Assembly: GCA_030583865.1 (NCBI GenBank)
Contig: CP129479.1
Coordinates: forward strand, 2,380,819 to 2,444,818
Length of the DNA: 64,000 nt
Reading direction: 5' to 3'
From: Thermodesulfobacteriota bacterium
GTDB lineage: Bacteria; Desulfobacterota; GWC2-55-46
Of this stretch, positions 1-64,000 are shown one piece after another; position 1 is the stretch's first letter; each line of letters starts with the position of its first letter. The position numbers and the translations under genes are program-made. The notes under the pieces are model-generated. The model did not search any database, was not told the DNA's origin, and saw only the letters and a list, made by a program, of their open reading frames with translations.

Positions 1-244
1 TGATGTAGGTGATGGCGACCCCCCAGTCCGAGCCGTCGCCCATTGTGTCCTTCACCTCCTGCCCTGTCTCCGGGGAGATGATTATGCCGACCTCCTTTAT
101 GCCCGCCCTGGCGATATTATCGAGCACATAGGCGAGTATGGGGCGGTTGGCTATGGGGACGAGCTGCTTCGCGCCCGTATGCGTAAGGGGCCGGAGCCTC
201 GTGCCTTTGCCGCCGCTTAGGACAAGGGCCTTCATCTCGGACAT
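1..244 (-). CDS. rmlA: Glucose-1-phosphate thymidylyltransferase (long form), N-terminal part
   Basis: This is the N-terminal 81 codons of a sugar nucleotidyltransferase; the rest lies beyond the left edge. The protein starts [20 protein letters not shown], the nucleotide-binding signature, followed by [11 protein letters not shown], typical of the long-form RmlA/StrD group that makes dTDP-glucose from glucose-1-phosphate. The ATG at 244 is chosen because GGAGG lies 10 bases upstream; the ATG at 235 (MKAL) is the alternative. It lies downstream of fcl in the same direction, which suggests one nucleotide-sugar operon. Exact sugar specificity cannot be read from this fragment; another NDP-sugar pyrophosphorylase is possible. 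Confidence 0.85.
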
Positions 245-278
245 GACTCGGTATCCTCCTCTTCGTCTTGTTTCTTCC

Positions 279-1259
<981 letters not shown>

Positions 1260-1277
1260 TCAATTCCTTGCTGTGGC

Positions 1278-1358
1278 AAATTCCTCCTTTTCTAAAGGGG
1301 GAGAGGGGGATTATCAAGATAATCTCCCCCGCCCCCTCTTTATTAAAGAGGGGTTATC
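1278..1358. repeat. REP-like double-hairpin element, family R2, copy 1
   Basis: A run of imperfect inverted repeats: CCTCCTTTTCTAAAGGGGGA forms one hairpin and CCCCCTCTTTATTAAAGAGGGG another, with GGGGGATTA / TAATCTCCCC pairing between them. The same architecture recurs at about 2830, 9444, 10700 and 31304, always between genes. It fills most of the 145-bp gap between fcl and the upstream regulator and could end or attenuate transcription. Confidence 0.8.
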
Positions 1359-1365
1359 AAAAAAC

Positions 1366-2001
1366 TCACGCTGCCGGGCCTTCTATCTTCTTGAGCCATC
1401 CGCCTGAGCTTATGGAGAGGACCTTCTTCTCATCGACCCCGGCGCGGACAAGCCCCTTCCGCAGGGCCTCGTCGTCCTTGAAATTCGTTATCACCACCAC
1501 ATCAAAGGGAATGCTCTTTATGTCCGCAACGGCCCTGACCTCGTGGCCGAGGAACCTCTGCTTGGCGGGTTCGGAGTCCACGATGCCGGTAAGCTCAAGG
1601 TCGGTATCCTTCAAGGAAAGGTAAGCTATCTCTGTCACCTCGTCAACCCCGGAGAACGCGACCCTCTTTACGCCCGAGGCCGCTAGCCTGGTGAAAAGGG
1701 CGCTAAAGTCCCTACGGGCCACCCTGTAGAGCGCCGTGAAGTTCTGCAGGTGGCGGTATGTGAGGCGGGTCTTCTCCGCGAAGCCGTGAGGCGTGAGGTA
1801 ATATGCGTATCTTTTCCGGGGTATGGTGGATATGGTTATGTAGCCCTTGGCGGCAAGGTTCTTGAGGTATGAGTTTATGAGGCCGAGCGCGACCCCGAGC
1901 TTCCGGCTAAGGTCACGCTGGGTAAGCTCGTGGTTCCTGGATATCTCGTCAAGGAGCTGTAGCGAGCGGTAGTCGTCTGTCTGCTCGTCCTTGTTGTTCA
2001 T
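1366..2001 (-). CDS. Winged-helix regulator of an exopolysaccharide locus (MarR_EPS-like)
   Basis: A 211-aa protein with an N-terminal winged helix-turn-helix at about residues 12-60 (LTQRDLSRKLGVALGLINSYLKNL then a basic wing KRYAYYLTP) and a C-terminal Rossmann-like region (KRVAFSGVDEV ... DVVVITNF) that may bind a nucleotide sugar or CoA-type ligand. The N-terminus resembles the EPS-associated MarR regulators found at the head of exopolysaccharide clusters, which fits fcl and the nucleotidyltransferase downstream. Start ATG 1999-2001 (MNNKDEQ) is chosen over upstream codons because the promoter -10 box lies only 6 bases before it. A perfect palindrome covers this start, so self-regulation is likely. 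A decayed duplicate of the gene's 5' part lies at 3841-4000. Confidence 0.8.
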   Translation of the reverse strand: MNNKDEQTDDYRSLQLLDEISRNHELTQRDLSRKLGVALGLINSYLKNLAAKGYITISTIPRKRYAYYLTPHGFAEKTRLTYRHLQNFTALYRVARRDFSALFTRLAASGVKRVAFSGVDEVTEIAYLSLKDTDLELTGIVDSEPAKQRFLGHEVRAVADIKSIPFDVVVITNFKDDEALRKGLVRAGVDEKKVLSISSGGWLKKIEGPAA

Positions 2002-2037
2002 GAAATGAACATACCATAGGAAAGCTGGTGCAGTCAA
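1996..2037 (-). promoter_or_regulatory. Promoter plus palindromic operator of the winged-helix gene
   Basis: On the minus strand: -35 TTGACT (2032-2037), an 18-base spacer, -10 TATGTT (2008-2013), then ATG at 1999-2001. The perfect inverted repeat GTTCAT-N3-ATGAAC (1996-2010) overlaps both the -10 box and the start codon. The predicted transcription start would fall on or next to the ATG and no Shine-Dalgarno is visible, so the message may be leaderless. The arrangement suggests autorepression; this is inferred from position only. Confidence 0.6.
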
Positions 2038-2060
2038 GGGGGAGGGGGGCTAGTCGGGGG

Positions 2061-2687
2061 TTATATTTCTACAAACTGATTCCCTATAAACTGACACACA
2101 ATGGGCGCAGAATCAGCCTTCCATTCACTGGGATGCGGAAGAAAGGCTGCATAAATATTTCCTCTACATGCTCCGGCAGGTTTCGCGAGGGTTTTCATGA
2201 ATTTTTTGCACATGACACTATCTTTCGCTTTACTGTTATTTTTTACCAATGACCCAACAAACAACTTATTATCTGCCGAGCCCAGAACAAGTTTATTAAA
2301 ATCAATGATCGCCTGTTTACTATCTCTGGCAAACTCGGATTCAACCTGCCAATATACTCTTGTAATATAGCTGAGCTTCACCTTTTTTTGTTTCGGTGCT
2401 TTAGATTTTGAAACGCTGCAAACAGCAATGTCATGCAATAACTCATTTAGTCCGAAGCTGCATCTATTCTTTCTACACCCTCTTGAAAAAACAATAATTT
2501 TTTCAGACTTATGCTTTTTATATCTTTTATATTCATTATCAAAGTTCTCGGCCAGCATCTCGACGAAGTTCTTCGAACGCTGCCTATTACGGTCACCTTC
2601 AGTCGAAGCAATTATCTGAGGTTTCGCTCCATTAGACGCATCATAAGCTTTCTTATAACTTTTTATTATTATATTTTTGATATCCAT
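2061..2687 (-). CDS. Unrecognised AT-rich protein, possible PD-(D/E)XK-like fold
   Basis: I do not recognise this 208-aa protein. Start MDIKNIII (2687) is preferred over the ORF's upstream extension, which runs into repeat DNA. The N-terminus is Lys-rich; the middle has FGLNELLHDIAV and later VYWQVESEFARDSKQAIIDFNKL, an acidic pattern (ELL-D-I ... Q-x-E-x-E-F) that could be a nuclease-like core, but no family can be named. It has several Cys (CRKNRC) and no signal peptide or membrane segment. Base composition is clearly more AT-rich than the GC-rich neighbours, which points to acquired DNA. It lies between the regulator and its duplicated remnant. Confidence 0.6.
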   Translation of the reverse strand: MDIKNIIIKSYKKAYDASNGAKPQIIASTEGDRNRQRSKNFVEMLAENFDNEYKRYKKHKSEKIIVFSRGCRKNRCSFGLNELLHDIAVCSVSKSKAPKQKKVKLSYITRVYWQVESEFARDSKQAIIDFNKLVLGSADNKLFVGSLVKNNSKAKDSVMCKKFMKTLAKPAGACRGNIYAAFLPHPSEWKADSAPIVCQFIGNQFVEI

Positions 2688-2829
2688 TTTGACTGTTTTC
2701 CTCCATAGCTGCTTTGGCCAAAATAATTCAATAAGGTAACTGGGTCGTAGCAAAAAAAAGGTGTTTTATTGCCTATGACCTGCGGCGATATGCTTTCATG
2801 ACATGAATTCCGAGACCTGAGGATACGGA

Positions 2830-2914
2830 TCTTCCCCCTTTGAAAAAGGGGGATAAGAGGGGGATTTTTCGAATGTTTTAATCCCCCCTCGCCCCCCTTT
2901 GGAAAGGGGGAAGT
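2830..2914. repeat. REP-like element, family R2, copy 2
   Basis: Two short hairpins (CTTCCCCCTTTGAAAAAGGGGG and CCCCCCTTTGGAAAGGGGG) flank GGGGGATTTT / TTAATCCCCCC, the same plan as the copy at 1278. It lies between the unrecognised gene and a partial copy of the palindromic R1 element. Confidence 0.75.
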
Positions 2915-2924
2915 TAACGGGACA

Positions 2925-3011
2925 GCAATGAGCGTATATGTCAATATGTGAGCATCTTTATTCCCTAACTACCCAGAGTCTTCGGAAAAGATCAATTTTT
3001 GGAACTTGCCT
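2925..3011 (+). repeat. Palindromic element R1, right half only
   Basis: The segment GTATATGTCAATATGTGAGC ... TTTATTCC ... GAAAAGATCAATTTTT ... CTTGCCT matches the right half of the R1 family (compare 62800-62882). The left half is not recognisable here, probably lost or replaced next to the R2 copy. Its end abuts the stop codon of the minus-strand lipoprotein gene. Confidence 0.65.
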
Positions 3012-3691
3012 TATCTCAAGGGCGAACGGACTATGAATCTGATATCAGAGTGCGTGGCCTCAAGCACCTCAATCTTCATGTTCTTGAAGCCGATGGTCCT
3101 CGATTCAGAAAGATTGTAGGAGAGGTCCTGGTAAAAGGCGGGCCTCGTGAAATCGTCCCGGTACTCCCTGTAGGAGAGCCTTATCGTGTCCTGTGATTTG
3201 CCGTCATAGACGATCTCGGCCTTGAAAGACCCCTTCTGGTAGATCCTCCCCGGTTTGAACGGCGTGCCCGACAGGTTCCAGTCGCGCACAAATCCGAGCA
3301 CGCATTCCGCGTCGCCATAGACCTGGTTCATCTCGTTAACGGCGAGGCAGTAGTTCCAGCTGCCCTTTTGGGAGATGATCTTATTCGGCTCTCTGTAAAG
3401 CGTCGCCCCGCTCGTCAATTTTCCGTAGGCCCTGAAACCGGCTCCGGCGGGAATGATTGGGTATGGTGGGGCGCCCATCTGGGCGGGCGGCTGGAAGTCT
3501 TCTGTCGCGACTATGCCCTCATAAAAGGTGGCGTCCTCCTCTACTATCATGGGGTTGCCGACCACGGCCTCCTGGATTTCATTGATCTGAAAAGAGGTAA
3601 AGCTCGCATGCTCCACGGGATTGGAAACCATCGAGACCGCGGCACACCCGGAAATAAAAACAATGGACAGCAAGGCCAGTATCCGCTTCAT
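3011..3691 (-). CDS. Lipoprotein of unknown function
   Basis: A 226-aa protein with a clear lipoprotein signal: MKRILALLSIVFISGC, lipobox ISGC, modified Cys at 16. The ATG at 3691 is preceded by GGAGGAGG at good spacing, which rules out the longer upstream reading. The mature part is mixed alpha/beta with many aromatic residues (GSWNYCLAVNEMNQVYGDAE around the middle) and two Cys that could form a disulfide. No conserved domain is recognised. It would be anchored to the inner or outer membrane. GC content is like the host rather than the AT-rich island on each side. Its stop codon overlaps the end of an R1 repeat. Confidence 0.8.
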   Translation of the reverse strand: MKRILALLSIVFISGCAAVSMVSNPVEHASFTSFQINEIQEAVVGNPMIVEEDATFYEGIVATEDFQPPAQMGAPPYPIIPAGAGFRAYGKLTSGATLYREPNKIISQKGSWNYCLAVNEMNQVYGDAECVLGFVRDWNLSGTPFKPGRIYQKGSFKAEIVYDGKSQDTIRLSYREYRDDFTRPAFYQDLSYNLSESRTIGFKNMKIEVLEATHSDIRFIVRSPLR

Positions 3692-4128
3692 GCCTCCTCC
3701 GCGATTCCGTGATGCCGGTTCCTGTAAACCGGGCTTTGGTTGCATGCGAGACGACGCACGATTGAGGGTGCAAAAGACCGGAAGCAAAAAATATGAATAG
3801 CTCACAAGAAACTATATAGCCGTAACCAGACCTGGATGAATGCGGTAAATGAGACGCGTCTTATCGCCGTGAGGCGTATGATTACAGGCCTATCTTTTCA
3901 AGGGAATGGTGGATATGATTATCGAGCGGTAGTCGCCTGCCTGCTCGTCATTATTGTTCACGAAATGAACATACCATAGGAAAGCTGGTGCGGTCAAGGG
4001 CCTCTTTTGAAACGTTTCCATAACATAAACAAAGAACAACCTTGAAAAAAATTCTAATTAATGTTAAAAAATTTATATTCAAAAAGTTGCATATCGCACT
4101 TTTTAATTTGCAAGCAGAATGAGGCAAT
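3692..4128. other. Gene-free 437 bp holding a decayed regulator duplicate
   Basis: The left part (about 3692-3840) has no recognisable feature. From 3841 to 4000 it holds the remnant of the winged-helix gene with its promoter and operator, described separately. The last 128 bases are very AT-rich and presumably contain the kinase promoter: TTGAAA near 4041 followed by AT-rich sequence is a weak candidate only. Confidence 0.6.
3841..4000 (-). pseudogene. Remnant of a second winged-helix regulator gene with promoter/operator
   Basis: This stretch aligns with 1752-1840 and then 1964-2040 of the intact regulator locus; about 120 bases are missing in between. The matching part includes the 5' end of the gene, the operator (GTTCACGAAATGAAC at 3956-3970, one base off the perfect palindrome), the -10 box (3968-3973) and -35 TTGACC (3992-3997). 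The start codon reads GTG. Similarity stops sharply at 2040 and at 4000, just where AT-rich DNA begins in both places. It cannot encode a working protein but may still bind the regulator. Confidence 0.75.
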
Positions 4129-5021
4129 ATGCCACCGTCAATTGAAAAAATTTCGAGCCATTTCGAACAACTCACGGAAATCGAGTTAATTGATAGCGGA
4201 GGTTTTAAGGTTGTCTACAAAGCGCGAATTGAAGGAAAAATAGAAGCTTTGAAACTTGTTAAGATACCCAAGTCCGCTGGAATAAATCCCGAAGAAGCAG
4301 AAAGTTTTAGACAGGAACAAATTAGAAGAATTTCACGAGAATTAAATGTCCTTGCAAAATGCTCAACTCCTGAAATAGTAAGGCTTGGCAAATTAAAGCC
4401 GACGCCTATAACTATTGATGAAGAAGACTATATATTTTATTCAGAAGAATTCCTCGATGGAAAATCATTACGGAAATCTATCTTCGTAAAAGAGCACCCA
4501 GCTGAACCCGAGCTCAAAATTTTACTATAAATCTTTTAAAAGCAATAGATTCATTATGGGCCTTAGGGATCGTTCATCGAGATATTAAGCCCGAAAACGT
4601 GATAAAACTGGATACTCCCGAACGCCCTTTTGTTCTGATTGATCTAGGTATTGCTTTTTCTGTTATAGATACTCCCCTTACAGTCAATCCCTATCAAATC
4701 CCTGGAACAGCTCGCTATATAGCACCTGAAATGTTAAAGTTTAGTTTCCGTAAATCGCTCGACTATAGAAGCGATTTATATACAGCCGGTTTAACTGTAT
4801 ACGAATATGCATCAGGCATTTATCCATTTGCTCAGATAGGAGATGATCTTTATAAGACATTTTACAGAATAGAAAAAGAAAAAGCTGCTCCTCTTAAAGC
4901 ACATCGACCTGATTTATCCGATTCCTTTGTTTTAATAATTGAGCAATTACTTAGAAAAAAACCTGTCTTAAGGCCTTCAAATATTGAGGGCTTAATTAGG
5001 CAATTGGAGGCTGGCACATGA
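4129..5021 (+). pseudogene. Ser/Thr protein kinase, frameshifted
   Basis: A Hanks-type kinase of about 297 codons broken by a frame change near 4510-4530. The first frame (4129-4530) carries the Gly loop (DSGGFKVVYKA) and the ATP-binding Lys (EALKLVKI). The second frame, readable from about 4521 to 5021, carries HRDIKPEN (catalytic Asp), DLG in place of DFG, GTARYIAPE and SDLYTAGLTVYE. All catalytic motifs are therefore intact apart from the shift, which lies near the run AAAATTTT. No membrane segment or sensor domain follows the kinase core, so it is a minimal soluble kinase. The end overlaps the next gene by ATGA. It is AT-rich and likely acquired. A recent mutation, an assembly error or a programmed shift are all possible. 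Confidence 0.8.
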
Positions 5022-6068
5022 AGCTATACGCACAACATGGGTATGGAGAAGGTGATAAAATATCTCTAGGTCTAAGTAATAATGTACTTTCTGGAGTTAT
5101 TTACGGAGGAAAAGATGTGTCACCTGTTAATCTAAGAGGGAAATTGGCAGACATAGCTGAAACATATCCAAGTGCAGGTCGGCTATTTGATTCTCAATTT
5201 TATGTAAACTTATATACATCTGAGCCCAACATCAAGCTTGGGAATCTTGAGGATTATCCTTATTACAATCCATTACGGCGCAGTCAACTTGAAGATAGTG
5301 CATTTGTGTCTGAACAAATACGTAGAGTTTTAGAATTTCAAATTTCTTTGCCTGTTAGCCACATTATAGCGCCTAATATATTCATTTCTAATTCCTTTGA
5401 TTCTATAGAATCTGTAATATCAAAAAATTTCATACGTAAGAGTATGGAAATTTATAAAAGTTTTGGAGATACTAGGCCTTTACTATCTACCCTCGCTGTT
5501 TCAAAAGATGCTTTGATCTTGGATGCTTCTTAATTATGCCTTGAAAAGCAATGACTTTTTAATTGTAAACGGATATTCTGATATTATTTCTCCTTTCCTC
5601 GGTGCAGTTGGTGGAGACATAGGATGCACTGGTTGGTGGTCTAACCTCAGACAATTCTCAATAGAAAGATGGTTGCCTGAAGCAACTGGAGGAAGACAGC
5701 CCGTACCTCGATATCTGGTAATCAAGCTTCTTAATAGAATTACTTTCGATGAATTAAACAGATTGAGCAGATTCTTACCTGAAATAGTGAATGGACTGGG
5801 AACGGATAGTGGGTATACTGCTGCTCACCCCACCCGAGTTGAAGAGATACTTCAATCCTGGGATGCCCTAAATACTTTATTGAGTACTCTTACATCCAAT
5901 GATCTGAATACAAATTTAAAAAAATGTATAGAATTAATCAATGGGGCGGAAGGATTATATGGGGCCATTTCGACATTTAGTGCAACTCTTGATTCGAAAT
6001 CAGGAAATTATCATTTAGACCCGCTTAAAGATGGCATAGCTCTATTTAGACAGAAAGCAGAGATTTGA
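5018..6068 (+). pseudogene. Unrecognised partner of the kinase, frameshifted
   Basis: I cannot name this protein. Frame one (5018-5533) begins MKLYAQHGYGEGDKI and contains SGVIYGGKDVSP and HIIAPNIFIS; frame two (from 5517 to 6068) contains NGYSDIISPF, TGWWSNLRQF and a helical C-terminus. The alternating beta-alpha pattern suggests an enzyme fold, perhaps a TIM barrel, but that is a guess. The frames join around 5514-5533, and a TGA closes frame two immediately upstream, so at least one base was lost or gained; a larger deletion there is possible. It is translationally coupled to the kinase (ATGA at 5018), so the two probably act together. Its 3' end overlaps the convergent nuclease gene by 23 bp. 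Confidence 0.65.
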
Positions 6069-6567
6069 AATTTTCAATAAAAAGAGCTCTAGCCTTTTCA
6101 TTTGCAACTTTGCTTAAAGGCAATTCTTGTTTGGGCTCATAAAAAGTATGAATAATTTTTCTGCTGGCATCAAAAGCAATCAAGCCAATATTTAAAATTT
6201 GAAATAATTTTAAATATTGACTAGCCTTTTCTGCCTCATTAAAAGGAAGCACCACGGATACCAAATCCGAATAATACTTATAACGATAAGCTTGAGAGAG
6301 TGCCTTACGCCATCCTTTTAATTTCATCTCAAAAGCATATAAAAATGTATCGTTTCGATTTTGACGCACTGCTACCATATCCGCTATTCCAAATCCAGGA
6401 ATATACATTTCCCTCACAAGCTCAAAGACCTGATTTTTCCTAAGTTTCTTATTAACTTCAACACGAAAAGCTCTCCCAAAGGCAAGCACAAAATCAGACT
6501 CCTTACGCTTTCTGCCGTTTGGTAAATTCTTTCGTGGATGCTTGCTATAAGAAGTTATATATTTCAT
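6046..6567 (-). CDS. PD-(D/E)XK superfamily nuclease-like protein
   Basis: A 173-aa AT-rich gene read towards the kinase pair. The motif order fits a PD-(D/E)XK nuclease core: GFGIADMVA with Asp63, AFEMKLKGW with Glu80 and Lys82, then QAYRYKYYSD (Gln92 and Tyr94) as the usual helix after the active site. The N-terminus is basic (HPRKNLPNGRKRKESD), suitable for nucleic acid contact. The ATG at 6567 (MKYITS) is preferred to an upstream extension. There is no separate DNA-recognition domain. In context it could be a nuclease effector of a defence-like module, but a role in restriction or repair is equally open. Confidence 0.65.
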   Translation of the reverse strand: MKYITSYSKHPRKNLPNGRKRKESDFVLAFGRAFRVEVNKKLRKNQVFELVREMYIPGFGIADMVAVRQNRNDTFLYAFEMKLKGWRKALSQAYRYKYYSDLVSVVLPFNEAEKASQYLKLFQILNIGLIAFDASRKIIHTFYEPKQELPLSKVANEKARALFIENFKSLLSV

Positions 6568-6688
6568 GCTCTTATTATATCGCAAATTGCAGACTACTTT
6601 AACGATAAAGTTCAAAATGTCAATAAGTTTTTTGTTTTAGTCAATCATTGTCCTCGTCTCGCTTAATCCTGTGTATTATCCATTTTCA

Positions 6689-7477
6689 TCATCTCCGTTC
6701 CCCAAGCACCTCCCTTAGAAAATCCTTCATCGCCTCCCAGGAGCGTTTGTCAGCCTTTTCGTTATAGGCAAGGCCGTCCGAGGGGTCCGTGTCGTTATTC
6801 GGGTTTGAGAAGCCGTGCACCGCGCCGCCGTAGCTTGTGAAGACCCAGTCCACTCCTGCCTTACGCATCTCTTCCTTGAAGGCGCGCACATCCTCGGGCT
6901 TTACATGCGGGTCTTCCGCGCCGTGCAGCACCAGGACGCTCCCCTTTATGTCGCCGGGCCTGGCCGGGTTTTTCGTGGCGAGGCTCCCATGAAAAGAAAC
7001 TGTGCCGGAGACGGGCGCGCCGCTTCTCGCAAGCTCAAGGGCCGCTCCGCCGCCGAAGCAATACCCGATGGCAGCTATGCGCGAAGTGTCCGCGAGCTCG
7101 ACTTCCCTCAAGGCCTCAAGCCCGGCAATCGCGCGGGAGCGCATGAGGGCGTTATCGGCCCGTAGCTTCCCGGCGGCCTCCCCGGCCGCCCTGGGGTCGG
7201 TCGGGCGCACTCCTTTCCCGTACATATCCGGCGCGAAGGCCACATAGCCGAGCCTCGCGAGCTCGTCCGCGCGCCCTCTAATATAATCGTTTATCCCCCA
7301 CCACTCGTGAAAGACAAGCACGCCCGGCCTCGGGCCGCTCACCTCGTCGTCGTATACGAGATATCCCTCAAGGACGGTATCATTGGAATTGTATTCGATC
7401 GTCTCGCCGACTATCTTCGCGTGCGCGTTCACGGAAAAGAGAAGCAGGACTGCCGCAGCCGCAATAAGGCTCTTCAT
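6689..7477 (-). CDS. Dienelactone hydrolase family protein, secreted
   Basis: A 262-aa alpha/beta hydrolase with an N-terminal signal peptide (MKSLIAAAAVLLLFSVNAHA, cleavage after AHA at 20). The dienelactone hydrolase triad is visible: nucleophile Cys140 in GYCFGG, Asp189 in GAEDPH and His221 in AVHGF. HEWWG near residue 57 is also typical of the family. Export suggests a periplasmic hydrolase with an unknown ester or lactone substrate. It stands alone on the minus strand after the AT-rich island and has host-like base composition. ATG 7477 follows AAGGAGG at the expected distance. Confidence 0.88.
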   Translation of the reverse strand: MKSLIAAAAVLLLFSVNAHAKIVGETIEYNSNDTVLEGYLVYDDEVSGPRPGVLVFHEWWGINDYIRGRADELARLGYVAFAPDMYGKGVRPTDPRAAGEAAGKLRADNALMRSRAIAGLEALREVELADTSRIAAIGYCFGGGAALELARSGAPVSGTVSFHGSLATKNPARPGDIKGSVLVLHGAEDPHVKPEDVRAFKEEMRKAGVDWVFTSYGGAVHGFSNPNNDTDPSDGLAYNEKADKRSWEAMKDFLREVLGERR

Positions 7478-7683
7478 CGTGACCTCCTTGAAGGCCGCCC
7501 TTCAGGCAAACAGGGCCGGGAGTTTTTTGGCATCGGGCATTCAGACTTCTCGCCTGTTCATAAGGAGTATACAGTATTTTTTGAAAGTGGAGGGGCCTGG
7601 TGCGAGCAAGAAAGGGGTTACCATTAATCGAGTATCGCGGGTCCGAGAAGCTTCGACCAAGATGACAATTTAATCAGGTCAAC
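7478..7683. other. Gap with no recognised feature
   Basis: About 200 bases between the dienelactone hydrolase start and the end of the broken membrane protein gene. I see no tRNA, clear promoter or repeat copy apart from the Shine-Dalgarno of the hydrolase gene at its left edge. Confidence 0.5.
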
Positions 7684-8363
7684 TTAACTTCGAACCACGC
7701 CATTCCGTGAGACATTACCAGGAGTTCCCATTGTATTGTAGTCCCTGAAATAAACCGCCAATGCCCGGAGGATGACCAGAGGGATACCCAGCTCCAAGGA
7801 TTCTTCGAGATAGGTGAAATACTCCGCGCGGGCATCCGGCAGATATACTCCCAGAGACCTGAGCTTCCGCTGGAACCCATCGAGGGTTTTCGCCAGGGCT
7901 GCCAGCAGAAAACCAGCTATGGACAATATGTAAAGCCTGCGATAAATGGCAAAGTCCTGCCTGAAACGGAACAGGTGTTGCCGCAGGATCGTCACGGCAA
8001 TCCACGCCAGCATCATAAGCACCAGACCCCCCAACAACTTTTCCCCTAACGGAGCATGCCCTGTATAAAGCTCGAGCTTCAGCAAGCCGACTGATGTGAA
8101 TCTTCTATTGAAATCCAACTCTCTCAACGCGCAAAAAACAAACAGAACAATAAAGTAAACCGGGTACGGACGAACCGAGTACCCCCTTTGAGAACGGCGT
8201 AAGCCATTGCCAGGCCGTATCCCAGCGCCGACAAGCTCTCGATCAAATTATGTTCCTCGAATAATGCGGCAGAGCCAGGCAGGAGGTAAGGCAGAAACGA
8301 AACTCCAAAAAGGGTCAGCACCAAGAAGAAACAGAACAGGATATCCCTCGCGTTGCATGGCAA
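7684..8363 (-). pseudogene. Integral membrane protein of unknown function, frameshifted
   Basis: Two minus-strand frames form one membrane protein. The N-terminal part (8124-8363) gives two hydrophobic segments ending LLFCLFFAR-stop; the C-terminal part (7684 to about 8127) continues RELDFNRRFTSVGLLK, then VLMMLAWIAVTIL and a further membrane segment. The join reads FFA-R-ELDF, as expected for a single transmembrane protein, so a one-base change near the T-run at about 8139-8144 is the likely cause. I know no function for this family. The C-terminal ORF has only a TTG as a possible start, with no good ribosome site, which supports a broken single gene rather than two. Confidence 0.65.
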
Positions 8364-8471
8364 TAAACAGCCTCCGCGCGTGGAGGTTCACCGCTGACAA
8401 AGACAATTCAGGCCGTTGAAGTGCTTCAGAGGCTATAACCGGGACATCGATTATACAAAAGTATACCGTAC

Positions 8472-8519
8472 AAAAAGAAAAAGGGGTTGCAGGACCATGA
8501 AAAATCCCGTAACCCCTTC
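8472..8519 (-). terminator. Terminator downstream of the tRNA pair
   Basis: On the minus strand AAGGGGTTACGGG pairs with CCTGCAACCCCTT, followed by TTTCTTTTT. It lies 5 bases beyond the encoded CCA of tRNA-Lys, so it most likely ends the tRNA transcript. Confidence 0.75.
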
Positions 8520-8523
8520 AACT

Positions 8524-8599
<76 letters not shown>

Positions 8600-8664
8600 A
8601 AGAAGAAATCTATTTGAAAGTCAGCGCCTGTACTGCGTTTTTCCTTCCCGGCCCGCCCTGAATC

Positions 8665-8740
8665 TGGCGCGCCTGAGAGGATTTGAACCTCCGACCCTCG
8701 GCTTCGGAGGCCGATGCTCTATCCACTGAGCTACAGGCGC
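8665..8740 (-). tRNA. tRNA-Arg (anticodon CCG)
   Basis: A 76-base minus-strand cloverleaf with encoded CCA. The acceptor stem GCGCCTG pairs with CAGGCGC, the anticodon loop CTCCGAA gives CCG (reads CGG codons), and the T-arm reads GGAGGTTCAAATCCTC. It is the promoter-proximal gene of the tRNA pair. Confidence 0.95.
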
Positions 8741-8758
8741 GTAAAACCGAATCTTTTC

Positions 8759-8787
8759 AGGTTACAAAAAAGGAGGCTTTTTGTCAA
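8759..8787 (-). promoter_or_regulatory. Sigma-70 promoter for the tRNA-Arg/tRNA-Lys pair
   Basis: Minus strand: a perfect -35 TTGACA (8782-8787), 17-base spacer, -10 TAACCT (8759-8764). The start of transcription would lie about 12 bases before the tRNA-Arg 5' end, a normal distance. Confidence 0.65.
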
Positions 8788-9037
8788 GGCAAAATCCATA
8801 TTCCCTGAAAACGGGGGCGTCACGCCTTTTATGCCCTGAGCTCCCTGCCCGTGCTATTCTATCACCCAGGGCTCCCTCCCGGAGCATCGGGTGCACTCCC
8901 ATTAAGCCCGAAAATACCGCCCCCTGTCAAGCCATTCAGGAAATGCCGCTCAAAACGGCTTTATTTTTTACCGGATTTTGCTAATATGGTTCATAAGCCC
9001 GCTTCGCGGCGGGTTTCAAAAGAAAGGCTTTAAACGG

Positions 9038-9406
9038 ATGACCGAAAAGAAATACGGCGCAAAGGCCATAGAGGAAGCCAAGCTCGAGGCCTGGGACAAC
9101 GCCAGCCCGGACAGGGACTATACGATAGAGATAAGCTACCCGGAGTTCACCTGCGTGTGCCCGCGCTCGGGGTATCCCGACTTCGCGACGATCAACGTAA
9201 CCTATGTGCCTGACAGGAAGGTCGTAGAGCTTAAGTCGCTTAAACTTTACCTCAACTCCTTCCGCGAAAGGGCCATCTCGCACGAGGCCGCAACGAACCT
9301 CATCTTCGACGATTTGAAGAAGCTCCTCTCCCCGAGGAAGCTCGACGTAGTCGCGGATTTCAATGTGCGCGGGAATGTGAAGACGGTCGTGAAAGTAAGC
9401 CTTTAG
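9038..9406 (+). CDS. queF: NADPH-dependent preQ0 reductase
   Basis: A 122-aa short-form QueF, which reduces 7-cyano-7-deazaguanine to preQ1 in queuosine synthesis. The active-site Cys41 and Asp48 lie in [14 protein letters not shown], the NADPH-binding block reads [20 protein letters not shown] (65-83) with His82 and Glu83. The start MTEKKYG at 9038 gives the normal length; the reading frame is open further upstream but that part has no family similarity. A small GC hairpin lies in the leader (about 8998-9014). No other queuosine genes are near. The gap before it (8788-9037) shows nothing else I can support. Confidence 0.95.
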
Positions 9407-9443
9407 GCTCTTTCGCGGCGGGAAGCTTGTGAGTATTTTCTGA

Positions 9444-9508
9444 AAGGGAGATTATACATGATTTTGAATAATCTCCCATGCCCCCTCTTCAAGAATGAGG
9501 GGGAAAGA
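9444..9508. repeat. REP-like element, family R2, copy 3 (partial)
   Basis: GGGAGATTAT pairs with ATAATCTCCC and a second hairpin CCCCCTCTTCAAGAATGAGGGGG follows. The first hairpin of the full family is absent. It lies between the convergent queF and cobD genes and may serve both as a terminator. Confidence 0.7.
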
Positions 9509-9533
9509 CCCTCTTACGGAACGGGAAGAATCC

Positions 9534-10658
9534 TCACGCGGTCCGTTCGCCCCGCTTCCTGGCGCCCTTCTTCCGAGCGCCAGCTTCGCCCATCGCCTGT
9601 TTAAGAGAATTTATAAGAAACCTGTTAGCATCCCTCCCGAGCACGGCCACCCTGAAGAACTCAGGGCCGAGCCCCCTGAAGGCGCTCAAATCGCGTATGA
9701 GTATCCCCTGCTGAAAAAGTCTGGAAGCGAGCGCCCTGGCGTCAAGGCGCGGCTTTGATATCCTTACCATCAGGTAATTGGCCGAGGACGGGAGCGGCTC
9801 AAGTCCCTTTACGGAAGCGATGCCTTTCGAGAGCGCATCCCTCTCCGTCGAAAGCCATTCTGCCGTCAGATCACTGTATCGCGCGTCAGCGAGGCAGGCG
9901 GCCCCTGCAATGGACGAGAGCGTATTTACAGACCAGGGCGGTTTGAGCCTTTCAAGCCTTGAGAGGAGCTTCCTTTCCGCCGCCGCGTACCCGAGCCGGA
10001 GGCCCGCGAGCGCGTAGAACTTGGTCATTGAGCGGAGCACGATGGCATTACCCGCCCTTATTGCCTCCCGCATTACGCTACCGCCCGAGAAGTCTATGAA
10101 GGCCTCGTCGAGCACAGCCAGGGCTCCGCTCGTGCGCGATAGCTTCAGGAACGAAAGCGTCTCTTCTTCGGAATAGAGTACGCCCGTCGGGTTCGCGGGG
10201 TTTGCCATGAAGACCAGGCTGAAGCCCTTTGAGAGCCTTCTCCCGAGCTTCCCGAGGTCGAGCCTGAAGCCATCCTCTTTGTCCATGACAAAGCTCTCGG
10301 CCTTCCATCCCGCAAGGGCAAGGGCCTTTTTGTATTCGCTGAAGGCGGGCTCTATGATTAACGCCCTGCCGGGTTTAATGAGCCTGGGGATCAGATAGAT
10401 AAGCTCGGTCGAGCCGTTTGCAGGGAGTATATTGTCCGTTGATACGCCATGACGTGCCGCGAGCGCCTCCTTGAGGGCGTTCGCGGAAGGGTCCGGGTAA
10501 GGGGGTATGAGCCTCAGCCCTTCCTCTATCGCCTTTATGGCCGAAGTCGGCGGGCCGAGCGGGTTTATGCTAGCGCTGAAATCGATTATCTTTTCAAGGG
10601 GCCTGGAGGCCTCTTTAGCCGCCTGCCAGATATTCCCCCCGTGTATGTCCTTGACCAA
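9534..10658 (-). CDS. cobD: L-threonine-O-3-phosphate decarboxylase (histidinol-phosphate aminotransferase fold)
   Basis: A 374-aa PLP enzyme of fold type I. DEAFIDF (Asp184) and the PLP Lys213 in SMTKFYALAGLRLGY are present, and the N-terminus KDIHGGNIW and FSASINPLG are typical of CobD/CobC rather than HisC. It would make (R)-1-amino-2-propanol phosphate for the cobalamin nucleotide loop, joined by CbiB, whose gene is in the same cluster with cobQ. I choose TTG 10658 as start: GAGG lies 9 bases upstream and it restores the family N-terminus MVKDIHGG; the longer ATG reading starts inside a repeat. The C-terminal tail is basic. HisC activity is the main alternative. Confidence 0.85.
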   Translation of the reverse strand: MVKDIHGGNIWQAAKEASRPLEKIIDFSASINPLGPPTSAIKAIEEGLRLIPPYPDPSANALKEALAARHGVSTDNILPANGSTELIYLIPRLIKPGRALIIEPAFSEYKKALALAGWKAESFVMDKEDGFRLDLGKLGRRLSKGFSLVFMANPANPTGVLYSEEETLSFLKLSRTSGALAVLDEAFIDFSGGSVMREAIRAGNAIVLRSMTKFYALAGLRLGYAAAERKLLSRLERLKPPWSVNTLSSIAGAACLADARYSDLTAEWLSTERDALSKGIASVKGLEPLPSSANYLMVRISKPRLDARALASRLFQQGILIRDLSAFRGLGPEFFRVAVLGRDANRFLINSLKQAMGEAGARKKGARKRGERTA

Positions 10659-10699
10659 CGAACCAGACCTCGAAATTTGTGAATACCTTAACTCTGATG

Positions 10700-10819
10700 A
10701 ATTCCACTTTCCTAAGGGAGACAAGGGGGGATTTGCAATGGTGCGCATAGCGCACCCTAGAAAACTAATCACAGCTTCCTGAGCACTTTACTTGACCCCT
10801 CTTTAGAAAAGAGGGGAAG
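10700..10819. repeat. REP-like element, family R2, copy 4, split by another short palindrome
   Basis: The left part CTTTCCTAAGGGAGACAAGG and the right hairpin CCCCTCTTTAGAAAAGAGGGG are separated by unrelated bases that contain GGTGCGCATAGCGCACC (about 10741-10757), a perfect small palindrome also seen as GGTGCGCACAGCGCACC at about 23334. The element fills the gap between acdB and cobD. Confidence 0.65.
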
Positions 10820-10831
10820 CAACAAAGCCTG

Positions 10832-11536
10832 CTATCCAAGCACTGCCCGGGCATCCACCGCCAGGGCCCCTCTCTCATACACCACAAGGGGGTTTATCTC
10901 AAGCTCTTTTATGGCGCTGACCCCCTCCATTATCCTTCCGATCTTCATTATGACGTCGGCTATGGCGTCCAGGTCCTTGTGGCTTCCACCCCTGAAGCCG
11001 GTAAGGAGAGGGTAGCTCTTTACCTCGGAGATCATATCAAAGGCCTCCTCCCTCGAAACCGGGGCGAGCCTGAAGGCTACGTCCTTAAGAAGCTCTACGG
11101 CCACGCCGCCGAGGCCGAACATCACGGCGGGGCCGAACTGCGCGTCCCTTATGCCGCCGACGATTACCTCTGTCCCTTGTCCGGCCATCTCCTCGATAAG
11201 GAAGCCTTCGATAACGGAGGCCGGGGCCTCGTCCGCAGCGCCGAGTATAATCCGCGACCAGTTCAGTTCAAGCTCCCCAGCGTCCCTTATGCCAAGCGCC
11301 ACGCCGCCTATGTCGCTCTTGTGCAGTATGTCCGGCGATATGAGCTTAAGCGCGACCGGATAGCCTATCTCTGAAGCGGCCTCGACCGCCCCGGCCATGT
11401 CCTTAACCACCTTGTGCCTGGGTACCGGGATGGACGCTAGGCTTATGACGGCCTTTGCCTCGGGCTCGATGAGCGTCTTTCTCCCCAGGCTCAAGGTCTC
11501 CTTTACTATCTTCTCTATCGCGGCCTTTTCCGCCAT
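10832..11536 (-). CDS. acdB: ADP-forming acyl-CoA synthetase, beta subunit (ATP-grasp)
   Basis: A 234-aa ATP-grasp subunit of the NDP-forming acetyl/acyl-CoA synthetase. It shows the substrate strand KALKLISPDILHKSD-like block (PVALKLISPDILHKSDIGGV), the GxEVIVGGIRDAQFGP core and FGLGGVAVELLKDVAFRLAP. It pairs with the alpha subunit encoded 8 bases upstream. The complex converts acyl-CoA plus ADP and phosphate to acid plus ATP, or the reverse. In many bacteria the two are fused; here they are separate as in archaea. The exact acyl substrate is not predictable from sequence. Confidence 0.9.
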   Translation of the reverse strand: MAEKAAIEKIVKETLSLGRKTLIEPEAKAVISLASIPVPRHKVVKDMAGAVEAASEIGYPVALKLISPDILHKSDIGGVALGIRDAGELELNWSRIILGAADEAPASVIEGFLIEEMAGQGTEVIVGGIRDAQFGPAVMFGLGGVAVELLKDVAFRLAPVSREEAFDMISEVKSYPLLTGFRGGSHKDLDAIADVIMKIGRIMEGVSAIKELEINPLVVYERGALAVDARAVLG

Positions 11537-11544
11537 AGGCGCTC

Positions 11545-12912
11545 CTATCGTCCCCTTGCGAGGACAGCCGCCGCGCGCACCGCACCCTCGGGTGTCGTGA
11601 ATACAGGGAGCCCCGCTTCCCTGAAGAGCCTCAGGCGCGACCTCGAATACTCGCCCCCCGGCGAGCAGATGATGATGGGCTTCTCGGAAAACCCCGGCTT
11701 CTGCGCGAGCATGCCCGGGAGAGCGTCCGTAAGCGCTGGCGGGCCCCAGAGCGCCGCGACTATGGCGATGTCGTAATGCCCGCCCGCCATCGTCTTCTGC
11801 ACCGAGAGGGCAAATGACTCGTCCGTTGCGCTCCCTGTAAGGTCAAGGGGGTTTGAGACGGAAAAATACGGCGGGAAGACGGCCTTGAGCCCTTGTTCCA
11901 GTTCCTGCGGAAGCGGCGCGGCATCGAGCCCGAGGGCGTGGCAGGCGTCCGCGATGCCCACGCCCATGCCGCCGCCGTCCGTTATTATCATGACCCTTTT
12001 GCCTCCGGCCCTCCCCTGAAGCCCGAAGGCCTTGCAGGCTGCCTGGAACTCCTCGTAGCCGTTAAGCTCGGTAACGCCCGTCTTCTTGAAAGCGGCCCTG
12101 TATATCTCGTACCTTCCGGCGATCGCGCCGGTGTGGGAACGGGCGGCGGCAGCGCCCGCGCCGAATTTCCCGACCTTGACGGCCATGACGGGCTTTTGAG
12201 CGGCACACCTCGATGCGGCTTCGACGAACCTCCTGCCGTCGGCGACCGATTCCATGTACAAGACGACGGCCTTCGTCTCCGGGTCGGATGCGAGGAACTC
12301 CAGGCAGTCCGACTCATTGACGTCAACGGCGTTCCCATAGCTCACTATCTTTGCGGCGCCGATGCCTTCCGCCGCGAGCTCGTCCATGGCGACCGCGGCG
12401 AAGGAGCCGCTCTGCGAGAGAATGGAAAGGCCTCCCCTTCCCGGCCTGCCGGCCCTGTCCGTGGGTATGAAGAAGGTATCCACCTTCGAGGCAGCGTCGT
12501 AGATGCCGAGGCAGTTCGGACCGATTACGCGCACCCCGCCTTTTCGCGCTATCTCCAGGACCTCCTTTTCAAGGGCCTTCCCCTTTTCACCGGCCTCCCC
12601 GAAACCGCCGCTCACTATTACCGCGCCCCGCACCTTCCCTTCGGCGCGCCTGAGCGCGGCTGGTACGGACGCAGCGGGTATGGCGAAGACGGCAAGGTCT
12701 ACTACCTCCCTCGAATCCTCAAGGGACGGCAGGCACTCAAGCCCCATGATGGAGGCCTGCCCGGGGTTCACCGGGATAATCCTCTTGCCGAATCCCGCGC
12801 CGACGAGGTTCCTGAGAATTATATTCGATATCTTCCCGGGCTCAGGCGAGGCGCCGACCACGGCCACGCTTGCAGGATTAAAGAAGAACGATATGTCCCC
12901 GCCATTCGGCAT
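11545..12912 (-). CDS. acdA: ADP-forming acyl-CoA synthetase, alpha subunit
   Basis: A 455-aa CoA-binding and ligase subunit. The N-terminal Rossmann loop VGASPEPGK (19-27) binds CoA; GPNCLGIYD (131-139) and LSQSGSFA are typical ligase motifs, and the phosphorylated His260 lies in RSHTGAIAG. The third domain (DGGGMGVGIAD, NPLDLTGSA) is complete. With AcdB it makes a substrate-level ATP-forming enzyme for acetyl-CoA or other acyl-CoAs. It is encoded just before acdB with an 8-base gap. The start MPNGGDISFFF has a purine-rich site (GGGAGG) upstream. Confidence 0.92.
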   Translation of the reverse strand: MPNGGDISFFFNPASVAVVGASPEPGKISNIILRNLVGAGFGKRIIPVNPGQASIMGLECLPSLEDSREVVDLAVFAIPAASVPAALRRAEGKVRGAVIVSGGFGEAGEKGKALEKEVLEIARKGGVRVIGPNCLGIYDAASKVDTFFIPTDRAGRPGRGGLSILSQSGSFAAVAMDELAAEGIGAAKIVSYGNAVDVNESDCLEFLASDPETKAVVLYMESVADGRRFVEAASRCAAQKPVMAVKVGKFGAGAAAARSHTGAIAGRYEIYRAAFKKTGVTELNGYEEFQAACKAFGLQGRAGGKRVMIITDGGGMGVGIADACHALGLDAAPLPQELEQGLKAVFPPYFSVSNPLDLTGSATDESFALSVQKTMAGGHYDIAIVAALWGPPALTDALPGMLAQKPGFSEKPIIICSPGGEYSRSRLRLFREAGLPVFTTPEGAVRAAAVLARGR

Positions 12913-12930
12913 GAGTTCCGGCCCGCCTCC

Positions 12931-13137
12931 CTAATCGTCGAGCTTGAAAGCCACCCTTACGACAGCCTGGAACTCGGCTATCTTGCCGTCAGCGACCCTG
13001 CCGTGCTGCTCGACGACCTCGAACCACGCGAGGCCGTGGAGGGTCTTGGAGGCCTTTTCTATCGCGTGCGTAACCGCGTCCTCGAAACTCTTGGAAGAGA
13101 TGCCGACAAGCTCTATCTTCTTGTATACCCTGTTCAT
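12931..13137 (-). CDS. Dodecin (flavin-binding)
   Basis: A 68-aa dodecin, a flavin or CoA storage protein forming a hollow dodecamer. MNRVYKKIELVGISSKSFED is the family N-terminus and GLAWFEVVEQHG (35-46) carries Trp38, which stacks on the flavin. Start ATG 13137 is preceded by GGGAGG. It lies 18 bases upstream of acdA and 43 bases after the DUF4149 gene, so it is probably in the same transcript. The long N-terminal extension that could be read upstream has no family support. Confidence 0.93.
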   Translation of the reverse strand: MNRVYKKIELVGISSKSFEDAVTHAIEKASKTLHGLAWFEVVEQHGRVADGKIAEFQAVVRVAFKLDD

Positions 13138-13180
13138 GCCGCCTCCCTTTCTATCTTCTACAGGTCTTTTGAGGACTGCA

Positions 13181-13651
13181 TTACAGCCTGAGATTCCTCG
13201 AAACGAGGAATACGAGGACAATGCCTGCGACCATGATCACCAGGTTCAGGGCAAAGCTCGTCCTGTGGACGCCCCTGAATTCGCTCCGGAGCTCTTCGAG
13301 CCTCTGGGGGTCCTCTACAACCTTCATCTGGGCCTTAATCGTCTGCGCCTCCGGAGCCACAACAAGCCCCGAGTAGAAGGTGAGCGCGGTCATGAGCGCC
13401 AGGATGAGTATCCTGGCCATGGGGAATACCTTCTCGATGAACGACATCGCGATGAGGGAGGCAAGCGAGAGTATGGCCGCTACATAGCCGATGCCCCAGT
13501 ATCTGGGGAATATGTGCGAGACCACGTCGCCCGCCAGCTCCCTCGGCAGGGCCCTGAATATGCTCGGGGTTACGAAGAGGGTATAGAAGATTATCATCCC
13601 CACCCATGTCACGATGCTCATGAGGAAGATGAACCTGAGCGCGTTAAGCAT
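13181..13651 (-). CDS. DUF4149 integral membrane protein
   Basis: A 156-aa protein with four hydrophobic segments (about 5-25, 52-70, 78-96 and 133-151). The pattern MLNALRFIFLMSIVTWVGMI followed by FFxLFVTPSIFRALPRE-type sequence and a C-terminal HRTSFALNLVIM segment is that of DUF4149/TMEM205-like proteins. The function is unknown. It lies in the cobalamin/acd minus-strand cluster between cbiB and the dodecin gene. Confidence 0.8.
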   Translation of the reverse strand: MLNALRFIFLMSIVTWVGMIIFYTLFVTPSIFRALPRELAGDVVSHIFPRYWGIGYVAAILSLASLIAMSFIEKVFPMARILILALMTALTFYSGLVVAPEAQTIKAQMKVVEDPQRLEELRSEFRGVHRTSFALNLVIMVAGIVLVFLVSRNLRL

Positions 13652-13694
13652 CGATCTCCTCTTTCTGCCCCGGACACGGTCCGATGGGCGGCAT

Positions 13695-14690
13695 TCAGTC
13701 GAAAAGGAGCATTATCGTCATTACGGCCCCGGCCATCGTCAGGCCCGCTGCCCGCATTATACTGACCGAGGACATTACCGTTCCCGTGTCAATGTCCTTA
13801 ACCGGGTCGCCGATCCAGGGCTTTTCAGAGAATACGCCGCCGTAGAACGACCCTCCGCCGAGCTTCACACCCAGCGCGCCGGCCATCGCGGCCTCCGGGA
13901 CCCCGGAGTTGGGGCTAAGGTGGTTGCGGCCGTCTCGCGCCAGCATGGCCGCGGACTTCATCCAATTATATCCTAAAATGAAAGAGGCTGTGATTATGAG
14001 CGCGCCCGAGAGCCTCGCGGGCACAAAATTCGCCGCGTCGTCCATCCTCGCCGAAAACCAGCCGAAGTGCCTGTACCTCTCGTTCCGGTAGCCCACCATC
14101 GAATCGAGCGTGTTTACGGCCTTGTAGGCCATCATGAGCGCCGGGCCGCCGAGCAAAAGGAAACAGAGCGGGGCTATGACGCCGTCGGAGGTGTTCTCGG
14201 CAACCGTCTCGACAGCGGCCTTGAGCACCTCTTTCTCTTCAAGATCGCCGGTGTCCCTCCCCACTATGCGGCCGAGCCGCCTTCTCCCCTCGTCCAGCCC
14301 ATGCCCGAGCGCCCTTACGACCGCCAGGGCCTCGTCCCCGAGAGCCTTCATGGAAAGACCGGCCCATATGAAAAAGACCGAAAGCACAAAGGAAAGCGCG
14401 GTCGAATGGAGGCCCGCATAATGAATGACAAGGGCCGTTGCCGCGTAAGCGCCGCCCACAACGAAGACCCACAGGAGCGCTCCGCCGAGCCTCTCCCATC
14501 CGGCGCTATTTGGCAGGGCCTTCCTTATTGCGGCCTCAAGGAAGGCCGCAATCCTCCCGATCCACCTGACCGGGTGCGGCGCCTTTTCAGGGTCCCCTAT
14601 GATAAGGTCGAGGATTAGCGCCGTAAGGAACGCGAGCGCGGAAAGGGGGACGATATCAAGCGCGCCTTCAAGCGCCTCGTGGCCTGTCAT
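13695..14690 (-). CDS. cbiB: Adenosylcobinamide-phosphate synthase
   Basis: A 331-aa membrane protein of the CbiB/CobD family that joins adenosylcobyric acid to aminopropanol phosphate. Family motifs are visible: DLIIGDPEKAPHPVRWIG (29-46), VETVAENTSDGVIAP (about 160-175), KAVNTLDSMVGYRNERY and ARDGRNHLSPNSGVPEAAMAGALGV. Several membrane helices are spread along it. It overlaps cobQ by ATGA (14687-14690), which shows coupling; cobQ makes its substrate and CobD, further down, its other substrate. Confidence 0.95.
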   Translation of the reverse strand: MTGHEALEGALDIVPLSALAFLTALILDLIIGDPEKAPHPVRWIGRIAAFLEAAIRKALPNSAGWERLGGALLWVFVVGGAYAATALVIHYAGLHSTALSFVLSVFFIWAGLSMKALGDEALAVVRALGHGLDEGRRRLGRIVGRDTGDLEEKEVLKAAVETVAENTSDGVIAPLCFLLLGGPALMMAYKAVNTLDSMVGYRNERYRHFGWFSARMDDAANFVPARLSGALIITASFILGYNWMKSAAMLARDGRNHLSPNSGVPEAAMAGALGVKLGGGSFYGGVFSEKPWIGDPVKDIDTGTVMSSVSIMRAAGLTMAGAVMTIMLLFD

Positions 14691-16177
14691 GCCCCGATTA
14701 TCCGGAGGACGCGCTCCATGTCCACGCTACCCTCGAATATCGAGGCAAGCGAAGCGAGCGCGCTCTCGCGCCCGGATTCGAAGCTCGCTACTGTCCCGCA
14801 CTTTCCGCCGGAGAGCGCGGATACTACAGCCTGCCTGAAGACGTCGTTATCGAATACTCCGTGCACATAGGTGCCCCAGACCATGCCGTCATGGGTCGCC
14901 GCCCCGTCCGGGGCGTAGCATGTCCTGCCGTTCCGCTCAAGTATCCTTGCGAACGGGCTTCCCTTTACAATGGTCTCGCCCATGTGTATCTCATAGCCCC
15001 TGACCTCGTAGTCCCTTCCCATCAGCCTTGCCACAGCCGAGACTTCGAAGGTCTTCTTCTCCCTGCGCAGGACCGTCACGGCGTCCACGAGGCCGAAGCC
15101 CTCGGCCTCACCGGCGGCTGCTTCCACTCCCTGCGGGTCCTTTACAGCTGTCCCGAGCATCTGGAACCCCCCGCAAATGCCCGCTACCATGCCGCCTTTC
15201 TCGATGTGTTCCCTTATTGCCGGGCCGAAACCCCTGGATTTCATCCACATGAGGTCGGCTATCGTGCTCTTTGTGCCCGGTATTATGACGAGCCCTGCCC
15301 CGGCCATCTCATGCGGGGAGCTTATGAACGATAGCTCTATGCCGGCGTCGCCCCTGAACGGGTCGAAGTCCGTGAAATTCGAAAGGCGCGGCAGCTTAAG
15401 AACCGCTATTTTCAACCCGCTGCCTGGCTTTAACGCGCTCCTTTCATCGAGGGAGACGCTGTCCTCGTCCGGTATGAGGAGGCCCGAAAAGCTCGGCACA
15501 ACTCCCAAAACCTGCTTCCCGATCCGTGCCTCCAGGAAATCGAGCCCCGGCCTAAGGAGGCCTATGTCGCCCCTGAACTTGTTTATTATGAACCCCTTTA
15601 CCCTCTCCCTTTCTTCAATCGAAAGGAGCTCGAGCGTGCCCACGAGCGAGGCGAACACCCCGCCCCTGTCTATGTCGCCGATGAGGACGACGGGGCTCCC
15701 GACCGCGCCCGCCATGCCCATGTTGGCTATGTCGTTATCGCGTAGGTTCACCTCCGCCGGGCTTCCGGCCCCTTCGATGACGATTACGTCGTAATCAAGG
15801 GCAAGTTTCGAATAGCTCTCCAGCACATGGCCCAGGGCCTCCTTCTTGAAGGCATGGTACTCGGCTGCGGTCATCATGCCGACAGGCTTGCCGTGAATTA
15901 TGACCTGGGACATGGAATCGCCGGTTGGCTTGAGGAGCACTGGGTTCATGTGTACCGAGGGCTTGAGGCCAGCCGCCTCGGCCTGAAAGGCCTGAGCCCT
16001 GCCTATCTCGCCTCCCTCAACCGCGACAGCCGAATTGAGGGCCATATTCTGTGCCTTGAAAGGGGCGACCCTGAAGCCCCTGTCCTTCAGGGCTCTTATG
16101 AGCGCAGCCGAGAGGACGCTTTTCCCCACATGGGAAGAAGTGCCCTGAAACATTATATTTTTCGCGTAGTTTCCCAT
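14687..16177 (-). CDS. cobQ: Cobyric acid synthase
   Basis: A 496-aa glutamine-dependent amidotransferase that amidates the side chains of adenosylcobyrinic acid diamide. The N-terminal P-loop region reads MFQGTSSHVGKSVLSAAL, followed by FKAQNMALNS and IEGAGSPAEVNLRDND; the C-terminal class I glutaminase domain has the nucleophile Cys in AGICGGFQMLG and His in YVHGVFDN. The start ATG 16177 (MGNYAKNIMFQG) gives the usual N-terminus; GTG 16186 is the alternative. The gene is divergent from an M48 protease gene with only 28 bases between, so promoters probably lie inside the opposing gene ends. Confidence 0.95.
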   Translation of the reverse strand: MGNYAKNIMFQGTSSHVGKSVLSAALIRALKDRGFRVAPFKAQNMALNSAVAVEGGEIGRAQAFQAEAAGLKPSVHMNPVLLKPTGDSMSQVIIHGKPVGMMTAAEYHAFKKEALGHVLESYSKLALDYDVIVIEGAGSPAEVNLRDNDIANMGMAGAVGSPVVLIGDIDRGGVFASLVGTLELLSIEERERVKGFIINKFRGDIGLLRPGLDFLEARIGKQVLGVVPSFSGLLIPDEDSVSLDERSALKPGSGLKIAVLKLPRLSNFTDFDPFRGDAGIELSFISSPHEMAGAGLVIIPGTKSTIADLMWMKSRGFGPAIREHIEKGGMVAGICGGFQMLGTAVKDPQGVEAAAGEAEGFGLVDAVTVLRREKKTFEVSAVARLMGRDYEVRGYEIHMGETIVKGSPFARILERNGRTCYAPDGAATHDGMVWGTYVHGVFDNDVFRQAVVSALSGGKCGTVASFESGRESALASLASIFEGSVDMERVLRIIGA

Positions 16178-16205
16178 TGAATCCACACCCGGGCCGTGCT
16201 AAAAT

Positions 16206-16724
16206 ATGCGGCTGATGCTTACTTTCCTTAAAAAATCAGTCCTATCCATCGTCATTGCGGCTTTCATCGCGGCGGCAGCGCCTTTTTCCGTGGCGTATGC
16301 CGGAGAAGCGGCAGACCCCAGGATGACAATGATAGCGGACGTCCTCTCAAGGATCGAGGCTGCAACCGGCTTCAGCCCCAGGGTGACATTAAGCGATGAC
16401 GCCTCAATGAGCGCCTTTGTCATGCCCGACGGAACGGTCGTCCTCTCGGCCGGGCTGGTCTCCGCCACCATGACCGACGACGAGATGGCTTTCATTATCG
16501 CCCATGAGGCCTCCCACATACTCGCCGGGGACCAGTCTCCGGCGCTCGCAGACAGCGACAGCCCCCTTCTGCGGGAGATGGAGGCTGATGCAAGCGCCCT
16601 CGACATCATGGAGCGGGCCGGGTTCGATCCCGGCGCCTCGGTCGACATCCTCTTGAGGCTCTCCGGAAGGGCCGAGATCAAGTCCCGCATACTCGCCATC
16701 TCAAGGCTCCTCGGCCTGAATTAG
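16206..16724 (+). CDS. Exported M48-like metallopeptidase
   Basis: A 172-aa protein with an N-terminal signal peptide (hydrophobic 11-30, SVAYA near the cleavage site). The zinc motif HEASH is at 100-104 (His100, Glu101, His104), and REMEADASALD (123-133) supplies the third ligand typical of M48 peptidases, which act as periplasmic quality-control proteases. It is much shorter than BepA/LoiP (no TPR domain). The strand FVMPDGTVVLSAGLV is the standard beta hairpin before the HExxH helix. ATG at 16215 (MLTFLKK) is an alternative start. Confidence 0.85.
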   Translation: MRLMLTFLKKSVLSIVIAAFIAAAAPFSVAYAGEAADPRMTMIADVLSRIEAATGFSPRVTLSDDASMSAFVMPDGTVVLSAGLVSATMTDDEMAFIIAHEASHILAGDQSPALADSDSPLLREMEADASALDIMERAGFDPGASVDILLRLSGRAEIKSRILAISRLLGLN

Positions 16725-16815
16725 CCGCCTTAAAACAGCCCATATCGCCCTTCCAAGCCCCCGGGCGCTGGTGTAAGATTATACTACTTCACTCCGCTTC
16801 AACAAGGAGATTCTG

Positions 16816-17559
16816 GTGTTTTCCGGCCTCGGAGAGATACGGGTAGAAAGGGTTCTCCTCAACGGAGACAACTTTACGCTCGACAATGAAAATACCTGCA
16901 GGCTCCTTTCATGGGAGCCCAGGCCGGGCGAGGCGTTCACTATAATTGACGGGCGGGGCGAGCTTGTCCGTGGAAGGCTCATCTCATTATCTGATGGAAA
17001 AGCCGAGATCACGGTCTTCGAGGAGATGGGGGCTATCGAGCCCGGCCCCGTGGTGCTCCTTATCCAGGCCCTGCCCGATAGGGAGCGGATGGAGGCCATA
17101 ATACAGAAAACGACCGAGCTCGGGGTCACCGCGGTTCTCCCATTCAAGTCCGATAAATCCATTTCAATCGAGGAACTCGACTCAAGGCAGAAGAGGTCGC
17201 ATAACTGGCAGCGGATAGCTCTCAAGGCCGCGAGGCAGTCGAGGAGGAGGGACATACCCGTATTACTCCCCTATGCGACTTACAAGGAAGCGCTGCGCGA
17301 AACCGTGGCTACGGAGCTTAAAATAATGCTCCGGGAAGGTCAAGGACTGAAAGGCTTGAAGGCGTTCTTAAGCGAGATTAAACAGCCGGTCAGGAGCGTT
17401 GCGTTGCTCGTGGGGCCTGAAGGCGGCTTCACCGAAGAAGAGGCGGCCCTGGCAAAGGAAATGGGTTTTGTTCAGGCAAGCCTCGGAAGCAGGGTCTTAC
17501 GGACGGAGACCGCCGCGATATTCGGAGTCGGGCTATTGAGGTACGAGCTCGGCGGGTAG
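16816..17559 (+). CDS. rsmE: 16S rRNA (uracil-1498-N3)-methyltransferase
   Basis: A 247-aa SPOUT methyltransferase. The N-terminal PUA-like part is followed by the knot domain with LLVGPEGGFTEEE (about 196-208) and SLGSRVLRTETAAI (about 222-235), diagnostic for RsmE. A basic helix KRSHNWQRIALKAARQSRR lies in the middle as usual. The start is GTG 16816 with AAGGAG about 8 bases upstream (16804-16809). It methylates U1498 of 16S rRNA in the 30S subunit. It lies just downstream of the M48 gene in the same direction. Confidence 0.95.
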   Translation: MFSGLGEIRVERVLLNGDNFTLDNENTCRLLSWEPRPGEAFTIIDGRGELVRGRLISLSDGKAEITVFEEMGAIEPGPVVLLIQALPDRERMEAIIQKTTELGVTAVLPFKSDKSISIEELDSRQKRSHNWQRIALKAARQSRRRDIPVLLPYATYKEALRETVATELKIMLREGQGLKGLKAFLSEIKQPVRSVALLVGPEGGFTEEEAALAKEMGFVQASLGSRVLRTETAAIFGVGLLRYELGG

Positions 17560-17583
17560 ATTCCTAATAATTCTGTTTCTGCT

Positions 17584-17694
17584 GTCATTGCAAGGATTTG
17601 GCTCCGAAGCAATCCTCAAAATGGTTGATTTATTAAAAAGATTGCTTCCCGCCGTGCTCGCTCGCGGCTTCGGCTCACAATTCGCAATGACGAA
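17584..17694. repeat. Interspersed inverted repeat (TCATTGC type)
   Basis: GTCATTGCAAGG and AAGCAATC at the left pair with GATTGCTT and CGCAATGAC at the right, giving a stem about 110 bases long with a variable centre. It lies between the convergent rsmE and receiver-PilZ genes. The type is common in bacterial intergenic DNA; related TCATTCTGAG repeats occur at 31205, 43250 and 62483. Confidence 0.65.
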
Positions 17695-17721
17695 TAAAGG
17701 AAAATTTAATCAGGGCTTCAA

Positions 17722-18444
17722 TCAGAGCAGACCTTCTCCGCCCTCTCCTATGACCTGGTCCTCGATGAACTTACGGAGGCCTGCCTGTATATTCGGGTCG
17801 AGGCCGACGAACCTTATGCCCATGCCGGGCTCCGAGAGCTTGTCCGGCATCTCCTTGACGGCATAGAGCACTTCTCCGTCGAGCACAAGGGGCTTGGGCG
17901 TCGGGAGCTCCAGCGAGACCTTGACATTCGTGCCCTCGGCAAAGGGCTTGAGCGTCCTTATGAAAACACCCTGCTCCGAGAGGGCGGTCGCGAATGTAGA
18001 GCGGCCAGTAGCGCCGGTTATGACCGTCGCCTTGAAAAGGACCCGTATCCTCAAAAAGTTCCTTGGCCGGGGCTCGATGAGCTTTTGTATGGTCCTGTAG
18101 AGCTCGGTCGGGCTTACGGGCCTTGTGACATATCCCGCGGCGCCCCTTGAAAGCGAGGCCACGAGGTCGGCTGTGCGCCCCACCTCCGAGGTCGTGATTA
18201 TCTTGATAATGCTCAGGCTCCTGTTAGACCTCAAGGCCTCCAGGCAGGGCTGGCCTGATATGGGGGGCATATCGAGGTCAAGGAGCACGGCGTTCGGTAT
18301 TATGCCGGAGGTTATCCGGACAAGGTCAGAGCCGTTCGAGGCGAGGAAGACGTTGTAGTCGAGCCTTTTGACCATCGTGGCGAGCTTAAGGCACCTTGAG
18401 GCGTCAGGATCGGCCACGACGATTGTCTTCGGTGGAGTAAGAAT
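17722..18444 (-). CDS. Response-regulator receiver protein with C-terminal PilZ domain
   Basis: A 240-aa two-domain protein. The receiver domain has the acidic pair in KTIVVADPDAS, the phospho-acceptor Asp in NAVLLDLDMPP (about 56), TTSEVG and the YVTRPVS segment with Arg where the conserved Lys is usual. The PilZ domain (about 125-235) begins RNFLRIRVLFKATV and includes EQGVFIRTLKPFAEGT, but the c-di-GMP RxxxR motif is only partly present. No ATG, GTG or TTG lies between the upstream stop and GTG 18417, which would cut the first beta strand. ATT at 18444 has GGAG 8 bases upstream and is my choice, unusual as it is. A role in c-di-GMP-linked motility or polysaccharide control is plausible. 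Confidence 0.75.
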   Translation of the reverse strand: MLTPPKTIVVADPDASRCLKLATMVKRLDYNVFLASNGSDLVRITSGIIPNAVLLDLDMPPISGQPCLEALRSNRSLSIIKIITTSEVGRTADLVASLSRGAAGYVTRPVSPTELYRTIQKLIEPRPRNFLRIRVLFKATVITGATGRSTFATALSEQGVFIRTLKPFAEGTNVKVSLELPTPKPLVLDGEVLYAVKEMPDKLSEPGMGIRFVGLDPNIQAGLRKFIEDQVIGEGGEGLL

Positions 18445-18564
18445 GGGTGCGGCTCCTTTTTAGGTTCCAATACATTTAAGGGATTTCCATCCTTTTGTCA
18501 ACATCGGAGGCTCAGGGCCGAGATTCCGCTTGAGGAAGCGCGTATAAGGCATTAAAATCCACCC

Positions 18565-18738
18565 ATGAGCGGACCGACAACCTGCATAGAATGCGTCCAT
18601 GCCGTTTTCCTGGATCCTAAAAAAGAGATCTGCTACAAGACCGGGGGCCTTTACTGCAAGAAGCTCAAGGCGATAGTCGGGAAATACGACCCGTGCCGCA
18701 TGAAACCCGCGAAGAAGGCTAAAGACAAGGACAAGTAG
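18565..18738 (+). CDS. Small Cys-rich protein of unknown function (57 aa)
   Basis: An open frame starting MSGPTTCIECVHAVFL and ending with a Lys-rich tail KPAKKAKDKDK. It has five Cys: CIEC, ICYK, YCKK and DPCR, a spacing suggestive of a small zinc or iron-sulfur knuckle. Length is 57 residues with GC content and codon use like the neighbours (third-position G/C). It lies alone between the divergent receiver-PilZ gene and an R1 repeat. I know similar tiny Cys-rich proteins only as hypothetical ones, so no function is given. Confidence 0.65.
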   Translation: MSGPTTCIECVHAVFLDPKKEICYKTGGLYCKKLKAIVGKYDPCRMKPAKKAKDKDK

Positions 18739-18857
18739 CCATAACCGGCCCCGGGCCTCACAGCCTATGACGGTTTCACGGCGCCCGGCCCTTCCCATTT
18801 CCGATTCTGGTATATTATATAATTCGCCCTTGTTTTTACGCATACCTAAACAACTGA

Positions 18858-19001
18858 AGGGTGCCTCTAAAAATTATGAATTTTTTCTGAGGTCAAGGAA
18901 GGGCGGAAATAAAAAGCGAAGCATACATGGGAATATGTGAACATTTTTATTTCCGCCCTGACACAGAGATCAGGAAAAATAATCATTTTTAGAGGTAGCC
19001 T
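18858..19001 (+). repeat. Palindromic element R1, copy A
   Basis: About 144 bp, almost fully self-complementary. The outer arms are AGGGTGCCTCTAAAAAT and ATTTTTAGAGGTAGCCT; the inner arms are GGGCGGAAATAAAAA and TTTTTATTTCCGCCC around a loop with ATACATG...AATATGTGA. It is nearly identical to the copy at 55074 and lies just upstream of the SpoIIM-like gene. Confidence 0.85.
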
Positions 19002-19013
19002 GAAAGAGTCCGA

Positions 19014-19655
19014 ATGGAACTCAACGCGACATTCGCCAAATCGCTCGGGGCGGCAGGGAAACTCAGGAACCTCATCATATTCTATGCGGCCGTCCATGTG
19101 ATATTCCTCTTTTTCGGGCAATGGATGGTTGCCCAGGGATATCCGGGGGTGATCGAGCTCCGGGAGGAGCAGCTTAAGGAGATACAGGAGCTCCCGTATC
19201 TTAAGCCGCTCACGGGCGTGCTCGCCGAGAACCTCCCGCTCAAGGTCCTCTACACTTTCTCTTTCAACCTGGTATTCGGGGCGTTCCTCAGCACCACCCT
19301 TACCGGACTCGTATTCTTCCTGCCTTATGTCGTAGCCGTCTGGAGGGGATTTATCATAGGGATACTCATAGCCGGAATGGACGTGAACGCTACGATGCTC
19401 ATCGTATTCTACGGCACTTTTGTCCTCGAATTCGGAGCATACTGCCTTTCGTCCTCGGTAGGGACCGACCTGGGCCTTTCCCTCATCTGGCCTGACCGCA
19501 AGGGCACGTCCTCGAGGAAAGAAGCCCTCCTCGCTGCCGGAAGGAACGGGGCGAGGCTGTATGTGTTTATAATCATTATTCTTTTCATAGCCGCCATATG
19601 GGAGATGTCCCTGCTGCATTACCTGCGGCCGATATCGGGCCCTGTAGCTTCCTGA
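19014..19655 (+). CDS. SpoIIM-like (stage II sporulation protein M) membrane protein
   Basis: A 213-aa integral membrane protein of the SpoIIM/DUF95 superfamily. Hydrophobic segments lie at about 19-37, 78-100, 103-122, 126-150 and 182-203, and the central NLVFGAFLSTTLTGLVFFLPYVVAVWRGF and YGTFVLEFGAYCLSSSVG blocks match the family, whose members often carry a conserved acidic residue in ExxA-type motifs. In non-sporulating bacteria the function is unknown. It is preceded directly by an R1 element, so any promoter must lie in or before the repeat. Confidence 0.75.
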   Translation: MELNATFAKSLGAAGKLRNLIIFYAAVHVIFLFFGQWMVAQGYPGVIELREEQLKEIQELPYLKPLTGVLAENLPLKVLYTFSFNLVFGAFLSTTLTGLVFFLPYVVAVWRGFIIGILIAGMDVNATMLIVFYGTFVLEFGAYCLSSSVGTDLGLSLIWPDRKGTSSRKEALLAAGRNGARLYVFIIIILFIAAIWEMSLLHYLRPISGPVAS

Positions 19656-19832
19656 TTTTTTCCAGCAAAATCCGCCTGAAAACCAAGATTTCTCTTGGAC
19701 ACTTCCCCCCATATATGCTATAAGGTCTCGTAAACAACAGGTGATAAGTTATTTCCAGCAAAGTCGCTTCTCTTCTCCCCGCTCGGTTTTAAAGGGCCGT
19801 CGGCCCCTAAATACTGTTTGCCGGATTCCCTG

Positions 19833-20552
19833 ATGGCTGGAAACAATATTTCTGAGAATATCCTTAATATTTACGACCGGATAAGGAGGGCGGCACGGAA
19901 GGCTGGCCGCGACCCCGGCGAGATAACGGTCGTGGCTGTCACCAAGATGGTGGAAGCCAAAAAGGTCAAGGAGGCCGTATCGGCTGGCCTCCGGGTCTTC
20001 GGCGAAAACTACGTGCAGGAGGCCCAGGAAAAGATAAGTAAGGTCAAGGACAAGAAGATAAAGTGGCACTTCATAGGCCATCTCCAGAAGAACAAGGCTA
20101 AACTCGCCGTAGAGCTTTTTGACATGATCGAGAGCGTGGACTCGATAGAGCTCGCAAAGGAGCTTGAAAAGAGGGCTTCCGCGCCGCTCGATATCATGAT
20201 AGAGGTGAACATAGCGAGGGAGAAGACAAAAGGCGGGGTAAGCCCGGACGAGGCCGTGAAGCTCGCCAGGGGCGTATCAGGCATGGCGAACCTCCGGCTC
20301 AAGGGCCTTATGGCCATCCCCCCCTTCTTCGAGGACGCCGAGATGTCAAGGCCGTACTTCGCCATGCTCCGGCGCCTCGCCGAGCGCATCAATAAGGAAA
20401 GGTTCCCCGGCGTTTTCCTTAAGGACCTCTCGATGGGCATGTCAAGCGACTTCGAGGTGGCAATAGAGGAAGGCGCCACTATCGTCCGGATCGGGACCGC
20501 CATATTCGGCAGCAGGGAAGCACAAGGTAAAAAGGCCGCCAAGTCCGCCTGA
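19833..20552 (+). CDS. yggS: YggS-family PLP homeostasis protein
   Basis: A 239-aa alanine-racemase-like TIM barrel that binds pyridoxal phosphate and buffers its level. ITVVAVTKMV carries the PLP Lys; FGENYVQEAQEK, WHFIGHLQKNKAK and LSMGMSSDFEVAIEEGATIVRIGTAIFG are all family signatures. Start ATG 19833 (MAGNN) is preferred to TTG 19818. It heads the yggS-(R1)-proC-yggT-divIVA-yggU series, a common order in bacteria. Confidence 0.95.
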   Translation: MAGNNISENILNIYDRIRRAARKAGRDPGEITVVAVTKMVEAKKVKEAVSAGLRVFGENYVQEAQEKISKVKDKKIKWHFIGHLQKNKAKLAVELFDMIESVDSIELAKELEKRASAPLDIMIEVNIAREKTKGGVSPDEAVKLARGVSGMANLRLKGLMAIPPFFEDAEMSRPYFAMLRRLAERINKERFPGVFLKDLSMGMSSDFEVAIEEGATIVRIGTAIFGSREAQGKKAAKSA

Positions 20553-20673
20553 CAGGCTCCCGGAAAAGCTCAAGTGCAGGGTCGAAAAATAAGGGCTCCG
20601 GGCGTGTTTTCCCGAATGCCGGAGCGTCCGAATTTTGAGGACCCGCTCGATGGCTTTTTCAGCAGCCGAATTA

Positions 20674-20817
20674 ATGACAACCTCTAAAAATTGAAGATTT
20701 TTCCCGCAATCAAGGAAGGCCGGGAATAAAAAGCGGAGCATATATGATAATATGTGAGCATTTTTATTCATGGCCTGACGCAGAGTCCGGGGAAAAGATT
20801 AATTTTTAGAGTTGCCT
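20674..20817 (+). repeat. Palindromic element R1, copy B
   Basis: Outer arms CAACCTCTAAAAATT and AATTTTTAGAGTTGCC; inner arms GGCCGGGAATAAAAA and TTTTTATTCATGGCC, with loop GCATATATGATAATATGTGA. It separates yggS from proC and ends 16 bases before the proC start. Confidence 0.85.
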
Positions 20818-20833
20818 TAATCCTGCAAACAAC

Positions 20834-21670
20834 ATGCTCACAAGGAAAACCATAGGCTTTCTCGGAAGCGGGAACCTGGCCGAGGCCCTCATCAAGGGGC
20901 TGCTCGCCTCATCGAAGTTAAGTCCCGGGCAGATAATCGCAAGCGACAGGATAAACGAGCGGCTCATCCACCTCGCCGAGAGCTACGAGGTAAAGGTCCT
21001 CAGCAAGAACTTCGAAACCGCCAGGAATGCTGATATAATATTCCTGACGGTCAAGCCAGGCGACGTCGAAGGCGTCTTGAGGGAGATAGCCCCCGAGATA
21101 GAGGCCGGGAAGCTCCTTATCTCGACCGCAGCCGGCATAACCACCTCGCGCATACTCGAGGTCCTGAAGGAAGCGGGCCTTTCGCATTTTCTGCCTGTAG
21201 TGAGGGCCATGCCCAATACCCCCGCGATCGTCCGCGAGGGGGTTACGGCCGTTTGCGCTGGGCTCGGCACTGGCGAGCGCCACCTCGAGTTCGCAACCGA
21301 GATATTCGGGTCTATCGGGAAGGTAGTCGCGGTAAAGGAAGAGTCCCTTATGGACGCGGTAACGGGACTTAGCGGAAGCGGGCCCGCGTACGTCTTCCTC
21401 TTTATCGAAGCGCTCATCGACGGCGGGATAAGGGCGGGCCTTCCTGCGGACACGTCAAAGGAGCTCGCCTTCCAGACCGTGCTCGGCGCCGCGAAGCTCG
21501 CGATGGAGAGCCCGATGGGGCTTGACGCGCTCAGGCGCATGGTCGCCTCCCCAGGCGGGACCACGATCGAGGGCCTCCGGAGGCTCGATGAGGGCGGCCT
21601 AAAGGAGACGGTCGCTTCCGCCGTAATCGCTGCGGCTAAAAGGGCACGGGAGCTTTCAGGGGGGAAGTAG
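20834..21670 (+). CDS. proC: Pyrroline-5-carboxylate reductase
   Basis: A 278-aa NADPH-dependent reductase for the last step of proline synthesis. The nucleotide-binding loop is GFLGSGNLAEALIKG (8-22), VRAMPNTPAIVREG lies near 123-136, and the C-terminal dimer region reads GLSGSGPAYVFLFIEALIDGG and ASPGGTTIEGLRRLDEGG. All are conserved and length is normal. The start ATG 20834 follows directly after the R1 repeat. It is the first gene of a tight cluster with yggT, divIVA and yggU. Confidence 0.97.
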   Translation: MLTRKTIGFLGSGNLAEALIKGLLASSKLSPGQIIASDRINERLIHLAESYEVKVLSKNFETARNADIIFLTVKPGDVEGVLREIAPEIEAGKLLISTAAGITTSRILEVLKEAGLSHFLPVVRAMPNTPAIVREGVTAVCAGLGTGERHLEFATEIFGSIGKVVAVKEESLMDAVTGLSGSGPAYVFLFIEALIDGGIRAGLPADTSKELAFQTVLGAAKLAMESPMGLDALRRMVASPGGTTIEGLRRLDEGGLKETVASAVIAAAKRARELSGGK

Positions 21671-21723
21671 GCGCGAGCTCCCGTAAGTCATCAAAGACAA
21701 AACCATATAACAAGGAAAACTGA

Positions 21724-22035
21724 ATGTTCATGCTGGCCAATATCATAATCGGGCTCACAAAGGTGCTCGACACTGTCCTGACCCTCTATTTCTGGATAAT
21801 AGTCATAAGGGCCATCCTCTCGTGGGTGAACCCGGACCCCTATAATCCAATAGTAAGGTTCCTGTACCAGATAACGGAACCGGTCCTCGGAAGGGTGCGG
21901 AGGATGCTGCCCCAGATGGGCGGGCTCGATATCTCTCCTCTCGTTGTGATTTTAATCATATATTTCATTCAGGCCGGCATAATACCCTCCCTATATGAAC
22001 TCGCCAGCAGGCTCAAGACAGGAGGAGGCTTCTGA
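21724..22035 (+). CDS. YggT family membrane protein
   Basis: A 103-aa protein with two hydrophobic stretches (about 4-28 and 71-90). WIIVIRAILSWVNPDPYNPIVRFLYQITEPVLGRVRRMLP is the YGGT signature. Such proteins are linked to envelope or cell-shape functions and are often encoded between proC and divIVA, as here. Its stop overlaps the divIVA start (TGATG). Confidence 0.92.
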   Translation: MFMLANIIIGLTKVLDTVLTLYFWIIVIRAILSWVNPDPYNPIVRFLYQITEPVLGRVRRMLPQMGGLDISPLVVILIIYFIQAGIIPSLYELASRLKTGGGF

Positions 22036-22532
22036 TGAAGATAACCGCGCTCGAGATAAAGGGGCACGCATTAAGGAAGCGCTTCAGGGGCTATGACGTA
22101 AAGGAAGTGGAGGAGCTCCGCGATGCCGCTTCCGAGGCCCTGGGCGAGGCGACGAAAGAGATAATGGACCTTAAGGAGAGGCTCGAAGACGCAGGGGAGC
22201 GCATACGTGCGTACGCTTCCAACGAGAACATCCTCCGGGAGGCAATCACCACGGTGCAGAGGATGGCCGAGGAGATGAAAGCTAACGCGAGGAAAGAGGC
22301 GGAAATACTCCTTGCCGAGGCAAGGCTCCAGGCAGACGAGATAATCAGGCAGGCCCAGTCCCGCTCATCCGCGCTCCAGGACGAGATATTCCGGTTGAGG
22401 AAGCAGAGGAAAGAGCTGGAATCCTCCATAAAATCGGTCATAGAATACCATTCATCCATCCTGCTCCTTGAAGAGGAAGAGGCCAGAAAGGCCGATGAGG
22501 AATCGGACAAGCTCAAGTTCCTCCCGAAATAG
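22035..22532 (+). CDS. divIVA: DivIVA domain protein
   Basis: A 165-aa protein with the DivIVA N-terminus (EIKGHALRKRFRGYDVKEVEELRDAASEAL) that senses curved membrane, followed by a long coiled coil (about 35-150) rich in Glu, Lys and Ala. In proteobacteria the role is unclear but likely in cell-pole or division organisation. It is coupled to yggT and overlaps the start of yggU by 38 bases. Confidence 0.92.
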   Translation: MKITALEIKGHALRKRFRGYDVKEVEELRDAASEALGEATKEIMDLKERLEDAGERIRAYASNENILREAITTVQRMAEEMKANARKEAEILLAEARLQADEIIRQAQSRSSALQDEIFRLRKQRKELESSIKSVIEYHSSILLLEEEEARKADEESDKLKFLPK

Positions 22533-22830
22533 CTCTTCATATGTAACGCCCGCCGAAGGGGGCGCGTTCATCAGGGTGAGGCTCAAGCCGCGCTCCTCAA
22601 GAAACATGGTCGAGGGCGTGGAGGAGGGCTCGCTCAAGATACGGATAACGGCCCCGCCTGTAGAGGGCGAGGCGAACAGGGCCCTCATAGAGTTCCTCTC
22701 CGCCCTTACCGGCATAAGGAAAAGCGCCTTCCACATAGAGTCCGGCCTCAAATCCAGGGAAAAGAAAGTATTCGTGGCAGGGGCGACCGCAGCCGAAATT
22801 GAAGAGGCCGTCTCGTCCAGGATTTCTTAG
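22495..22830 (+). CDS. yggU: DUF167 (YggU) family protein
   Basis: A 111-aa protein with a Ser-rich leader and the DUF167 core: FIRVRLKPRSSRN, LKIRITAPPVEGEANRALIEFLS and SREKKVFVAG. The fold is known but the function is not. Start ATG 22495 lies inside the end of divIVA; a later start near the Val-Thr-Pro stretch is possible. Last gene of the cluster. Confidence 0.85.
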   Translation: MRNRTSSSSSRNSSSYVTPAEGGAFIRVRLKPRSSRNMVEGVEEGSLKIRITAPPVEGEANRALIEFLSALTGIRKSAFHIESGLKSREKKVFVAGATAAEIEEAVSSRIS

Positions 22831-23580
22831 ACCTGAACCGTTAAATTTTTCCATTTTGTTAATGTCAGCATTTTGCGCACTGGTATGCGTTTTTTGTGCA
22901 AAGGGCTTTTAACATGCTATCGCGCTTTCGGGCATAAGCGAAAGACCTTTTTCCGCGCTTTCCGCGTGGTTTCGAGGGTACGGCTCGTTTGCTGTCTACC
23001 TCCACCACCCCGTGAACACACAAAAGCGAGCAGCGACCCAGGAGCTTTTTCTGGGTCAAGCGAGCGGATGCAAATCCGGGAATCTTCAACGGGCCCCCAA
23101 AGTCGCGGAGTTTACCTGAGCGAAGCGAAGGGCCTCGTTCTACTTACCCGGCCCGTTCACGCTCCGCTCCCTAAGGCTACGCTCGCCTTACCCTCCAGGG
23201 TCTGTTGAAATACAAAAACCTCTTTGTTTTGTCTTTGAGAATAACCCGGGCGTAAGGCGGAGCGAACATAGGGATGGGGGAGGGGCGGGCGAGGCGGGGC
23301 AGCAGGAGCGAGGCTAAAGGCCGAGCGATAATGGTGCGCACAGCGCACCTACAGGGCCGAGCCTGGAGGATGGAGGCGGGTAGTGAGGAGCCTTATGCAA
23401 AAAAGCGCGGCAGCGCCCAAACGGCCTTTGGATAAAAACCGCACGGCAGTGCGGAAAAGGCCTTTTGCTACCGGCTTACCAGTGTGAATTGCCAATGGTA
23501 TCAGTAATTGTACAATGTTATAATGTACCCTGTCCGGCCTTCCTCCCGGAAACGGCCCTGGGATTTTCAAGGAGATGCTA
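22831..23580. other. 750-bp gap rich in repeats, no gene
   Basis: The stretch has no coding sequence I can support. It carries scattered repeat pieces: a 117-bp segment (23215-23331) also found inverted at 33463-33580, the palindrome GGTGCGCACAGCGCACC near 23334, and a GC-rich hairpin CCGCACGGCAGTGCGG near 23442 flanked by AAAAGGCCTTTT-like pieces. The last 60 bases hold the presumed promoter of the radical SAM gene: TATAAT at 23519-23524, just after the palindrome ATTGTACAAT (23508-23517), without a convincing -35. Confidence 0.6.
23215..23331 (+). repeat. 117-bp interspersed repeat R4, copy 1
   Basis: Matches 33463-33580 in inverted orientation over its whole length: the part around GAACATAGGGATGGGGGAGG is nearly identical and the flank with AAAGACAAAACAAA against AAAGACGGAACAAA is looser. 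It is G-rich on one strand. No coding potential is supported. Confidence 0.7.
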
Positions 23581-24720
23581 ATGGACGGCATAATCTGCCC
23601 CGCGCCCTGGAATAGCCTCCATTTTTTCGAGGCCGGGCGCGTATTCACCTGCTGCACCGGATGGGTAAAATCCCCGGTAGGGAGCCTCAGGAAGCAGACC
23701 ATCTCCGAGATATGGAACGGCCCGGAAATCCAGTCCATGCGGAAAAGGATGCTCGAAGGGGCATGGCAGGAGATATGCCGCCCATCTTGCCCTTTCATCC
23801 AGTGGCACCTCTCGGGGGGCAGAGACGTAAAATTCGCCGACCTTGAAAAGCACGGGGTCATACCCGCCGCAGCGGACGAGATACGGGCCGGGAAGACCGT
23901 CGTCTCGACCCCGCCCACCGTATTCAACTTCTCCAACTCCGGCTACTGCAACCTGAAGTGCATCATGTGCAACACCAATCTCAAGGAGGACAAGGACCTC
24001 CTTGAGAGGGCCTATAATGACTTCATCACCTACCTGCCCACGGCGCGGAAGGTGATCCTGAGCGGCTGGGGAGACCCCTTCGCGAGGCCCGATACGCGCA
24101 AGATACTCACCGAATTCGACGGGAGCCGCTACCCTGACTTGAAGTTCAGCCTCATAACGAACGGGCTCCTCCTCAAGAGGTACTGGGAAAGGATCAAGCA
24201 CCAGAACTTCGCCGGAATAAACATCTCGGTCGACGCGGCGACAAAGGAGACGTACGAGAAGATACGGGTGGGCGGCAGGTGGGAGGACCTCCTTGAAAAC
24301 CTCGACCTGGTGAGGGAGGTGAGGGGCAGGTTCAGCGAGGTCGTCATAAACATGACCGTCATGAGGGCCAACTACAGGGAGATACCTGCCTTCGTGGACT
24401 TCGGCGAAAGCTACGGGTTCAACGTGGTCTTCCAGAAGATAACCGGGAGGTGCGGCGACCAGAACTTCTTCCTGCACGGGGACAGGCAGCTCATCGCAGA
24501 GGTCAAGGCGATGCTAACGGAAATAAAGGCGTCCAGGAAGGCGCGGAAGATCTCCGTGGACGTCGAATCGAACTTCGGGAACCTCCTTTCAGGAGACGAC
24601 GGAGGGGAAAGGCGCCTGCACGCGCTCATCAATTACTGGGGCTGGAAGCTTACGGCCCCGGTATCAAAGGCGGTTGAGCTATTAAAGGGGCGGCCCGGAA
24701 CGCCTGGCCACCCTGACTGA
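23581..24720 (+). CDS. Radical SAM protein with extra Cys clusters (SPASM-like)
   Basis: A 379-aa protein. The radical SAM Cys triad is CNLKCIMC (Cys123, 127, 130), followed by LSGWGDPFARPD, the SAM-binding and substrate region, and ISVDAATKETYEKIR. Unusually the extra Cys residues lie before the radical SAM domain: Cys6 (ICPAPW), Cys24-25 (FTCCTGW), Cys66 and Cys70, like a SPASM cluster moved to the N-terminus. Such enzymes modify peptides or sugars; no precursor peptide is visible nearby. Start ATG 23581 has AAGGAG 6-7 bases upstream. It stands alone between the repeat-rich gap and a terminator. Confidence 0.85.
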   Translation: MDGIICPAPWNSLHFFEAGRVFTCCTGWVKSPVGSLRKQTISEIWNGPEIQSMRKRMLEGAWQEICRPSCPFIQWHLSGGRDVKFADLEKHGVIPAAADEIRAGKTVVSTPPTVFNFSNSGYCNLKCIMCNTNLKEDKDLLERAYNDFITYLPTARKVILSGWGDPFARPDTRKILTEFDGSRYPDLKFSLITNGLLLKRYWERIKHQNFAGINISVDAATKETYEKIRVGGRWEDLLENLDLVREVRGRFSEVVINMTVMRANYREIPAFVDFGESYGFNVVFQKITGRCGDQNFFLHGDRQLIAEVKAMLTEIKASRKARKISVDVESNFGNLLSGDDGGERRLHALINYWGWKLTAPVSKAVELLKGRPGTPGHPD

Positions 24721-24747
24721 ACAGGATAATCCGACAGGCGGAGAGAT

Positions 24748-24785
24748 AAAAAAAGGGAGGCGATTCACGCCCCCCCTTTTTTTTG
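24748..24785. terminator. Bidirectional terminator between radical SAM gene and rpoD
   Basis: AAAAAAAGGGAGGCG pairs with CGCCCCCCCTTTTTTTT around ATTCA. It has A-runs on one side and T-runs on the other, so it can act in both directions for the two convergent genes. Confidence 0.8.
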
Positions 24786-24797
24786 AGTCCCATTTTA

Positions 24798-24870
24798 AGA
24801 CAATTACTAAAAATTAGAGATTTTCCCCGCAATCAAGGAAGGGCGGGAATAAAAAGCGGAGCATATATAT
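24798..24870 (+). repeat. Palindromic element R1, left half only
   Basis: ACTAAAAATTAGAGATTTTC...GGGCGGGAATAAAAAGCGGAG matches the left half of R1 and stops in the central loop (GCATATAT), where a complete second copy begins. This looks like one copy inserted into, or recombined with, another. Confidence 0.75.
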
Positions 24871-24871
24871 C

Positions 24872-25014
24872 AGGGTGCCTCTAAAAATTAGCCATTTTTC
24901 CCGAGGTCGAGGCAGGGTGGAAGTAAAAAGCGCAGCATATATGCCAATATGTGAGCATTTTTACTTACACCCTAACGAAGAGATCTGGGAAAAGGGCAAC
25001 TTTTAGAGCAGCCT
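24872..25014 (+). repeat. Palindromic element R1, copy C (next to rpoD stop)
   Basis: Outer arms AGGGTGCCTCTAAAAATT and ACTTTTAGAGCAGCCT; inner arms GGGTGGAAGTAAAAA and TTTTTACTTACACCC, with loop GCATATATGCCAATATGTGA. The inner arms show paired changes relative to other copies. It ends one base before the stop codon of rpoD. Confidence 0.8.
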
Positions 25015-25015
25015 G

Positions 25016-26533
25016 CTAGCCTTCGCTGAAGCCCTTAAGGAGCTTGGCCCTCGTCGGGTGCCTGAGCCTCCTTATGGCCTTGGCCTCTATCTGGCGCACC
25101 CTCTCGCGGGTTACGCCGAGAACCTTGCCGACCTCTTCCAGCGTATAGTCCTGCTTCTCGCCGATCCCGAACCTCATACGGAGGACCTTCTCCTCCCTCG
25201 GGGTAAGGGTCTCGAGGACCGAGTTCGTCTGGTCCGAGAGGTCCTTTTCTATTGCCGCGTCCGAAGGCGAAGGAGACTTCTCGTCCTCGATGAAATCGCC
25301 TAGCGAGCTCTCCTCGTCGTCGCCTATCGGGGTTTCGAGGGAGAGCGTCTGCTTCATCAGCCTGAGGATGCGCCTGACCTTCTGGATGGGGATGTCCATC
25401 CTTTCGGCTATCTCCTCGGGATAGGGCTCCCTGCCGAGTTCCTTGAGGAGCTGCCTCGAGGTCTGCAATAGCCTGTTGATGGTCTCTATCATGTGGACGG
25501 GGATCCTTATGGTCCTCCCGTGGTCGGCTATGGACCTTGTGATAGCCTGCCGTATCCACCATGTGGCGTAGGTCGAGAACTTGTAGCCCTTCTTGTAGTC
25601 GAACTTGTCGACGGCCTTCATGAGGCCGATATTGCCTTCCTGGATGAGGTCCGAGAACTTGAGCCCCAGGTTCACGTATCTCTTCGCGATGGAGACCACG
25701 AGCCGGAGGTTGGCCTCTATGAGCCTCTGCTTGGCTTCCCACATGTTGAAGTCGTGTATCTTTACCTGCCTTGCGATCTCGCGGAGGTCGCCCCTCTTCA
25801 TCTCGAGGCGCCTCATTATCTTCCTGATGCGGGCCTTTGCGCGCTCCTGCTTGCGGGGGCCTTTTTTCGACTCTTCGCGCTCGATGAGGTGCTCCAGGCG
25901 GACTATCCTCTTGACGACGCGCCTTATGATGTTGGCGCTCAGGTTCATGTCCTTCAGGAGCTTGTACGCGCTATCGGGCTTGCGCCTCCTGAGCCTTTCG
26001 AACTTGGCGAGCACCTCGTCCGTCGCCGCGGTAGCCTCTTCGGCCTGGTTTTCCTCGGCCTCTTCCTCTATGAGGTCGCGCAGCGACGCCTTTCCGGCTT
26101 TCACGCGGCCCACCAGCCTCAATATCTCTATGACCGCAAAGGGGCTGGAGAGGGTAAGCCTCCTGAGTTCGTTCCTGCTCTCCTCTATCCTCTTCGCGTA
26201 GACTATCTCTTCCTCGCGCTTAAGGAGCGGTACGGCGCCCATCTCGCGCATGTAGATCCTTACCGGGTCTTCGACCCGCTCCACTTCCTCGACCTCGAAC
26301 TCGCGCGGCTCCGCGGGTTCCTGGGCCTCCTGGCCGCCCTTTTCGGCGCTATCCACAACGTCTATTCCGAGCTCACCGAGGGTCTCAAGCAAGTTGTCCA
26401 TCTCCTCCACAGAAAAATTGTCCTGCGGGAACGCGTCGTTTATTTCATCATAGGTGAGAAAGCCTTTGTCCTTCCCTATGTCGATAAGGCCCAAAAGTTC
26501 CACGCTCTGGCTGTTTCCTGCTTTTTTGCTCAT
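25016..26533 (-). CDS. rpoD: RNA polymerase primary sigma factor (sigma-70)
   Basis: A 505-aa primary sigma factor. Region 1.1 at the N-terminus ([21 protein letters not shown]), region 1.2 [11 protein letters not shown], region 2 with [33 protein letters not shown] and [14 protein letters not shown] (-10 recognition), region 3, and region 4 with [28 protein letters not shown] (-35 recognition) are all present. The non-conserved insertion between 1.2 and 2 is short and acidic. Start ATG 26533 has AAGGAAGGG upstream. The usual neighbour dnaG is not next to it. Transcription is from a well-formed promoter at 26589-26617. Confidence 0.97.
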
Positions 26534-26588
26534 AAACCCTTCCTTTACTTGCTTTCCCTGGGCAGAAAAATTATTTAATCCTAACATA

Positions 26589-26617
26589 ACTATAAGACAA
26601 ATGTCAAGCCCCGTCAA
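26589..26617 (-). promoter_or_regulatory. Sigma-70 promoter of rpoD
   Basis: Minus strand: -35 TTGACG (26612-26617), 17-base spacer, -10 TATAGT (26589-26594). The start site would be about 48 bases before the ATG. This is a close match to the consensus that RpoD itself recognises. Confidence 0.7.
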
Positions 26618-26661
26618 GCCATGCCAAGTTACCGATTTTACGCTCTTTTGGGCCGTCCCGC

Positions 26662-26690
26662 TTGACCTCGCAGCCTGGATGTGTTAAAGT
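26662..26690 (+). promoter_or_regulatory. Candidate promoter of the peptide ABC operon
   Basis: Plus strand: -35 TTGACC (26662-26667), 17-base spacer, -10 TAAAGT (26685-26690, 4 of 6 matches). It lies about 85 bases before the start of the binding-protein gene and is divergent from the rpoD promoter. Confidence 0.45.
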
Positions 26691-26775
26691 TTTTAATTCT
26701 AACATATTGTTCATTATAAGCTTTTTTACAGCACCGGTCAGTGACTTATGTTGCCCAGACGCACGTCAATTAAAT

Positions 26776-29025
26776 ATGAAGTTTATGGAGAGAGGAGCAA
26801 TCGGTAGGAACCTTCCCAGAGCCCTCGGGGCGCTGGCCCTCGCGCTATTGGTATTCATCGCAGGCTGCACGCCCAACGACCCGTACCGCCCGTCCGAACG
26901 CGGCAAGAACATCTTCTACACCACCTTTTTCGAGCCCCCCAAGCACCTCGACCCAGGCCGCGCCTACAGTTCCGACGAATACGACATAATCGGGCAGATA
27001 TACGAGCCCCCGCTCGAATACCATTACCTGAAGAGGCCGTATGAACTCAAGCCCCTCACGGTCGAGGAGGTCCCGGAACCCGTCTATTTCGGCAAGGACG
27101 GGCGGATGCTCCCTGCCGGAGCGCCGGCAGAGGCCGTGCACAGGGCCGTCTACGAGCTGAAAGTCAGGGATGGGATACTCTACCAGGACCACCCCGCATT
27201 TGCCCTTGACCGGGACGGAGACCCTCTTTACAGGGGCCTTGCGAATAGCGACATGGCCGGGATAAAGAATGTCTCTGATTTCAAGGTCAAAGGCACGAGG
27301 GAGCTTACAGCCGACGACTTCATCTACCAGATAATGAGGCTCGCGGACCCGCAGGTCGAAAGCCCCATACTCTCCATCCTTGAAAAATACATACTCGGGC
27401 TCGAAGAGTATGCAAAAGCCTTGAGGGCCGACCTGGAAGAGATAAGGGCCAAGAGGCGGGCCGAAGCCGGTTTCTCCTACAACCAGGCGGCTGACGAGAA
27501 AGAGAACCCCATCGTCCTCGACTACCGGAAGCACCCCTTCCCAGGGGTCGAGAAGATAGACGACCGCACGTTCAGGATAGTCTTGAAGACCAAGTACCCG
27601 CAGTTCGTCTACTGGCTGGCCATGCCCTTTTTCGCGCCCATGCCCAGGGAGGCCGCCGAGTTCTACAAGCAGGGCGCGCTCGGCGACAGGAACATGACCC
27701 TCAACAGGTTCCCGGTGGGCACGGGCCCGTACATGATGGAGACCTTCAACCCGAACATGGAGATAGTGCTCGCAAAAAACGGGAACTACCGACATGACCC
27801 GTATCCCGGGGCCGGCGAGGAGGGCGACGCCGAAAAGGGGCTTCTCAGGCACGCGGGAGCGGGCCTGCCTTTCATCGAGAAGATAATCTTCAAGCTCGAA
27901 AAGGAGGCCATCCCCAGGTGGAACAAGTTCCTCCAGGGCTATTATGACAACTCCGGCATAAGCTCGGAAAGCTTCGACCAGGCCGTCTCCATAGGCAGCG
28001 GCGGAAGGCCCGAGCTTACGGACGATATGCGGGAGAGGGGCATGAGGCTCCTTACGTCGGTCCGCCCCTCGGTCTATTACTCCGGGTTCAACATGCTCGA
28101 TGACGTAGTGGGGGGCTACACGCCGGAAAAGCAGAAGCTCCGGCAGGCCATCTCCATAGTTCTCGACTACGATGAATTCATCTCGATATTCAATAACGGG
28201 AGGGGCATAGGCGCGATGTCGCCTATCCCGCCGGGCATATTCGGCCACAAGGAAGGCGAGGAGGGAATAAACCCGTACGCCTACGGCTGGGACCCGAAAA
28301 GGAACAGGCCTGTCAGGAAGTCGCTGGACGAGGCCAGGAAGCTCATGGCTGAGGCCGGCTACCCCGGCGGAAGGACCCCCGGCGGAAGGCCGCTCGTCAT
28401 CACCTTCGACAACGCCTGGACCGGGGCCGATTCCACCCCGCTCATAAACTGGTACATAAAGAAGTTCGCGCTCCTCGGCATCCAGCTCGAAAACAGGACG
28501 ACCGACTACAACCGCTTCCAGGAAAAGATGTTCAAGGGCAACTTCCAGTTCTTCTCCTGGGGCTGGAACGCCGACTATCCTGACCCGGAGAACTTCTTCT
28601 TCCTCCTTGCCGGCCCGAACGGCAAGGTGAAGTTCCAGGGCGAGAACACCGCCAACTACTCGAACCCCGAGTTCGACAGGCTCTTCAAAAGGATGGAGAA
28701 CATGGAGAACGGCCCTGCCCGGCAGGAGGTCATAGACGGGATGATAGAGATACTCAGAAGGGACGCGCCCTGGGTATGGGGATACCACCCCGTTGCGTTC
28801 TCGCTCTTCCACGGCTGGGTGGAGAACGTAAAGCCCAACGCCATGTCGAACAACACGATGAAGTATATAAAACTGGACGCGGAGAAGCGGCAGGCGTCCA
28901 GGGACGAATGGAACAGGCCCGTAATATGGCCGGTAGCGGCGCTCATAGCCGTGATAATCATCGGGTCGCTCCCGGCCATAATAACCGTCCGCAGAAGGCG
29001 CGGCCTCGGCACGAAGGCCAGGTAG
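26776..29025 (+). CDS. Oligopeptide-type ABC substrate-binding lipoprotein (SBP family 5), with C-terminal membrane anchor
   Basis: A 749-aa family 5 binding protein, larger than the usual 500-550. The N-terminal signal ends in a lipobox (LLVFIAGC, Cys31). The core matches DppA/OppA-type proteins: FFEPPKHLDPGRAYSSDEYD, VGTGPYMMETFNPN, KLRQAISIVLDYDEF, and FFSWGWNADYPDPENFFF. The C-terminus has a hydrophobic helix PVIWPVAALIAVIIIGSLPA followed by the basic tail RRRRGLGTKAR, so the protein seems anchored at both ends. An inserted helical stretch with many charged residues lies at about 220-250. Genes for both permeases and the ATPase follow. The ligand is probably a peptide, but this is not shown by sequence. 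Confidence 0.88.
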   Translation: MKFMERGAIGRNLPRALGALALALLVFIAGCTPNDPYRPSERGKNIFYTTFFEPPKHLDPGRAYSSDEYDIIGQIYEPPLEYHYLKRPYELKPLTVEEVPEPVYFGKDGRMLPAGAPAEAVHRAVYELKVRDGILYQDHPAFALDRDGDPLYRGLANSDMAGIKNVSDFKVKGTRELTADDFIYQIMRLADPQVESPILSILEKYILGLEEYAKALRADLEEIRAKRRAEAGFSYNQAADEKENPIVLDYRKHPFPGVEKIDDRTFRIVLKTKYPQFVYWLAMPFFAPMPREAAEFYKQGALGDRNMTLNRFPVGTGPYMMETFNPNMEIVLAKNGNYRHDPYPGAGEEGDAEKGLLRHAGAGLPFIEKIIFKLEKEAIPRWNKFLQGYYDNSGISSESFDQAVSIGSGGRPELTDDMRERGMRLLTSVRPSVYYSGFNMLDDVVGGYTPEKQKLRQAISIVLDYDEFISIFNNGRGIGAMSPIPPGIFGHKEGEEGINPYAYGWDPKRNRPVRKSLDEARKLMAEAGYPGGRTPGGRPLVITFDNAWTGADSTPLINWYIKKFALLGIQLENRTTDYNRFQEKMFKGNFQFFSWGWNADYPDPENFFFLLAGPNGKVKFQGENTANYSNPEFDRLFKRMENMENGPARQEVIDGMIEILRRDAPWVWGYHPVAFSLFHGWVENVKPNAMSNNTMKYIKLDAEKRQASRDEWNRPVIWPVAALIAVIIIGSLPAIITVRRRRGLGTKAR

Positions 29026-29031
29026 GGCAAC

Positions 29032-30012
29032 ATGCTATCGTACATCATAAGAAGGATACTCTACGCCGTCCCCATAATAATCGGCGTGAACGTGCTGACC
29101 GCGCTCCTCTTCTTCTACGTGAACACGCCCGACGACATGGCCCGCCAGGTATTAGGGGAAAAGAACGTCACTCCGGCTGCCATTGAAAACTGGAAGAGGG
29201 ACCACGGCTACGACCTGCCGGCCTTCGTGAACACGGAGGAGCCGGGCTTGAAGAAGGTGACGGAGACGGTCTTCTTCCAGAAGTCCGTGCCGCTACTCTG
29301 GTTCGACTTCAGCAGGTCCGACCGGAACAATATCGACATCGGCCAGGAGATACGGACGCGCATGTGGGCGAGCCTCGCCATAAGCGTCCCAATGTTCATG
29401 GCCGGGGTGGCGGTGAACCTCTTCTTGGCGATGATGTTAGCCTATTACCGGGCAACCTACATAGACATATGGGGGGTTATTCTGGCGGTCGTCCTCATGT
29501 CCGTATCGACCCTCTTCTATATCATCGGCGGGCAGTACATACTCGGGAAACTCCTCCGTCTGTTCCCCATTTCGGGCTTTGACGCGGGGCTCCACTCCGT
29601 CAAGTTCCTGGTGCTCCCGGTCATAATCGGGATCATAGCGTCCATAGGCACGGGGGTCCGCTTCTACAGGACTGTTTTCCTCGAGGAGATAAACAAGGAT
29701 TATGTAAGGACAGCAAGGGCAAAAGGGCTCACCGAAGGCAGGGTGCTCTTCAAGCACGCGCTTAAGAACGCGATGATACCGGTCTTAACGAACGTGGTCG
29801 TATCCATACCCTTCCTCTTTTACGGAAGCCTTATACTCGAGACCTTTTTCGCCATACCAGGGCTCGGGAGCTTCACCATAGACGCCATACAGTCCCAGGA
29901 CTTCGCCATAGTGCGCTCAATGGTATATCTTGGCTCGATACTCTACATAATCGGGCTCATTATGACCGACATAAGCTACACCCTCGTTGACCCGAGGGTC
30001 AGGTTCGAATAG
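29032..30012 (+). CDS. Peptide ABC transporter permease (DppB-like)
   Basis: A 326-aa inner-membrane permease. MLSYIIRRILYAVPIIIGVNVLTALLFFY is the classic DppB/OppB first helix; the family EAA loop reads YVRTARAKGLTEGRVLFKHALKNAMIPVLT (about 223-252), which contacts the ATPase. Length is normal. It starts 6 bases after the binding-protein stop and overlaps the region before the second permease. Confidence 0.93.
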   Translation: MLSYIIRRILYAVPIIIGVNVLTALLFFYVNTPDDMARQVLGEKNVTPAAIENWKRDHGYDLPAFVNTEEPGLKKVTETVFFQKSVPLLWFDFSRSDRNNIDIGQEIRTRMWASLAISVPMFMAGVAVNLFLAMMLAYYRATYIDIWGVILAVVLMSVSTLFYIIGGQYILGKLLRLFPISGFDAGLHSVKFLVLPVIIGIIASIGTGVRFYRTVFLEEINKDYVRTARAKGLTEGRVLFKHALKNAMIPVLTNVVVSIPFLFYGSLILETFFAIPGLGSFTIDAIQSQDFAIVRSMVYLGSILYIIGLIMTDISYTLVDPRVRFE

Positions 30013-30019
30013 GAATGAA

Positions 30020-31192
30020 ATGCCAGTAATCCTAGCGACAGATTTCATAGTATTTTTCCTTGCCGGCGCGATTGTATACTTCGCGGTTGCCGTACGGAAG
30101 GACGGCGCCGCGGCTTCGGCCTGGCGGGAGATAAGAAAGAACAGGCTCGCCATGGCCTGCCTCGCGGTATTGGCGCTTTATTTTTCGGTTGCGCTGCTCG
30201 ACAGCATCCGCTACAGGGATCCGGTGATTGCCGAGGACGGCGTCCAGGCCAGGACAGCGGAGGGCAGCGCGATCTATAGCGCGCAGGCCCTGAGCCTCCT
30301 TGACAGGGCATTCGAGGGCATGAGGACAAACCACGAAAAGACCTACTCGGCCCCGCTCGCAAAGCACCTCTTCGTAAAGGAGAATATCGAGCTCCCGGAC
30401 GGGACTACCGTACGCGAATACGCGCCTCTCAAGCACCCGGGGGCGCACTGGCTCGGCACGGACAAGGTCGGAAACGACGTCTTTTTCAACGCCCTCAAGG
30501 GCGTAAGGACAGCGGTCGTCATTGGCGCGGGCACGACCCTCATAATAGTCCCGTTCGCTATCTTCTTCGGGGTGGTCGCAGGGTACTTCGGCGGCATACT
30601 CGACGACATAGTCCAGTACATATATACGACCCTCGCCTCGATACCCGGCGTGCTCCTCATAGTGGCGTTCATGCTCCTTTTCGGCACATCAGGCTACCAG
30701 GGCGGGCTCATATCCGAGGGGCAGTTGAGCCTCGGGGTCTTCGTCTTCAACGACCGGCTCTTCTGGCTCGCCCTCATATTAGGCATCACCTCGTGGACCG
30801 ACCTCTGCAGGCTCATAAGGGGTGAAACGCTTAAATTGCGGGAGCTCGAATACGTGCAGGCTTCGAGGGCCTTCGGAGTATCCAGGCCCGGCATAATCTA
30901 CAGGCACATCGTGCCTAACGTAATGCACCTGGTCCTCATAACCTTCGTCCTCCAGTTCAGCGCCCTTGTGCTCGCGGAGGCCATATTGAGCTACATAGGC
31001 ATAGGCGTGGGCCCGCAGATGGGGAGCTGGGGCAACATGATAAACACCTCCCGGCTGGAACTCTCGATGGACCCGGTCGTCTGGTGGAACCTTACGGCCT
31101 CGTTCATATTCATGTTCGGACTGGTCCTCCCCGCCAATATATTCGGGGACGCCGTAAGGGACGCGCTCGACCCGAGGCTCAGGTACAGGTAG
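30020..31192 (+). CDS. Peptide ABC transporter permease (DppC-like) with long periplasmic insert
   Basis: A 390-aa permease, longer than the usual 280-300. The start ATG 30020 has AGGA just upstream. An extra N-terminal hydrophobic segment (ATDFIVFFLAGAIVYFAV) comes before the normal REIRKNRLAMACLAVLAL helix, and about 85 residues (roughly 75-155, including HEKTYSAPLAKHLFV) are inserted before HWLGTDKVGNDVFFNAL, which is the conserved DppC site. The EAA loop reads YVQASRAFGVSRPGIIYRHIVPNV. The extra part faces the periplasm and may dock the large binding protein. Confidence 0.9.
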   Translation: MPVILATDFIVFFLAGAIVYFAVAVRKDGAAASAWREIRKNRLAMACLAVLALYFSVALLDSIRYRDPVIAEDGVQARTAEGSAIYSAQALSLLDRAFEGMRTNHEKTYSAPLAKHLFVKENIELPDGTTVREYAPLKHPGAHWLGTDKVGNDVFFNALKGVRTAVVIGAGTTLIIVPFAIFFGVVAGYFGGILDDIVQYIYTTLASIPGVLLIVAFMLLFGTSGYQGGLISEGQLSLGVFVFNDRLFWLALILGITSWTDLCRLIRGETLKLRELEYVQASRAFGVSRPGIIYRHIVPNVMHLVLITFVLQFSALVLAEAILSYIGIGVGPQMGSWGNMINTSRLELSMDPVVWWNLTASFIFMFGLVLPANIFGDAVRDALDPRLRYR

Positions 31193-31404
31193 CGCATTTA
31201 TCATTGTCATTCTGAGGCGAAGCCGAAGAATCCAGGCGCTGATGAACCACTACCGCCTGGAAGGCGGTAAGTTCAAAGTTTTGGTCGGCTGAAAGCCCGA
31301 CTGAATTTCCCCCTTTTCTAAAGGGGGACAAAGGGGGATTACAAATTGACTTTAAAGTAATCTCCCCTCCCCCTCTTTAAAAAAGAGGGGAACATGACAT
31401 CAAT
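31193..31404. other. Gap with repeat elements between permease and ATPase genes
   Basis: Contains a half copy of the TCATTCTGAG repeat (31205-31233), a small hairpin ACCGCC-TGGA-AGGCGGT without T-run (about 31250-31266), and the R2 copy 5. The R2 element ends just before the ATPase gene, so its GAGGGG may be part of that gene's ribosome site (spacing about 14, which is long). Confidence 0.55.
31304..31391. repeat. REP-like element, family R2, copy 5
   Basis: Full two-hairpin copy: CCCCCTTTTCTAAAGGGGG, then GGGGGATTA / TAATCTCCCC, then CCCCTCTTTAAAAAAGAGGGG. It closely resembles the copy at 1278-1358. It lies inside the ABC operon, where it could lower or stabilise downstream expression. Confidence 0.8.
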
Positions 31405-33285
31405 ATGGAACCTGTCATAAAAGTAAAAGACCTCCGCGCCTATTTCAAGACCCCCAAGGGGCTTGCGAAGGCCGTTGACGGCGTCTCGTTCGAGATACCG
31501 AAGGGGGGGACATTTGCCCTGGTCGGGGAATCCGGGTGCGGAAAGTCCGTTACCGCGCTCTCCCTCATACAGCTCGTGCCCGAGCCCGCGGGCTACATAG
31601 CAGGAGGGGAAATATTCCTTAACGGCAGGGACATAGTGCCGCTCGATGAGAGATCGAAAAGGGAGATACGCGGCAACAAGATCTCCATGATATTCCAGGA
31701 GCCCATGACGTCCCTTAACCCGGTCTTCACCATCGGCGACCAGCTCATGGAGACCATCGTCCTCCATCAGGGGAAGCGCAAGGGAGAGGCCCGGAAGGCG
31801 GCAATCGAGATGCTCGAAAAGGTGCATCTCCCTGAGCCGGAGAGGCTTTTCGGCGAGTACCCGCACAGGCTTTCGGGCGGGCAGCGACAGAGGGTTATGA
31901 TAGCAATGGCCCTTGCCTGCAGGCCCGACCTCCTCATAGCCGACGAGCCCACCACCGCCCTCGACGTGACCATCCAGGAGGAGATACTCAGGCTCATAAG
32001 GGAGATGAAGGACACCCTCGGCACAGCCGTCCTCCTCATAACCCACAATATGGCGCTCGTTTACAGGAACGCGGACATGGTCGGGGTGATGTACGCGGGG
32101 AAGCTCGTTGAGTCCGCCTCAACGCAGGAGCTATTCCGTAACCCCATGCACCCGTATACCATAAAGCTCCTTCGCTCCATACCGGGGCAGGAGAAAAGGG
32201 GCAAGGCGCTCGACACCATACCCGGCGCGGTCCCCTCGGCGGTCTCCTATCCTGCTGGGTGCCACTTCTCGGGCAGATGCCCGAGGGAGATGGAAGGGTG
32301 CGCATCGATTGAGCCGCCACTTGCCGAGAGGGCCCAGGGGCATTCAGTTGCATGCCACCTCCACGACCCTGGCTTCATGGACCGGCCCCATTCAAGGCCC
32401 TTGAGGCAGGAGCCGGACGCGCTCCCGCCTCTGGCAGTGCCGGCTTCCGAGAGGGAGACCATCCTTGAAGTGCGCAATTTGAAGACATGGTATCCCATAA
32501 GGAAAGGGGTGCTTAAAAGGACGGTGGGCCATGTGAAGGCCGTGGACGGCATCGACATTACCATAAGAAAGGGCTCGACCCTTGCTCTTGTGGGAGAATC
32601 GGGCTGCGGGAAGACGACCGCGGGCAAGTCAATAATTCAGCTCATAAAGCCCACAGGAGGGGAAGTCCTCTACAAGGGCGCGGATATCGCCGCGCTCGGC
32701 GAGCGGAGGCTCAAGACCTTCAGGTCGTCGCTCCAGATTATATTCCAGGACCCGTACTCGTCCCTGAACCCGAGGCTCACCGTTAGGGAAACAATAGAGG
32801 AGGGGCTCCGGGCCGTAAAGCCCGGCATGGGGAAGATTGAAAGGGCCGAGAAGGTAAGAAGCGTCCTCGAACGGGTCGGGCTCGGGCCAGAGGCCATGTC
32901 CCGGTACCCGCACGAGTTCTCTGGCGGCCAGCGCCAGAGGATAGGCATAGCCAGGGCCCTTGCCGTGGACCCCGAGTTCATAGTCTGCGACGAGGCGGTC
33001 TCGGCCCTGGACGTCTCGGTGCAGGCGCAGATATTAAATCTCTTGAAATCCATACAGAGGGACTTCGGCCTCTCGTTCCTCTTCATAACCCACGACCTCG
33101 GGGTGGTCGAGTACATAGCGGACGAAGTGGCCGTCATGCACAGGGGGATGATCGTCGAGCGCGGGACCACAACCGAGATATTCTCAAACCCCAGGCACGA
33201 CTACACGAAGAAGCTCCTTTCAGCCGTGCCGAAAATAGACAGCCGCCTCGCCGGTTTCTGGCATTTGCCGGGGCGAAGCCAGTAG
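31405..33285 (+). CDS. Peptide ABC transporter ATPase, fused DppD-DppF
   Basis: A 626-aa protein with two complete ABC ATPase domains. Domain one: Walker A GESGCGKSV (41-49), signature LSGGQRQRVMIA, Walker B LLIADEPTTALD, followed by the oligopeptide C-terminal domain with CHFSGRCPREMEGC (possible Fe-S or Zn cysteines). Domain two: Walker A GESGCGKTTAGKS (about 396-408), signature FSGGQRQRIGIA, Walker B FIVCDEAVSALD, where the usual DEP reads DEA. Such fused ATPases (YejF/GsiA type) energise peptide importers. It completes the four-gene importer. Confidence 0.95.
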   Translation: MEPVIKVKDLRAYFKTPKGLAKAVDGVSFEIPKGGTFALVGESGCGKSVTALSLIQLVPEPAGYIAGGEIFLNGRDIVPLDERSKREIRGNKISMIFQEPMTSLNPVFTIGDQLMETIVLHQGKRKGEARKAAIEMLEKVHLPEPERLFGEYPHRLSGGQRQRVMIAMALACRPDLLIADEPTTALDVTIQEEILRLIREMKDTLGTAVLLITHNMALVYRNADMVGVMYAGKLVESASTQELFRNPMHPYTIKLLRSIPGQEKRGKALDTIPGAVPSAVSYPAGCHFSGRCPREMEGCASIEPPLAERAQGHSVACHLHDPGFMDRPHSRPLRQEPDALPPLAVPASERETILEVRNLKTWYPIRKGVLKRTVGHVKAVDGIDITIRKGSTLALVGESGCGKTTAGKSIIQLIKPTGGEVLYKGADIAALGERRLKTFRSSLQIIFQDPYSSLNPRLTVRETIEEGLRAVKPGMGKIERAEKVRSVLERVGLGPEAMSRYPHEFSGGQRQRIGIARALAVDPEFIVCDEAVSALDVSVQAQILNLLKSIQRDFGLSFLFITHDLGVVEYIADEVAVMHRGMIVERGTTTEIFSNPRHDYTKKLLSAVPKIDSRLAGFWHLPGRSQ

Positions 33286-33292
33286 GAAGTTC

Positions 33293-33330
33293 ATGGCGGG
33301 CACAGTCTGTGGGCTGTGCCCGCCATTTCT
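33293..33330 (+). terminator. Terminator of the peptide ABC operon
   Basis: ATGGCGGGCACAG pairs with CTGTGCCCGCCAT, loop TCTGTGGG, followed by TTCT. It starts 8 bases after the ATPase stop codon. Confidence 0.7.
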
Positions 33331-33638
33331 CATCATTCTGAGGTGCAAGGCGGTCGAATAATCTCATACTCAAGCCTCGTCGCAAAAAGCCTTTTAACGC
33401 GCTGCCGCGCTCTTTTCGGGCATGAGGCTCCGCGCACTTTCCGCCTCCTTCCTCCGGGCCCTTATGTCGCTCGGCCTTTGGCCTCGCTCCTAACAGCCCC
33501 GCCTCGCCCGCCCCTCCCCCATCCCTATGTTCGCTATGCCTCATGCCCAGGTTGTTGTGAAAGACGGAACAAAAAACGCAATCGCGCTGCGCGCGCATAT
33601 TCTTTGTCTTTAACGGACCGAGGCGGTAGAACGCCGCC
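33331..33638. other. Gap with repeat pieces, no gene
   Basis: This part of the gap between the ABC operon and rpoZ has a half TCATTCTGAG repeat at the left (33331-33362) and the R4 repeat (33463-33580). The frames open here are short and inconsistent with any family. I see nothing else. Confidence 0.55.
33463..33580 (-). repeat. 117-bp interspersed repeat R4, copy 2
   Basis: Inverted relative to the copy at 23215-23331. The best-preserved part runs from TCGCTCGGCCTTTGGCCTCG through CCCATCCCTATGTTCGC; beyond it GCCCAGGTTGTTGTGAAAGA aligns with the other copy with regular mismatches. Confidence 0.7.
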
Positions 33639-33680
33639 AAAAAGAAAGGGGGCTGCCAAGGCAGCCCCCTCTTTGCTTTC
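33639..33680 (-). terminator. Terminator of the rpoZ transcript
   Basis: GAGGGGGCTGCC pairs with GGCAGCCCCCTTC and is followed on the minus strand by TTTTT. It lies about 26 bases downstream of the rpoZ stop codon. Confidence 0.8.
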
Positions 33681-33705
33681 CAATCCAGTCAGTCTTATTC
33701 CGGTC

Positions 33706-33918
33706 TTATTCCGCCAGCTTTTTCTTATTGCCCGGCTGCTGCGCAACGACCTTCCCTGCCGCGACCTCGCGGAGCGCCGTCACAACGGCCTTGTTGTCCG
33801 ATTTTATGAACGAGGGTGAGCCCTTTATGAGGTCTCTCGCCCTCTGCGCGGCGAGGTGCACGAGCATGAACCTGCTCGGTATCTCCTTCAAGCAATCCTC
33901 TACGGTTATCCTTGCCAT
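33706..33918 (-). CDS. rpoZ: RNA polymerase omega subunit
   Basis: A 70-aa omega subunit that helps assemble RNA polymerase. [33 protein letters not shown] and the later [16 protein letters not shown] are characteristic. It follows gmk and yicC in the common order yicC-gmk-rpoZ, all on the minus strand, and its transcript ends at the nearby hairpin. Confidence 0.95.
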
Positions 33919-33983
33919 TTTAACCCCTCCTTGAAAAACAGGCTTAAATTATACAGTTTCGAGGGGCCGGTGTCAACCGCCCC

Positions 33984-34595
33984 CTATCCGACGAGGCCGC
34001 CGAAAAGCTCCTTGAGCTTACCGGCCATCCGGGACGACCGGGATTTTTCGGCGGTTATGACGGCTGAAAACTCCTCGAAGGCACGCCTCAAGTCGTCGTT
34101 TATTATCATATAATCGTACTCGACGGCCCTCTTTATCTCTCCGGCGGCTATGCCGAGCCTCCGACGTATCTCTTCGGTCGTGTCCTTGCCCCTGGCTATG
34201 AGCCTTTCCTCGGCTGCCTTTAAAGACGGCGGGAGCACGAAGACGAAGACCCCTCCGTCGAGCCTTTCCCTTACCTTTGCCGCGCCCTGCACGTCTATTT
34301 CGAGAATGACGCTTACGCCCTTCTCAAGGAGGTCTTCGAGGTCCTTTCTCGACGTGCCGTACCGCTTCCCGTAAACGTCTGCGTACTCGAGGAACTCTCC
34401 CCTTTCCACCATCCCTGCGAAGGTATCTTCGTCCACGAACCAGTAATCGACCCCGTTCACCTCTCCGTGCCTGGGCTTTCTGGTCGTGTAGGATACCGAA
34501 ATCCTCAGATCCGGGAACCTGTCCGCAGCCATCTTGCAGAGCGTGGTCTTCCCCGAGCCCGAAGGCGCCGAGACTATGAATGCTATGCCGCTCAT
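33984..34595 (-). CDS. gmk: Guanylate kinase
   Basis: A 203-aa guanylate kinase (GMP to GDP). The P-loop APSGSGKTT is at 10-18, the GMP-binding block SVSYTTRKPRHGEVNGVDYWFVD follows, then EYADVYGKRYGT and VILEIDVQGA. Length is normal. It lies 25 bases after yicC and 65 bases before rpoZ in the same direction. Confidence 0.97.
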   Translation of the reverse strand: MSGIAFIVSAPSGSGKTTLCKMAADRFPDLRISVSYTTRKPRHGEVNGVDYWFVDEDTFAGMVERGEFLEYADVYGKRYGTSRKDLEDLLEKGVSVILEIDVQGAAKVRERLDGGVFVFVLPPSLKAAEERLIARGKDTTEEIRRRLGIAAGEIKRAVEYDYMIINDDLRRAFEEFSAVITAEKSRSSRMAGKLKELFGGLVG

Positions 34596-34620
34596 TTACT
34601 CTCTTCCTCTCAGGCCGGCG

Positions 34621-35490
34621 TCATTCGACGTTCTGGACCTGCTCCCTTATCTTCTCGACCTCGCTCTTCATGTCGATGACGGTCTGGGTGATCTTCACGT
34701 CGTTGGCCTTTGAGCCTATGGTGTTTATCTCCCTGCCCAGCTCCTGGCACAGGAAATCGAGCTTCTTGCCGATGGGCCCATCGGAGGCCGCGAGCTTACG
34801 GAACATCTCGATATGGCTCTTAAGGCGCGTCGCCTCCTCTGCGGTGTCGGTCTTTTCAGCGAATATGGCGGCTTCCAGGAGTATCCGCGACTCCTCTATC
34901 CTCTCGGCCAGCACCTTTTCCATCTCGGCCTTTAGCCTCTCCCTGTATGATTCGAGCATCTTCGGAATCCGGGCCTCTATGGTGAAGAGGAGCCCTTCGA
35001 GCGAATCGGCCCTTGAAAGGAGGTCGGTCCTCAGAGCCTCCCCTTCCCTCGCCCTCCAGGCCTCGACCTGGTTGAGGGCGCTTTCGAGCCCGGCGCGAAG
35101 CGGTTCCCAGTCCTCGTCCGTTATCGAGCCCCTCCTCTCGAAGGTGAAGATGTCCTTCTGCCTCAAGAGGGAGGCGAGGTCCATCTCGCCCCTTACATCG
35201 TAAGCTGACTTTAGCTCCGCTGCGGCGTCCAGATAGAGCTTCGCCATCTGCAGGTTGAGCCTCAATGGCGGCGCTTCCGCGGAGACCGGGATTATGTGGA
35301 CCGAGAAAGAGCCCCGGGCGAACCTCTTCTTTATCTCGTCGCGGATTTTCGTCTCAAACGGAGAGAACCTCTCGGGCGCCCTCATCGAGATGTCGATGAA
35401 CCTGTGGTTAAGGGCCTTTACCTCTATGGCGTAAAGGTCTCCCCCGATATTGAAATCGCCTTTGCCCCAGCCTGTCATTGACCTTGCCAT
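34621..35490 (-). CDS. yicC: YicC family endoribonuclease-like protein
   Basis: A 289-aa protein with the YicC N-terminus (MARSMTGWGKGDF and EVKALNHRFIDISMRAPE) and the DUF1732 C-terminus (ETDTAEEATRLKSHIEMF, KLDFLCQELGREINTIGSKAND). The family includes RNA-degrading enzymes. Gene order with gmk and rpoZ is common. Confidence 0.95.
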   Translation of the reverse strand: MARSMTGWGKGDFNIGGDLYAIEVKALNHRFIDISMRAPERFSPFETKIRDEIKKRFARGSFSVHIIPVSAEAPPLRLNLQMAKLYLDAAAELKSAYDVRGEMDLASLLRQKDIFTFERRGSITDEDWEPLRAGLESALNQVEAWRAREGEALRTDLLSRADSLEGLLFTIEARIPKMLESYRERLKAEMEKVLAERIEESRILLEAAIFAEKTDTAEEATRLKSHIEMFRKLAASDGPIGKKLDFLCQELGREINTIGSKANDVKITQTVIDMKSEVEKIREQVQNVE

Positions 35491-35521
35491 GCGGACCCTT
35501 CCCGGAAAGATTCTGGCGTGC

Positions 35522-36532
35522 CTACTTCGGCAGCCCTGTTCTCAGGTTCGATTGAGCCGCCTTGAGTAGCTCAACGGGGGTGAGGGTGGCGGTCCCGATC
35601 TTCCCGACCACCACGCCGGCCGCGAAGTTCGCGAGGACGGCGGCCTCCCTGTAACTTGCCCCTGCGGCGAGCGCGAGCGCGAGCGTCCCAATGACCGTGT
35701 CTCCGGCGCCGCTTACGTCAAAGACCTCCTGCGCGACGGTCGGTATGTGGGTTTCCCTGCCCGGCTCAAAAAGGCTCATGCCGTTCTCCCCCCTGGTTAC
35801 GAGGAGCGCCTGGCAACCGAGCCTGCTGAAAAGGGCCTGCCCGGCCCTGTGGAGAGACTCGTCATCGGTTATTTCGATGCCGGAGCCCTGCCCAGCTTCG
35901 AGGTTATTGGGGGTGACTATGGACGAGCCCCTGTAGAAGTCGAAATGCTCGACCTTGGGGTCGATTGCCACGGGCTTCCCCATATCGCGGCAGAGCGAGT
36001 TCGTCTCATCCATCAGGCGCTGGGTAACAAGCCCCTTGGCATAGTCCGATACGACCACAACGTCAGCGGACCTGGCGGCTTTTTTAATGTATTTCAGCAC
36101 CTTGTCGGTCGCTTCAGGGTCGATCCTGTCACGCATCTCGCGGTCGAACCTTACGACCTGCTGGTGATGGGCGATTATCCTTGTCTTTATGGTGGTAGGC
36201 CTCTTACGGTCGGTTACTATGCCGTCTGCCGGGATGCCCTTCTCCTTAAGGGAGGCGACGAGCTTCTTCCCGTCGGAGTCGTTCCCAACGACTCCCGTTA
36301 CGAGCGATCTGCCGCCGAGGCTGTGGATGTTGTTCACGACGTTTGCCGCCCCGCCGAGCATTATGGACTCGGAGGTGACCTCGACGACCGGGACCGGGGC
36401 CTCAGGCGATATCCTCTTCACCTTGCCCCATATGAAATGGTCCATTATGAGGTCGCCGACCACGAGGACCCGCGCCCTTCCGAACTTCTCGATTATCGAC
36501 TGCGCCCGCCTGGCGCTCAGGTACTTTTTCAT
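35522..36532 (-). CDS. rfaE1: D-glycero-beta-D-manno-heptose-7-phosphate kinase
   Basis: A 336-aa PfkB-family kinase corresponding to the N-terminal half of HldE. It begins with KFGRARVLVVGDLIMDHFIWG and contains EAPVPVVEV, NLEAGQGSG and the anion-hole/catalytic motif DVSGAGDTVIG. It phosphorylates heptose-7-phosphate at C1; the bisphosphate is then hydrolysed by GmhB, encoded at 57901-58461. The separate adenylyltransferase (RfaE2) and the isomerase GmhA are not in this window. It is transcribed from the promoter at 36562-36591, and may be read on into yicC. Confidence 0.93.
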   Translation of the reverse strand: MKKYLSARRAQSIIEKFGRARVLVVGDLIMDHFIWGKVKRISPEAPVPVVEVTSESIMLGGAANVVNNIHSLGGRSLVTGVVGNDSDGKKLVASLKEKGIPADGIVTDRKRPTTIKTRIIAHHQQVVRFDREMRDRIDPEATDKVLKYIKKAARSADVVVVSDYAKGLVTQRLMDETNSLCRDMGKPVAIDPKVEHFDFYRGSSIVTPNNLEAGQGSGIEITDDESLHRAGQALFSRLGCQALLVTRGENGMSLFEPGRETHIPTVAQEVFDVSGAGDTVIGTLALALAAGASYREAAVLANFAAGVVVGKIGTATLTPVELLKAAQSNLRTGLPK

Positions 36533-36561
36533 GTCTTTTGCCGTAATTGTGCCAATTGAGA

Positions 36562-36591
36562 TTTATAACACAGATACATTTGGCAAGGCAA
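36562..36591 (-). promoter_or_regulatory. Sigma-70 promoter upstream of rfaE1
   Basis: Minus strand: -35 TTGCCT (36586-36591), 18-base spacer, -10 TATAAA (36562-36567). The start site would be about 23 bases before the rfaE1 ATG. Confidence 0.6.
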
Positions 36592-36677
36592 TAAAGTAAG
36601 CTGAAATGTCTCGATGGGCATGGGAATTCAAAAAGAAGGGCAACAGGGCTCAGGGGCAGGGGTCGAATCCGGGCTTT

Positions 36678-37673
36678 TTACGCACTTCCAGACTGAAGGG
36701 CGTTGAGGAAAAACTCCTCGTATTTCCGTGCGATAGCCCCGGGGTCGTTCCGTTTCATAAGGAGCTCATGCCCCTTTTTCCCGAGCCCCTCCCTGAGCGA
36801 CTTGTCCTTTACGAGCCTGTCGAGGAGCGCGGCCATGCCCTGAATGTCGTTAAGGCGGGCCAGGAGCCCCCCTTCGCCCACAACCTCCCTGTTCGCGGCG
36901 TCGTCATAGGTGATTATGGGGAGATTATTCGCCATCGCCTCGAGGAAGACCATGCCGTAGGATTCATTGGATGTGGGATAAAGGAAGACGTCGGAAAGGC
37001 GCATGAGGCTCATTTTTTCGTCCTCGGTAAGCCTACTTCTTAGCACCGTAACCCTCTTTCTCCCGAAAAAATAGTTATAGGACCTTTCAGACCTTATGAC
37101 GAAATGCGCGTCCGGGTTTTCATAGCGCCTCGCTATCCGCATGAAATGTGTGTTCTCTTTCCTGGCGTTCCCGATTGAGCAAATCAAGAGCTTCCCTTCG
37201 GGGAGGCCGAAATGGGCCCTCCCGTAGCGGGCGTCGTATTCTCCTGCGTCAAAAGGCAGGTCTATCCGTATTATGTTCTCCTTCCTCTTCTGGAGCGAAA
37301 GGACGAAGCCTGAGAGGACGACCGAACCTGCCACGTCGTCGAAGTTTCCGGCCTGCCTCGGGCACATGACCGTCTGTGTTACAGTCGTAAGGCGAGCGGA
37401 CTTCCTTATGTATTCGTGGTCGCTTCCGCCGCCCGGGGCGCAGTGAACGATGTCGGGCCTTAGCCGCCGTATGTAGTCTTCTATATTCGGATAATCGGGG
37501 CCGTCATAGAAGACCGGGTAACTGGCCTCGAACTTTTCGCTCAACCCCCCCTTCCCCATGGCAAGGACGCTCACCATGAACCGGGACCTGTCCAGGTGCT
37601 TTGCCCAGTGGTGTATCCCGAGCTGCGAGCCCCCGTAGTCGAGCCTGTGAGGGCATATCAGAAGGTGTATCAT
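36678..37673 (-). CDS. Glycosyltransferase, family 4 type
   Basis: A 331-aa GT-B enzyme. The N-terminal domain has CPHRLDYGGSQLGIHHWAKHLD with the Gly-rich acceptor loop; the C-terminal domain has the donor site motif SNESYGMVFLEAMANNLPIITYD (E-x7-E type). It overlaps the O-antigen ligase gene by ATGA. It belongs to the LPS/glycan block; the donor sugar cannot be predicted. Confidence 0.88.
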   Translation of the reverse strand: MIHLLICPHRLDYGGSQLGIHHWAKHLDRSRFMVSVLAMGKGGLSEKFEASYPVFYDGPDYPNIEDYIRRLRPDIVHCAPGGGSDHEYIRKSARLTTVTQTVMCPRQAGNFDDVAGSVVLSGFVLSLQKRKENIIRIDLPFDAGEYDARYGRAHFGLPEGKLLICSIGNARKENTHFMRIARRYENPDAHFVIRSERSYNYFFGRKRVTVLRSRLTEDEKMSLMRLSDVFLYPTSNESYGMVFLEAMANNLPIITYDDAANREVVGEGGLLARLNDIQGMAALLDRLVKDKSLREGLGKKGHELLMKRNDPGAIARKYEEFFLNALQSGSA

Positions 37674-38956
37674 GCTGGCCTCCGTTCATCCGTACCGGAA
37701 CTTTTCAGGCTCCCGAGGACCATGCCCGACAGGGCCCAAAAGGTCTGCCCCGTATGCCGGGTCATTATGTCTTCCGTCATGTTGAGCACCAGAAAGGCCA
37801 GGAGGAGCCCCACGCCTGATACGCCTATATAGAACCCTTCCTTTCCCGGGCGGGAAATTGAAACAGCCGAATGCATGAGGCTGAAGAGCCTCCAGAAAAG
37901 GAGCAGCAGGAAAATAATCCCGCCTGCCCCGGCCATTACCCCGTAGCTTAAAAAGAGGTTATGCGGATAGACATGGCCGAGCCTGAACGCGGGGACGAAT
38001 ATCTCCTTGTTGCCGAAGCCGAGGCCCTGGAAAGGCCTCTTCATTATCTCACGGAAAGAGCCCTCCCAGATTATCCACCTCTCCTCGACCTTGAGCTCCT
38101 TTATCGCGCCCCTCCACCCTTCGATGCTCAAATCCATGTTCAGGTCGCGCGTGGTCGATACCATCGGGACAACCGAGACCAGGACGAGCGCCGCGACCGC
38201 AATCGAAGCCAGGCGCACCTTGAGGCCGTACCGCAGTATCTTCCCATATATGATGAAAACCGCGGCAGCGGCTATGACCGCGAGATACCCGGCCCTTAGC
38301 CTCGCGAAGTAGATGCCGAGCATGCAAAGCGGCGCAAGCCCAAGCGCGAACGCCCGGACCCAGCCCGGCCCTCTCGCAAGCCCGAGTCCCAGCCCGACCA
38401 CCGCGGCAGAGGCCATGAAGAAACCGTAATAGGCCCTCTTGCCGTAGGCAAACCCGCTCTCTTCCAGTGAGTCGAAGCCGAGGCCCAGGACATAATAAAA
38501 ATAGATGCCTGCCGCGACCATGAGCGCGGCCCCTGAAAGAAACCACATGCCGAGATACGCGAAGTCCCGCCCGCTCCTCGTCATTGCATAAAAGACCCAG
38601 AAGGCCAGCACAGGATAGACTATCTCTTTCTTTATCTCCGAGAGGGAACGGGAGACGTCCTCGCCGGGGATTATCGTAAGGAGAGCGAGCGCGGGCCAGA
38701 TGAAGAGTAGAAGGCGCATGGGAGGCCATTCCACCCTGCCCTTTCTCCACATGTGCGCGGCCGCCAGAAAAAGCGCGAGGAAGAAGCCGGCCTCCCTCAG
38801 GGTGACAACGCCTGGAAGGTTCAACGCGAAGAGGTACACTCCCATCGAGGCGAGCGCGGCCCTTTCAAGGGCCGGGGTTGGCGAGTTTGAAGGTCCGGAT
38901 GTGTTCAGGTTGTTTCCCTCTCGGCTTCCGTCACCTGCCGTCGAGAACGGAGGCAA
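37670..38956 (-). CDS. O-antigen ligase family membrane protein
   Basis: A 428-aa protein with 10-12 hydrophobic segments and a larger periplasmic loop near the C-terminus (LKVEERWIIWEGSFREIMKRPFQGLGFGN ... HVYPHNLFLSYG), the Wzy_C/WaaL pattern in which an Arg and His act in transfer of O-antigen to lipid A core. The start is uncertain: the reading begins with TTG 38956, overlapping the previous gene by 26 bases; CTG near 38893 has a GAGAGGG site upstream, and ATG 38845 is possible. An O-antigen polymerase (Wzy) is the alternative. Confidence 0.82.
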   Translation of the reverse strand: MPPFSTAGDGSREGNNLNTSGPSNSPTPALERAALASMGVYLFALNLPGVVTLREAGFFLALFLAAAHMWRKGRVEWPPMRLLLFIWPALALLTIIPGEDVSRSLSEIKKEIVYPVLAFWVFYAMTRSGRDFAYLGMWFLSGAALMVAAGIYFYYVLGLGFDSLEESGFAYGKRAYYGFFMASAAVVGLGLGLARGPGWVRAFALGLAPLCMLGIYFARLRAGYLAVIAAAAVFIIYGKILRYGLKVRLASIAVAALVLVSVVPMVSTTRDLNMDLSIEGWRGAIKELKVEERWIIWEGSFREIMKRPFQGLGFGNKEIFVPAFRLGHVYPHNLFLSYGVMAGAGGIIFLLLLFWRLFSLMHSAVSISRPGKEGFYIGVSGVGLLLAFLVLNMTEDIMTRHTGQTFWALSGMVLGSLKSSGTDERRPA

Positions 38957-39845
38957 TTATTTCGTTGCAACGCTGGAGATAAGTATGGTTCTCAAGCACG
39001 CGCCTTTGCCCTTCCCTTGCAATCTCTACCGCCTCTTCCGGGTTTTTAGAGTAGTAGAGGGCCTTTTGAACTGCCTCCTCTTCGGTCCTGTAGCCGATAT
39101 AATGCCGACCTTCCTCGAAAAGCTCTTCATAGCCGAGCCCCTCGTAGGTGTTGGTAAGGAGCATGCACTGGCCGTTGGCCATTGTCTCGAATACCCGCAT
39201 GTTCATGTCCATTCCCTTTGCGCCGTCAAAACCGGCCCCGGCGTTGAAGCCGATAGTTGAGCGAGCAAGCTCGCGCGTGGCCGCCACCCCGAACCTCTTC
39301 CTGAAAAGGAACCTGGCCGATAGCCCTGATTTCTTGAAAAGCCGCTCGAACCTCCTCCTGTGTTCGTACGGGGCGCCGCACATGGCTATGTCGTAGTGCC
39401 TCTTCCGGAAGAGCCTGTCAAAAAATCCCCCCCCTGCCATGCCAGGCCTGTAGGCGTGCGACTCGGGCTCGGCGGCAAGCGGCAGCCACCTTGCGTTACT
39501 GCCGAACTCCTTGACGACATGCTTCTGCGCCACCCAGATGAAGTCGAACGCGTACCTCTCACAGAGCGCCCGGTGCATGGGTAGCTTGTGGCAGGAATCT
39601 ATGCTCACGAAGCCCTTTGCGCCGCCGAAGCTCTCAAGCGCCGGCAAATCGATCGGCAGGCCGCAGTCAATCAGGATAGCCAGGTCCGAGTCAGGTATGC
39701 TTTTCAATTCCGGAGTCTCGCGGGGATGGAACGGAAGGTCGACGAGGTCCACTCCAAGCCGCTTGAAGGCCCTGAAATAATACCAGGCGGTCGTATGCGG
39801 GACTACGGAGCGGAGGAGCGCTATCCTGGGCCTCCGTGCGGCCAT
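38931..39845 (-). CDS. CgeB-like glycosyltransferase
   Basis: A 304-aa GT-B protein of the CgeB/glycosyl transferase 1 type. Visible features: DIAMCGAPYEHRRRFERLFK, then GFNAGAGFDGAKGMDMNMRVFETMANGQCMLLTN and a C-terminal region typical for CgeB. A second CgeB-like gene lies at 49818. It overlaps the GT2 gene upstream by one base (39845). Confidence 0.82.
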   Translation of the reverse strand: MAARRPRIALLRSVVPHTTAWYYFRAFKRLGVDLVDLPFHPRETPELKSIPDSDLAILIDCGLPIDLPALESFGGAKGFVSIDSCHKLPMHRALCERYAFDFIWVAQKHVVKEFGSNARWLPLAAEPESHAYRPGMAGGGFFDRLFRKRHYDIAMCGAPYEHRRRFERLFKKSGLSARFLFRKRFGVAATRELARSTIGFNAGAGFDGAKGMDMNMRVFETMANGQCMLLTNTYEGLGYEELFEEGRHYIGYRTEEEAVQKALYYSKNPEEAVEIAREGQRRVLENHTYLQRCNEIIASVLDGR

Positions 39846-40687
39846 TATTCAGCCCCCGCCATAGACGACGCCGGAGACGGATTGAAGACGCTCCTCACCT
39901 TTTTAGCGTCCGCCGCGTCCCTTATCCGGGCCTTTTTGGCCCTGAACATCCCTGCAGATATGTCCTTGCTCCCGGACCTCTCGTGACCAAGGTGGAACTG
40001 TATCGCCCTGTACCTCACGGACCTCATGGCAAAGCCCGCTTTCTCAAGCCTGTAGCTTACGTCCGTGTCCTCGCCACCGCCCCTGTGCTCGTACTCCTCG
40101 TCAAAGCCGTTGACCGAAAGGAGGTCTTCCCTGTGTATTGAAAAATTGCACCCGAGGAGGCTGAAGGGACTATTCCCCCTCAGGCGATAAAGCGGCCTCA
40201 GCGCCTCCTCGTAATACCTGAGCCCCCCCCTGAGCGTATGGTAAAGGCCCCAGAGGGTCGGCCCGTCGAAGTATCCCCTATCGACCATCTCCGCCGTGAC
40301 CCTCTCGGAGACGGGGATACCCATCATCACCCTCCTCCCGCCGAGGAACTCCCCGCGCCTGCGGCTCCTGAAGTGCACATCGAGGAAGTCCCTTGCGACT
40401 ATACAGTCCGCGTCAAGGAAGACGATATACCTGCCCCTCGCCTCCATCACCGCGCGGTTCAATATCCTGCATTTCCTGAAGCCCCTCTTCTCCTGCCAGA
40501 CGTGGCGGAGCGGGAAAAAGGACTTCCGGGCCCTGAGCCATGCCCCGACCTCCGGGCCTGAGCCGTCATCGGCCACAAGCGCCTCAAAGTCCCTGAAGGT
40601 CTGCCTTTCAAGCGCGCGGATGCAGAGCTTGAGATACGGGAGGCTGTCATACGCGCCTATGATTACGCTTGCCTCCGGCATGCTCAA
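39845..40687 (-). CDS. Glycosyltransferase family 2
   Basis: A 280-aa GT-A enzyme. SVIIGAYDSLPYLKLCIRALERQ and VADDGSG bind the nucleotide; YIVFLDADCIV holds the metal-binding DxD (DAD); GGGEDTDVSYRLEKAGF is the catalytic ED region of the galactosyltransferase-like C-domain. It overlaps the next upstream gene by ATGA. Substrate unknown. Confidence 0.9.
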   Translation of the reverse strand: MSMPEASVIIGAYDSLPYLKLCIRALERQTFRDFEALVADDGSGPEVGAWLRARKSFFPLRHVWQEKRGFRKCRILNRAVMEARGRYIVFLDADCIVARDFLDVHFRSRRRGEFLGGRRVMMGIPVSERVTAEMVDRGYFDGPTLWGLYHTLRGGLRYYEEALRPLYRLRGNSPFSLLGCNFSIHREDLLSVNGFDEEYEHRGGGEDTDVSYRLEKAGFAMRSVRYRAIQFHLGHERSGSKDISAGMFRAKKARIRDAADAKKVRSVFNPSPASSMAGAE

Positions 40688-41904
40688 GCGAGCCCGGCCT
40701 GCAGGGAGGCCTCGTTGAGCGCCCTTTTGGACAGCGCAATTTCGTCAACAAGAGAGGCAAAGACCGCGGTCACCTCCTCGGCCGAGCACTTCTGCGCAGC
40801 TTCCCTTCTCCGGGCCCGCTCTCTTGCTAGCCCGCCAATCCGCCTGAGCATCCGGTCCGTCGAAAGCGCCTCCTGGATAAGACCTGCAAGCTCATCCGGG
40901 TCGGCAGGGGTCTGGATGACCTTTCCTGCCCTCTCCTTCTGAATAAAAAAAGCTGCGCCCGCCCCCTTCCCTATTATGACCGGCAGCCCGGCTGCGAGGG
41001 CTTCGATAGCCGCTGCCCCGAATGTCTCGAAGAGCGACGGCAGCACGAATACATCGGATGCGTCATATAGCGCTCCGACGTCTTTCACCCCGCCCGGAAA
41101 ATAAACATTCCCGGATACGCCCAGGCTCCTGGCGAGACTGCCAAGCCGCTTTGTCCCGCTCCTGTCCTTTCCCGCCGCAAGCAGGAGCGCTTCCCTGCCG
41201 TCACTTTTAAGGGCCGCAAGCGCCCTGATCGTCGCCTCAAGTCCTTTTATGCGGAAACCCGAGCCCACATGGAGAATGACAGGGATTTGGCCGGGTATGC
41301 CCAGGGCCTTTCTCGCAGGGCCTTTCCGCTCATCTGTCGGGCTGAACCCTATCCGGTCAAGGTCGACGGCAGGCGGTACGACCGTGAAAAGGTCCCGCTC
41401 CAGTCCATGATGGCGGCATATCTCATCCCTCCCGCGGTCGGAGAGGACCACTATCCTCCCTCCCCTTTCCACCAAGCCCCTCAACAGCCTCTTTTCCAGC
41501 CCGCTTACCACCGCGTGGAGAGGGTTCATGAGGACCGACAACCTGTCCCTCAGCCCGAAATTATTCTTCCTGAACGCAAGCCATTCCCTGTGGCAGGCGT
41601 TCCCTGCCCTGTAGATATCAGCTACGAGCGTCCTGTCAAAGGCGATTACAATATCGAAGCCCCCGGGCCGCCTTGATATAACCGACCTGCTGGAGAGGGC
41701 GAAAGAGAGCACCTTGAGCCACGAAGAGAGCCTTATTACCGGCGCCCTTATCACTTCCATGCCTTCTTCCGGGGCCCCTTCGAACGACCCGGCTATTATC
41801 GTCACACGGTCGCCCCTTTTTGCAAGCGCCCTTGCAAGGATCGCGGCCTGACGCTCATAGCCCCCGAAGGGGTTGTATTTCATAAGGACGATGGCTACAT
41901 TCAC
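40684..41904 (-). CDS. LPS core glycosyltransferase, WaaG-like (GT4)
   Basis: A 406-aa GT-B enzyme resembling WaaG/RfaG. MNVAIVLMKYNPFGGYERQAA is the acceptor loop, VIAFDRTLVADIYRAGNACHREWL matches the WaaG-type segment, and PSLFETFGAAAIEALAAGLPVII is the E-x7-E donor site. It overlaps the neighbouring GT4 gene by ATGA. It probably adds a hexose to the heptose core. Confidence 0.87.
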   Translation of the reverse strand: MNVAIVLMKYNPFGGYERQAAILARALAKRGDRVTIIAGSFEGAPEEGMEVIRAPVIRLSSWLKVLSFALSSRSVISRRPGGFDIVIAFDRTLVADIYRAGNACHREWLAFRKNNFGLRDRLSVLMNPLHAVVSGLEKRLLRGLVERGGRIVVLSDRGRDEICRHHGLERDLFTVVPPAVDLDRIGFSPTDERKGPARKALGIPGQIPVILHVGSGFRIKGLEATIRALAALKSDGREALLLAAGKDRSGTKRLGSLARSLGVSGNVYFPGGVKDVGALYDASDVFVLPSLFETFGAAAIEALAAGLPVIIGKGAGAAFFIQKERAGKVIQTPADPDELAGLIQEALSTDRMLRRIGGLARERARRREAAQKCSAEEVTAVFASLVDEIALSKRALNEASLQAGLA

Positions 41905-43055
41905 CTGGTCTCAGCCTTCCATAGGAGGCCCCTGCCGGCTATCCGGCATTTCGATGAGCCGAGGAGCTCCCCATATATCTCCTCTGTCCTGTCGAGCATT
42001 CTATTTATTGAAAACCTTTCGATGGCGAGCCTCCGAGCGTTCACGTAAAGCCTCCTGGCAAGCAATCTGTCTTCAAGGAGTATGGATATACTATCGGCGA
42101 GCCCCCGGGGGTCGTTTGCCTTGAAGAGGAGCCCCGTCCTCCCGTCCTCCACTATCTCCCTGAAGGAGGGAAGGTCAGAGGCCACGACCGGGACTTTCAT
42201 GGCCATAGCCTGCATGATCGACTGGGGAACGCCTTCGTTCGCGTACGACGGCTGGACAAACACGTCGAGAGAGGAGAGGAGCATCGGCACATCGTCCCTG
42301 TGCCCGAGCATCAGTACGGTCTTTTCGAGCCCGGAAGAGGCGATCTTTTTACTGATATGTTCCCCCCTCGGCCCGTCGCCCGCTATTATGAAGCAGGCCT
42401 CGGGATACGTCTTTTTGACGAGCGCTGCCGCATCGATAAGGCAGTCGTGTCCCTTCCAGCTCCTCAAGACCGATACCATCCCTGTAAGGGGAGAAGAAGC
42501 AGGAAGCCCAAGTTCCGCCCGGAGGTCCGGGTGCCTGATCTCCGGGTCGAACGCGTCCATGTCTATGCCTGTGTGGACGGAAACGGCCTTCCCGGGCTCG
42601 ACCCTGTTTACATCGATGAGCCGTTCCCTTATTGCCTCGGAGGTAGTTATTATGCGGTCAGGGATATGCCTGTAGATTATGGAGGACGCGAGCCCTGTCG
42701 ATACCGGCGTTGATATGTGGCGGGTCCTTATGATGACGGGCCTTGGCCTTATGAGCATGGCCGCGGCCGAGGCGAGCCAGCTGTCCCTTGAGCTGTGCGT
42801 GTTTACGATATCCGGCCTTAAGCTCCTTATCATCTTTACGAGCTTCACGAGCGAGGCGGGGTAGTCCTTTTTCCTGAACGAAACAGGCATGGCCTCAATG
42901 CCCGCCTGCCGGGCCTTCCGGAAAATCCCGCTGTTCTCCTCTGAGATAATAACAGGCCTGTGCCCCCTGGACTTCATGCCGAGGCACTCGTTCAGCACCC
43001 GTATCTCCTGCCCGCCCCAGCCGAGAGAGGCTTCTGTATGGAATATGGTCCACAT
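41901..43055 (-). CDS. Glycosyltransferase family 4
   Basis: A 384-aa GT-B enzyme. N-terminal HTEASLGWGGQEIRVLNECLGM; NTHSSRDSWLASAAA; donor site PSYANEGVPQSIMQAMAMKVPVVASDLP and a C-terminal helix. It is the first gene of a coupled minus-strand run (41901 to 36678). An R1 element lies 24 bases upstream of the ATG, so a promoter could lie in or before that repeat. Confidence 0.9.
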   Translation of the reverse strand: MWTIFHTEASLGWGGQEIRVLNECLGMKSRGHRPVIISEENSGIFRKARQAGIEAMPVSFRKKDYPASLVKLVKMIRSLRPDIVNTHSSRDSWLASAAAMLIRPRPVIIRTRHISTPVSTGLASSIIYRHIPDRIITTSEAIRERLIDVNRVEPGKAVSVHTGIDMDAFDPEIRHPDLRAELGLPASSPLTGMVSVLRSWKGHDCLIDAAALVKKTYPEACFIIAGDGPRGEHISKKIASSGLEKTVLMLGHRDDVPMLLSSLDVFVQPSYANEGVPQSIMQAMAMKVPVVASDLPSFREIVEDGRTGLLFKANDPRGLADSISILLEDRLLARRLYVNARRLAIERFSINRMLDRTEEIYGELLGSSKCRIAGRGLLWKAETR

Positions 43056-43078
43056 GATTACGGCCCCAGATTGAATTA

Positions 43079-43223
43079 AGGCAACCTCTAAAAATTGCTA
43101 TTTTCCACGGACTCAGCATCAGGGCGCGAATAAAAATGCTCACATATTCACATATATGCTCCGCTTTTTATTCCCGCCCTTCCGGGAAAAGCGGGAAAAA
43201 TCTCTAATTTTTCGAGGTTGCCT
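43079..43223 (-). repeat. Palindromic element R1, copy D (inverted orientation)
   Basis: Outer arms AAGGCAACCTCTAAAAATT and AATTTTTCGAGGTTGCCTT, extended to TTAA on both sides. The central loop reads TGCTCACATATTCACATATA, the reverse of the other copies. Inner arms GGGCGCGAATAAAAA and TTTTTATTCCCGCCC. Confidence 0.85.
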
Positions 43224-43249
43224 TAATACGATCCGTTATTCCGTTTTCT

Positions 43250-43433
43250 GTCATCCTGAGGGAGCGCAAGCGACCGGCAATTTTTGCAGGACAGCAAAAA
43301 TTGAATGCCGAGCCTCTTGGCGAGGCAGTCCGGAGGGGCGAGATACGAATCTCGTATCCTGAAAAGTCAGCATGATACGAGATTCTTCCCCTTCGATTCA
43401 CTCAGGGCTTCGGCTCACCCGCTCAGAATGACA
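43250..43433. repeat. Interspersed repeat R3 (TCATTCTGAG type), copy 1
   Basis: GTCATCCTGAGGG at the left and CTCAGAATGAC at the right form terminal inverted repeats. The middle contains CAGCAAAAATTGAATGCCGA and GCCTCTTGGCGAGGCAG, which recur inverted at 62483-62650. Length about 184 bp. Confidence 0.7.
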
Positions 43434-43463
43434 ACGTTTGTTGATTAATCAGGCCTTCCCTGC

Positions 43464-44216
43464 TCATCCCCTGATGCCAGCCTTCATCTCCCACAGCTTT
43501 GCGTACTTGGCGAGCGTATAGGAGGCATAGAGTATGGAGAGGACCACCCCTGCGGTGCCGTCCAGGAAGCCGCGCCTGAGCACATACATCTTGAAAAAAG
43601 TGAACGTGGGCCTGAAGAAGATGTCCGCCAGCCCCGCGCTCCTGCCTGCGTTCAGCATCTCCTCCGCGGCGAGGGACGAATATTTTTCCATCCTTTTGAG
43701 GTAATCCGAGACATCCCTGTACGTCATGTGGACGAGCGGGTTCGATAGCCTTTCCGTCCGGCCGTTCACGACAACCTTCTCGTGGACGTACCTGTCGATG
43801 AACCGGCCCGCGCCCTTCCTGTAGAGCCGCAGGTTGTAGTCCGGCCACCAGCCGCAGTGCCTTATCCACTTGCCTCCGAAAAAGTTCTTTCTCGGAACGA
43901 GATACCCGGCCCTTCCGTCCGACCCGATTGCGCGGAGCATCTCGTTCTTCAAGTCGGGGGAGACCCTCTCGTCGGCGTCTATGTTCAGTATCCAGTCGCC
44001 GGAGGCCCTGTCTCCCACGAGGTTTTTCTGGCGGCCGAACCCGAGCCATTCGTCGCTATAGACCCTGGCCCCGTACTCCTTGCATATCTCAACGGTCCTG
44101 TCGGTGCTGCCGGAGTCCGAGACAAGCACCTCGTCGGCCCAGCTCACGCTCTCAAGGCAGTCGCGGATCCTGGCCTCCTCGTTCAGGGCTATTATGGTTA
44201 CTGAGATTCTGGGCAT
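43464..44216 (-). CDS. Glycosyltransferase family 2, WaaE/KdtX-like
   Basis: A 250-aa GT-A enzyme. SVTIIALNEEARIRDCLESVSWADEVLVSDSGSTD, then WILNIDADERVS with the metal-binding DxD, and YVHEKVVVNG. This matches the LPS core beta-glucosyltransferase WaaE/LgtF group. Start ATG 44216 (MPRISVTI) is chosen over an upstream reading of 14 residues that enters repeat DNA. A close relative is encoded at 45710. Confidence 0.9.
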   Translation of the reverse strand: MPRISVTIIALNEEARIRDCLESVSWADEVLVSDSGSTDRTVEICKEYGARVYSDEWLGFGRQKNLVGDRASGDWILNIDADERVSPDLKNEMLRAIGSDGRAGYLVPRKNFFGGKWIRHCGWWPDYNLRLYRKGAGRFIDRYVHEKVVVNGRTERLSNPLVHMTYRDVSDYLKRMEKYSSLAAEEMLNAGRSAGLADIFFRPTFTFFKMYVLRRGFLDGTAGVVLSILYASYTLAKYAKLWEMKAGIRG

Positions 44217-44587
44217 AGAAGATGTGTTCCAGTCTAAAGGGCTGCTTAAAAAGCCCAATCTGCCGTGTCGTCTTCAGAATTCGTCATTGCGGCGCACAAA
44301 AAAGTACGCTCATTCCTCATTTTTCGACTCCTTGCACCTTGAGCTTTTTGAGCAGCCTGAATGAGATTTGGAAATGGCCTGTAATTGGCAAGTTTAGCAC
44401 AAAAAAAAATCCCTGCCGGGCGGCCCTCCACGAAAGATAGCCCTCCGGGCGCTTTCCGTCCCGGCGCTCCGGGACCTGCGTAACCGCTCACAATTAGCTT
44501 GAAAAAAAAATCCAGATTATTTAGCATATTAAGGCGTTGTGTCCGGGAATGGCCGCCTCCGGCCCCACTCCTTAAATCGGTGAAAAT
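44217..44587. other. 371-bp gap with one MITE-like element
   Basis: Contains the element at 44238-44358, then about 230 bases with no supported feature, A-rich runs near 44400 and 44503, and presumably the promoters of the divergent GT2 genes, which I cannot place securely. Confidence 0.5.
44238..44358. repeat. MITE-like element with terminal inverted repeats
   Basis: AGGGCTGCTTAAAAAGC at the left pairs with GCTTTTTGAGCAGCCT at the right, spanning 121 bp with no coding capacity. Its plan resembles small non-autonomous elements with GGCTGTTCAAAAAG-type ends that I know from other bacterial genomes. Confidence 0.65.
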
Positions 44588-45580
44588 ATGGTCAGTCCTG
44601 CCGTTTCATTCGTAATCGTAAACTGGAATACCAAGGACCTCCTCCGGGACTGCCTCGAGTCCATCCGGAAGACGGTCAGGCTGCCCTTCGAGATATGGGT
44701 CGTTGACAACGGAAGCTCCGACGGGAGCGTCCGCATGGTCCGGGAGCGCTTCCCCCAGGCAAAGCTCATCCAGAACTCCGAAAACCTCGGCTTTGCCAGG
44801 GCGAACAACCTTGCCCTCAAGAGGATTTCCGGCAAATACGCCGTGCTACTCAACTCCGATACGGTCCTTAAGGAGAACGCGATAGCGTCTCTCGTCGAGT
44901 GCATGGAAAAGAACCCCCGGGCAGGCGTATGCGGCGGCTCCCTCCTTAACGAGGACGGCTCAAGGCAGAACTCGATAGCTAACTTCCCGACGCTCGCAAC
45001 CGAGCTCCTGAACAAAAGCGTGCTGCGGAGGCTCTTCCCGAAAAGGTTTCCCGGAAAGGAGAACGGGGCAGCCAGGGGGATTCAACAGGTCGAATCCATA
45101 GTCGGCGCCTGCATGGTCGTGAGGAAAAAGGCCATTGAGGAGACAGGCCTCCTTGACGAGGACTACTTCTTCTTCCTCGAAGAGACCGACTGGTGCCTGA
45201 GGTTCAGGGAAAAAGGCTGGGACGTCCTCCATAACCCGGCAGCGGAGATATACCACCTGCAGGGCGGGAGCGCCCGCAAGGTCCCGGTAAGGGCGAGGAC
45301 GGAATACTGGCGGTCGCGCTACATATTCTTCCGGAAGAACAGGAGCAGAAAGGCTTTGGCGCTACTCAAGGCCGGGCTTGTGGCGAAGCTCTCCTGGAGC
45401 TTCGTTTCCATCGGCCTCCTGAACCTCGCGACCCTGTTTTTAGTCGGGCGGCTTCGCTCGAAGCTCCGGCTCTACGCGGCCCTCCTCAACTGGCACCTCG
45501 AAGGCTGCCCGGAAGCGCTGGGGCAGAGGCCTGAAAAGGCGGCCACGCAGAAACCCCGCGAAATACTGAAGGAAGCATAA
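44588..45580 (+). CDS. Glycosyltransferase family 2, rhamnosyltransferase-like
   Basis: A 330-aa GT-A enzyme: SFVIVNWNTKDLLRDCLESI, WVVDNGSSDGSV, YAVLLNSDTVL (DxD region reads NSD) and LDEDYFFFLEETDWCLRFREKGW, which is typical of WbbL-type rhamnosyltransferases. A hydrophobic stretch near 265-285 may anchor it at the membrane. It opens a plus-strand run to 49810. Confidence 0.9.
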   Translation: MVSPAVSFVIVNWNTKDLLRDCLESIRKTVRLPFEIWVVDNGSSDGSVRMVRERFPQAKLIQNSENLGFARANNLALKRISGKYAVLLNSDTVLKENAIASLVECMEKNPRAGVCGGSLLNEDGSRQNSIANFPTLATELLNKSVLRRLFPKRFPGKENGAARGIQQVESIVGACMVVRKKAIEETGLLDEDYFFFLEETDWCLRFREKGWDVLHNPAAEIYHLQGGSARKVPVRARTEYWRSRYIFFRKNRSRKALALLKAGLVAKLSWSFVSIGLLNLATLFLVGRLRSKLRLYAALLNWHLEGCPEALGQRPEKAATQKPREILKEA

Positions 45581-45709
45581 AGTACGTGGCGGCCGACTTG
45601 CCTTCCGGTCAAAATGCGCTTCGGCACGCTTCGGCCAGATCCCCTATCTCCATTCTCAACAAAAAAACCCGCGGCGCCGGCTGGAAGGCGCTTGATTGAT
45701 TGACAGGAC

Positions 45710-46489
45710 ATGGAAACTGCCGTCTCGTGCATATTGATAGTGAAGGACGAGGAGAGGAACATCGGCGCGTGCCTGGATACTCTCTCGTGGGCCGATGAGA
45801 TAATAGTAGTCGATTCCGGCAGCGCCGACCGGACCGCGGCCATATGCGCCGGATACCCGAAGGTGGTCTACCGCGATTTTCCATGGGAGGGCTTCGGGGC
45901 GCAGAAAAACCGCGCGCTCGCTCTCGCCACCAAAGAATGGATCTTCTCGCTGGACGCTGACGAGCGCGTGACCAGAGAGCTTGCAAGCGAGATAATCTCA
46001 ACGGTCCGGGCCCCGCGATTCGAGGCCTATCGCGTCAAGCGCAAAAACATCTACCAAGGGACCTGGGTGCGAAGGGGCGGCTGGTGGCCGGACGAGGTCT
46101 TGCGCCTTTTCAGGCGCGGATCCGCAAGGTTTGACGACCGCATAGTGCACGAGACGGTGCTCTATGGCGGGCAGACTGGGCTCCTTGAGAGCCCGCTTCT
46201 CCACCACTCCTATAACGAGGCAGGAGATTTCCTGAGCCGCGTTGACCGCTACTCCACCCTCGGCGCAAGGCTTCTTAACAAGCGCGGCAAGCGCGCCGGG
46301 ACGCTAAACATACTGGCAAGGACGCTCTTCGTATTCCTTAAGTCTTATGTGTTCAAGCTCGGGTTCCTCGACGGCAGGGCGGGGCTACTCGTCGCGTTCT
46401 CGACCGCCGAGGTTACTTTCTACAAGTACATGAAGCTTGCGGAGATGGGGGAAGGAGGCCAAAGAAAGCTTCCGCAATCGCCGACTTGA
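45710..46489 (+). CDS. Glycosyltransferase family 2, WaaE-like
   Basis: A 259-aa GT-A enzyme very like the one at 43464: SCILIVKDEERNIGACLDTLSWADEIIVVDSGSADRT, WIFSLDADERVT and RIVHETVLYGG. The two may act in succession on the core. It overlaps the FkbM gene by ATGA (46486-46489). Confidence 0.9.
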   Translation: METAVSCILIVKDEERNIGACLDTLSWADEIIVVDSGSADRTAAICAGYPKVVYRDFPWEGFGAQKNRALALATKEWIFSLDADERVTRELASEIISTVRAPRFEAYRVKRKNIYQGTWVRRGGWWPDEVLRLFRRGSARFDDRIVHETVLYGGQTGLLESPLLHHSYNEAGDFLSRVDRYSTLGARLLNKRGKRAGTLNILARTLFVFLKSYVFKLGFLDGRAGLLVAFSTAEVTFYKYMKLAEMGEGGQRKLPQSPT

Positions 46490-47232
46490 TGTTCAGTTTT
46501 TCCGGTTTCCAAAAAAATCCGGCAATTTTGGAGAAAAGTCCCTTGGGTGCGATTAAAAGGTTACTGTTTGGCAAGCATTCGAAAATCAGCTATTCGCAGT
46601 GCGGCGAAGACATTATCATCGCGGGCGTCCTTGCCGCTTTAGGCATTAAAAGACCCACTTATATCGATATCGGGGCATTTAATCCTGTCTACCTCAGCAA
46701 TACCTACTTTTTCTATCAAAAAGGGAGCAACGGGGTCTGCATTGAGCCGAACCGGGTACTGTGCAAGAACATCCAAAGAAAAAGACCGAAAGACATATGC
46801 ATTAATATGGGCATCGGGCTCTCCGCAGCCGCTGAAGCCCCTTTTTATATTATGAATGAGGCAACGCTCAGCACATTTTCAAAAGAGGAAGCCGAGCGTA
46901 TGTGTTCATATGGGAATCTGAGCATAGAAAAAGTAATTACAATCCCGCTAATAACCTTAGTGGAAGTCATAGAAAAATATTTAAAGGGTTGTCCCAATTT
47001 CATATCCCTGGATGTCGAAGGGCTTGACCTGGAAATCCTGAAATCATTCGATTTTGCCAAGTACCGGCCCGAAATCTTTTGCGTTGAAACAATCACCTAT
47101 ACGGAGGACAAATCCGAAAAGAAGATAGTGCCTACCATCGAGTTCATGCAGAGCAACGGTTATTTTGTTTATGCCGATACCTATATAAACACAATTTTTG
47201 TGGATAGGGCTGCTTGGGCAGCCAGGCCATAA
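46486..47232 (+). CDS. FkbM family methyltransferase
   Basis: A 248-aa SAM-dependent methyltransferase. YSQCGEDIIIAGVLAALG and TYIDIGAFNP form the SAM-binding start; CIEPNRVLCKNIQRKRP and FISLDVEGLDLEILKSFDF are FkbM hallmarks. Such enzymes methylate sugar hydroxyls. The base composition is more AT-rich than neighbouring genes, suggesting separate acquisition within the cluster. Confidence 0.9.
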   Translation: MMFSFSGFQKNPAILEKSPLGAIKRLLFGKHSKISYSQCGEDIIIAGVLAALGIKRPTYIDIGAFNPVYLSNTYFFYQKGSNGVCIEPNRVLCKNIQRKRPKDICINMGIGLSAAAEAPFYIMNEATLSTFSKEEAERMCSYGNLSIEKVITIPLITLVEVIEKYLKGCPNFISLDVEGLDLEILKSFDFAKYRPEIFCVETITYTEDKSEKKIVPTIEFMQSNGYFVYADTYINTIFVDRAAWAARP

Positions 47233-47258
47233 TGCTGCACATTACGAGGGGGGGTTTC

Positions 47259-47897
47259 ATGGAAGGCATAGATTCGATTGTCGATGAAATAACCGTCTTG
47301 GGCAAAGACGACAAGGTGTTTGATAAAATAGAGCTCTCTTTCCAGGAGCAGGCATATGAAAGAGGGAAACCGCATAAATACCTGATGGCTTCATTGAAGC
47401 TCTTCAATGCCATAAAAGGCCGTGTCATCGTCGAGATCGGGTGCATGAGAAAGGAGATGCTTCACGGCATAAACGAGTTCAACCCCGAATGCTGCAACGA
47501 CGGCCATTCAACCGTTATCTGGGCCAGCTCAGGCGCGCAGGTCTATTCCGTGGACATAGACCGCAAAGCCGTTTCAATCGCAAAGAGAAGCTGCAAGAAA
47601 TACAGGAACTGTACAGTAAAGAAGGCCGATGGGATAGGGTTCCTCGAAAAGTTCAGGGATAAGATCGACCTCCTGTACCTGGACGCATGGGACGTGCTTC
47701 CAGGGACCGAATACGCCGAGAATCATGTGCTGGCATACCTCAAGGCCAAGCCCAAGCTCAACAGGCCCAACATAATAGTCATAGACGACACCGATATCGC
47801 GTCCGGCGGGAAAGGCCGCCTCCTTTTGCCTGTGCTTGCCGCCGACGGATACCGGATACTAGTTCGCGGGCGCCAGACAGTCGCCATTGCGGGATGA
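47259..47897 (+). CDS. Class I SAM-dependent methyltransferase
   Basis: A 212-aa protein with VIVEIGCMRKEM (motif I), VYSVDIDRKAVSIAKRSC (motif II with acidic Asp) and LLYLDAWDVLPG. It resembles O-methyltransferase-fold enzymes with a following IIVIDDTDI strand. Start ATG 47259 has a G-rich site upstream; ATG 47232, overlapping the FkbM stop, is the alternative. The target is presumably a sugar in the same glycan. Confidence 0.75.
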   Translation: MEGIDSIVDEITVLGKDDKVFDKIELSFQEQAYERGKPHKYLMASLKLFNAIKGRVIVEIGCMRKEMLHGINEFNPECCNDGHSTVIWASSGAQVYSVDIDRKAVSIAKRSCKKYRNCTVKKADGIGFLEKFRDKIDLLYLDAWDVLPGTEYAENHVLAYLKAKPKLNRPNIIVIDDTDIASGGKGRLLLPVLAADGYRILVRGRQTVAIAG

Positions 47898-47903
47898 TGC
47901 GCA

Positions 47904-48719
47904 ATGAAGGTCGACGTCGTCATACCCTTTCACCCGAAAGACATTGATACCCTCCCCTGGTGCATCGAGGGCATACGATCCAATCTCCCGGCATCTCGTG
48001 TCCTCGTAATAGGGAGCGCCGCCTCAAGGCCCTTGCTTGAGAAGTACGATATCGAGTTCGTGGACGAGGACGCCGTTATTCCCGGACTCAAGCTCTCCTC
48101 CCACTCCGGCAAGCGTTGGGGCTGGTATTTCCAGCAGATATTGAAGCTCGGCATAGCGGATCATGTTACAACGGACCACTACCTTGCGGTCGATGCAGAT
48201 ACCGTTTTTTTGAGAAAAACCCCTCTTTTCAGCGCTTCAGGCAAGCCACTTTACGCTACAAGCGAAAGCATCGACCACCATAAGCCGTATTTCGAAGGTT
48301 TCGAGCGGCTGATGGGGTTTCAGGCCGAGCGCGAATATTCGTTCGTAGTCCACCATATGCTATTCAACAAACAGCGTGTCAGCGAGATGCGCGAGATGTT
48401 CACCGGCGGCCCTCCCTGGTATGCCGCAATAATCAATCGCATGAATCAGGGGCTGCCTTTTTCCGAGTACGAGACATATGGCCATTATCTCAAGCACAAG
48501 TACCCTGATGATTTCGAGCTGCGTCAGTTGCGGTGGTCGGATATTTGGATATTACCGACCCGGCGGTTGATCGGGCGGCTCGCGACATGCTATGATTTTT
48601 GCGCCTTCCACGCGCACTTCCGCGAGAAGCCCCTAGGCAGGCTGCAACGTGCCGCGATCCGCTTCAAGATCGAGCGCAGGATTGTCAGACACCGGCTGCG
48701 GTCTTGTTTGAAAAGATGA
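47904..48719 (+). CDS. DUF6492-like putative glycosyltransferase
   Basis: A 271-aa protein with a GT-A-like start (MKVDVVIPFHPKDIDTLPWCIEGI), KRWGWYFQQILKLGIAD and YLAVDADTVFLRKT, where DAD would be the metal site. It fits the DUF6492 family seen in surface-polysaccharide loci. Transferase activity is inferred from fold only. Overlaps the next gene by ATGA (48716-48719). Confidence 0.75.
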   Translation: MKVDVVIPFHPKDIDTLPWCIEGIRSNLPASRVLVIGSAASRPLLEKYDIEFVDEDAVIPGLKLSSHSGKRWGWYFQQILKLGIADHVTTDHYLAVDADTVFLRKTPLFSASGKPLYATSESIDHHKPYFEGFERLMGFQAEREYSFVVHHMLFNKQRVSEMREMFTGGPPWYAAIINRMNQGLPFSEYETYGHYLKHKYPDDFELRQLRWSDIWILPTRRLIGRLATCYDFCAFHAHFREKPLGRLQRAAIRFKIERRIVRHRLRSCLKR

Positions 48720-49810
48720 ATCATTCTGTGGCCAGCGCATCAAATATTCTTCTCGTCCAGCTCGGCGATATCGGCGACGTCGTCCTCACCACCCCTTCGA
48801 TACGCGCTATTAAGGAAAAATATCCTGGAGCATTTGTTTCCGTAATGGTGCGGAAGCCGTTTGGCGGCCTCCTCGCGGCCGACCCGCACCTCCATGAGGT
48901 CGTGGAGGCCGGGAAGGTGCGCGGCAACCCCTTGAAAGCCTTTGCAGGACAAGCGTCTTTAGTCCGCCGCATCCGCAAGGCGCGGTACGACCTCGTAATA
49001 GACCTCCGCACCGGGGACAGGGGGGCCGTCATGAGCTTTCTTACAGGCGCGCGGACGCGCGTCGGCGTGCACTGCAAAAAGCCCGTCTGGCGTAACCTCC
49101 TTTTCACCAGGACAGTCCGGGACCTCATGCCCGCTCCTTTGCCTGTTCACCCCGGAGCGGACCAGTCGCTCCGCATACTCCGCGCCATCGGCATAGAGAC
49201 AAAAGACTCGATGCCGCGCCTTTATTTTTCGCAGAACGACCTCGCGCGCGCCCGGACGCTCGTTTCAGAATCAGGTCTTCCGCGCGGCACAAGGCTGATC
49301 ACGATAAACCCCTTTTCGCGCTGGAAGTACAAGGAATGGCCGGGGAGGAAATGGGGGGAGGTCATTGACGAGCTCTGGGGAAATTGCCGGGTTCCATCAG
49401 TGCTGGTCGGCTCCAAAGACGAATCTCCGGAAGCGGAAAAAATCAGAACAGGCCGCGAGGGTCACACTTTCAATCTTGCCGGGAAGACTAATCTTCCGGA
49501 GCTTTCAGCTCTCATTGCACTGAGCGCGCTCCAGTTGGGGGTGGACAGCGCCGCATCCCATATCGCGGCGGCAGTAGGGACGCCGACAATCACAATCCAC
49601 GGCCCCACGGACTGGCGCGACTGGCGGGTGCTGGACGGCCTTCACAGGGTTGTTGCCCCGGAAATGCATTGCCTGCCTTGCAGCAATAAGGGCTGTAACG
49701 GGAGCGGAAAGAGCATCTGCCTTGACGAGCTGACAGCAGTACCCGTCATTAAAGAAGCGTTATCAATACTGGACATGAAAAAAACCGGGCCGGTTGCAAT
49801 ACGCGAGTAG
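48716..49810 (+). CDS. Glycosyltransferase family 9 (heptosyltransferase-like)
   Basis: A 364-aa GT9 enzyme: NILLVQLGDIGDVVLTTPSIRAIKEKYP, the DLVIDLRTGDRGA strand, INPFSRWKYKEWPGRKWGEVI (donor site) and LGVDSAASHIAAAVGTPTITIHGPT. The C-terminus carries CLPCSNKGCNGSGKSIC, a Cys-rich tail common in this family. Start ATG 48716 overlaps the DUF6492 stop. It is a third GT9 enzyme besides the waaC/waaF-like pair. Confidence 0.92.
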   Translation: MNHSVASASNILLVQLGDIGDVVLTTPSIRAIKEKYPGAFVSVMVRKPFGGLLAADPHLHEVVEAGKVRGNPLKAFAGQASLVRRIRKARYDLVIDLRTGDRGAVMSFLTGARTRVGVHCKKPVWRNLLFTRTVRDLMPAPLPVHPGADQSLRILRAIGIETKDSMPRLYFSQNDLARARTLVSESGLPRGTRLITINPFSRWKYKEWPGRKWGEVIDELWGNCRVPSVLVGSKDESPEAEKIRTGREGHTFNLAGKTNLPELSALIALSALQLGVDSAASHIAAAVGTPTITIHGPTDWRDWRVLDGLHRVVAPEMHCLPCSNKGCNGSGKSICLDELTAVPVIKEALSILDMKKTGPVAIRE

Positions 49811-49817
49811 GTTCTGT

Positions 49818-50984
49818 TCAGCAATTCTTACTCAACGCCCCTACAAGCCGGAACGCCCTCTCGAACCTCATCTCCCACGTGTGCTCGCGTAGCGCGCGCT
49901 CCCTGCCCGCGCGGCGTATGGCCTCAGCCTCGTCCGGGCTGGAAAGTAGCCGGCGTATCTTTTCGACCAGGTCGTCGAAACCGGAATATGTGGCTATCTC
50001 GCGGCCTATCTCGTAAAACGGGGCGAGCTCTTCGTGGTGCTCCGTGAGGTAGAGCCCGCCGCTCATGGGCACCTCGAAATCGCGGCCCTTGAGGCAGAAA
50101 GCGCCCTTGTGCCCGAGAACTCCGCCGAAGCCGAGGTTTATGCGGGAGCGGGACCATGTGCGGACCATCTCTTCGGTCGGCAGTGGGCCGTTAGGCCAGC
50201 CCGGCCCAAAGGCCTCGATCTTTATGCCTGCCGCCCTCAGCCGAGAGACGACCTCTGGCCGGTTCCCGTAGCACTGCCCCACGAAGGAAATATCGAACTC
50301 CTTCTCCACCTCATACGGCCTGTGGACGAGCGGGTTGGCCCCCTCGGGCATGTAAATGGGTATCGCGCCTTCGGCCAGGTACTTCGGGAGCGCGTCCTCG
50401 GTGCTGGTCCAGCAGAGGTCAAAGCGGCCGCATATGTCCCTTGCGCCGCGAGCGCGTCCGCCGCGTACCTTGCCGACAAAGGCCTCCTTGTCGTTAAGGG
50501 CGAGATTGACAATGGGCGCGCCAAGCGCGCGAAGCCCGTCCATCGCCTCGGGCGTTATCTGCTCGCCTGATATGTAGGTGAAGACTGCGTCAAAGGGGCG
50601 GACTGAATTCCATTCAGCCGCCTTCCGAAGGAGGCCCCCGTTCATCCGGGCCATCCAGCCCTTTTCGCCCTGCTTTATTCCACCCGCGAGCGCGGGGTCG
50701 CGCCAGTCGATCGTGCGCACCTCGCCGAATGCCGCAAGCGACGGCCCGAAGGACGGCCCCTCCCAGTTGTAATTGTGATAGACGGCTAAGATGTGCAGGC
50801 GGACTTTCGGCTTGGGGGTCTTATCCGGGAAGCGCCTCTTTACGAGCGCGCTGATTTCCGCGTCCCCGGGGATGGAGAGGCCCCGCTCCCGGAAGAGCCT
50901 TTCATAATGCCCCCCCTCCTTTTCAAGGCGGCGGCAGTTCTTCCAGGCCCGGAAGGACCGTCTCATTTCACGGAGCTTGCTCAT
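49818..50984 (-). CDS. CgeB-like glycosyltransferase
   Basis: A 388-aa GT-B protein. FDISFVGQCYGNRPEVVSRLRAAGIKIEAFGPGWP, RSRINLGFGG, GRDFEVPMSGGLYLTEHHEELAPFYEIGREIATYSGFDDL and the C-terminal AIRRAGRERALREHTWEMRFE are standard for the CgeB/DUF3880 group. It overlaps the GT-D gene by ATGA. Convergent with the GT9 gene (7 bases apart). Confidence 0.87.
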   Translation of the reverse strand: MSKLREMRRSFRAWKNCRRLEKEGGHYERLFRERGLSIPGDAEISALVKRRFPDKTPKPKVRLHILAVYHNYNWEGPSFGPSLAAFGEVRTIDWRDPALAGGIKQGEKGWMARMNGGLLRKAAEWNSVRPFDAVFTYISGEQITPEAMDGLRALGAPIVNLALNDKEAFVGKVRGGRARGARDICGRFDLCWTSTEDALPKYLAEGAIPIYMPEGANPLVHRPYEVEKEFDISFVGQCYGNRPEVVSRLRAAGIKIEAFGPGWPNGPLPTEEMVRTWSRSRINLGFGGVLGHKGAFCLKGRDFEVPMSGGLYLTEHHEELAPFYEIGREIATYSGFDDLVEKIRRLLSSPDEAEAIRRAGRERALREHTWEMRFERAFRLVGALSKNC

Positions 50985-51925
50985 CTCTTGAATGTATACA
51001 GGCGCGGCCCGTTTGACTTCCGCTCAAGCCCGTTCATCATGTTTATGATGTGCCCCGCGTCAATGGCGGGGACGGAAAACCTCTTGGCCGCATCCACGCA
51101 CACCTGGAGCGCGCCCACGCCTGCCCCCACCAGGAAGCAGTCCGGCTTTTCCTTGACCGCGCGGAAAACGCCCTCTCGCATCGAGTCCCACCTGGTCGCG
51201 GCGTATGAATCAGGGATGGGTGCGTGTATGAGCCTCGGATGAGAACCAGCCCGCCCGAACCAGCCATAGCATTCTTTCTCGTTAAAATCCGAATTGATGA
51301 CGCAGACCGTCTTGCTATCCACTGCCGCCGCGAACCTTTCTCCTGAAAGATAGGCGTAGACCGCGTAAAAAGGCATGTAATTGGCGCCGGTCAGGTTTAT
51401 CCCGTATCGGGCAAGAAACTCGAGGAAACGGAGCGCGGAATCCTCCCCGTTCTTTTTACCCAGGAGCGCGCGAAACCGGCCACGGCGGCGCATGTTGCCG
51501 GGGAAAAGAAGCGGGGCCATGAAGCCGTTCATGGAAAGATACCTGAGGGCTTCCGCGTGCGCCGGGAACGCCGCGCGGATAGCCTCGACGGACTCGGCCT
51601 GCTTATACAGGCCATTGCATTTAAGTGAAGCGCTGTAGAACTCGTATTCGCCGTCAGCGAAACGGACGACAGGAAGCGGGCGGCGGTCTTTTATTCCTGT
51701 CTCGACGCGCTCGGAAAGGAGGGAGACATAAGCATCACCTGAGGGCATGTCCTTATGGAAAAGGCAAAATTCCTCTTCCCTCTGTCCAGGCGCGTTCCGG
51801 GAGAGGACAGGCTCATTATCGATGCCGGATATGGCAAGGCGCTCGAAGCGGAAGTCTTCGCAGCCGGGTAATGCGCCGACAGACACAGCTTCCGGGATTA
51901 TTCCCGTTGCAGGCCTATTCCCCAT
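50981..51925 (-). CDS. GT-D fold glycosyltransferase (DUF1792-like)
   Basis: A 314-aa protein. LPVVRFADGEYEFYSASLKCNGLYKQ contains the DGE motif (D-x-E) that marks the GT-D fold, followed later by VCVINSDFNEKECYGWFG and CFLVGAGVGALQVCVDAAKRFSVPAIDAGHIINM, as in DUF1792 enzymes. The N-terminal 60 residues are extra. I choose ATG 51925 (MGNRPATG); the reading could also start at MPSGDAYV near 51748. GT-D enzymes are rare and known mainly from glycosylation of surface adhesins, so its place in an LPS-type cluster is notable. Confidence 0.75.
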   Translation of the reverse strand: MGNRPATGIIPEAVSVGALPGCEDFRFERLAISGIDNEPVLSRNAPGQREEEFCLFHKDMPSGDAYVSLLSERVETGIKDRRPLPVVRFADGEYEFYSASLKCNGLYKQAESVEAIRAAFPAHAEALRYLSMNGFMAPLLFPGNMRRRGRFRALLGKKNGEDSALRFLEFLARYGINLTGANYMPFYAVYAYLSGERFAAAVDSKTVCVINSDFNEKECYGWFGRAGSHPRLIHAPIPDSYAATRWDSMREGVFRAVKEKPDCFLVGAGVGALQVCVDAAKRFSVPAIDAGHIINMMNGLERKSNGPRLYTFKR

Positions 51926-52763
51926 TTCCACCCATGCCCTGCAAGAAATCCTTATACCTTTCGGCAAACTTTGGATTCAGGGAATTGCTGCAAATGATGA
52001 CATTATCCGAAAACCTGTCGTTCTTGTAAATGTCCACTGTTACGTCCTGGAATACGAACTCAAACAGAGCCTTCGTGTTGTTTTCATCGAAAACATGGAA
52101 ATGTATGTAAGGGTACTCCAACGGGTACTTCTCATGGAATTTTTTCTGCCAGCCGTCTTTCACAATGGCCGATTGCCTGTAGTCCTCTACATGGCTGGAA
52201 TCCGAAGCGTCAGCCATTTTCTCAAAATCCTCGATCATGTGCTCAAGAGGCGTAGGGGCCCTGAACTTGTCATAGGTAAAAGAATAATGGGGGATGGCAT
52301 GGAACTGATGGCCCTCTTCCCTGGTTATAAAATGAAAATTCAGGAGGAGCCATATCGGGTTAGGCGAGTGCTCCAGCAGGTTGGAGGAAATTGAACAATC
52401 ATATCTGTGCTTCAGCCGCGAAACCTTATGCGCATCGTGCATGTCAAGAATAATGGTTTTCCTGTCCCTGGATATTCTATGCCCGTGCCACAGAAATTTT
52501 ATTTCCTGCTTTATAAGTCTTCTCAAAATGGAGATGGAATATTTGAAACCGGGCGTATTGCCAGCCTTCCAGACCTTCCCGAAACCCCCATCGGGTATGT
52601 TGACGTCTTCCACGGTGCAGGACCCGTATTCTACCAACTGTTCGACTCTCCCCCCAGCACGCGCGACCAGCCCCCGGATATTCTTTTTTACGGAAATATC
52701 TATTTCCGTTCCGCGCAGAAGCATTCTAAGCCCTTTCTGAGCCCTTTCAATTCCGACTGCCAA
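51915..52763 (-). CDS. Methyltransferase-domain protein (class I SAM-like)
   Basis: A 282-aa protein. The stretch YDCSISSNLLEHSPNPIWLLLNFHFITREEGHQFHAIPHYSFTYDKFRAPTP matches the late part of a SAM methyltransferase fold (EHxxNP and the proline-rich tail). A glycine-rich SAM-binding motif is not obvious: VEYGSCTVEDVNIPDGGFG is a weak equivalent, so activity is uncertain. AT content is higher than in neighbours. It overlaps the GT-D gene by about 11 bases. Confidence 0.65.
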   Translation of the reverse strand: MAVGIERAQKGLRMLLRGTEIDISVKKNIRGLVARAGGRVEQLVEYGSCTVEDVNIPDGGFGKVWKAGNTPGFKYSISILRRLIKQEIKFLWHGHRISRDRKTIILDMHDAHKVSRLKHRYDCSISSNLLEHSPNPIWLLLNFHFITREEGHQFHAIPHYSFTYDKFRAPTPLEHMIEDFEKMADASDSSHVEDYRQSAIVKDGWQKKFHEKYPLEYPYIHFHVFDENNTKALFEFVFQDVTVDIYKNDRFSDNVIICSNSLNPKFAERYKDFLQGMGGNGE

Positions 52764-52784
52764 AACCAGCGATTGACCACGCCT

Positions 52785-53657
52785 CTATCCGGCTGCTTCT
52801 TCCATCACAACCCTGTACCTTTCGAGCTTCCGGAGCGCCGCTGTCTTGTCAGCTGCCACGGGGAGCAGCATGCGGATGCTCAATATGCGCCAGAGTGCGT
52901 GCAGTCTCTGTGCGTTCCGTATCCTCCGAATGGACTCAGCCCTGTAATGCTTCCGGTAAAACAGGTACTCCGCACGCATTTTTTTCCTGACCAGCTCCGC
53001 CGGGAGCGTGTCGATCTCGCTCTGGCCACCGTGGTGCATTATAACGGCGTCCCGGATAAAGCCAATCTCGAAGCCGTGTTTGCGCACCCTGAGGCAGAGG
53101 TCCTGGTCCTCGCCGTAGAGAAAAAAATCTTCGTCAAAGCCGCCGAGGTCCCGCATAAGGCTTGCGCGGGCGATCTGGCAGGCCCCCAGCACGCAGGCTA
53201 TCTCCCCCGGGAGGCGGCCAAGATCAGCGGCCCCGTGCCGGTGCCCCGGGTAGCGTAAGGAGACGGAGTCCTGCCGCGTGCCGTCGGCATTGAGCACCAT
53301 CGGCCCGGCCAGCCCGGTTTCCGGGTGCCCGTCCATAAACTCGGCCATTTTCCTGAACGAATCCGGCTCGACCGTGGTATCCGGGTTCAGGAGCACAATG
53401 TATCTTCCGGCGCAGCCGGGGAGCGCCTGGTTATTAGCGGCCCCGAAGCCCCTGTTGGTTTTGTTGACGATGAGCCTGATTGAGGGGAACCGTTTTCGGA
53501 CCACCTCGGGGCTTCCGTCCTTTGAGGCGTTGTCCACGACCGTGATTTCATACGAGACGCCCTCTGTAGCCAGGACAGATTCGAGGCAGGACGCGAGCAG
53601 GCCCGCGGTATTGTAAGAGACTATCACGACCGATATGTCAGGCGCTTTCCCGGCCAT
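52785..53657 (-). CDS. Glycosyltransferase family 2
   Basis: A 290-aa GT-A enzyme: ISVVIVSYNTAGLLASCLESVL, VVDNASKDGSPEVV, YIVLLNPDTTVEPDS (NPD in the DxD place), FDEDFFLYGEDQDLCLRVRKHGF. It is like the rhamnosyltransferase group. Start ATG 53657 overlaps the stop of the GT4 gene upstream; the GTG one codon earlier is the alternative. Confidence 0.9.
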   Translation of the reverse strand: MAGKAPDISVVIVSYNTAGLLASCLESVLATEGVSYEITVVDNASKDGSPEVVRKRFPSIRLIVNKTNRGFGAANNQALPGCAGRYIVLLNPDTTVEPDSFRKMAEFMDGHPETGLAGPMVLNADGTRQDSVSLRYPGHRHGAADLGRLPGEIACVLGACQIARASLMRDLGGFDEDFFLYGEDQDLCLRVRKHGFEIGFIRDAVIMHHGGQSEIDTLPAELVRKKMRAEYLFYRKHYRAESIRRIRNAQRLHALWRILSIRMLLPVAADKTAALRKLERYRVVMEEAAG

Positions 53658-54850
53658 CACGCGCCTGCCCCGGCAAGGGCGCAGCCTTTAAGAAGGACTT
53701 CCTGGTAAACTATTCTCATCTTACCGGTCAGTCTGTCCCAGTCGTGTAAAGACGCGGTCCTCGCCGCCGCCTTTCCCATTGCCTCGCGCCGGAGCGCATC
53801 CAGCAGCTGCAATACCCTTTCAGCCGCCTCATCCGCGTCCTTTCCGTCCGGCAGGACAAAGCCGTTTACGCCGTCCTCGACCAGGTCCTTTGCCCCGACA
53901 TTCGGGCTTACTATTACGGGGAGTCCTGCCGCCATTCCTTCCAGGACCACCATGCCGAAGGTATCGAAGGCCGAGAGCATTATAAAAAGGTCTGCGGCCC
54001 TGTAATACCTCTCCAGCCCCTCCGCCTGCTTGCCCGCGAATATAACCGCGTCTCCGATGCCGAGCGAGCGGGCAAGCTCGCCGTATCTCTTTTCGTCTCC
54101 CCGCCCCACAACCAGAAGCCTTATTCCCGCACCCGGCCTTCTGGAGCGCGCCAGCGAAACGGCCCTTATAATGGCATCCAGCCCCTTGACCTCGAAGTTC
54201 ATGCCCACGAAAAGGAGGAGGAGGTCCGAATCCTTTATGCCGTAGCGCTCCCGTATCCCGGCCCGGCATGCGGCGCGGTCAGGCCTGGAGAACCTTTCAT
54301 ACTCCACACCCGGGTGCATGGTCTGCCAGCGTCCGGCGAGGGAGGGGTATTCGCGGCGGAACGCCTCTAAAGCGATGGACGAGACCGGAAGGAAGACCGA
54401 GGCGCTCCCTGACGCGAGCATCCGCCTCTCAAGGCCCGTTATCGCCCGGTCAAAGAGGCTCGGGTGCTTCCTCCTTACCTCCCGCGCCCAGCCCGCGTGG
54501 GGCACGCAGTGCATTGTAAAGACGTCTGCGCGGAATATCCAGTCGTGCGCGTGGACGATATCGAATCCGCCACTGTCTACCAGCTTCTGCGCGAAAAACG
54601 CGAACGACAACGGGCGGAGAAACCTGGGGAAGCGGACCATCGGGACCTTGTGGAACGTTATCCGGCCCGAGCGCGCCACCCATTTGTTCGCGAAGACGTG
54701 TATCTCGTACTCTCCGGAGAGCGCAAGGCGCTCCGTAAGCTCGCTCGCGAAGCGCTCGCCGCCGCCTACAAGCCCGAACTTTGGGATGGCTACAGCGACC
54801 CTTGCCCTTCCGGTTTTATATCCGCCGCCCTGTGGCGTTCCCTGCCCCAT
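53657..54850 (-). CDS. Glycosyltransferase family 4
   Basis: A 397-aa GT-B enzyme: VAIPKFGLVGGGERFASELTERLA, FDIVHAHDWIFRADVFTMHCVPHAGWAREVRRKHP, and the donor site LSAFDTFGMVVLEGMAAGLPVIVSP. It resembles WaaG-like hexosyltransferases. Its ATG (54850) overlaps the stop of the small Trm112-like gene (TAATG). Confidence 0.92.
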   Translation of the reverse strand: MGQGTPQGGGYKTGRARVAVAIPKFGLVGGGERFASELTERLALSGEYEIHVFANKWVARSGRITFHKVPMVRFPRFLRPLSFAFFAQKLVDSGGFDIVHAHDWIFRADVFTMHCVPHAGWAREVRRKHPSLFDRAITGLERRMLASGSASVFLPVSSIALEAFRREYPSLAGRWQTMHPGVEYERFSRPDRAACRAGIRERYGIKDSDLLLLFVGMNFEVKGLDAIIRAVSLARSRRPGAGIRLLVVGRGDEKRYGELARSLGIGDAVIFAGKQAEGLERYYRAADLFIMLSAFDTFGMVVLEGMAAGLPVIVSPNVGAKDLVEDGVNGFVLPDGKDADEAAERVLQLLDALRREAMGKAAARTASLHDWDRLTGKMRIVYQEVLLKGCALAGAGA

Positions 54851-55020
54851 TACCTGAGCGGCGAAGCCTCTTCAACGAGCATCACCGGGATATCGTCCTT
54901 TATCGGGTAGACGAGCTTGCACCTTTCGCAGACGAGCCCGTCCTTCTTCTCATTCAGCTTTATGCCGCCCTTGCACTTCGGGCACGCAAGTATATCGAGA
55001 AGCTCCTTGTCGATTGCCAT
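54850..55020 (-). CDS. Trm112-like small zinc-ribbon protein (56 aa)
   Basis: A 56-aa protein: MAIDKELLDILACPKCKGGI, then LVCERCKLVYPIKDDIPVML. Four Cys form a CPKC...CERC zinc ribbon. This is the Trm112/YcaR family; bacterial members are often encoded next to LPS or lipid A genes and in other organisms activate methyltransferases. The gene is preceded by GGAGGTGAT, a near-perfect ribosome site, and coupled to the GT4 gene. Confidence 0.9.
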   Translation of the reverse strand: MAIDKELLDILACPKCKGGIKLNEKKDGLVCERCKLVYPIKDDIPVMLVEEASPLR

Positions 55021-55073
55021 CAATCACCTCCGTTAAATGATTACGAAAGGCCTGCGCCGCAAAAAACATGTGA

Positions 55074-55217
55074 AGGGTGCCTCTAAAAATTAAGAATTTT
55101 TTCTGAGGTCAAGGAAGGGCGGAAATAAAAAGCGCAGCATATATGGTAATATGTGAGCATTTTTATTTCCGCCCTGACACAGAGATCAGGAAAAATAATC
55201 ATTTTTAGAGGTAGCCT
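55074..55217 (+). repeat. Palindromic element R1, copy E
   Basis: Nearly identical to copy A at 18858 over its full 144 bp, differing at a few loop positions. Outer arms AGGGTGCCTCTAAAAATT and ATTTTTAGAGGTAGCCT, inner arms GGGCGGAAATAAAAA and TTTTTATTTCCGCCC. It ends four bases before the stop codon of the flippase-like gene. Confidence 0.87.
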
Positions 55218-55221
55218 GAAA

Positions 55222-56187
55222 TCACTTCCGGGCCATGCCTTCCTCGACAGCCTTCCTGCCGCCCATCCTTACGTACTCGACCCCCCCTATGATGCTCACG
55301 AACACGCCGGTCGCGAACCAGAGTAGAGATAAAGCGATTGCCTGCTCCTTCGAGGCGCCTATCATCGTGAAGAGGAATATGAACGCGCCCTCCCTTATGC
55401 CGAGCCCTGATAGCGAAATAGGGAGCATGGAGATGGCTGTCGTGAGCGGGATGAAGAGGAAGTAGTAGCCCACCGGCACGTCCATCCCCAGCCCTGAGCC
55501 GAGCACATAGTAGCCGATTATGACCCCTCCCTGGATGACGAACGAGCAAGCGAATATCCGGTAGAGTATGCCGTGATGCCTCTTATAGCTCATGAGCACC
55601 TTGTAGAAGGTGTCTATCTTCCTGTTGATGCCGTAGAAGTGGACCCTGTCCAATATGCGCATGGCCCAGGAATGGAGCGGCCCTATCCAGATGACCATGC
55701 TCATGAAGGTGAAGCCGCCTATGAGGAGGACGAAAAAGCCCGGAAGTCCGGTCCCGGCTATGAGCGGGTACCCGGGGACGAGGGCCAGCGCCGTTATGCA
55801 CATGAGCGCGGCGAAACCCGCGTACCTGTCCATGAATATAGAGGCGAGCGCGACGTCTCCCTTTTTCGAATGCTTGTAGAGATAGTAGCCCTTGACGAGG
55901 TCCCCGCCGACCATTGTCGGGAGGAAATTATTGAAGAAGAGGCCGATGAAATAGATGGAGAGGAGCCTTGAATAGGGGACGGTCATGTCCTTCCTGAGTA
56001 TCACCGACCACCTGTACGTGGCTATGGTCTGCACCGAAAGGAAGACAAAGGCCACGAAGGCGACGGAGAGCGGGTTTACCGAGGCAAATGTCTTCCAGAG
56101 CGCGTCAAGGTCGAGGTTCCGGAGGAGCACATACATTATCGCTCCGCTTACGCAGACCTTGACCAGTGTCGAGATTACGCTTTTCAT
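55222..56187 (-). CDS. Flippase-like (LPG synthase TM region) membrane protein
   Basis: A 321-aa protein of the UPF0104/AglD family with 7-8 membrane helices. RWSVILRKDMTVPYSRLLSIYFIGLFFNNFLPTMVGGDLVKGYYLYK is the family motif, then ASIFMDRYAGFAAL. Relatives act as lipid or glycolipid flippases, or as the transmembrane domain of lysylphosphatidylglycerol synthase; here the LPS context favours lipid-linked glycan traffic. The soluble synthase domain is absent. Confidence 0.87.
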   Translation of the reverse strand: MKSVISTLVKVCVSGAIMYVLLRNLDLDALWKTFASVNPLSVAFVAFVFLSVQTIATYRWSVILRKDMTVPYSRLLSIYFIGLFFNNFLPTMVGGDLVKGYYLYKHSKKGDVALASIFMDRYAGFAALMCITALALVPGYPLIAGTGLPGFFVLLIGGFTFMSMVIWIGPLHSWAMRILDRVHFYGINRKIDTFYKVLMSYKRHHGILYRIFACSFVIQGGVIIGYYVLGSGLGMDVPVGYYFLFIPLTTAISMLPISLSGLGIREGAFIFLFTMIGASKEQAIALSLLWFATGVFVSIIGGVEYVRMGGRKAVEEGMARK

Positions 56188-56282
56188 CCGCCTATTCCGC
56201 CTTTCCGGGGGAAACCCCCAGATTGTAACCTTTCCCGAGCGATTATTCCAGAGGATTGCCGCGCTTACAGTCTTTAGCCAAC

Positions 56283-56876
56283 CTATTCAGAATACTTCTC
56301 TTTATCTTCATCCTCTTTTTCATCCCTGCCCCTGTCGGGGGCCGCGCCCCCGAAAAACCTCTCTTCCGCCTTGATTGCGGCGAGCGCTATAAAAGTCCCG
56401 AGGAGCGCGCCGGCGGCGATATCGGCCGGGTAATGCACTCCCGCATAGGGTCGCGTGTACGCGACAAAGGCGGCAAAAACAATAAAAAGCGGCCAGAACC
56501 TCCTGTGCCTTGCCGAAAGAAAGACCATCGCCGCAAAGGCGGCGGTAGCGTGCCCGGAAGGGAGCGAATAAGAGGAGGGACAGCCGACAAGAAGCCTGAC
56601 CCCTTCGAGCGCCTGGCACGGCCTGGGCCTCATGAGGGCGAACTTAAAAAGGGTAGTCATGAGCTCTCCGACTAAAACCGCAGCCGGAAGGATGAAAAGC
56701 CCGCGGAAATCGCGCCTCCTCCCCAGTATCCAGACAAGCGCCGCGCCCACTATCATCATGCCGACGAAGTTGAGCTTCTCGGTCGCGTATGCCATGACCG
56801 GGTCTAGGGCCTGGGAGGTCCAGGCGGTGTTCATGAGCCGGAAAAGGCGGATGTCGAGTCCCGTGATAAAATCCAT
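56283..56876 (-). CDS. PAP2-family membrane phosphatase
   Basis: A 197-aa protein with five or six membrane helices. The three PAP2 active-site motifs are visible: KFALMRPRP (motif 1, about 96-105), YSLPSGHAT (motif 2) and YTRPYAGVHYPADIAAG (motif 3). It could dephosphorylate undecaprenyl diphosphate or lipid A (LpxE-like). The C-terminal tail is highly charged (EKEDEDKEK). It adjoins the heptosyltransferase gene. Confidence 0.92.
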   Translation of the reverse strand: MDFITGLDIRLFRLMNTAWTSQALDPVMAYATEKLNFVGMMIVGAALVWILGRRRDFRGLFILPAAVLVGELMTTLFKFALMRPRPCQALEGVRLLVGCPSSYSLPSGHATAAFAAMVFLSARHRRFWPLFIVFAAFVAYTRPYAGVHYPADIAAGALLGTFIALAAIKAEERFFGGAAPDRGRDEKEDEDKEKYSE

Positions 56877-57904
56877 CAGCCTTTACGCGACTGGCACATT
56901 TTTTCCACCGCCTCCATTACGTCGTCAATAGAAATAAGCGTCATGCACCTCGGGTCCCTGCACTCCCTTTTGAAGCAGGGGCTGCAATCGATGCCTTTCC
57001 GTATTACGATGTGCCCGTCTCCATACGGCCCGGTCCTCCAGGGCGCGGTCGGCCCGAAAAGGGCGATAACGCGCGCGCCCGCGGCTGCGGCTATGTGCAT
57101 GGGGCCGGAATCGACGGTCACGACGAACCTGGATAGCCTCATAAGGGCCGCAAGCTCCTTCAGGTCCGTCTCGCCCGCAAGGCTTACAGCGCCCTTCCCT
57201 ATGGCCCGGGCCATTGATGAAAGACCTGACGCGTCGGAAGGGCCGCCTATGAGCACGGGCCGTAGTCCCTTCTCTTCCGCTATCCTACGGGCAAGCCCGA
57301 CGAATTTATCGTCGTCCCAGAGCTTGGTGGCCCACCTCGCCCTGGCCGCCATCACGAAAAAAGGGCCTTCCGCCCCCTTTCCGGCAAGCTTCTTCTTAAT
57401 AGACCTCTCCGCTCCCCCGAGGCCGCGGGTAAAGGCGGGCGCGTCCAACGGCCCCCCCACCCCAACGACATGCCTTGCGAGGTCGAGGTACCTGTCTACC
57501 GCGTGCCTTTCAGGGTCGTAGGCCGGGAGCTTTTCATTTAAAAAAACATGGCTCAACTCCCGTGAATTGGAGAAGCCTACCCTCCTTTTAGCGGCAATAA
57601 GCCAGACCCATGCGCCGCTTTTAAGGAGCCCCTGGAAATCGAGCGCAAGGTCGTAGCGCCGCTCTCTCAAGCGCCTCGCGGTCCGGAGGTTATCCTTGAG
57701 GTTCCGCGCCCAGCCGCGCCTTACGATTATAACCTCGTCGATGGAGGGGTGCCCCTTCAGGACGCCGCTTGCGGCCTCCTCGACGAGCCAGTCTATCCTG
57801 GCCTTAACGCCCTTTGCCCTGAAGCCCTTCTTTAGGGCGTCAAGGGCCGGGAGCGTGTGCACTACGTCCCCGATGGACGATAGCTTGATTATGAGGACCT
57901 TCAT
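56876..57904 (-). CDS. waaC: LPS heptosyltransferase (GT9), WaaC-like
   Basis: A 342-aa GT9 enzyme: MKVLIIKLSSIGDVVHTLPALDALKKG is the WaaC N-terminus; DLALDFQGLLKSGAWVWLI, RVGFSNSREL, and VTVDSGPMHIAAAAGARVIALFGPTAPWRTGPYG follow. It would add the first heptose to Kdo. The Cys-rich end CSPCFKRECRDPRCM is typical. It overlaps gmhB by ATGA. Assignment to WaaC rather than WaaF rests on the SSIGDVVH start. Confidence 0.9.
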   Translation of the reverse strand: MKVLIIKLSSIGDVVHTLPALDALKKGFRAKGVKARIDWLVEEAASGVLKGHPSIDEVIIVRRGWARNLKDNLRTARRLRERRYDLALDFQGLLKSGAWVWLIAAKRRVGFSNSRELSHVFLNEKLPAYDPERHAVDRYLDLARHVVGVGGPLDAPAFTRGLGGAERSIKKKLAGKGAEGPFFVMAARARWATKLWDDDKFVGLARRIAEEKGLRPVLIGGPSDASGLSSMARAIGKGAVSLAGETDLKELAALMRLSRFVVTVDSGPMHIAAAAGARVIALFGPTAPWRTGPYGDGHIVIRKGIDCSPCFKRECRDPRCMTLISIDDVMEAVEKMCQSRKG

Positions 57905-58461
57905 AAGGGAGGCCGTTCAAGGTCTGCGAGGATCCAGGCCGCGGCTTCGAGGATGTCCCTGGCTATGAAGTCCGGGGCCTCTTCCATGCCCTCGAGCTCG
58001 CCCGCGCCCTTGCCCGTAAGGACGAGTATGCCTTTAGCGCCTATGTTCCTGGCAAGCCCGACATCAGAGGCCTTGTCTCCGACCATGTAGGCCTTCTTCG
58101 AATCGAACTCGTGCTCAAGCGCCGCGAGCTCCACGAGGCCGGGCAAAGGCTTCCTGCACTGGCAGTCTATATCGGGGTGGTGGTTGCAATAGTATACCCC
58201 GTCGATTATCGCGCCTTCCCTGCCGAGGAGGTCCTTGAGCCTCCGGTTCACGGCGTGCACCTGGGCGTCGGTATAATAGCCCCTTCCCACGCCTGACTGG
58301 TTGCTCAAGACTATCACCTTAAGGTCGCGCTCGTTAAAGAGCCTTATGGCCTTTGTCGCGCCCTCGATGAGGATAAGGCCGTCCGGGTCCGAAAGATAGC
58401 CCACGTCCTCGTTTATGGTGCCGTCCCTGTCGAGGAAGACCGCCCCCGCTGTTTTCTTCAT
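57901..58461 (-). CDS. gmhB: D-glycero-beta-D-manno-heptose-1,7-bisphosphate 7-phosphatase
   Basis: A 186-aa HAD phosphatase. FLDRDGTINEDVGY is the nucleophile motif, VIVLSNQSGVGRG motif II, and YMVGDKASDVGLARNIGAKGILV motif IV. The zinc-binding cysteines lie in YYCNHHPDIDCQCRKP. It removes the 7-phosphate of heptose bisphosphate, between RfaE1 (35522) and the missing adenylyltransferase step. It overlaps both neighbours by four bases. Confidence 0.97.
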   Translation of the reverse strand: MKKTAGAVFLDRDGTINEDVGYLSDPDGLILIEGATKAIRLFNERDLKVIVLSNQSGVGRGYYTDAQVHAVNRRLKDLLGREGAIIDGVYYCNHHPDIDCQCRKPLPGLVELAALEHEFDSKKAYMVGDKASDVGLARNIGAKGILVLTGKGAGELEGMEEAPDFIARDILEAAAWILADLERPPL

Positions 58462-59489
58462 GCGATCAAGCCCTTGGCTGCCTTAAGGACCTCGTCCGCA
58501 TCTATGGCCCTAAGGCACACGTAGTGTCCGAATTTGCATTCCCTTTTAAAACAGGGGCTGCATTCCATCTTCTTGCCGACGACTGCCGTTTTTTTCCCTA
58601 CAGGCCCGGTAAGGACGGAATCGGTCGAGCCGAATATGGCTACTGTCGGGACGCCCAATGCGGCTGATATGTGCATGGGCCCCGAGTCGTTCGTGATAAA
58701 GGCGTCGAGGAGCGACATGAGCGACATGGACTGCCTGAGACTCAGCTCTCCCGACAAATCCGATGCCCGGGGATACGCCCGCTTGAGCGCGCCGCACGCC
58801 TCCTTGTCGTCCGGGCCGCCGAAGACAAGGGCAGCGCCTTTCCGGGCCTCTGAAAGCTCTTTAAGGACCGAGGCGAACCTTTCCGGGGGCCACATCTTTG
58901 CCGGGCCGTAGCTCGCTCCCGGCGCGGCCCCGAAAAGAGGGCGGCCTGAAAGCCCTTTGTCCCTCAGGAACCCCCTTGCCCAGCCTGCCTCCTCCTCGCT
59001 TATATAGAGCTTCGGGATTGGCGCTATCTCTTTATCTACCGAGCGCCCAAGCGCCTCGACAAGGTTAAGGTAATAGTATACTTGGTGCCTTTTCTTTATT
59101 TCCCGGGTCACCGGGACCGCCTTCGTGAGGAAGGCAGACCTAAAGTCCCTTGCGTAGCCGACCCGCTCGGGTATCCTTGAGAGGAAGGAGATGAAGGCGG
59201 CCTCAAAGGCGTTCTGAAAAAGAAGGGCCGTATCAAACCCCCTGCCCTTAAGCTCCGAGGAGACGCTAAGCTTTTCGAGTATGCCGCCTTTTTTCGAGCC
59301 GAACTCAAGTATTTCCGAAATGGCCGGGTTATTCTCGAATACCGGTATTACCTTGGGTTTCGCGAGTACGGTTATCCTCGAAGAAGGGTACAGGCTCTTC
59401 AGCGCCTCCAGTGCCGGCAGGCACATGACCGCATCGCCTATCCAGTTGGGCACCCTTACGAGGATCTTTTTTCCGTCTTCCCTGCGCAT
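58458..59489 (-). CDS. waaF: LPS heptosyltransferase II (GT9), WaaF-like
   Basis: A 343-aa GT9 enzyme: ILVRVPNWIGDAVMCLPALEALKSLYP is the WaaF signature; GAAPGASYGPAKMWPPERFASVL and TNDSGPMHISAALGVPTVAIFGSTD follow, ending in a CSPCFKRECKFGHYVC Cys motif. Start ATG 59489 has AGG about 7 bases upstream; ATG 59507 is possible, and the reading up to 59561 lies before the predicted transcription start. It is the first gene of the operon waaF-gmhB-waaC-PAP2-flippase. Confidence 0.92.
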   Translation of the reverse strand: MRREDGKKILVRVPNWIGDAVMCLPALEALKSLYPSSRITVLAKPKVIPVFENNPAISEILEFGSKKGGILEKLSVSSELKGRGFDTALLFQNAFEAAFISFLSRIPERVGYARDFRSAFLTKAVPVTREIKKRHQVYYYLNLVEALGRSVDKEIAPIPKLYISEEEAGWARGFLRDKGLSGRPLFGAAPGASYGPAKMWPPERFASVLKELSEARKGAALVFGGPDDKEACGALKRAYPRASDLSGELSLRQSMSLMSLLDAFITNDSGPMHISAALGVPTVAIFGSTDSVLTGPVGKKTAVVGKKMECSPCFKRECKFGHYVCLRAIDADEVLKAAKGLIA

Positions 59490-59563
59490 ACGCCTGCCTA
59501 ATGACATGAATTCGGGGGAACCAAGGCGCTTGACCGTGCAAGGACCATCCCTGGATTGCATTG

Positions 59564-59593
59564 ATTATAGTACGAAAAAGGGCGGGGTTTCAA
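59564..59593 (-). promoter_or_regulatory. Sigma-70 promoter of the waaF operon
   Basis: Minus strand: -35 TTGAAA (59588-59593), 18-base spacer, -10 TATAAT (59564-59569, perfect). The start site is expected near 59557, about 68 bases before the chosen waaF ATG. Confidence 0.72.
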
Positions 59594-59613
59594 TCTGCAA
59601 AACCCGGGGCGCC

Positions 59614-59642
59614 TTGACTTGGCGCCAGGCTTTTGCTATTTT
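59614..59642 (+). promoter_or_regulatory. Candidate promoter of the P-type ATPase gene
   Basis: Plus strand: -35 TTGACT (59614-59619), 17-base spacer that includes the palindrome TGGCGCCA, -10 TATTTT (59637-59642). The leader would be about 158 bases long. The match is fair only. Confidence 0.4.
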
Positions 59643-59806
59643 TTTCAAATACATCCGTGCCCAAGCCGCTCGAAATCACCCCAGGCGCCTTTTCCATCGG
59701 AGTGATGCCTGGCAAGGCCTGTTCATGCCCTTCCTTTTACCTGTGAAAACAGGGAAGTTCAAATCTTCTGATACGACAATAAGGCTTTCACGCCCCCGGA
59801 GGACCG

Positions 59807-62419
59807 ATGAACTGGCATCTTAAGGAATACGAGGAAGTCCTTGGCGAGCTACGCTCGGCCCCCCAGGGACTCACGCAGGAGGAGGCCGCCAGGAGGCTCG
59901 AAGAGTACGGGCCGAACGTCCTGGAAGAAAAAAAGAAGCGGTCCGTGTTCGCCATGTTCCTCGACCAGTTCAAGGACTTCATGATAATAGTCCTTCTCGC
60001 GGCTGCGGTCGTTTCGGGGCTCATAGGGGAGGCGGCCGACACCATCGCCATAATAGTCATAGTCGTACTGAACGCGGTCATAGGCTTTGTCCAGGAGTAC
60101 AGGGCCGAAAGGGCGATAGCGGCGCTCAAGAAGATGGCCGCGCCCTCGGCGCTCGTCCTCCGGGACGGCGAGCCTGTCGCAGTCCCCGCCTCCATGCTCG
60201 TGCCCGGCGACATCGTCATTTTGGAGGCCGGGAACATCGTTCCGGCTGACTTGAGGCTAATCGAGGCTGCGCGGCTCCTCTCCGAGGAGGCCGCGCTCAC
60301 GGGCGAATCGGCCCCGGTCGAAAAGCACACCCGCGCACTCCACGAAAAAGACCTCCCCATAGGCGACAGGAGGAACATGGCCTTCAGCAGTACCTCCGTG
60401 ACCCACGGCAGGGGCAGAGGGGTCGTGGCCGCGACAGGCGCTGAGACCGAGATAGGGCGGATCGCCTCGCTCCTCGAGGAAGACGCGGAAATAAAGACCC
60501 CCCTTCAGAAAAGGCTGGCGAGCTTCGGGCAGAAGCTCGCCATTGCGGTTATCCTCATCTCCGCCGCAGTATTCGGAATAGGCATGCTCAGGGGGGAGCC
60601 TGCGCTCCTCATGCTACTTACGGCCATCTCCCTCGCGGTCGCCGCCATACCAGAGGCCCTTCCCGCTGTCGTTACCATCTCTCTGGCGCTGGGGGCCAAG
60701 AGGCTCGTGAGGCAGCACGCCCTCGTAAGGAAGCTCCCGGCTGTGGAAACGCTCGGCTCCATAACCTACATATGCTCGGATAAGACCGGGACGCTCACCA
60801 TGAACAGGATGGCTGTCGAGGAGGCCTTCATAGGCGAGAGGCTCTGGAAAACCGGGGAGAAGGCCTCGGGAGGCGCATCTCTCGAATTCATGAGGGCCAT
60901 CGCACTCAGTAACGACGCGCGCGAGGGCGCTGAAGGGATTATCGGCGACCCCACGGAAGTGGCGCTCTTCAGCTACGCGAAAGAGCACGGCTTCGAAAAA
61001 AAGGCGCTTGAGGAGGAGTACCCGCGGGAGGACGAGATACCCTTTGACCCTGAAAGAAAGGCCATGACGACCGTGCATCTCCTTCCGGACGGCCGCTTCA
61101 TGAGCATCACAAAGGGCGCGCTCGAGGTGCTCCTCGAAAGGTCGGTGGACATGCTCACGGACGATGGCAGGAAGCCCCTCGACAGCGCCCGATTAGCCGC
61201 GGGCGGAGAGAGGATGGCGGCAGACGGCCTCCGCGTGCTTTGCGTGGCGAAAAGGGACTGGGCGAGCGTCCCCGAGGAGCTTAAGGCCGGAGAGGTGGAA
61301 ACAGGGCTGACCATATTGGGGCTTGCCGGGATAATGGACCCTCCGAGGGACGAGGCCAGGGAGGCCATCGCCGACTGCAAGAGCGCCGGGATAAAGCCCG
61401 TGATGATAACGGGCGACCACCCGATAACCGCGCGTGTGATAGCGAAAAGGCTGGGCCTCATGGAAGGCGACGACGCCAAATCCATAATGACCGGCAGGGA
61501 GCTTGAAAAACTCCCCATGGACGAGTTCGAGAACCGGGTGGAGGATATAAGGGTCTACGCGCGCGTGGCTCCAGAACAGAAATTGAAAATAGTGCGGGCG
61601 CTCCAGGACAAGGGCGAGTTCGTGGCCATGACCGGAGACGGCGTCAACGACGCGCCTGCCCTCAAGAGGGCCGACATAGGCGTCGCAATGGGCATAACCG
61701 GCACCGACGTGGCAAAGGAATCCGCGGACATGGTATTGACCGACGACAACTTCGCGACCATCGTGAAATCGGTGAGGGACGGCAGGAGGATATTCGACAA
61801 CATAAGGAAGTTCATAAAGTACACCATGACCAGCAACTCGGGCGAGATATGGACCATATCCCTCGCGCCCTTCTTCGGCCTGCCCATACCGCTCCTTCCC
61901 ATACACATACTCTGGATAAACCTCGTTACGGACGGCCTCCCGGGGCTCGCGCTTGCTGCCGAGCGCTCGGAGAAGGACGTGATGAAAAGGCCGCCCAGGC
62001 ACCCGAAGGAGAGCATCTTCGCGCACGGGCTCGGGGCGCACATCATCTGGGTCGGGCTCTTGATGGGCGGCATATCTATACTTACCCAGGCCCTGAGCAT
62101 AAATACGGGCGCTGCCCCCTGGCAGACCATGGTATTTACGGTGCTGTGCCTCAGCCAGATAGGGCACGTCCTTGCGATCAGGTCTGATACCGAGTCGCTC
62201 TTCACTATGGGGCTTTTCTCGAACAAGCCCCTTCTCGGGGCCGCCCTTCTTACGTTCGGGCTGCAGATGGCCGTCATCTATGTGCCGTTCCTCAACCCGA
62301 TATTCAAGACAGAGCCGCTTACGGTTCTCGAGCTTGCGGCAACGCTCGCGCTTTCGTCGGTGGTATTCATAGCGGTAGAGTTCGAGAAGCTCTTCAAGAG
62401 GCGTATGAGGCGGGGGTGA
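59807..62419 (+). CDS. Ca2+-type cation-translocating P-type ATPase
   Basis: An 870-aa P-type ATPase of the P2A (SERCA/PacL) group. The N-terminal cation ATPase domain begins LGELRSAPQGLTQEEAARRL; TGESAPVEKH is the actuator motif, VAAIPEALPAVV the M4 ion site, SDKTGTLTM with the phosphorylated Asp325, and MTGDGVNDAPALKRADIGVAMG the hinge; NLVTDGLPGLALAAE is M6 with its ion ligands. C-terminal helices follow. It probably exports Ca2+ or Mn2+. GGAGG precedes ATG 59807 by a normal spacing. It is a single-gene unit. Confidence 0.95.
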   Translation: MNWHLKEYEEVLGELRSAPQGLTQEEAARRLEEYGPNVLEEKKKRSVFAMFLDQFKDFMIIVLLAAAVVSGLIGEAADTIAIIVIVVLNAVIGFVQEYRAERAIAALKKMAAPSALVLRDGEPVAVPASMLVPGDIVILEAGNIVPADLRLIEAARLLSEEAALTGESAPVEKHTRALHEKDLPIGDRRNMAFSSTSVTHGRGRGVVAATGAETEIGRIASLLEEDAEIKTPLQKRLASFGQKLAIAVILISAAVFGIGMLRGEPALLMLLTAISLAVAAIPEALPAVVTISLALGAKRLVRQHALVRKLPAVETLGSITYICSDKTGTLTMNRMAVEEAFIGERLWKTGEKASGGASLEFMRAIALSNDAREGAEGIIGDPTEVALFSYAKEHGFEKKALEEEYPREDEIPFDPERKAMTTVHLLPDGRFMSITKGALEVLLERSVDMLTDDGRKPLDSARLAAGGERMAADGLRVLCVAKRDWASVPEELKAGEVETGLTILGLAGIMDPPRDEAREAIADCKSAGIKPVMITGDHPITARVIAKRLGLMEGDDAKSIMTGRELEKLPMDEFENRVEDIRVYARVAPEQKLKIVRALQDKGEFVAMTGDGVNDAPALKRADIGVAMGITGTDVAKESADMVLTDDNFATIVKSVRDGRRIFDNIRKFIKYTMTSNSGEIWTISLAPFFGLPIPLLPIHILWINLVTDGLPGLALAAERSEKDVMKRPPRHPKESIFAHGLGAHIIWVGLLMGGISILTQALSINTGAAPWQTMVFTVLCLSQIGHVLAIRSDTESLFTMGLFSNKPLLGAALLTFGLQMAVIYVPFLNPIFKTEPLTVLELAATLALSSVVFIAVEFEKLFKRRMRRG

Positions 62420-62482
62420 ATGAAAAATAAAAGCCCCACCGAATGCGGCGGGGTAACAGGGGCCTTTCATCACAAGCATTGT

Positions 62483-62650
62483 GTCATTCTGAGCGTAGCG
62501 AAGAATCTTGACTTAGGGGAAAGCTGCAATTTACGAAATTCTTATCTCACCCCGTCCTGGGGCTCGACCTTTCGGGCTGCCTCAAGAGGCTCGGCATTCA
62601 ATTTTTGCTGTCTGCAAAATTTGTCGCGCTTACGCTCCCTCAGAATGACG
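62483..62650. repeat. Interspersed repeat R3 (TCATTCTGAG type), copy 2
   Basis: GTCATTCTGAGCG at the left and CTCAGAATGACG at the right. The inner part GCCTCAAGAGGCTCGGCATT with CAATTTTTGCTGTC matches the copy at 43250-43433 in inverted orientation. Confidence 0.7.
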
Positions 62651-62736
62651 AAACAGATAACGAAGATTCCCGAAATGTGCTTGCTCGCCTTACCCTCACG
62701 GTTTTTTTAGAAACAGAAAAACTGTTGTTTCTGTAA

Positions 62737-62882
62737 AGGCAACCTCTAAAAATCAGAGATTTTTCCCGCTTTTCCCGGAAGACCGGGAATAAAAAGCGGA
62801 GCATATATGACAATATGTGAGCATTTTTGATTCCCGGCCTGACAAAGAGTCCGGGGAAAAGATCAATTTTTAGAGGTTGCCT
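62737..62882 (+). repeat. Palindromic element R1, copy F
   Basis: Outer arms AGGCAACCTCTAAAAAT and ATTTTTAGAGGTTGCCT are perfect. Inner arms ACCGGGAATAAAAA and TTTTTGATTCCCGG pair with one bulge, while other copies have GGCGGAAAT/ATTTCCGCC, so both sides changed together. Loop GCATATATGACAATATGTGA. It ends two bases before the nadA stop codon. Confidence 0.87.
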
Positions 62883-62884
62883 GC

Positions 62885-63823
62885 TCAGAAATCCCTCGGC
62901 ACCGCCAACATCCTGTCGAGCGCGGCCTTTGCCCTGGCCCTGATGTCCCCGGGGACCGTTACCACGTTCTTCATCTCCCGGAGGCTCGTCCTTACGTCCT
63001 CAAGGGTTATGAGCTTCATATTCGGACAGATAAGGGACTTCGAGGGCAGCACGAAGTTCTTCTCCGGGTTCTCCTTCCTGAGCCTGTAGAGGATGCCCAT
63101 CTCCGTCCCGATTATGAGGGTCTTTGCGCCGGTAGAGGCCGCGAACTTGTACATGCCGGAGGTAGAGCAGACGTGGTCGGCAAGTTTCACGACCTCGGGC
63201 CTGCACTCAGGGTGGCAGACGAAGAGGGCGCCCGGGTTCTCCTCCTTCGCCTTCAAAACGTCCTCGACCGTGAGCCTCTCGTGGGTCGGGCAGTAGCCGT
63301 CCCACCACTCCATCCGCTTCTTCGCCCTCAGCGACACGTAATGCGATAGGTTCCTGTCGGGTATCATGTAGGCCCGGTCCTCGGCGAGGGAATCGACCAC
63401 CTTGACTGCGTTAGCCGAGGTGCAGCAGATGTCGCTCAAGGCCTTGACCGCCGCGCTGGTATTGACATACGCGACCACCGGCACGCCGGGCCTCTTTTCC
63501 TTCTCTTTGGCCAGGTCTTCGGGAGTTATCATGTCAGCCATCGGGCAGCCTGCGTCCATCCTCGGGAGTATGACCGTCTTTTGCGGGGATAGTATGGCCG
63601 CGCTCTCTGCCATGAAGTGCACACCGCAGAAGACTATCACCCCGGCCTCGCTTTCGGCGGCGGCCTGGCTCAATGCAAGCGAGTCGCCCGTTATGTCGGC
63701 TATCTCCTGCACCTCGTCCCTCTGGTAGTTGTGGGCGAGCATTATGGCGTTCCGTTCCTTAAGGAGCGCCCTTACCTCTTTTTTAAGTTCTTCCCTGCCG
63801 TCCATCTCTTCCCCATGCGTCAT
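62885..63823 (-). CDS. nadA: Quinolinate synthase
   Basis: A 312-aa NadA, a [4Fe-4S] enzyme making quinolinate for [32 protein letters not shown] is the substrate region; the three cluster Cys appear in [15 protein letters not shown] and [23 protein letters not shown] and [10 protein letters not shown] are also conserved. Start ATG 63823 is chosen; ATG 63805 (MDGREEL) is possible, and upstream residues to 63862 are not expected. NadB and NadC are not in this window. Confidence 0.96.
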
Positions 63824-63909
63824 GTATTCCCGCGGACCAACACCCTTTATCCCGCGCGTCAACTTATGATATTATTCCAAAAAAACAGGCCGGTAAAGGA
63901 TTTAATGAG

Positions 63910-64000
63910 ATGCCGCTTAATGAATCGGAAAAAAGGGAGCTCCTCCTGATAGCGCGCGAGGCCATAGAAAGCAGGGCCCGAAGGACCGCTACGAACTTTA
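63910..64000 (+). CDS. AMMECR1-like protein, N-terminal fragment
   Basis: The first 30 codons of a gene cut by the window edge: MPLNESEKRELLLIAREAIESRARR. The LLLIAREAIE helix near the start is typical of the AMMECR1 domain, including the AmmeMemoRadiSam protein A. AAGGA lies 9 bases before the ATG. The fragment is too short for certainty. It is divergent from nadA. Confidence 0.5.
   Translation, partial: MPLNESEKRELLLIAREAIESRARRTATNF

Follow-up and report, generated by a model that had tools for sequence, protein, structure and literature searches.

A MITE-like hairpin element with a conserved folded core and replication-linked orientation in a Thermodesulfobacteriota genome

R1 is a MITE-like insertion of about 142 bp, self-complementary over nearly its whole length, that occurs in at least 150 copies in the genome described here and whose orientation follows replication, irrespective of transcription. 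On balance, we lean towards the reading that R1 is a MITE moved by a DDE transposase acting in trans, with a 4-bp A/T-rich target duplication, an insertion step coupled to the replication fork, and a conserved folded core with exchangeable ends. ERIC-like palindromes have long been used in strain typing, and how they move has remained obscure. Should R1 and ERIC have one folded core between different terminal repeats, then evolution keeps something there, and its partner can be searched for. The gene-independent fork orientation of the 150 copies listed makes the insertion step testable and predicts contact between the transposase and the replisome. In uncultured bacteria, such elements would moreover mark the direction of replication from within the genome.

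Copies of R1 in the window and in other genomes

The host, an uncultured deltaproteobacterium from a clade of groundwater bacteria, has a genome (G000) in a single contig of 2,751,635 bases, and the window, by which we mean the whole 64-kb stretch of DNA that was analysed, corresponds to positions 2380819-2444818. All of the R1 positions in the initial annotation are real: six full copies, as well as halves at about 24797-24872 and 2925-3004. The copy under report lies at 18859-19000 on the plus strand, belongs to the subfamily GGGTGCC...GGTAGCC and is flanked by the target site duplication (TSD) TGAA at 18855-18858 and 19001-19004. Its inner helix and apex with loop C span 18901-18961 (plus strand) and here read GCGAAGCATACATGGGAATATGTGAACA; the copy folds at -63.7 kcal/mol, compared with -25.5 +/- 3.3 for mononucleotide shuffles (z = -11.6). 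Three further plus-strand copies are found at 20676-20817, with approximate ends on account of a one-base deletion in the right end, at 55075-55216, with the TSD TGAA and 96% identity to the copy at 18859, and at 62738-62881, which is of the subfamily GGCAACC...GGTTGCC. The copy placed at 43079 is present but reversed, with its motif on the minus strand (43080-43222); it has the minority orientation and is flanked on both sides by the TSD TTAA. The supposed half at 24798 is the left part of an older R1 (24797-24872, plus strand) broken by the copy that follows at 24872, a nested copy (24873-25014, plus strand) without an intact TSD. In the case of the half at 2925, a decayed copy on the plus strand (2925-3004), the right half alone remains. 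The apex consensus of R1 is ..GC-GNA-GCATAT-loop-ATATGT-GA-GC-A...

Several other repeats were observed in the window. A short palindrome of the type CCCCCTTTNNNAAAGGGGG has three copies, at 1278, 2829 and 31304, and a direct repeat of 81 bp with 91% identity (1960-2040 and 3920-4000) lies near ORFs without a Pfam match. Two inverted pairs are also present, one of 78 bp at 87% identity (23223-23300 and 33496-33573) and one of 30 bp at 100% identity near R1 copies (43290-43319 and 62583-62612).

A covariance-model search of the whole 2.75-Mb genome, a step proposed in the initial annotation, recovered the 150 or more copies. A 22-base pattern of the motif matched 146 times genome-wide and its reverse 0 times, so R1 is abundant far above chance. 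R1 is present in 25 of 40 genomes searched, the host's own genome being counted among the 40. Named genomes were scanned with the exact apex pattern, and among the matches listed nearly all are uncultured 'Deltaproteobacteria bacterium' genomes, many of them from groundwater (for instance GWA2_54_12, GWB2_55_19, UBA5799 and H5_GWC). The pattern was also found in a Baikal gammaproteobacterium, another proteobacterium and Candidatus Glomeribacter, with a long hairpin around each; the arms and ends of the Baikal and Glomeribacter copies are wholly different from those of R1. A search of phages, plasmids and viral contigs for R1 gave no match, and nothing was found when the Glomeribacter element was searched against E. 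coli. As a separate observation, another genome (G037) contains a 129-bp unit in tandem array, with one R1-superfamily apex per unit (L085, about 80-600).

Evidence for mobility

R1 inserts as a mobile element does. The 4-mers flanking the element are identical in 45 of 93 copies, with a base identity of 0.73 against 0.42 for shuffled flanks, and the same flank test at lengths of 2, 3 and 5-9 gave nothing comparable. The duplications are A/T-rich and varied in sequence (TAAA, TTAA, TTAT and others). An empty site can be seen directly, since TCAA-R1-TCAA in the host genome corresponds to a single TCAA in a relative. At two other orthologous sites a related genome has R1 and the host has a short remnant, in one case with both ATGA copies around TGGCC. 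Predicted genes contain none of the 150 copies listed, in a genome of which only about 17% of the sampled sequence is intergenic when genes are called in like manner; the calls were made with a simple hexamer model, by which a gene broken by an insertion could escape notice. Together with its ends, GGNNNCCTCTAAAAATT and an inverted copy that form terminal inverted repeats, R1 thus has three features by which a MITE is recognised: terminal inverted repeats, a short TSD, and a short, non-coding, multi-copy and intergenic body. The non-autonomous mobile element, one of several possibilities first raised for R1, is borne out by the TSDs and the empty site. Remnants of R1 in which the hairpin tip is deleted were observed in the host genome at 131236, 288574, 625089, 1309692, 1490639 and 1828702, and one such remnant still has TTAT on both sides.

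The hairpin core is separable from the terminal repeats, and different ends are found on one core. In other genomes of the phylum, hairpin ends match those of resident insertion sequences. Ends of the type seen at locus L276 (GTGTCCATCCA.AAATG; GTGTCCATCCATAAATG) match an end adjoining a PF01609 transposase match (L318), and those of the type seen at L277 (AGAAGCCATTTCAAAACCT) match a PF01609 remnant (L314). An autonomous element with shared ends was seen for two related families that have other ends, but not for R1. No transposase was seen beside the R1 copies of the window, as the first reading of the sequence had it, and PF01609 (DDE_Tnp_1), the sole DDE family searched, was not found in the host genome. 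Among the 40 genomes searched, in line with the suggestion of the initial annotation to look for a transposase with matching ends, PF01609 occurs in 3, in none of them with R1 ends. A scan of all the loci analysed for facing R1 ends 0.5-3.5 kb apart gave four weak pairs and, in addition, a variant of R1 of about 230 bp. This variant, in which one arm has an insert of about 70 bp, was observed in several related genomes (L155, L173, L174, L214, L242 and L245).

A conserved folded strand

The arms of R1 copies differ by paired changes, as had been noticed from the window alone. Among 106 distinct copies of the host's own genome, compensatory changes occur in 24 of 38 pairs (122 cells, against 42 when shuffled; 0 of 500 shuffles as high). 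A model alignment of 12 diverse members (A1) has both-side changes in 23 of 38 pairs, a value reached in 0 of 500 shuffles, and a search with this model gave matches at E <= 1e-4, covariance-model E-values being rough, in 70 of 395 genomes of the phylum. When loci from this search (L273-L296) were read, the loops were found to be kept in most and the arms to differ. A larger alignment of 80 rows including Proteus and Aeromonas (A2, which includes one truncated row and one row antisense to another) could have revealed arms that vary without pairing; instead, compensatory change occurs in 35 of 38 pairs and amounts to 680 cells, where shuffling gave 220 (0 of 500), counts that lean to the structure used for fitting the alignment. 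Shifting the pairing of A2 by 1-3 columns destroys the covariation signal. The folded form is thus kept through paired change in A1, in A2 and among the host's own copies.

Two asymmetric internal loops accompany the helix. Loop B has the form C-RA-G-(GA, GC or AA) opposite (GA or AA)-C-RNA-G, and loop C, beside the apex, has G-N-A opposite G-A and is closed by G.U or G-C. Both loops and the pairing persist in the host's own phylum, Proteus, Aeromonas and Glomeribacter, while the arms and ends differ. On the motif strand, which is defined by the asymmetric apex, G.U and U.G pairs number 198 and A.C and C.A pairs 29. This excess indicates that the conserved molecule is the motif strand, as RNA or as single-stranded DNA. 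It also disfavours the symmetric, double-stranded DNA cruciform offered in the initial annotation, since such a cruciform would show no preference for G.U.

Orientation relative to the replication fork

GC skew, computed for 41 stretches, switches sign in two regions, at about 0.06-0.1 Mb and at about 1.2-1.4 Mb. From 60 kb to 1.3 Mb the R1 motif lies on the minus strand in 79 of 85 copies, and elsewhere it lies on the plus strand in 52 of 65 (150 copies listed; 79:6 vs 52:13, Fisher p = 3.7e-21). The best fit places the breakpoints at 28.6 kb and 1.4286 Mb, separated by half the genome and close to the skew changes, and 136 of 150 copies agree with them; with boundaries based on skew instead of fitting, 131-134 of 150 agree. 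In about 90% of copies, the motif strand is therefore opposite to fork movement. GC skew and the fit itself define the replichore boundaries, and the tests of gene context and age that follow used the breakpoints fitted to the data. The motif runs against the fork in 79 of 86 copies between with-fork genes, 28 of 30 between against-fork genes, 17 of 19 between convergent genes and 12 of 15 between divergent genes. Orientation as a by-product of transcription was rejected on this ground, as copies between against-fork genes still run against the fork in 28 of 30 cases. R1 orientation is tied to replication.

The bias is similar across ages, with the motif against the fork in 27 of the 30 most similar copies, 25 of the 30 most diverged and 37 of 42 with an intact TSD, a likeness that favours insertion bias over slow purging. 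Strand clustering of R1 along contigs is also seen in two genomes of the same genus (G005, p = 5e-5; G001, p = 0.0017). In a genome of the same family and another genus (G014) no strand clustering was detected (9 of 23 neighbours; 34 copies on short contigs), so the fork orientation of R1 is not universal.

A second hairpin family of the host genome, F2 (CAGCTTGCTGAAAAA...TTTTTCAGCAGCCTG; CTGCTCAAAAAGCTCCAGATGCGAGGC...GACTTTTTCAGCAGCCTG), is about 150-160 bp long and has modules like loop B; it appears to be built on the same plan as the R1 core. The window holds one copy, at about 44231-44401 (approximate; minus strand), in the minority orientation. Genome-wide, F2 is biased in the same sense as R1 (6 plus and 23 minus vs 17 plus and 2 minus, p = 3.7e-6), and between against-fork genes the split is 6:0. 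Control repeats, namely TCATTCTGAGGGAGCG (13 sites) and the repeats of a RAYT-type gene (9 sites), had no strand bias in these small samples.

How R1 may move

Under the reading that we favour, a DDE-type transposase supplied in trans would insert R1, and this insertion would be coupled to the replication fork, for example via the sliding clamp or gaps in the lagging strand. Sliding-clamp coupling has been reported for other elements (Gomez et al. 2014, as cited in the review PMC5371812). By such coupling the motif strand would come to run against the fork and would match the nascent lagging strand in sequence; the core is a conserved fold of one strand, with the asymmetric loops B and C. We infer the transposase, the fork-coupled step and a binding partner of the folded strand. 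Three points stand against this explanation: no PF01609 transposase was found in the host genome, and none with R1 ends in any relative; G014 shows no strand clustering; and DDE transposition of double-stranded DNA alone does not explain why a folded R1 strand is conserved. It is conceivable, if quite unlikely, that R1 moves as the folded motif strand itself, recognised via its loops, into the nascent lagging strand, and that ERIC is a branch of fork-inserted hairpins that cross phyla. Such a nascent-strand route would differ from that of IS200/IS605, which uses the lagging-strand template.

The orientation bias could also arise after insertion. R1 might insert in random orientation and lose, by hairpin-mediated deletion, those copies whose stabler hairpin strand is on the lagging-strand template. 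The motif strand does fold more stably than its complement in 143 of the 150 copies listed (-19.6 vs -17.1 kcal/mol, DNA parameters), the majority orientation puts the less stable complement on the lagging template, and apex-deleted copies and deletion footprints exist. However, the bias is no stronger among older copies, the majority orientation is seen in five of the six apex-deleted remnants when these are read by eye, and G014 has the element without the bias; we consider purging of this kind unlikely. A functional structured RNA, kept for the action of its transcript as an mRNA 3' element, a terminator or a source of small RNA, is very unlikely. The motif runs antisense to both neighbouring genes 81 times and sense 35 times, and it follows the fork even between against-fork genes, ignoring flanking gene direction, which sets aside the structured 3' RNA of the initial annotation; target duplications and changing ends likewise speak of mobility and not of a fixed gene. 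These points outweigh, in our view, the G.U-biased covariation of one strand, the match of the sX9 model to one relative below threshold, the one R1 relative in a Proteus rRNA spacer and the orientation-dependent effect of ERIC on mRNA stability in Yersinia (review PMC2229807), all of which count for an RNA function.

A single-strand element of the IS200/IS605 or REP/RAYT type, moved by an HUH nuclease into the lagging-strand template, is highly improbable. Target duplications of 4 bp and long terminal inverted repeats, both of which R1 has, are not features of this class. The genome does have a single-copy Y1_Tnp (RAYT-type) gene at 1.70 Mb (G000:C1:1702622-1702987, minus strand, L145), with single matches in several relatives. 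Its flanks carry GTAGGGTGCGC(C/T)GTGCGCACC repeats, which are unrelated to R1 and, in the few copies seen, without strand bias, and R1 is absent from them. As the sole Y1 gene detected sits among its own REPs, the REP-like origin that had been raised for R1 is rejected. Elements of this class are fork-oriented and use hairpins, according to PMC5371812 and PMC6006769. In its majority orientation, however, R1 puts the complement on the lagging-strand template and the folded strand opposite to it, the reverse of the IS608 arrangement and hence not that of IS200/IS605. Integron attC sites were also considered and set aside, given the target duplications of R1.

Comparison with known systems

IS200/IS605 elements have no target duplication and are not end-to-end palindromes, and Tn7 is large and autonomous. 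R1 differs from IS200/IS605 in having both the 4-bp duplication and inverted repeats. As for likeness, the orientation of IS200/IS605 and of Tn7 (TnsE pathway) follows replication direction (PMC5371812). Among MITEs compared by description alone, Chunjie of Geobacter uraniireducens has many intergenic copies with terminal inverted and direct repeats (review PMC10969869); like R1 it is deltaproteobacterial, but it is 178-235 bp long. QMITE1 and QMITE2 of Coxiella burnetii are multi-copy palindromic MITEs, some of which yield small RNAs (PMC5896051); their target duplications are 2-3 and 7-11 nt, whereas that of R1 is 4 bp.

The Xanthomonas small RNA sX9 (Rfam RF02228) may possibly belong to the R1 hairpin family, the resemblance being suggestive only. 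Its model, over the full model length, matches the Glomeribacter element on the complement strand (26.5 bits, E 0.004 in 241 bases), which is under the gathering score of 44 and covers only half the element. The reversed sX9 consensus, GGAACCGGAGTGTACGAGTGGTACAT, fits the R1 apex rule. No sX9 match was listed for R1, and the X. sacchari sX9 locus gave no match to a wider model of the family (R2). A Proteus mirabilis record has six matches above 50 bits; the one examined, a superfamily member (L369, 1481-1578), lies in the 16S-23S spacer, directly upstream of 23S rRNA.

That no named family fits R1, as the initial annotation had it, holds for Rfam, where a scan found none at its gathering score, but it is superseded in part by a structural relation to ERIC. 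Like R1, ERIC is an intergenic, MITE-like imperfect palindrome (127 bp) with a target duplication. Five ERIC copies align with R2 from end to end, and strand and register agree in all of them; the scores are 13.8 bits for E. coli, 21.3 for Kosakonia, 23.8 for Rahnella, 17.5 for Klebsiella and 9.3 for Yersinia; these overlap the best background hairpin in 50 kb of K-12 (19.3 bits), so that single scores are no proof of membership. ERIC hits in Salmonella plasmids were observed as two pieces spanning about 184 bp. ERIC is described as having TA termini (review PMC2229807), and in place of a TA target R1 shows a 4-bp duplication that is rich in A/T and varies in sequence. The arms and ends of ERIC are unrelated to those of R1, only the loops and apex being common; its apex loop is 2x2 where that of R1 is 3x2, and some ERIC copies depart from loop B. 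The stronger argument for kinship is the detail of loops and apex. Several ERIC copies have loop B as AA-G-GC / AA-C-RCA, the ERIC apex has GA opposite GA with a G.U closing pair, and Rahnella ERIC reads GCATACTTGAGTATGTGA at the place of GCATACTTAAGTATGTGA in the Proteus member, with GCATACTT(A/G)AGTATGTGA in common. In our judgement, based on these sequence features, ERIC is probably a distant member of the R1 hairpin family.
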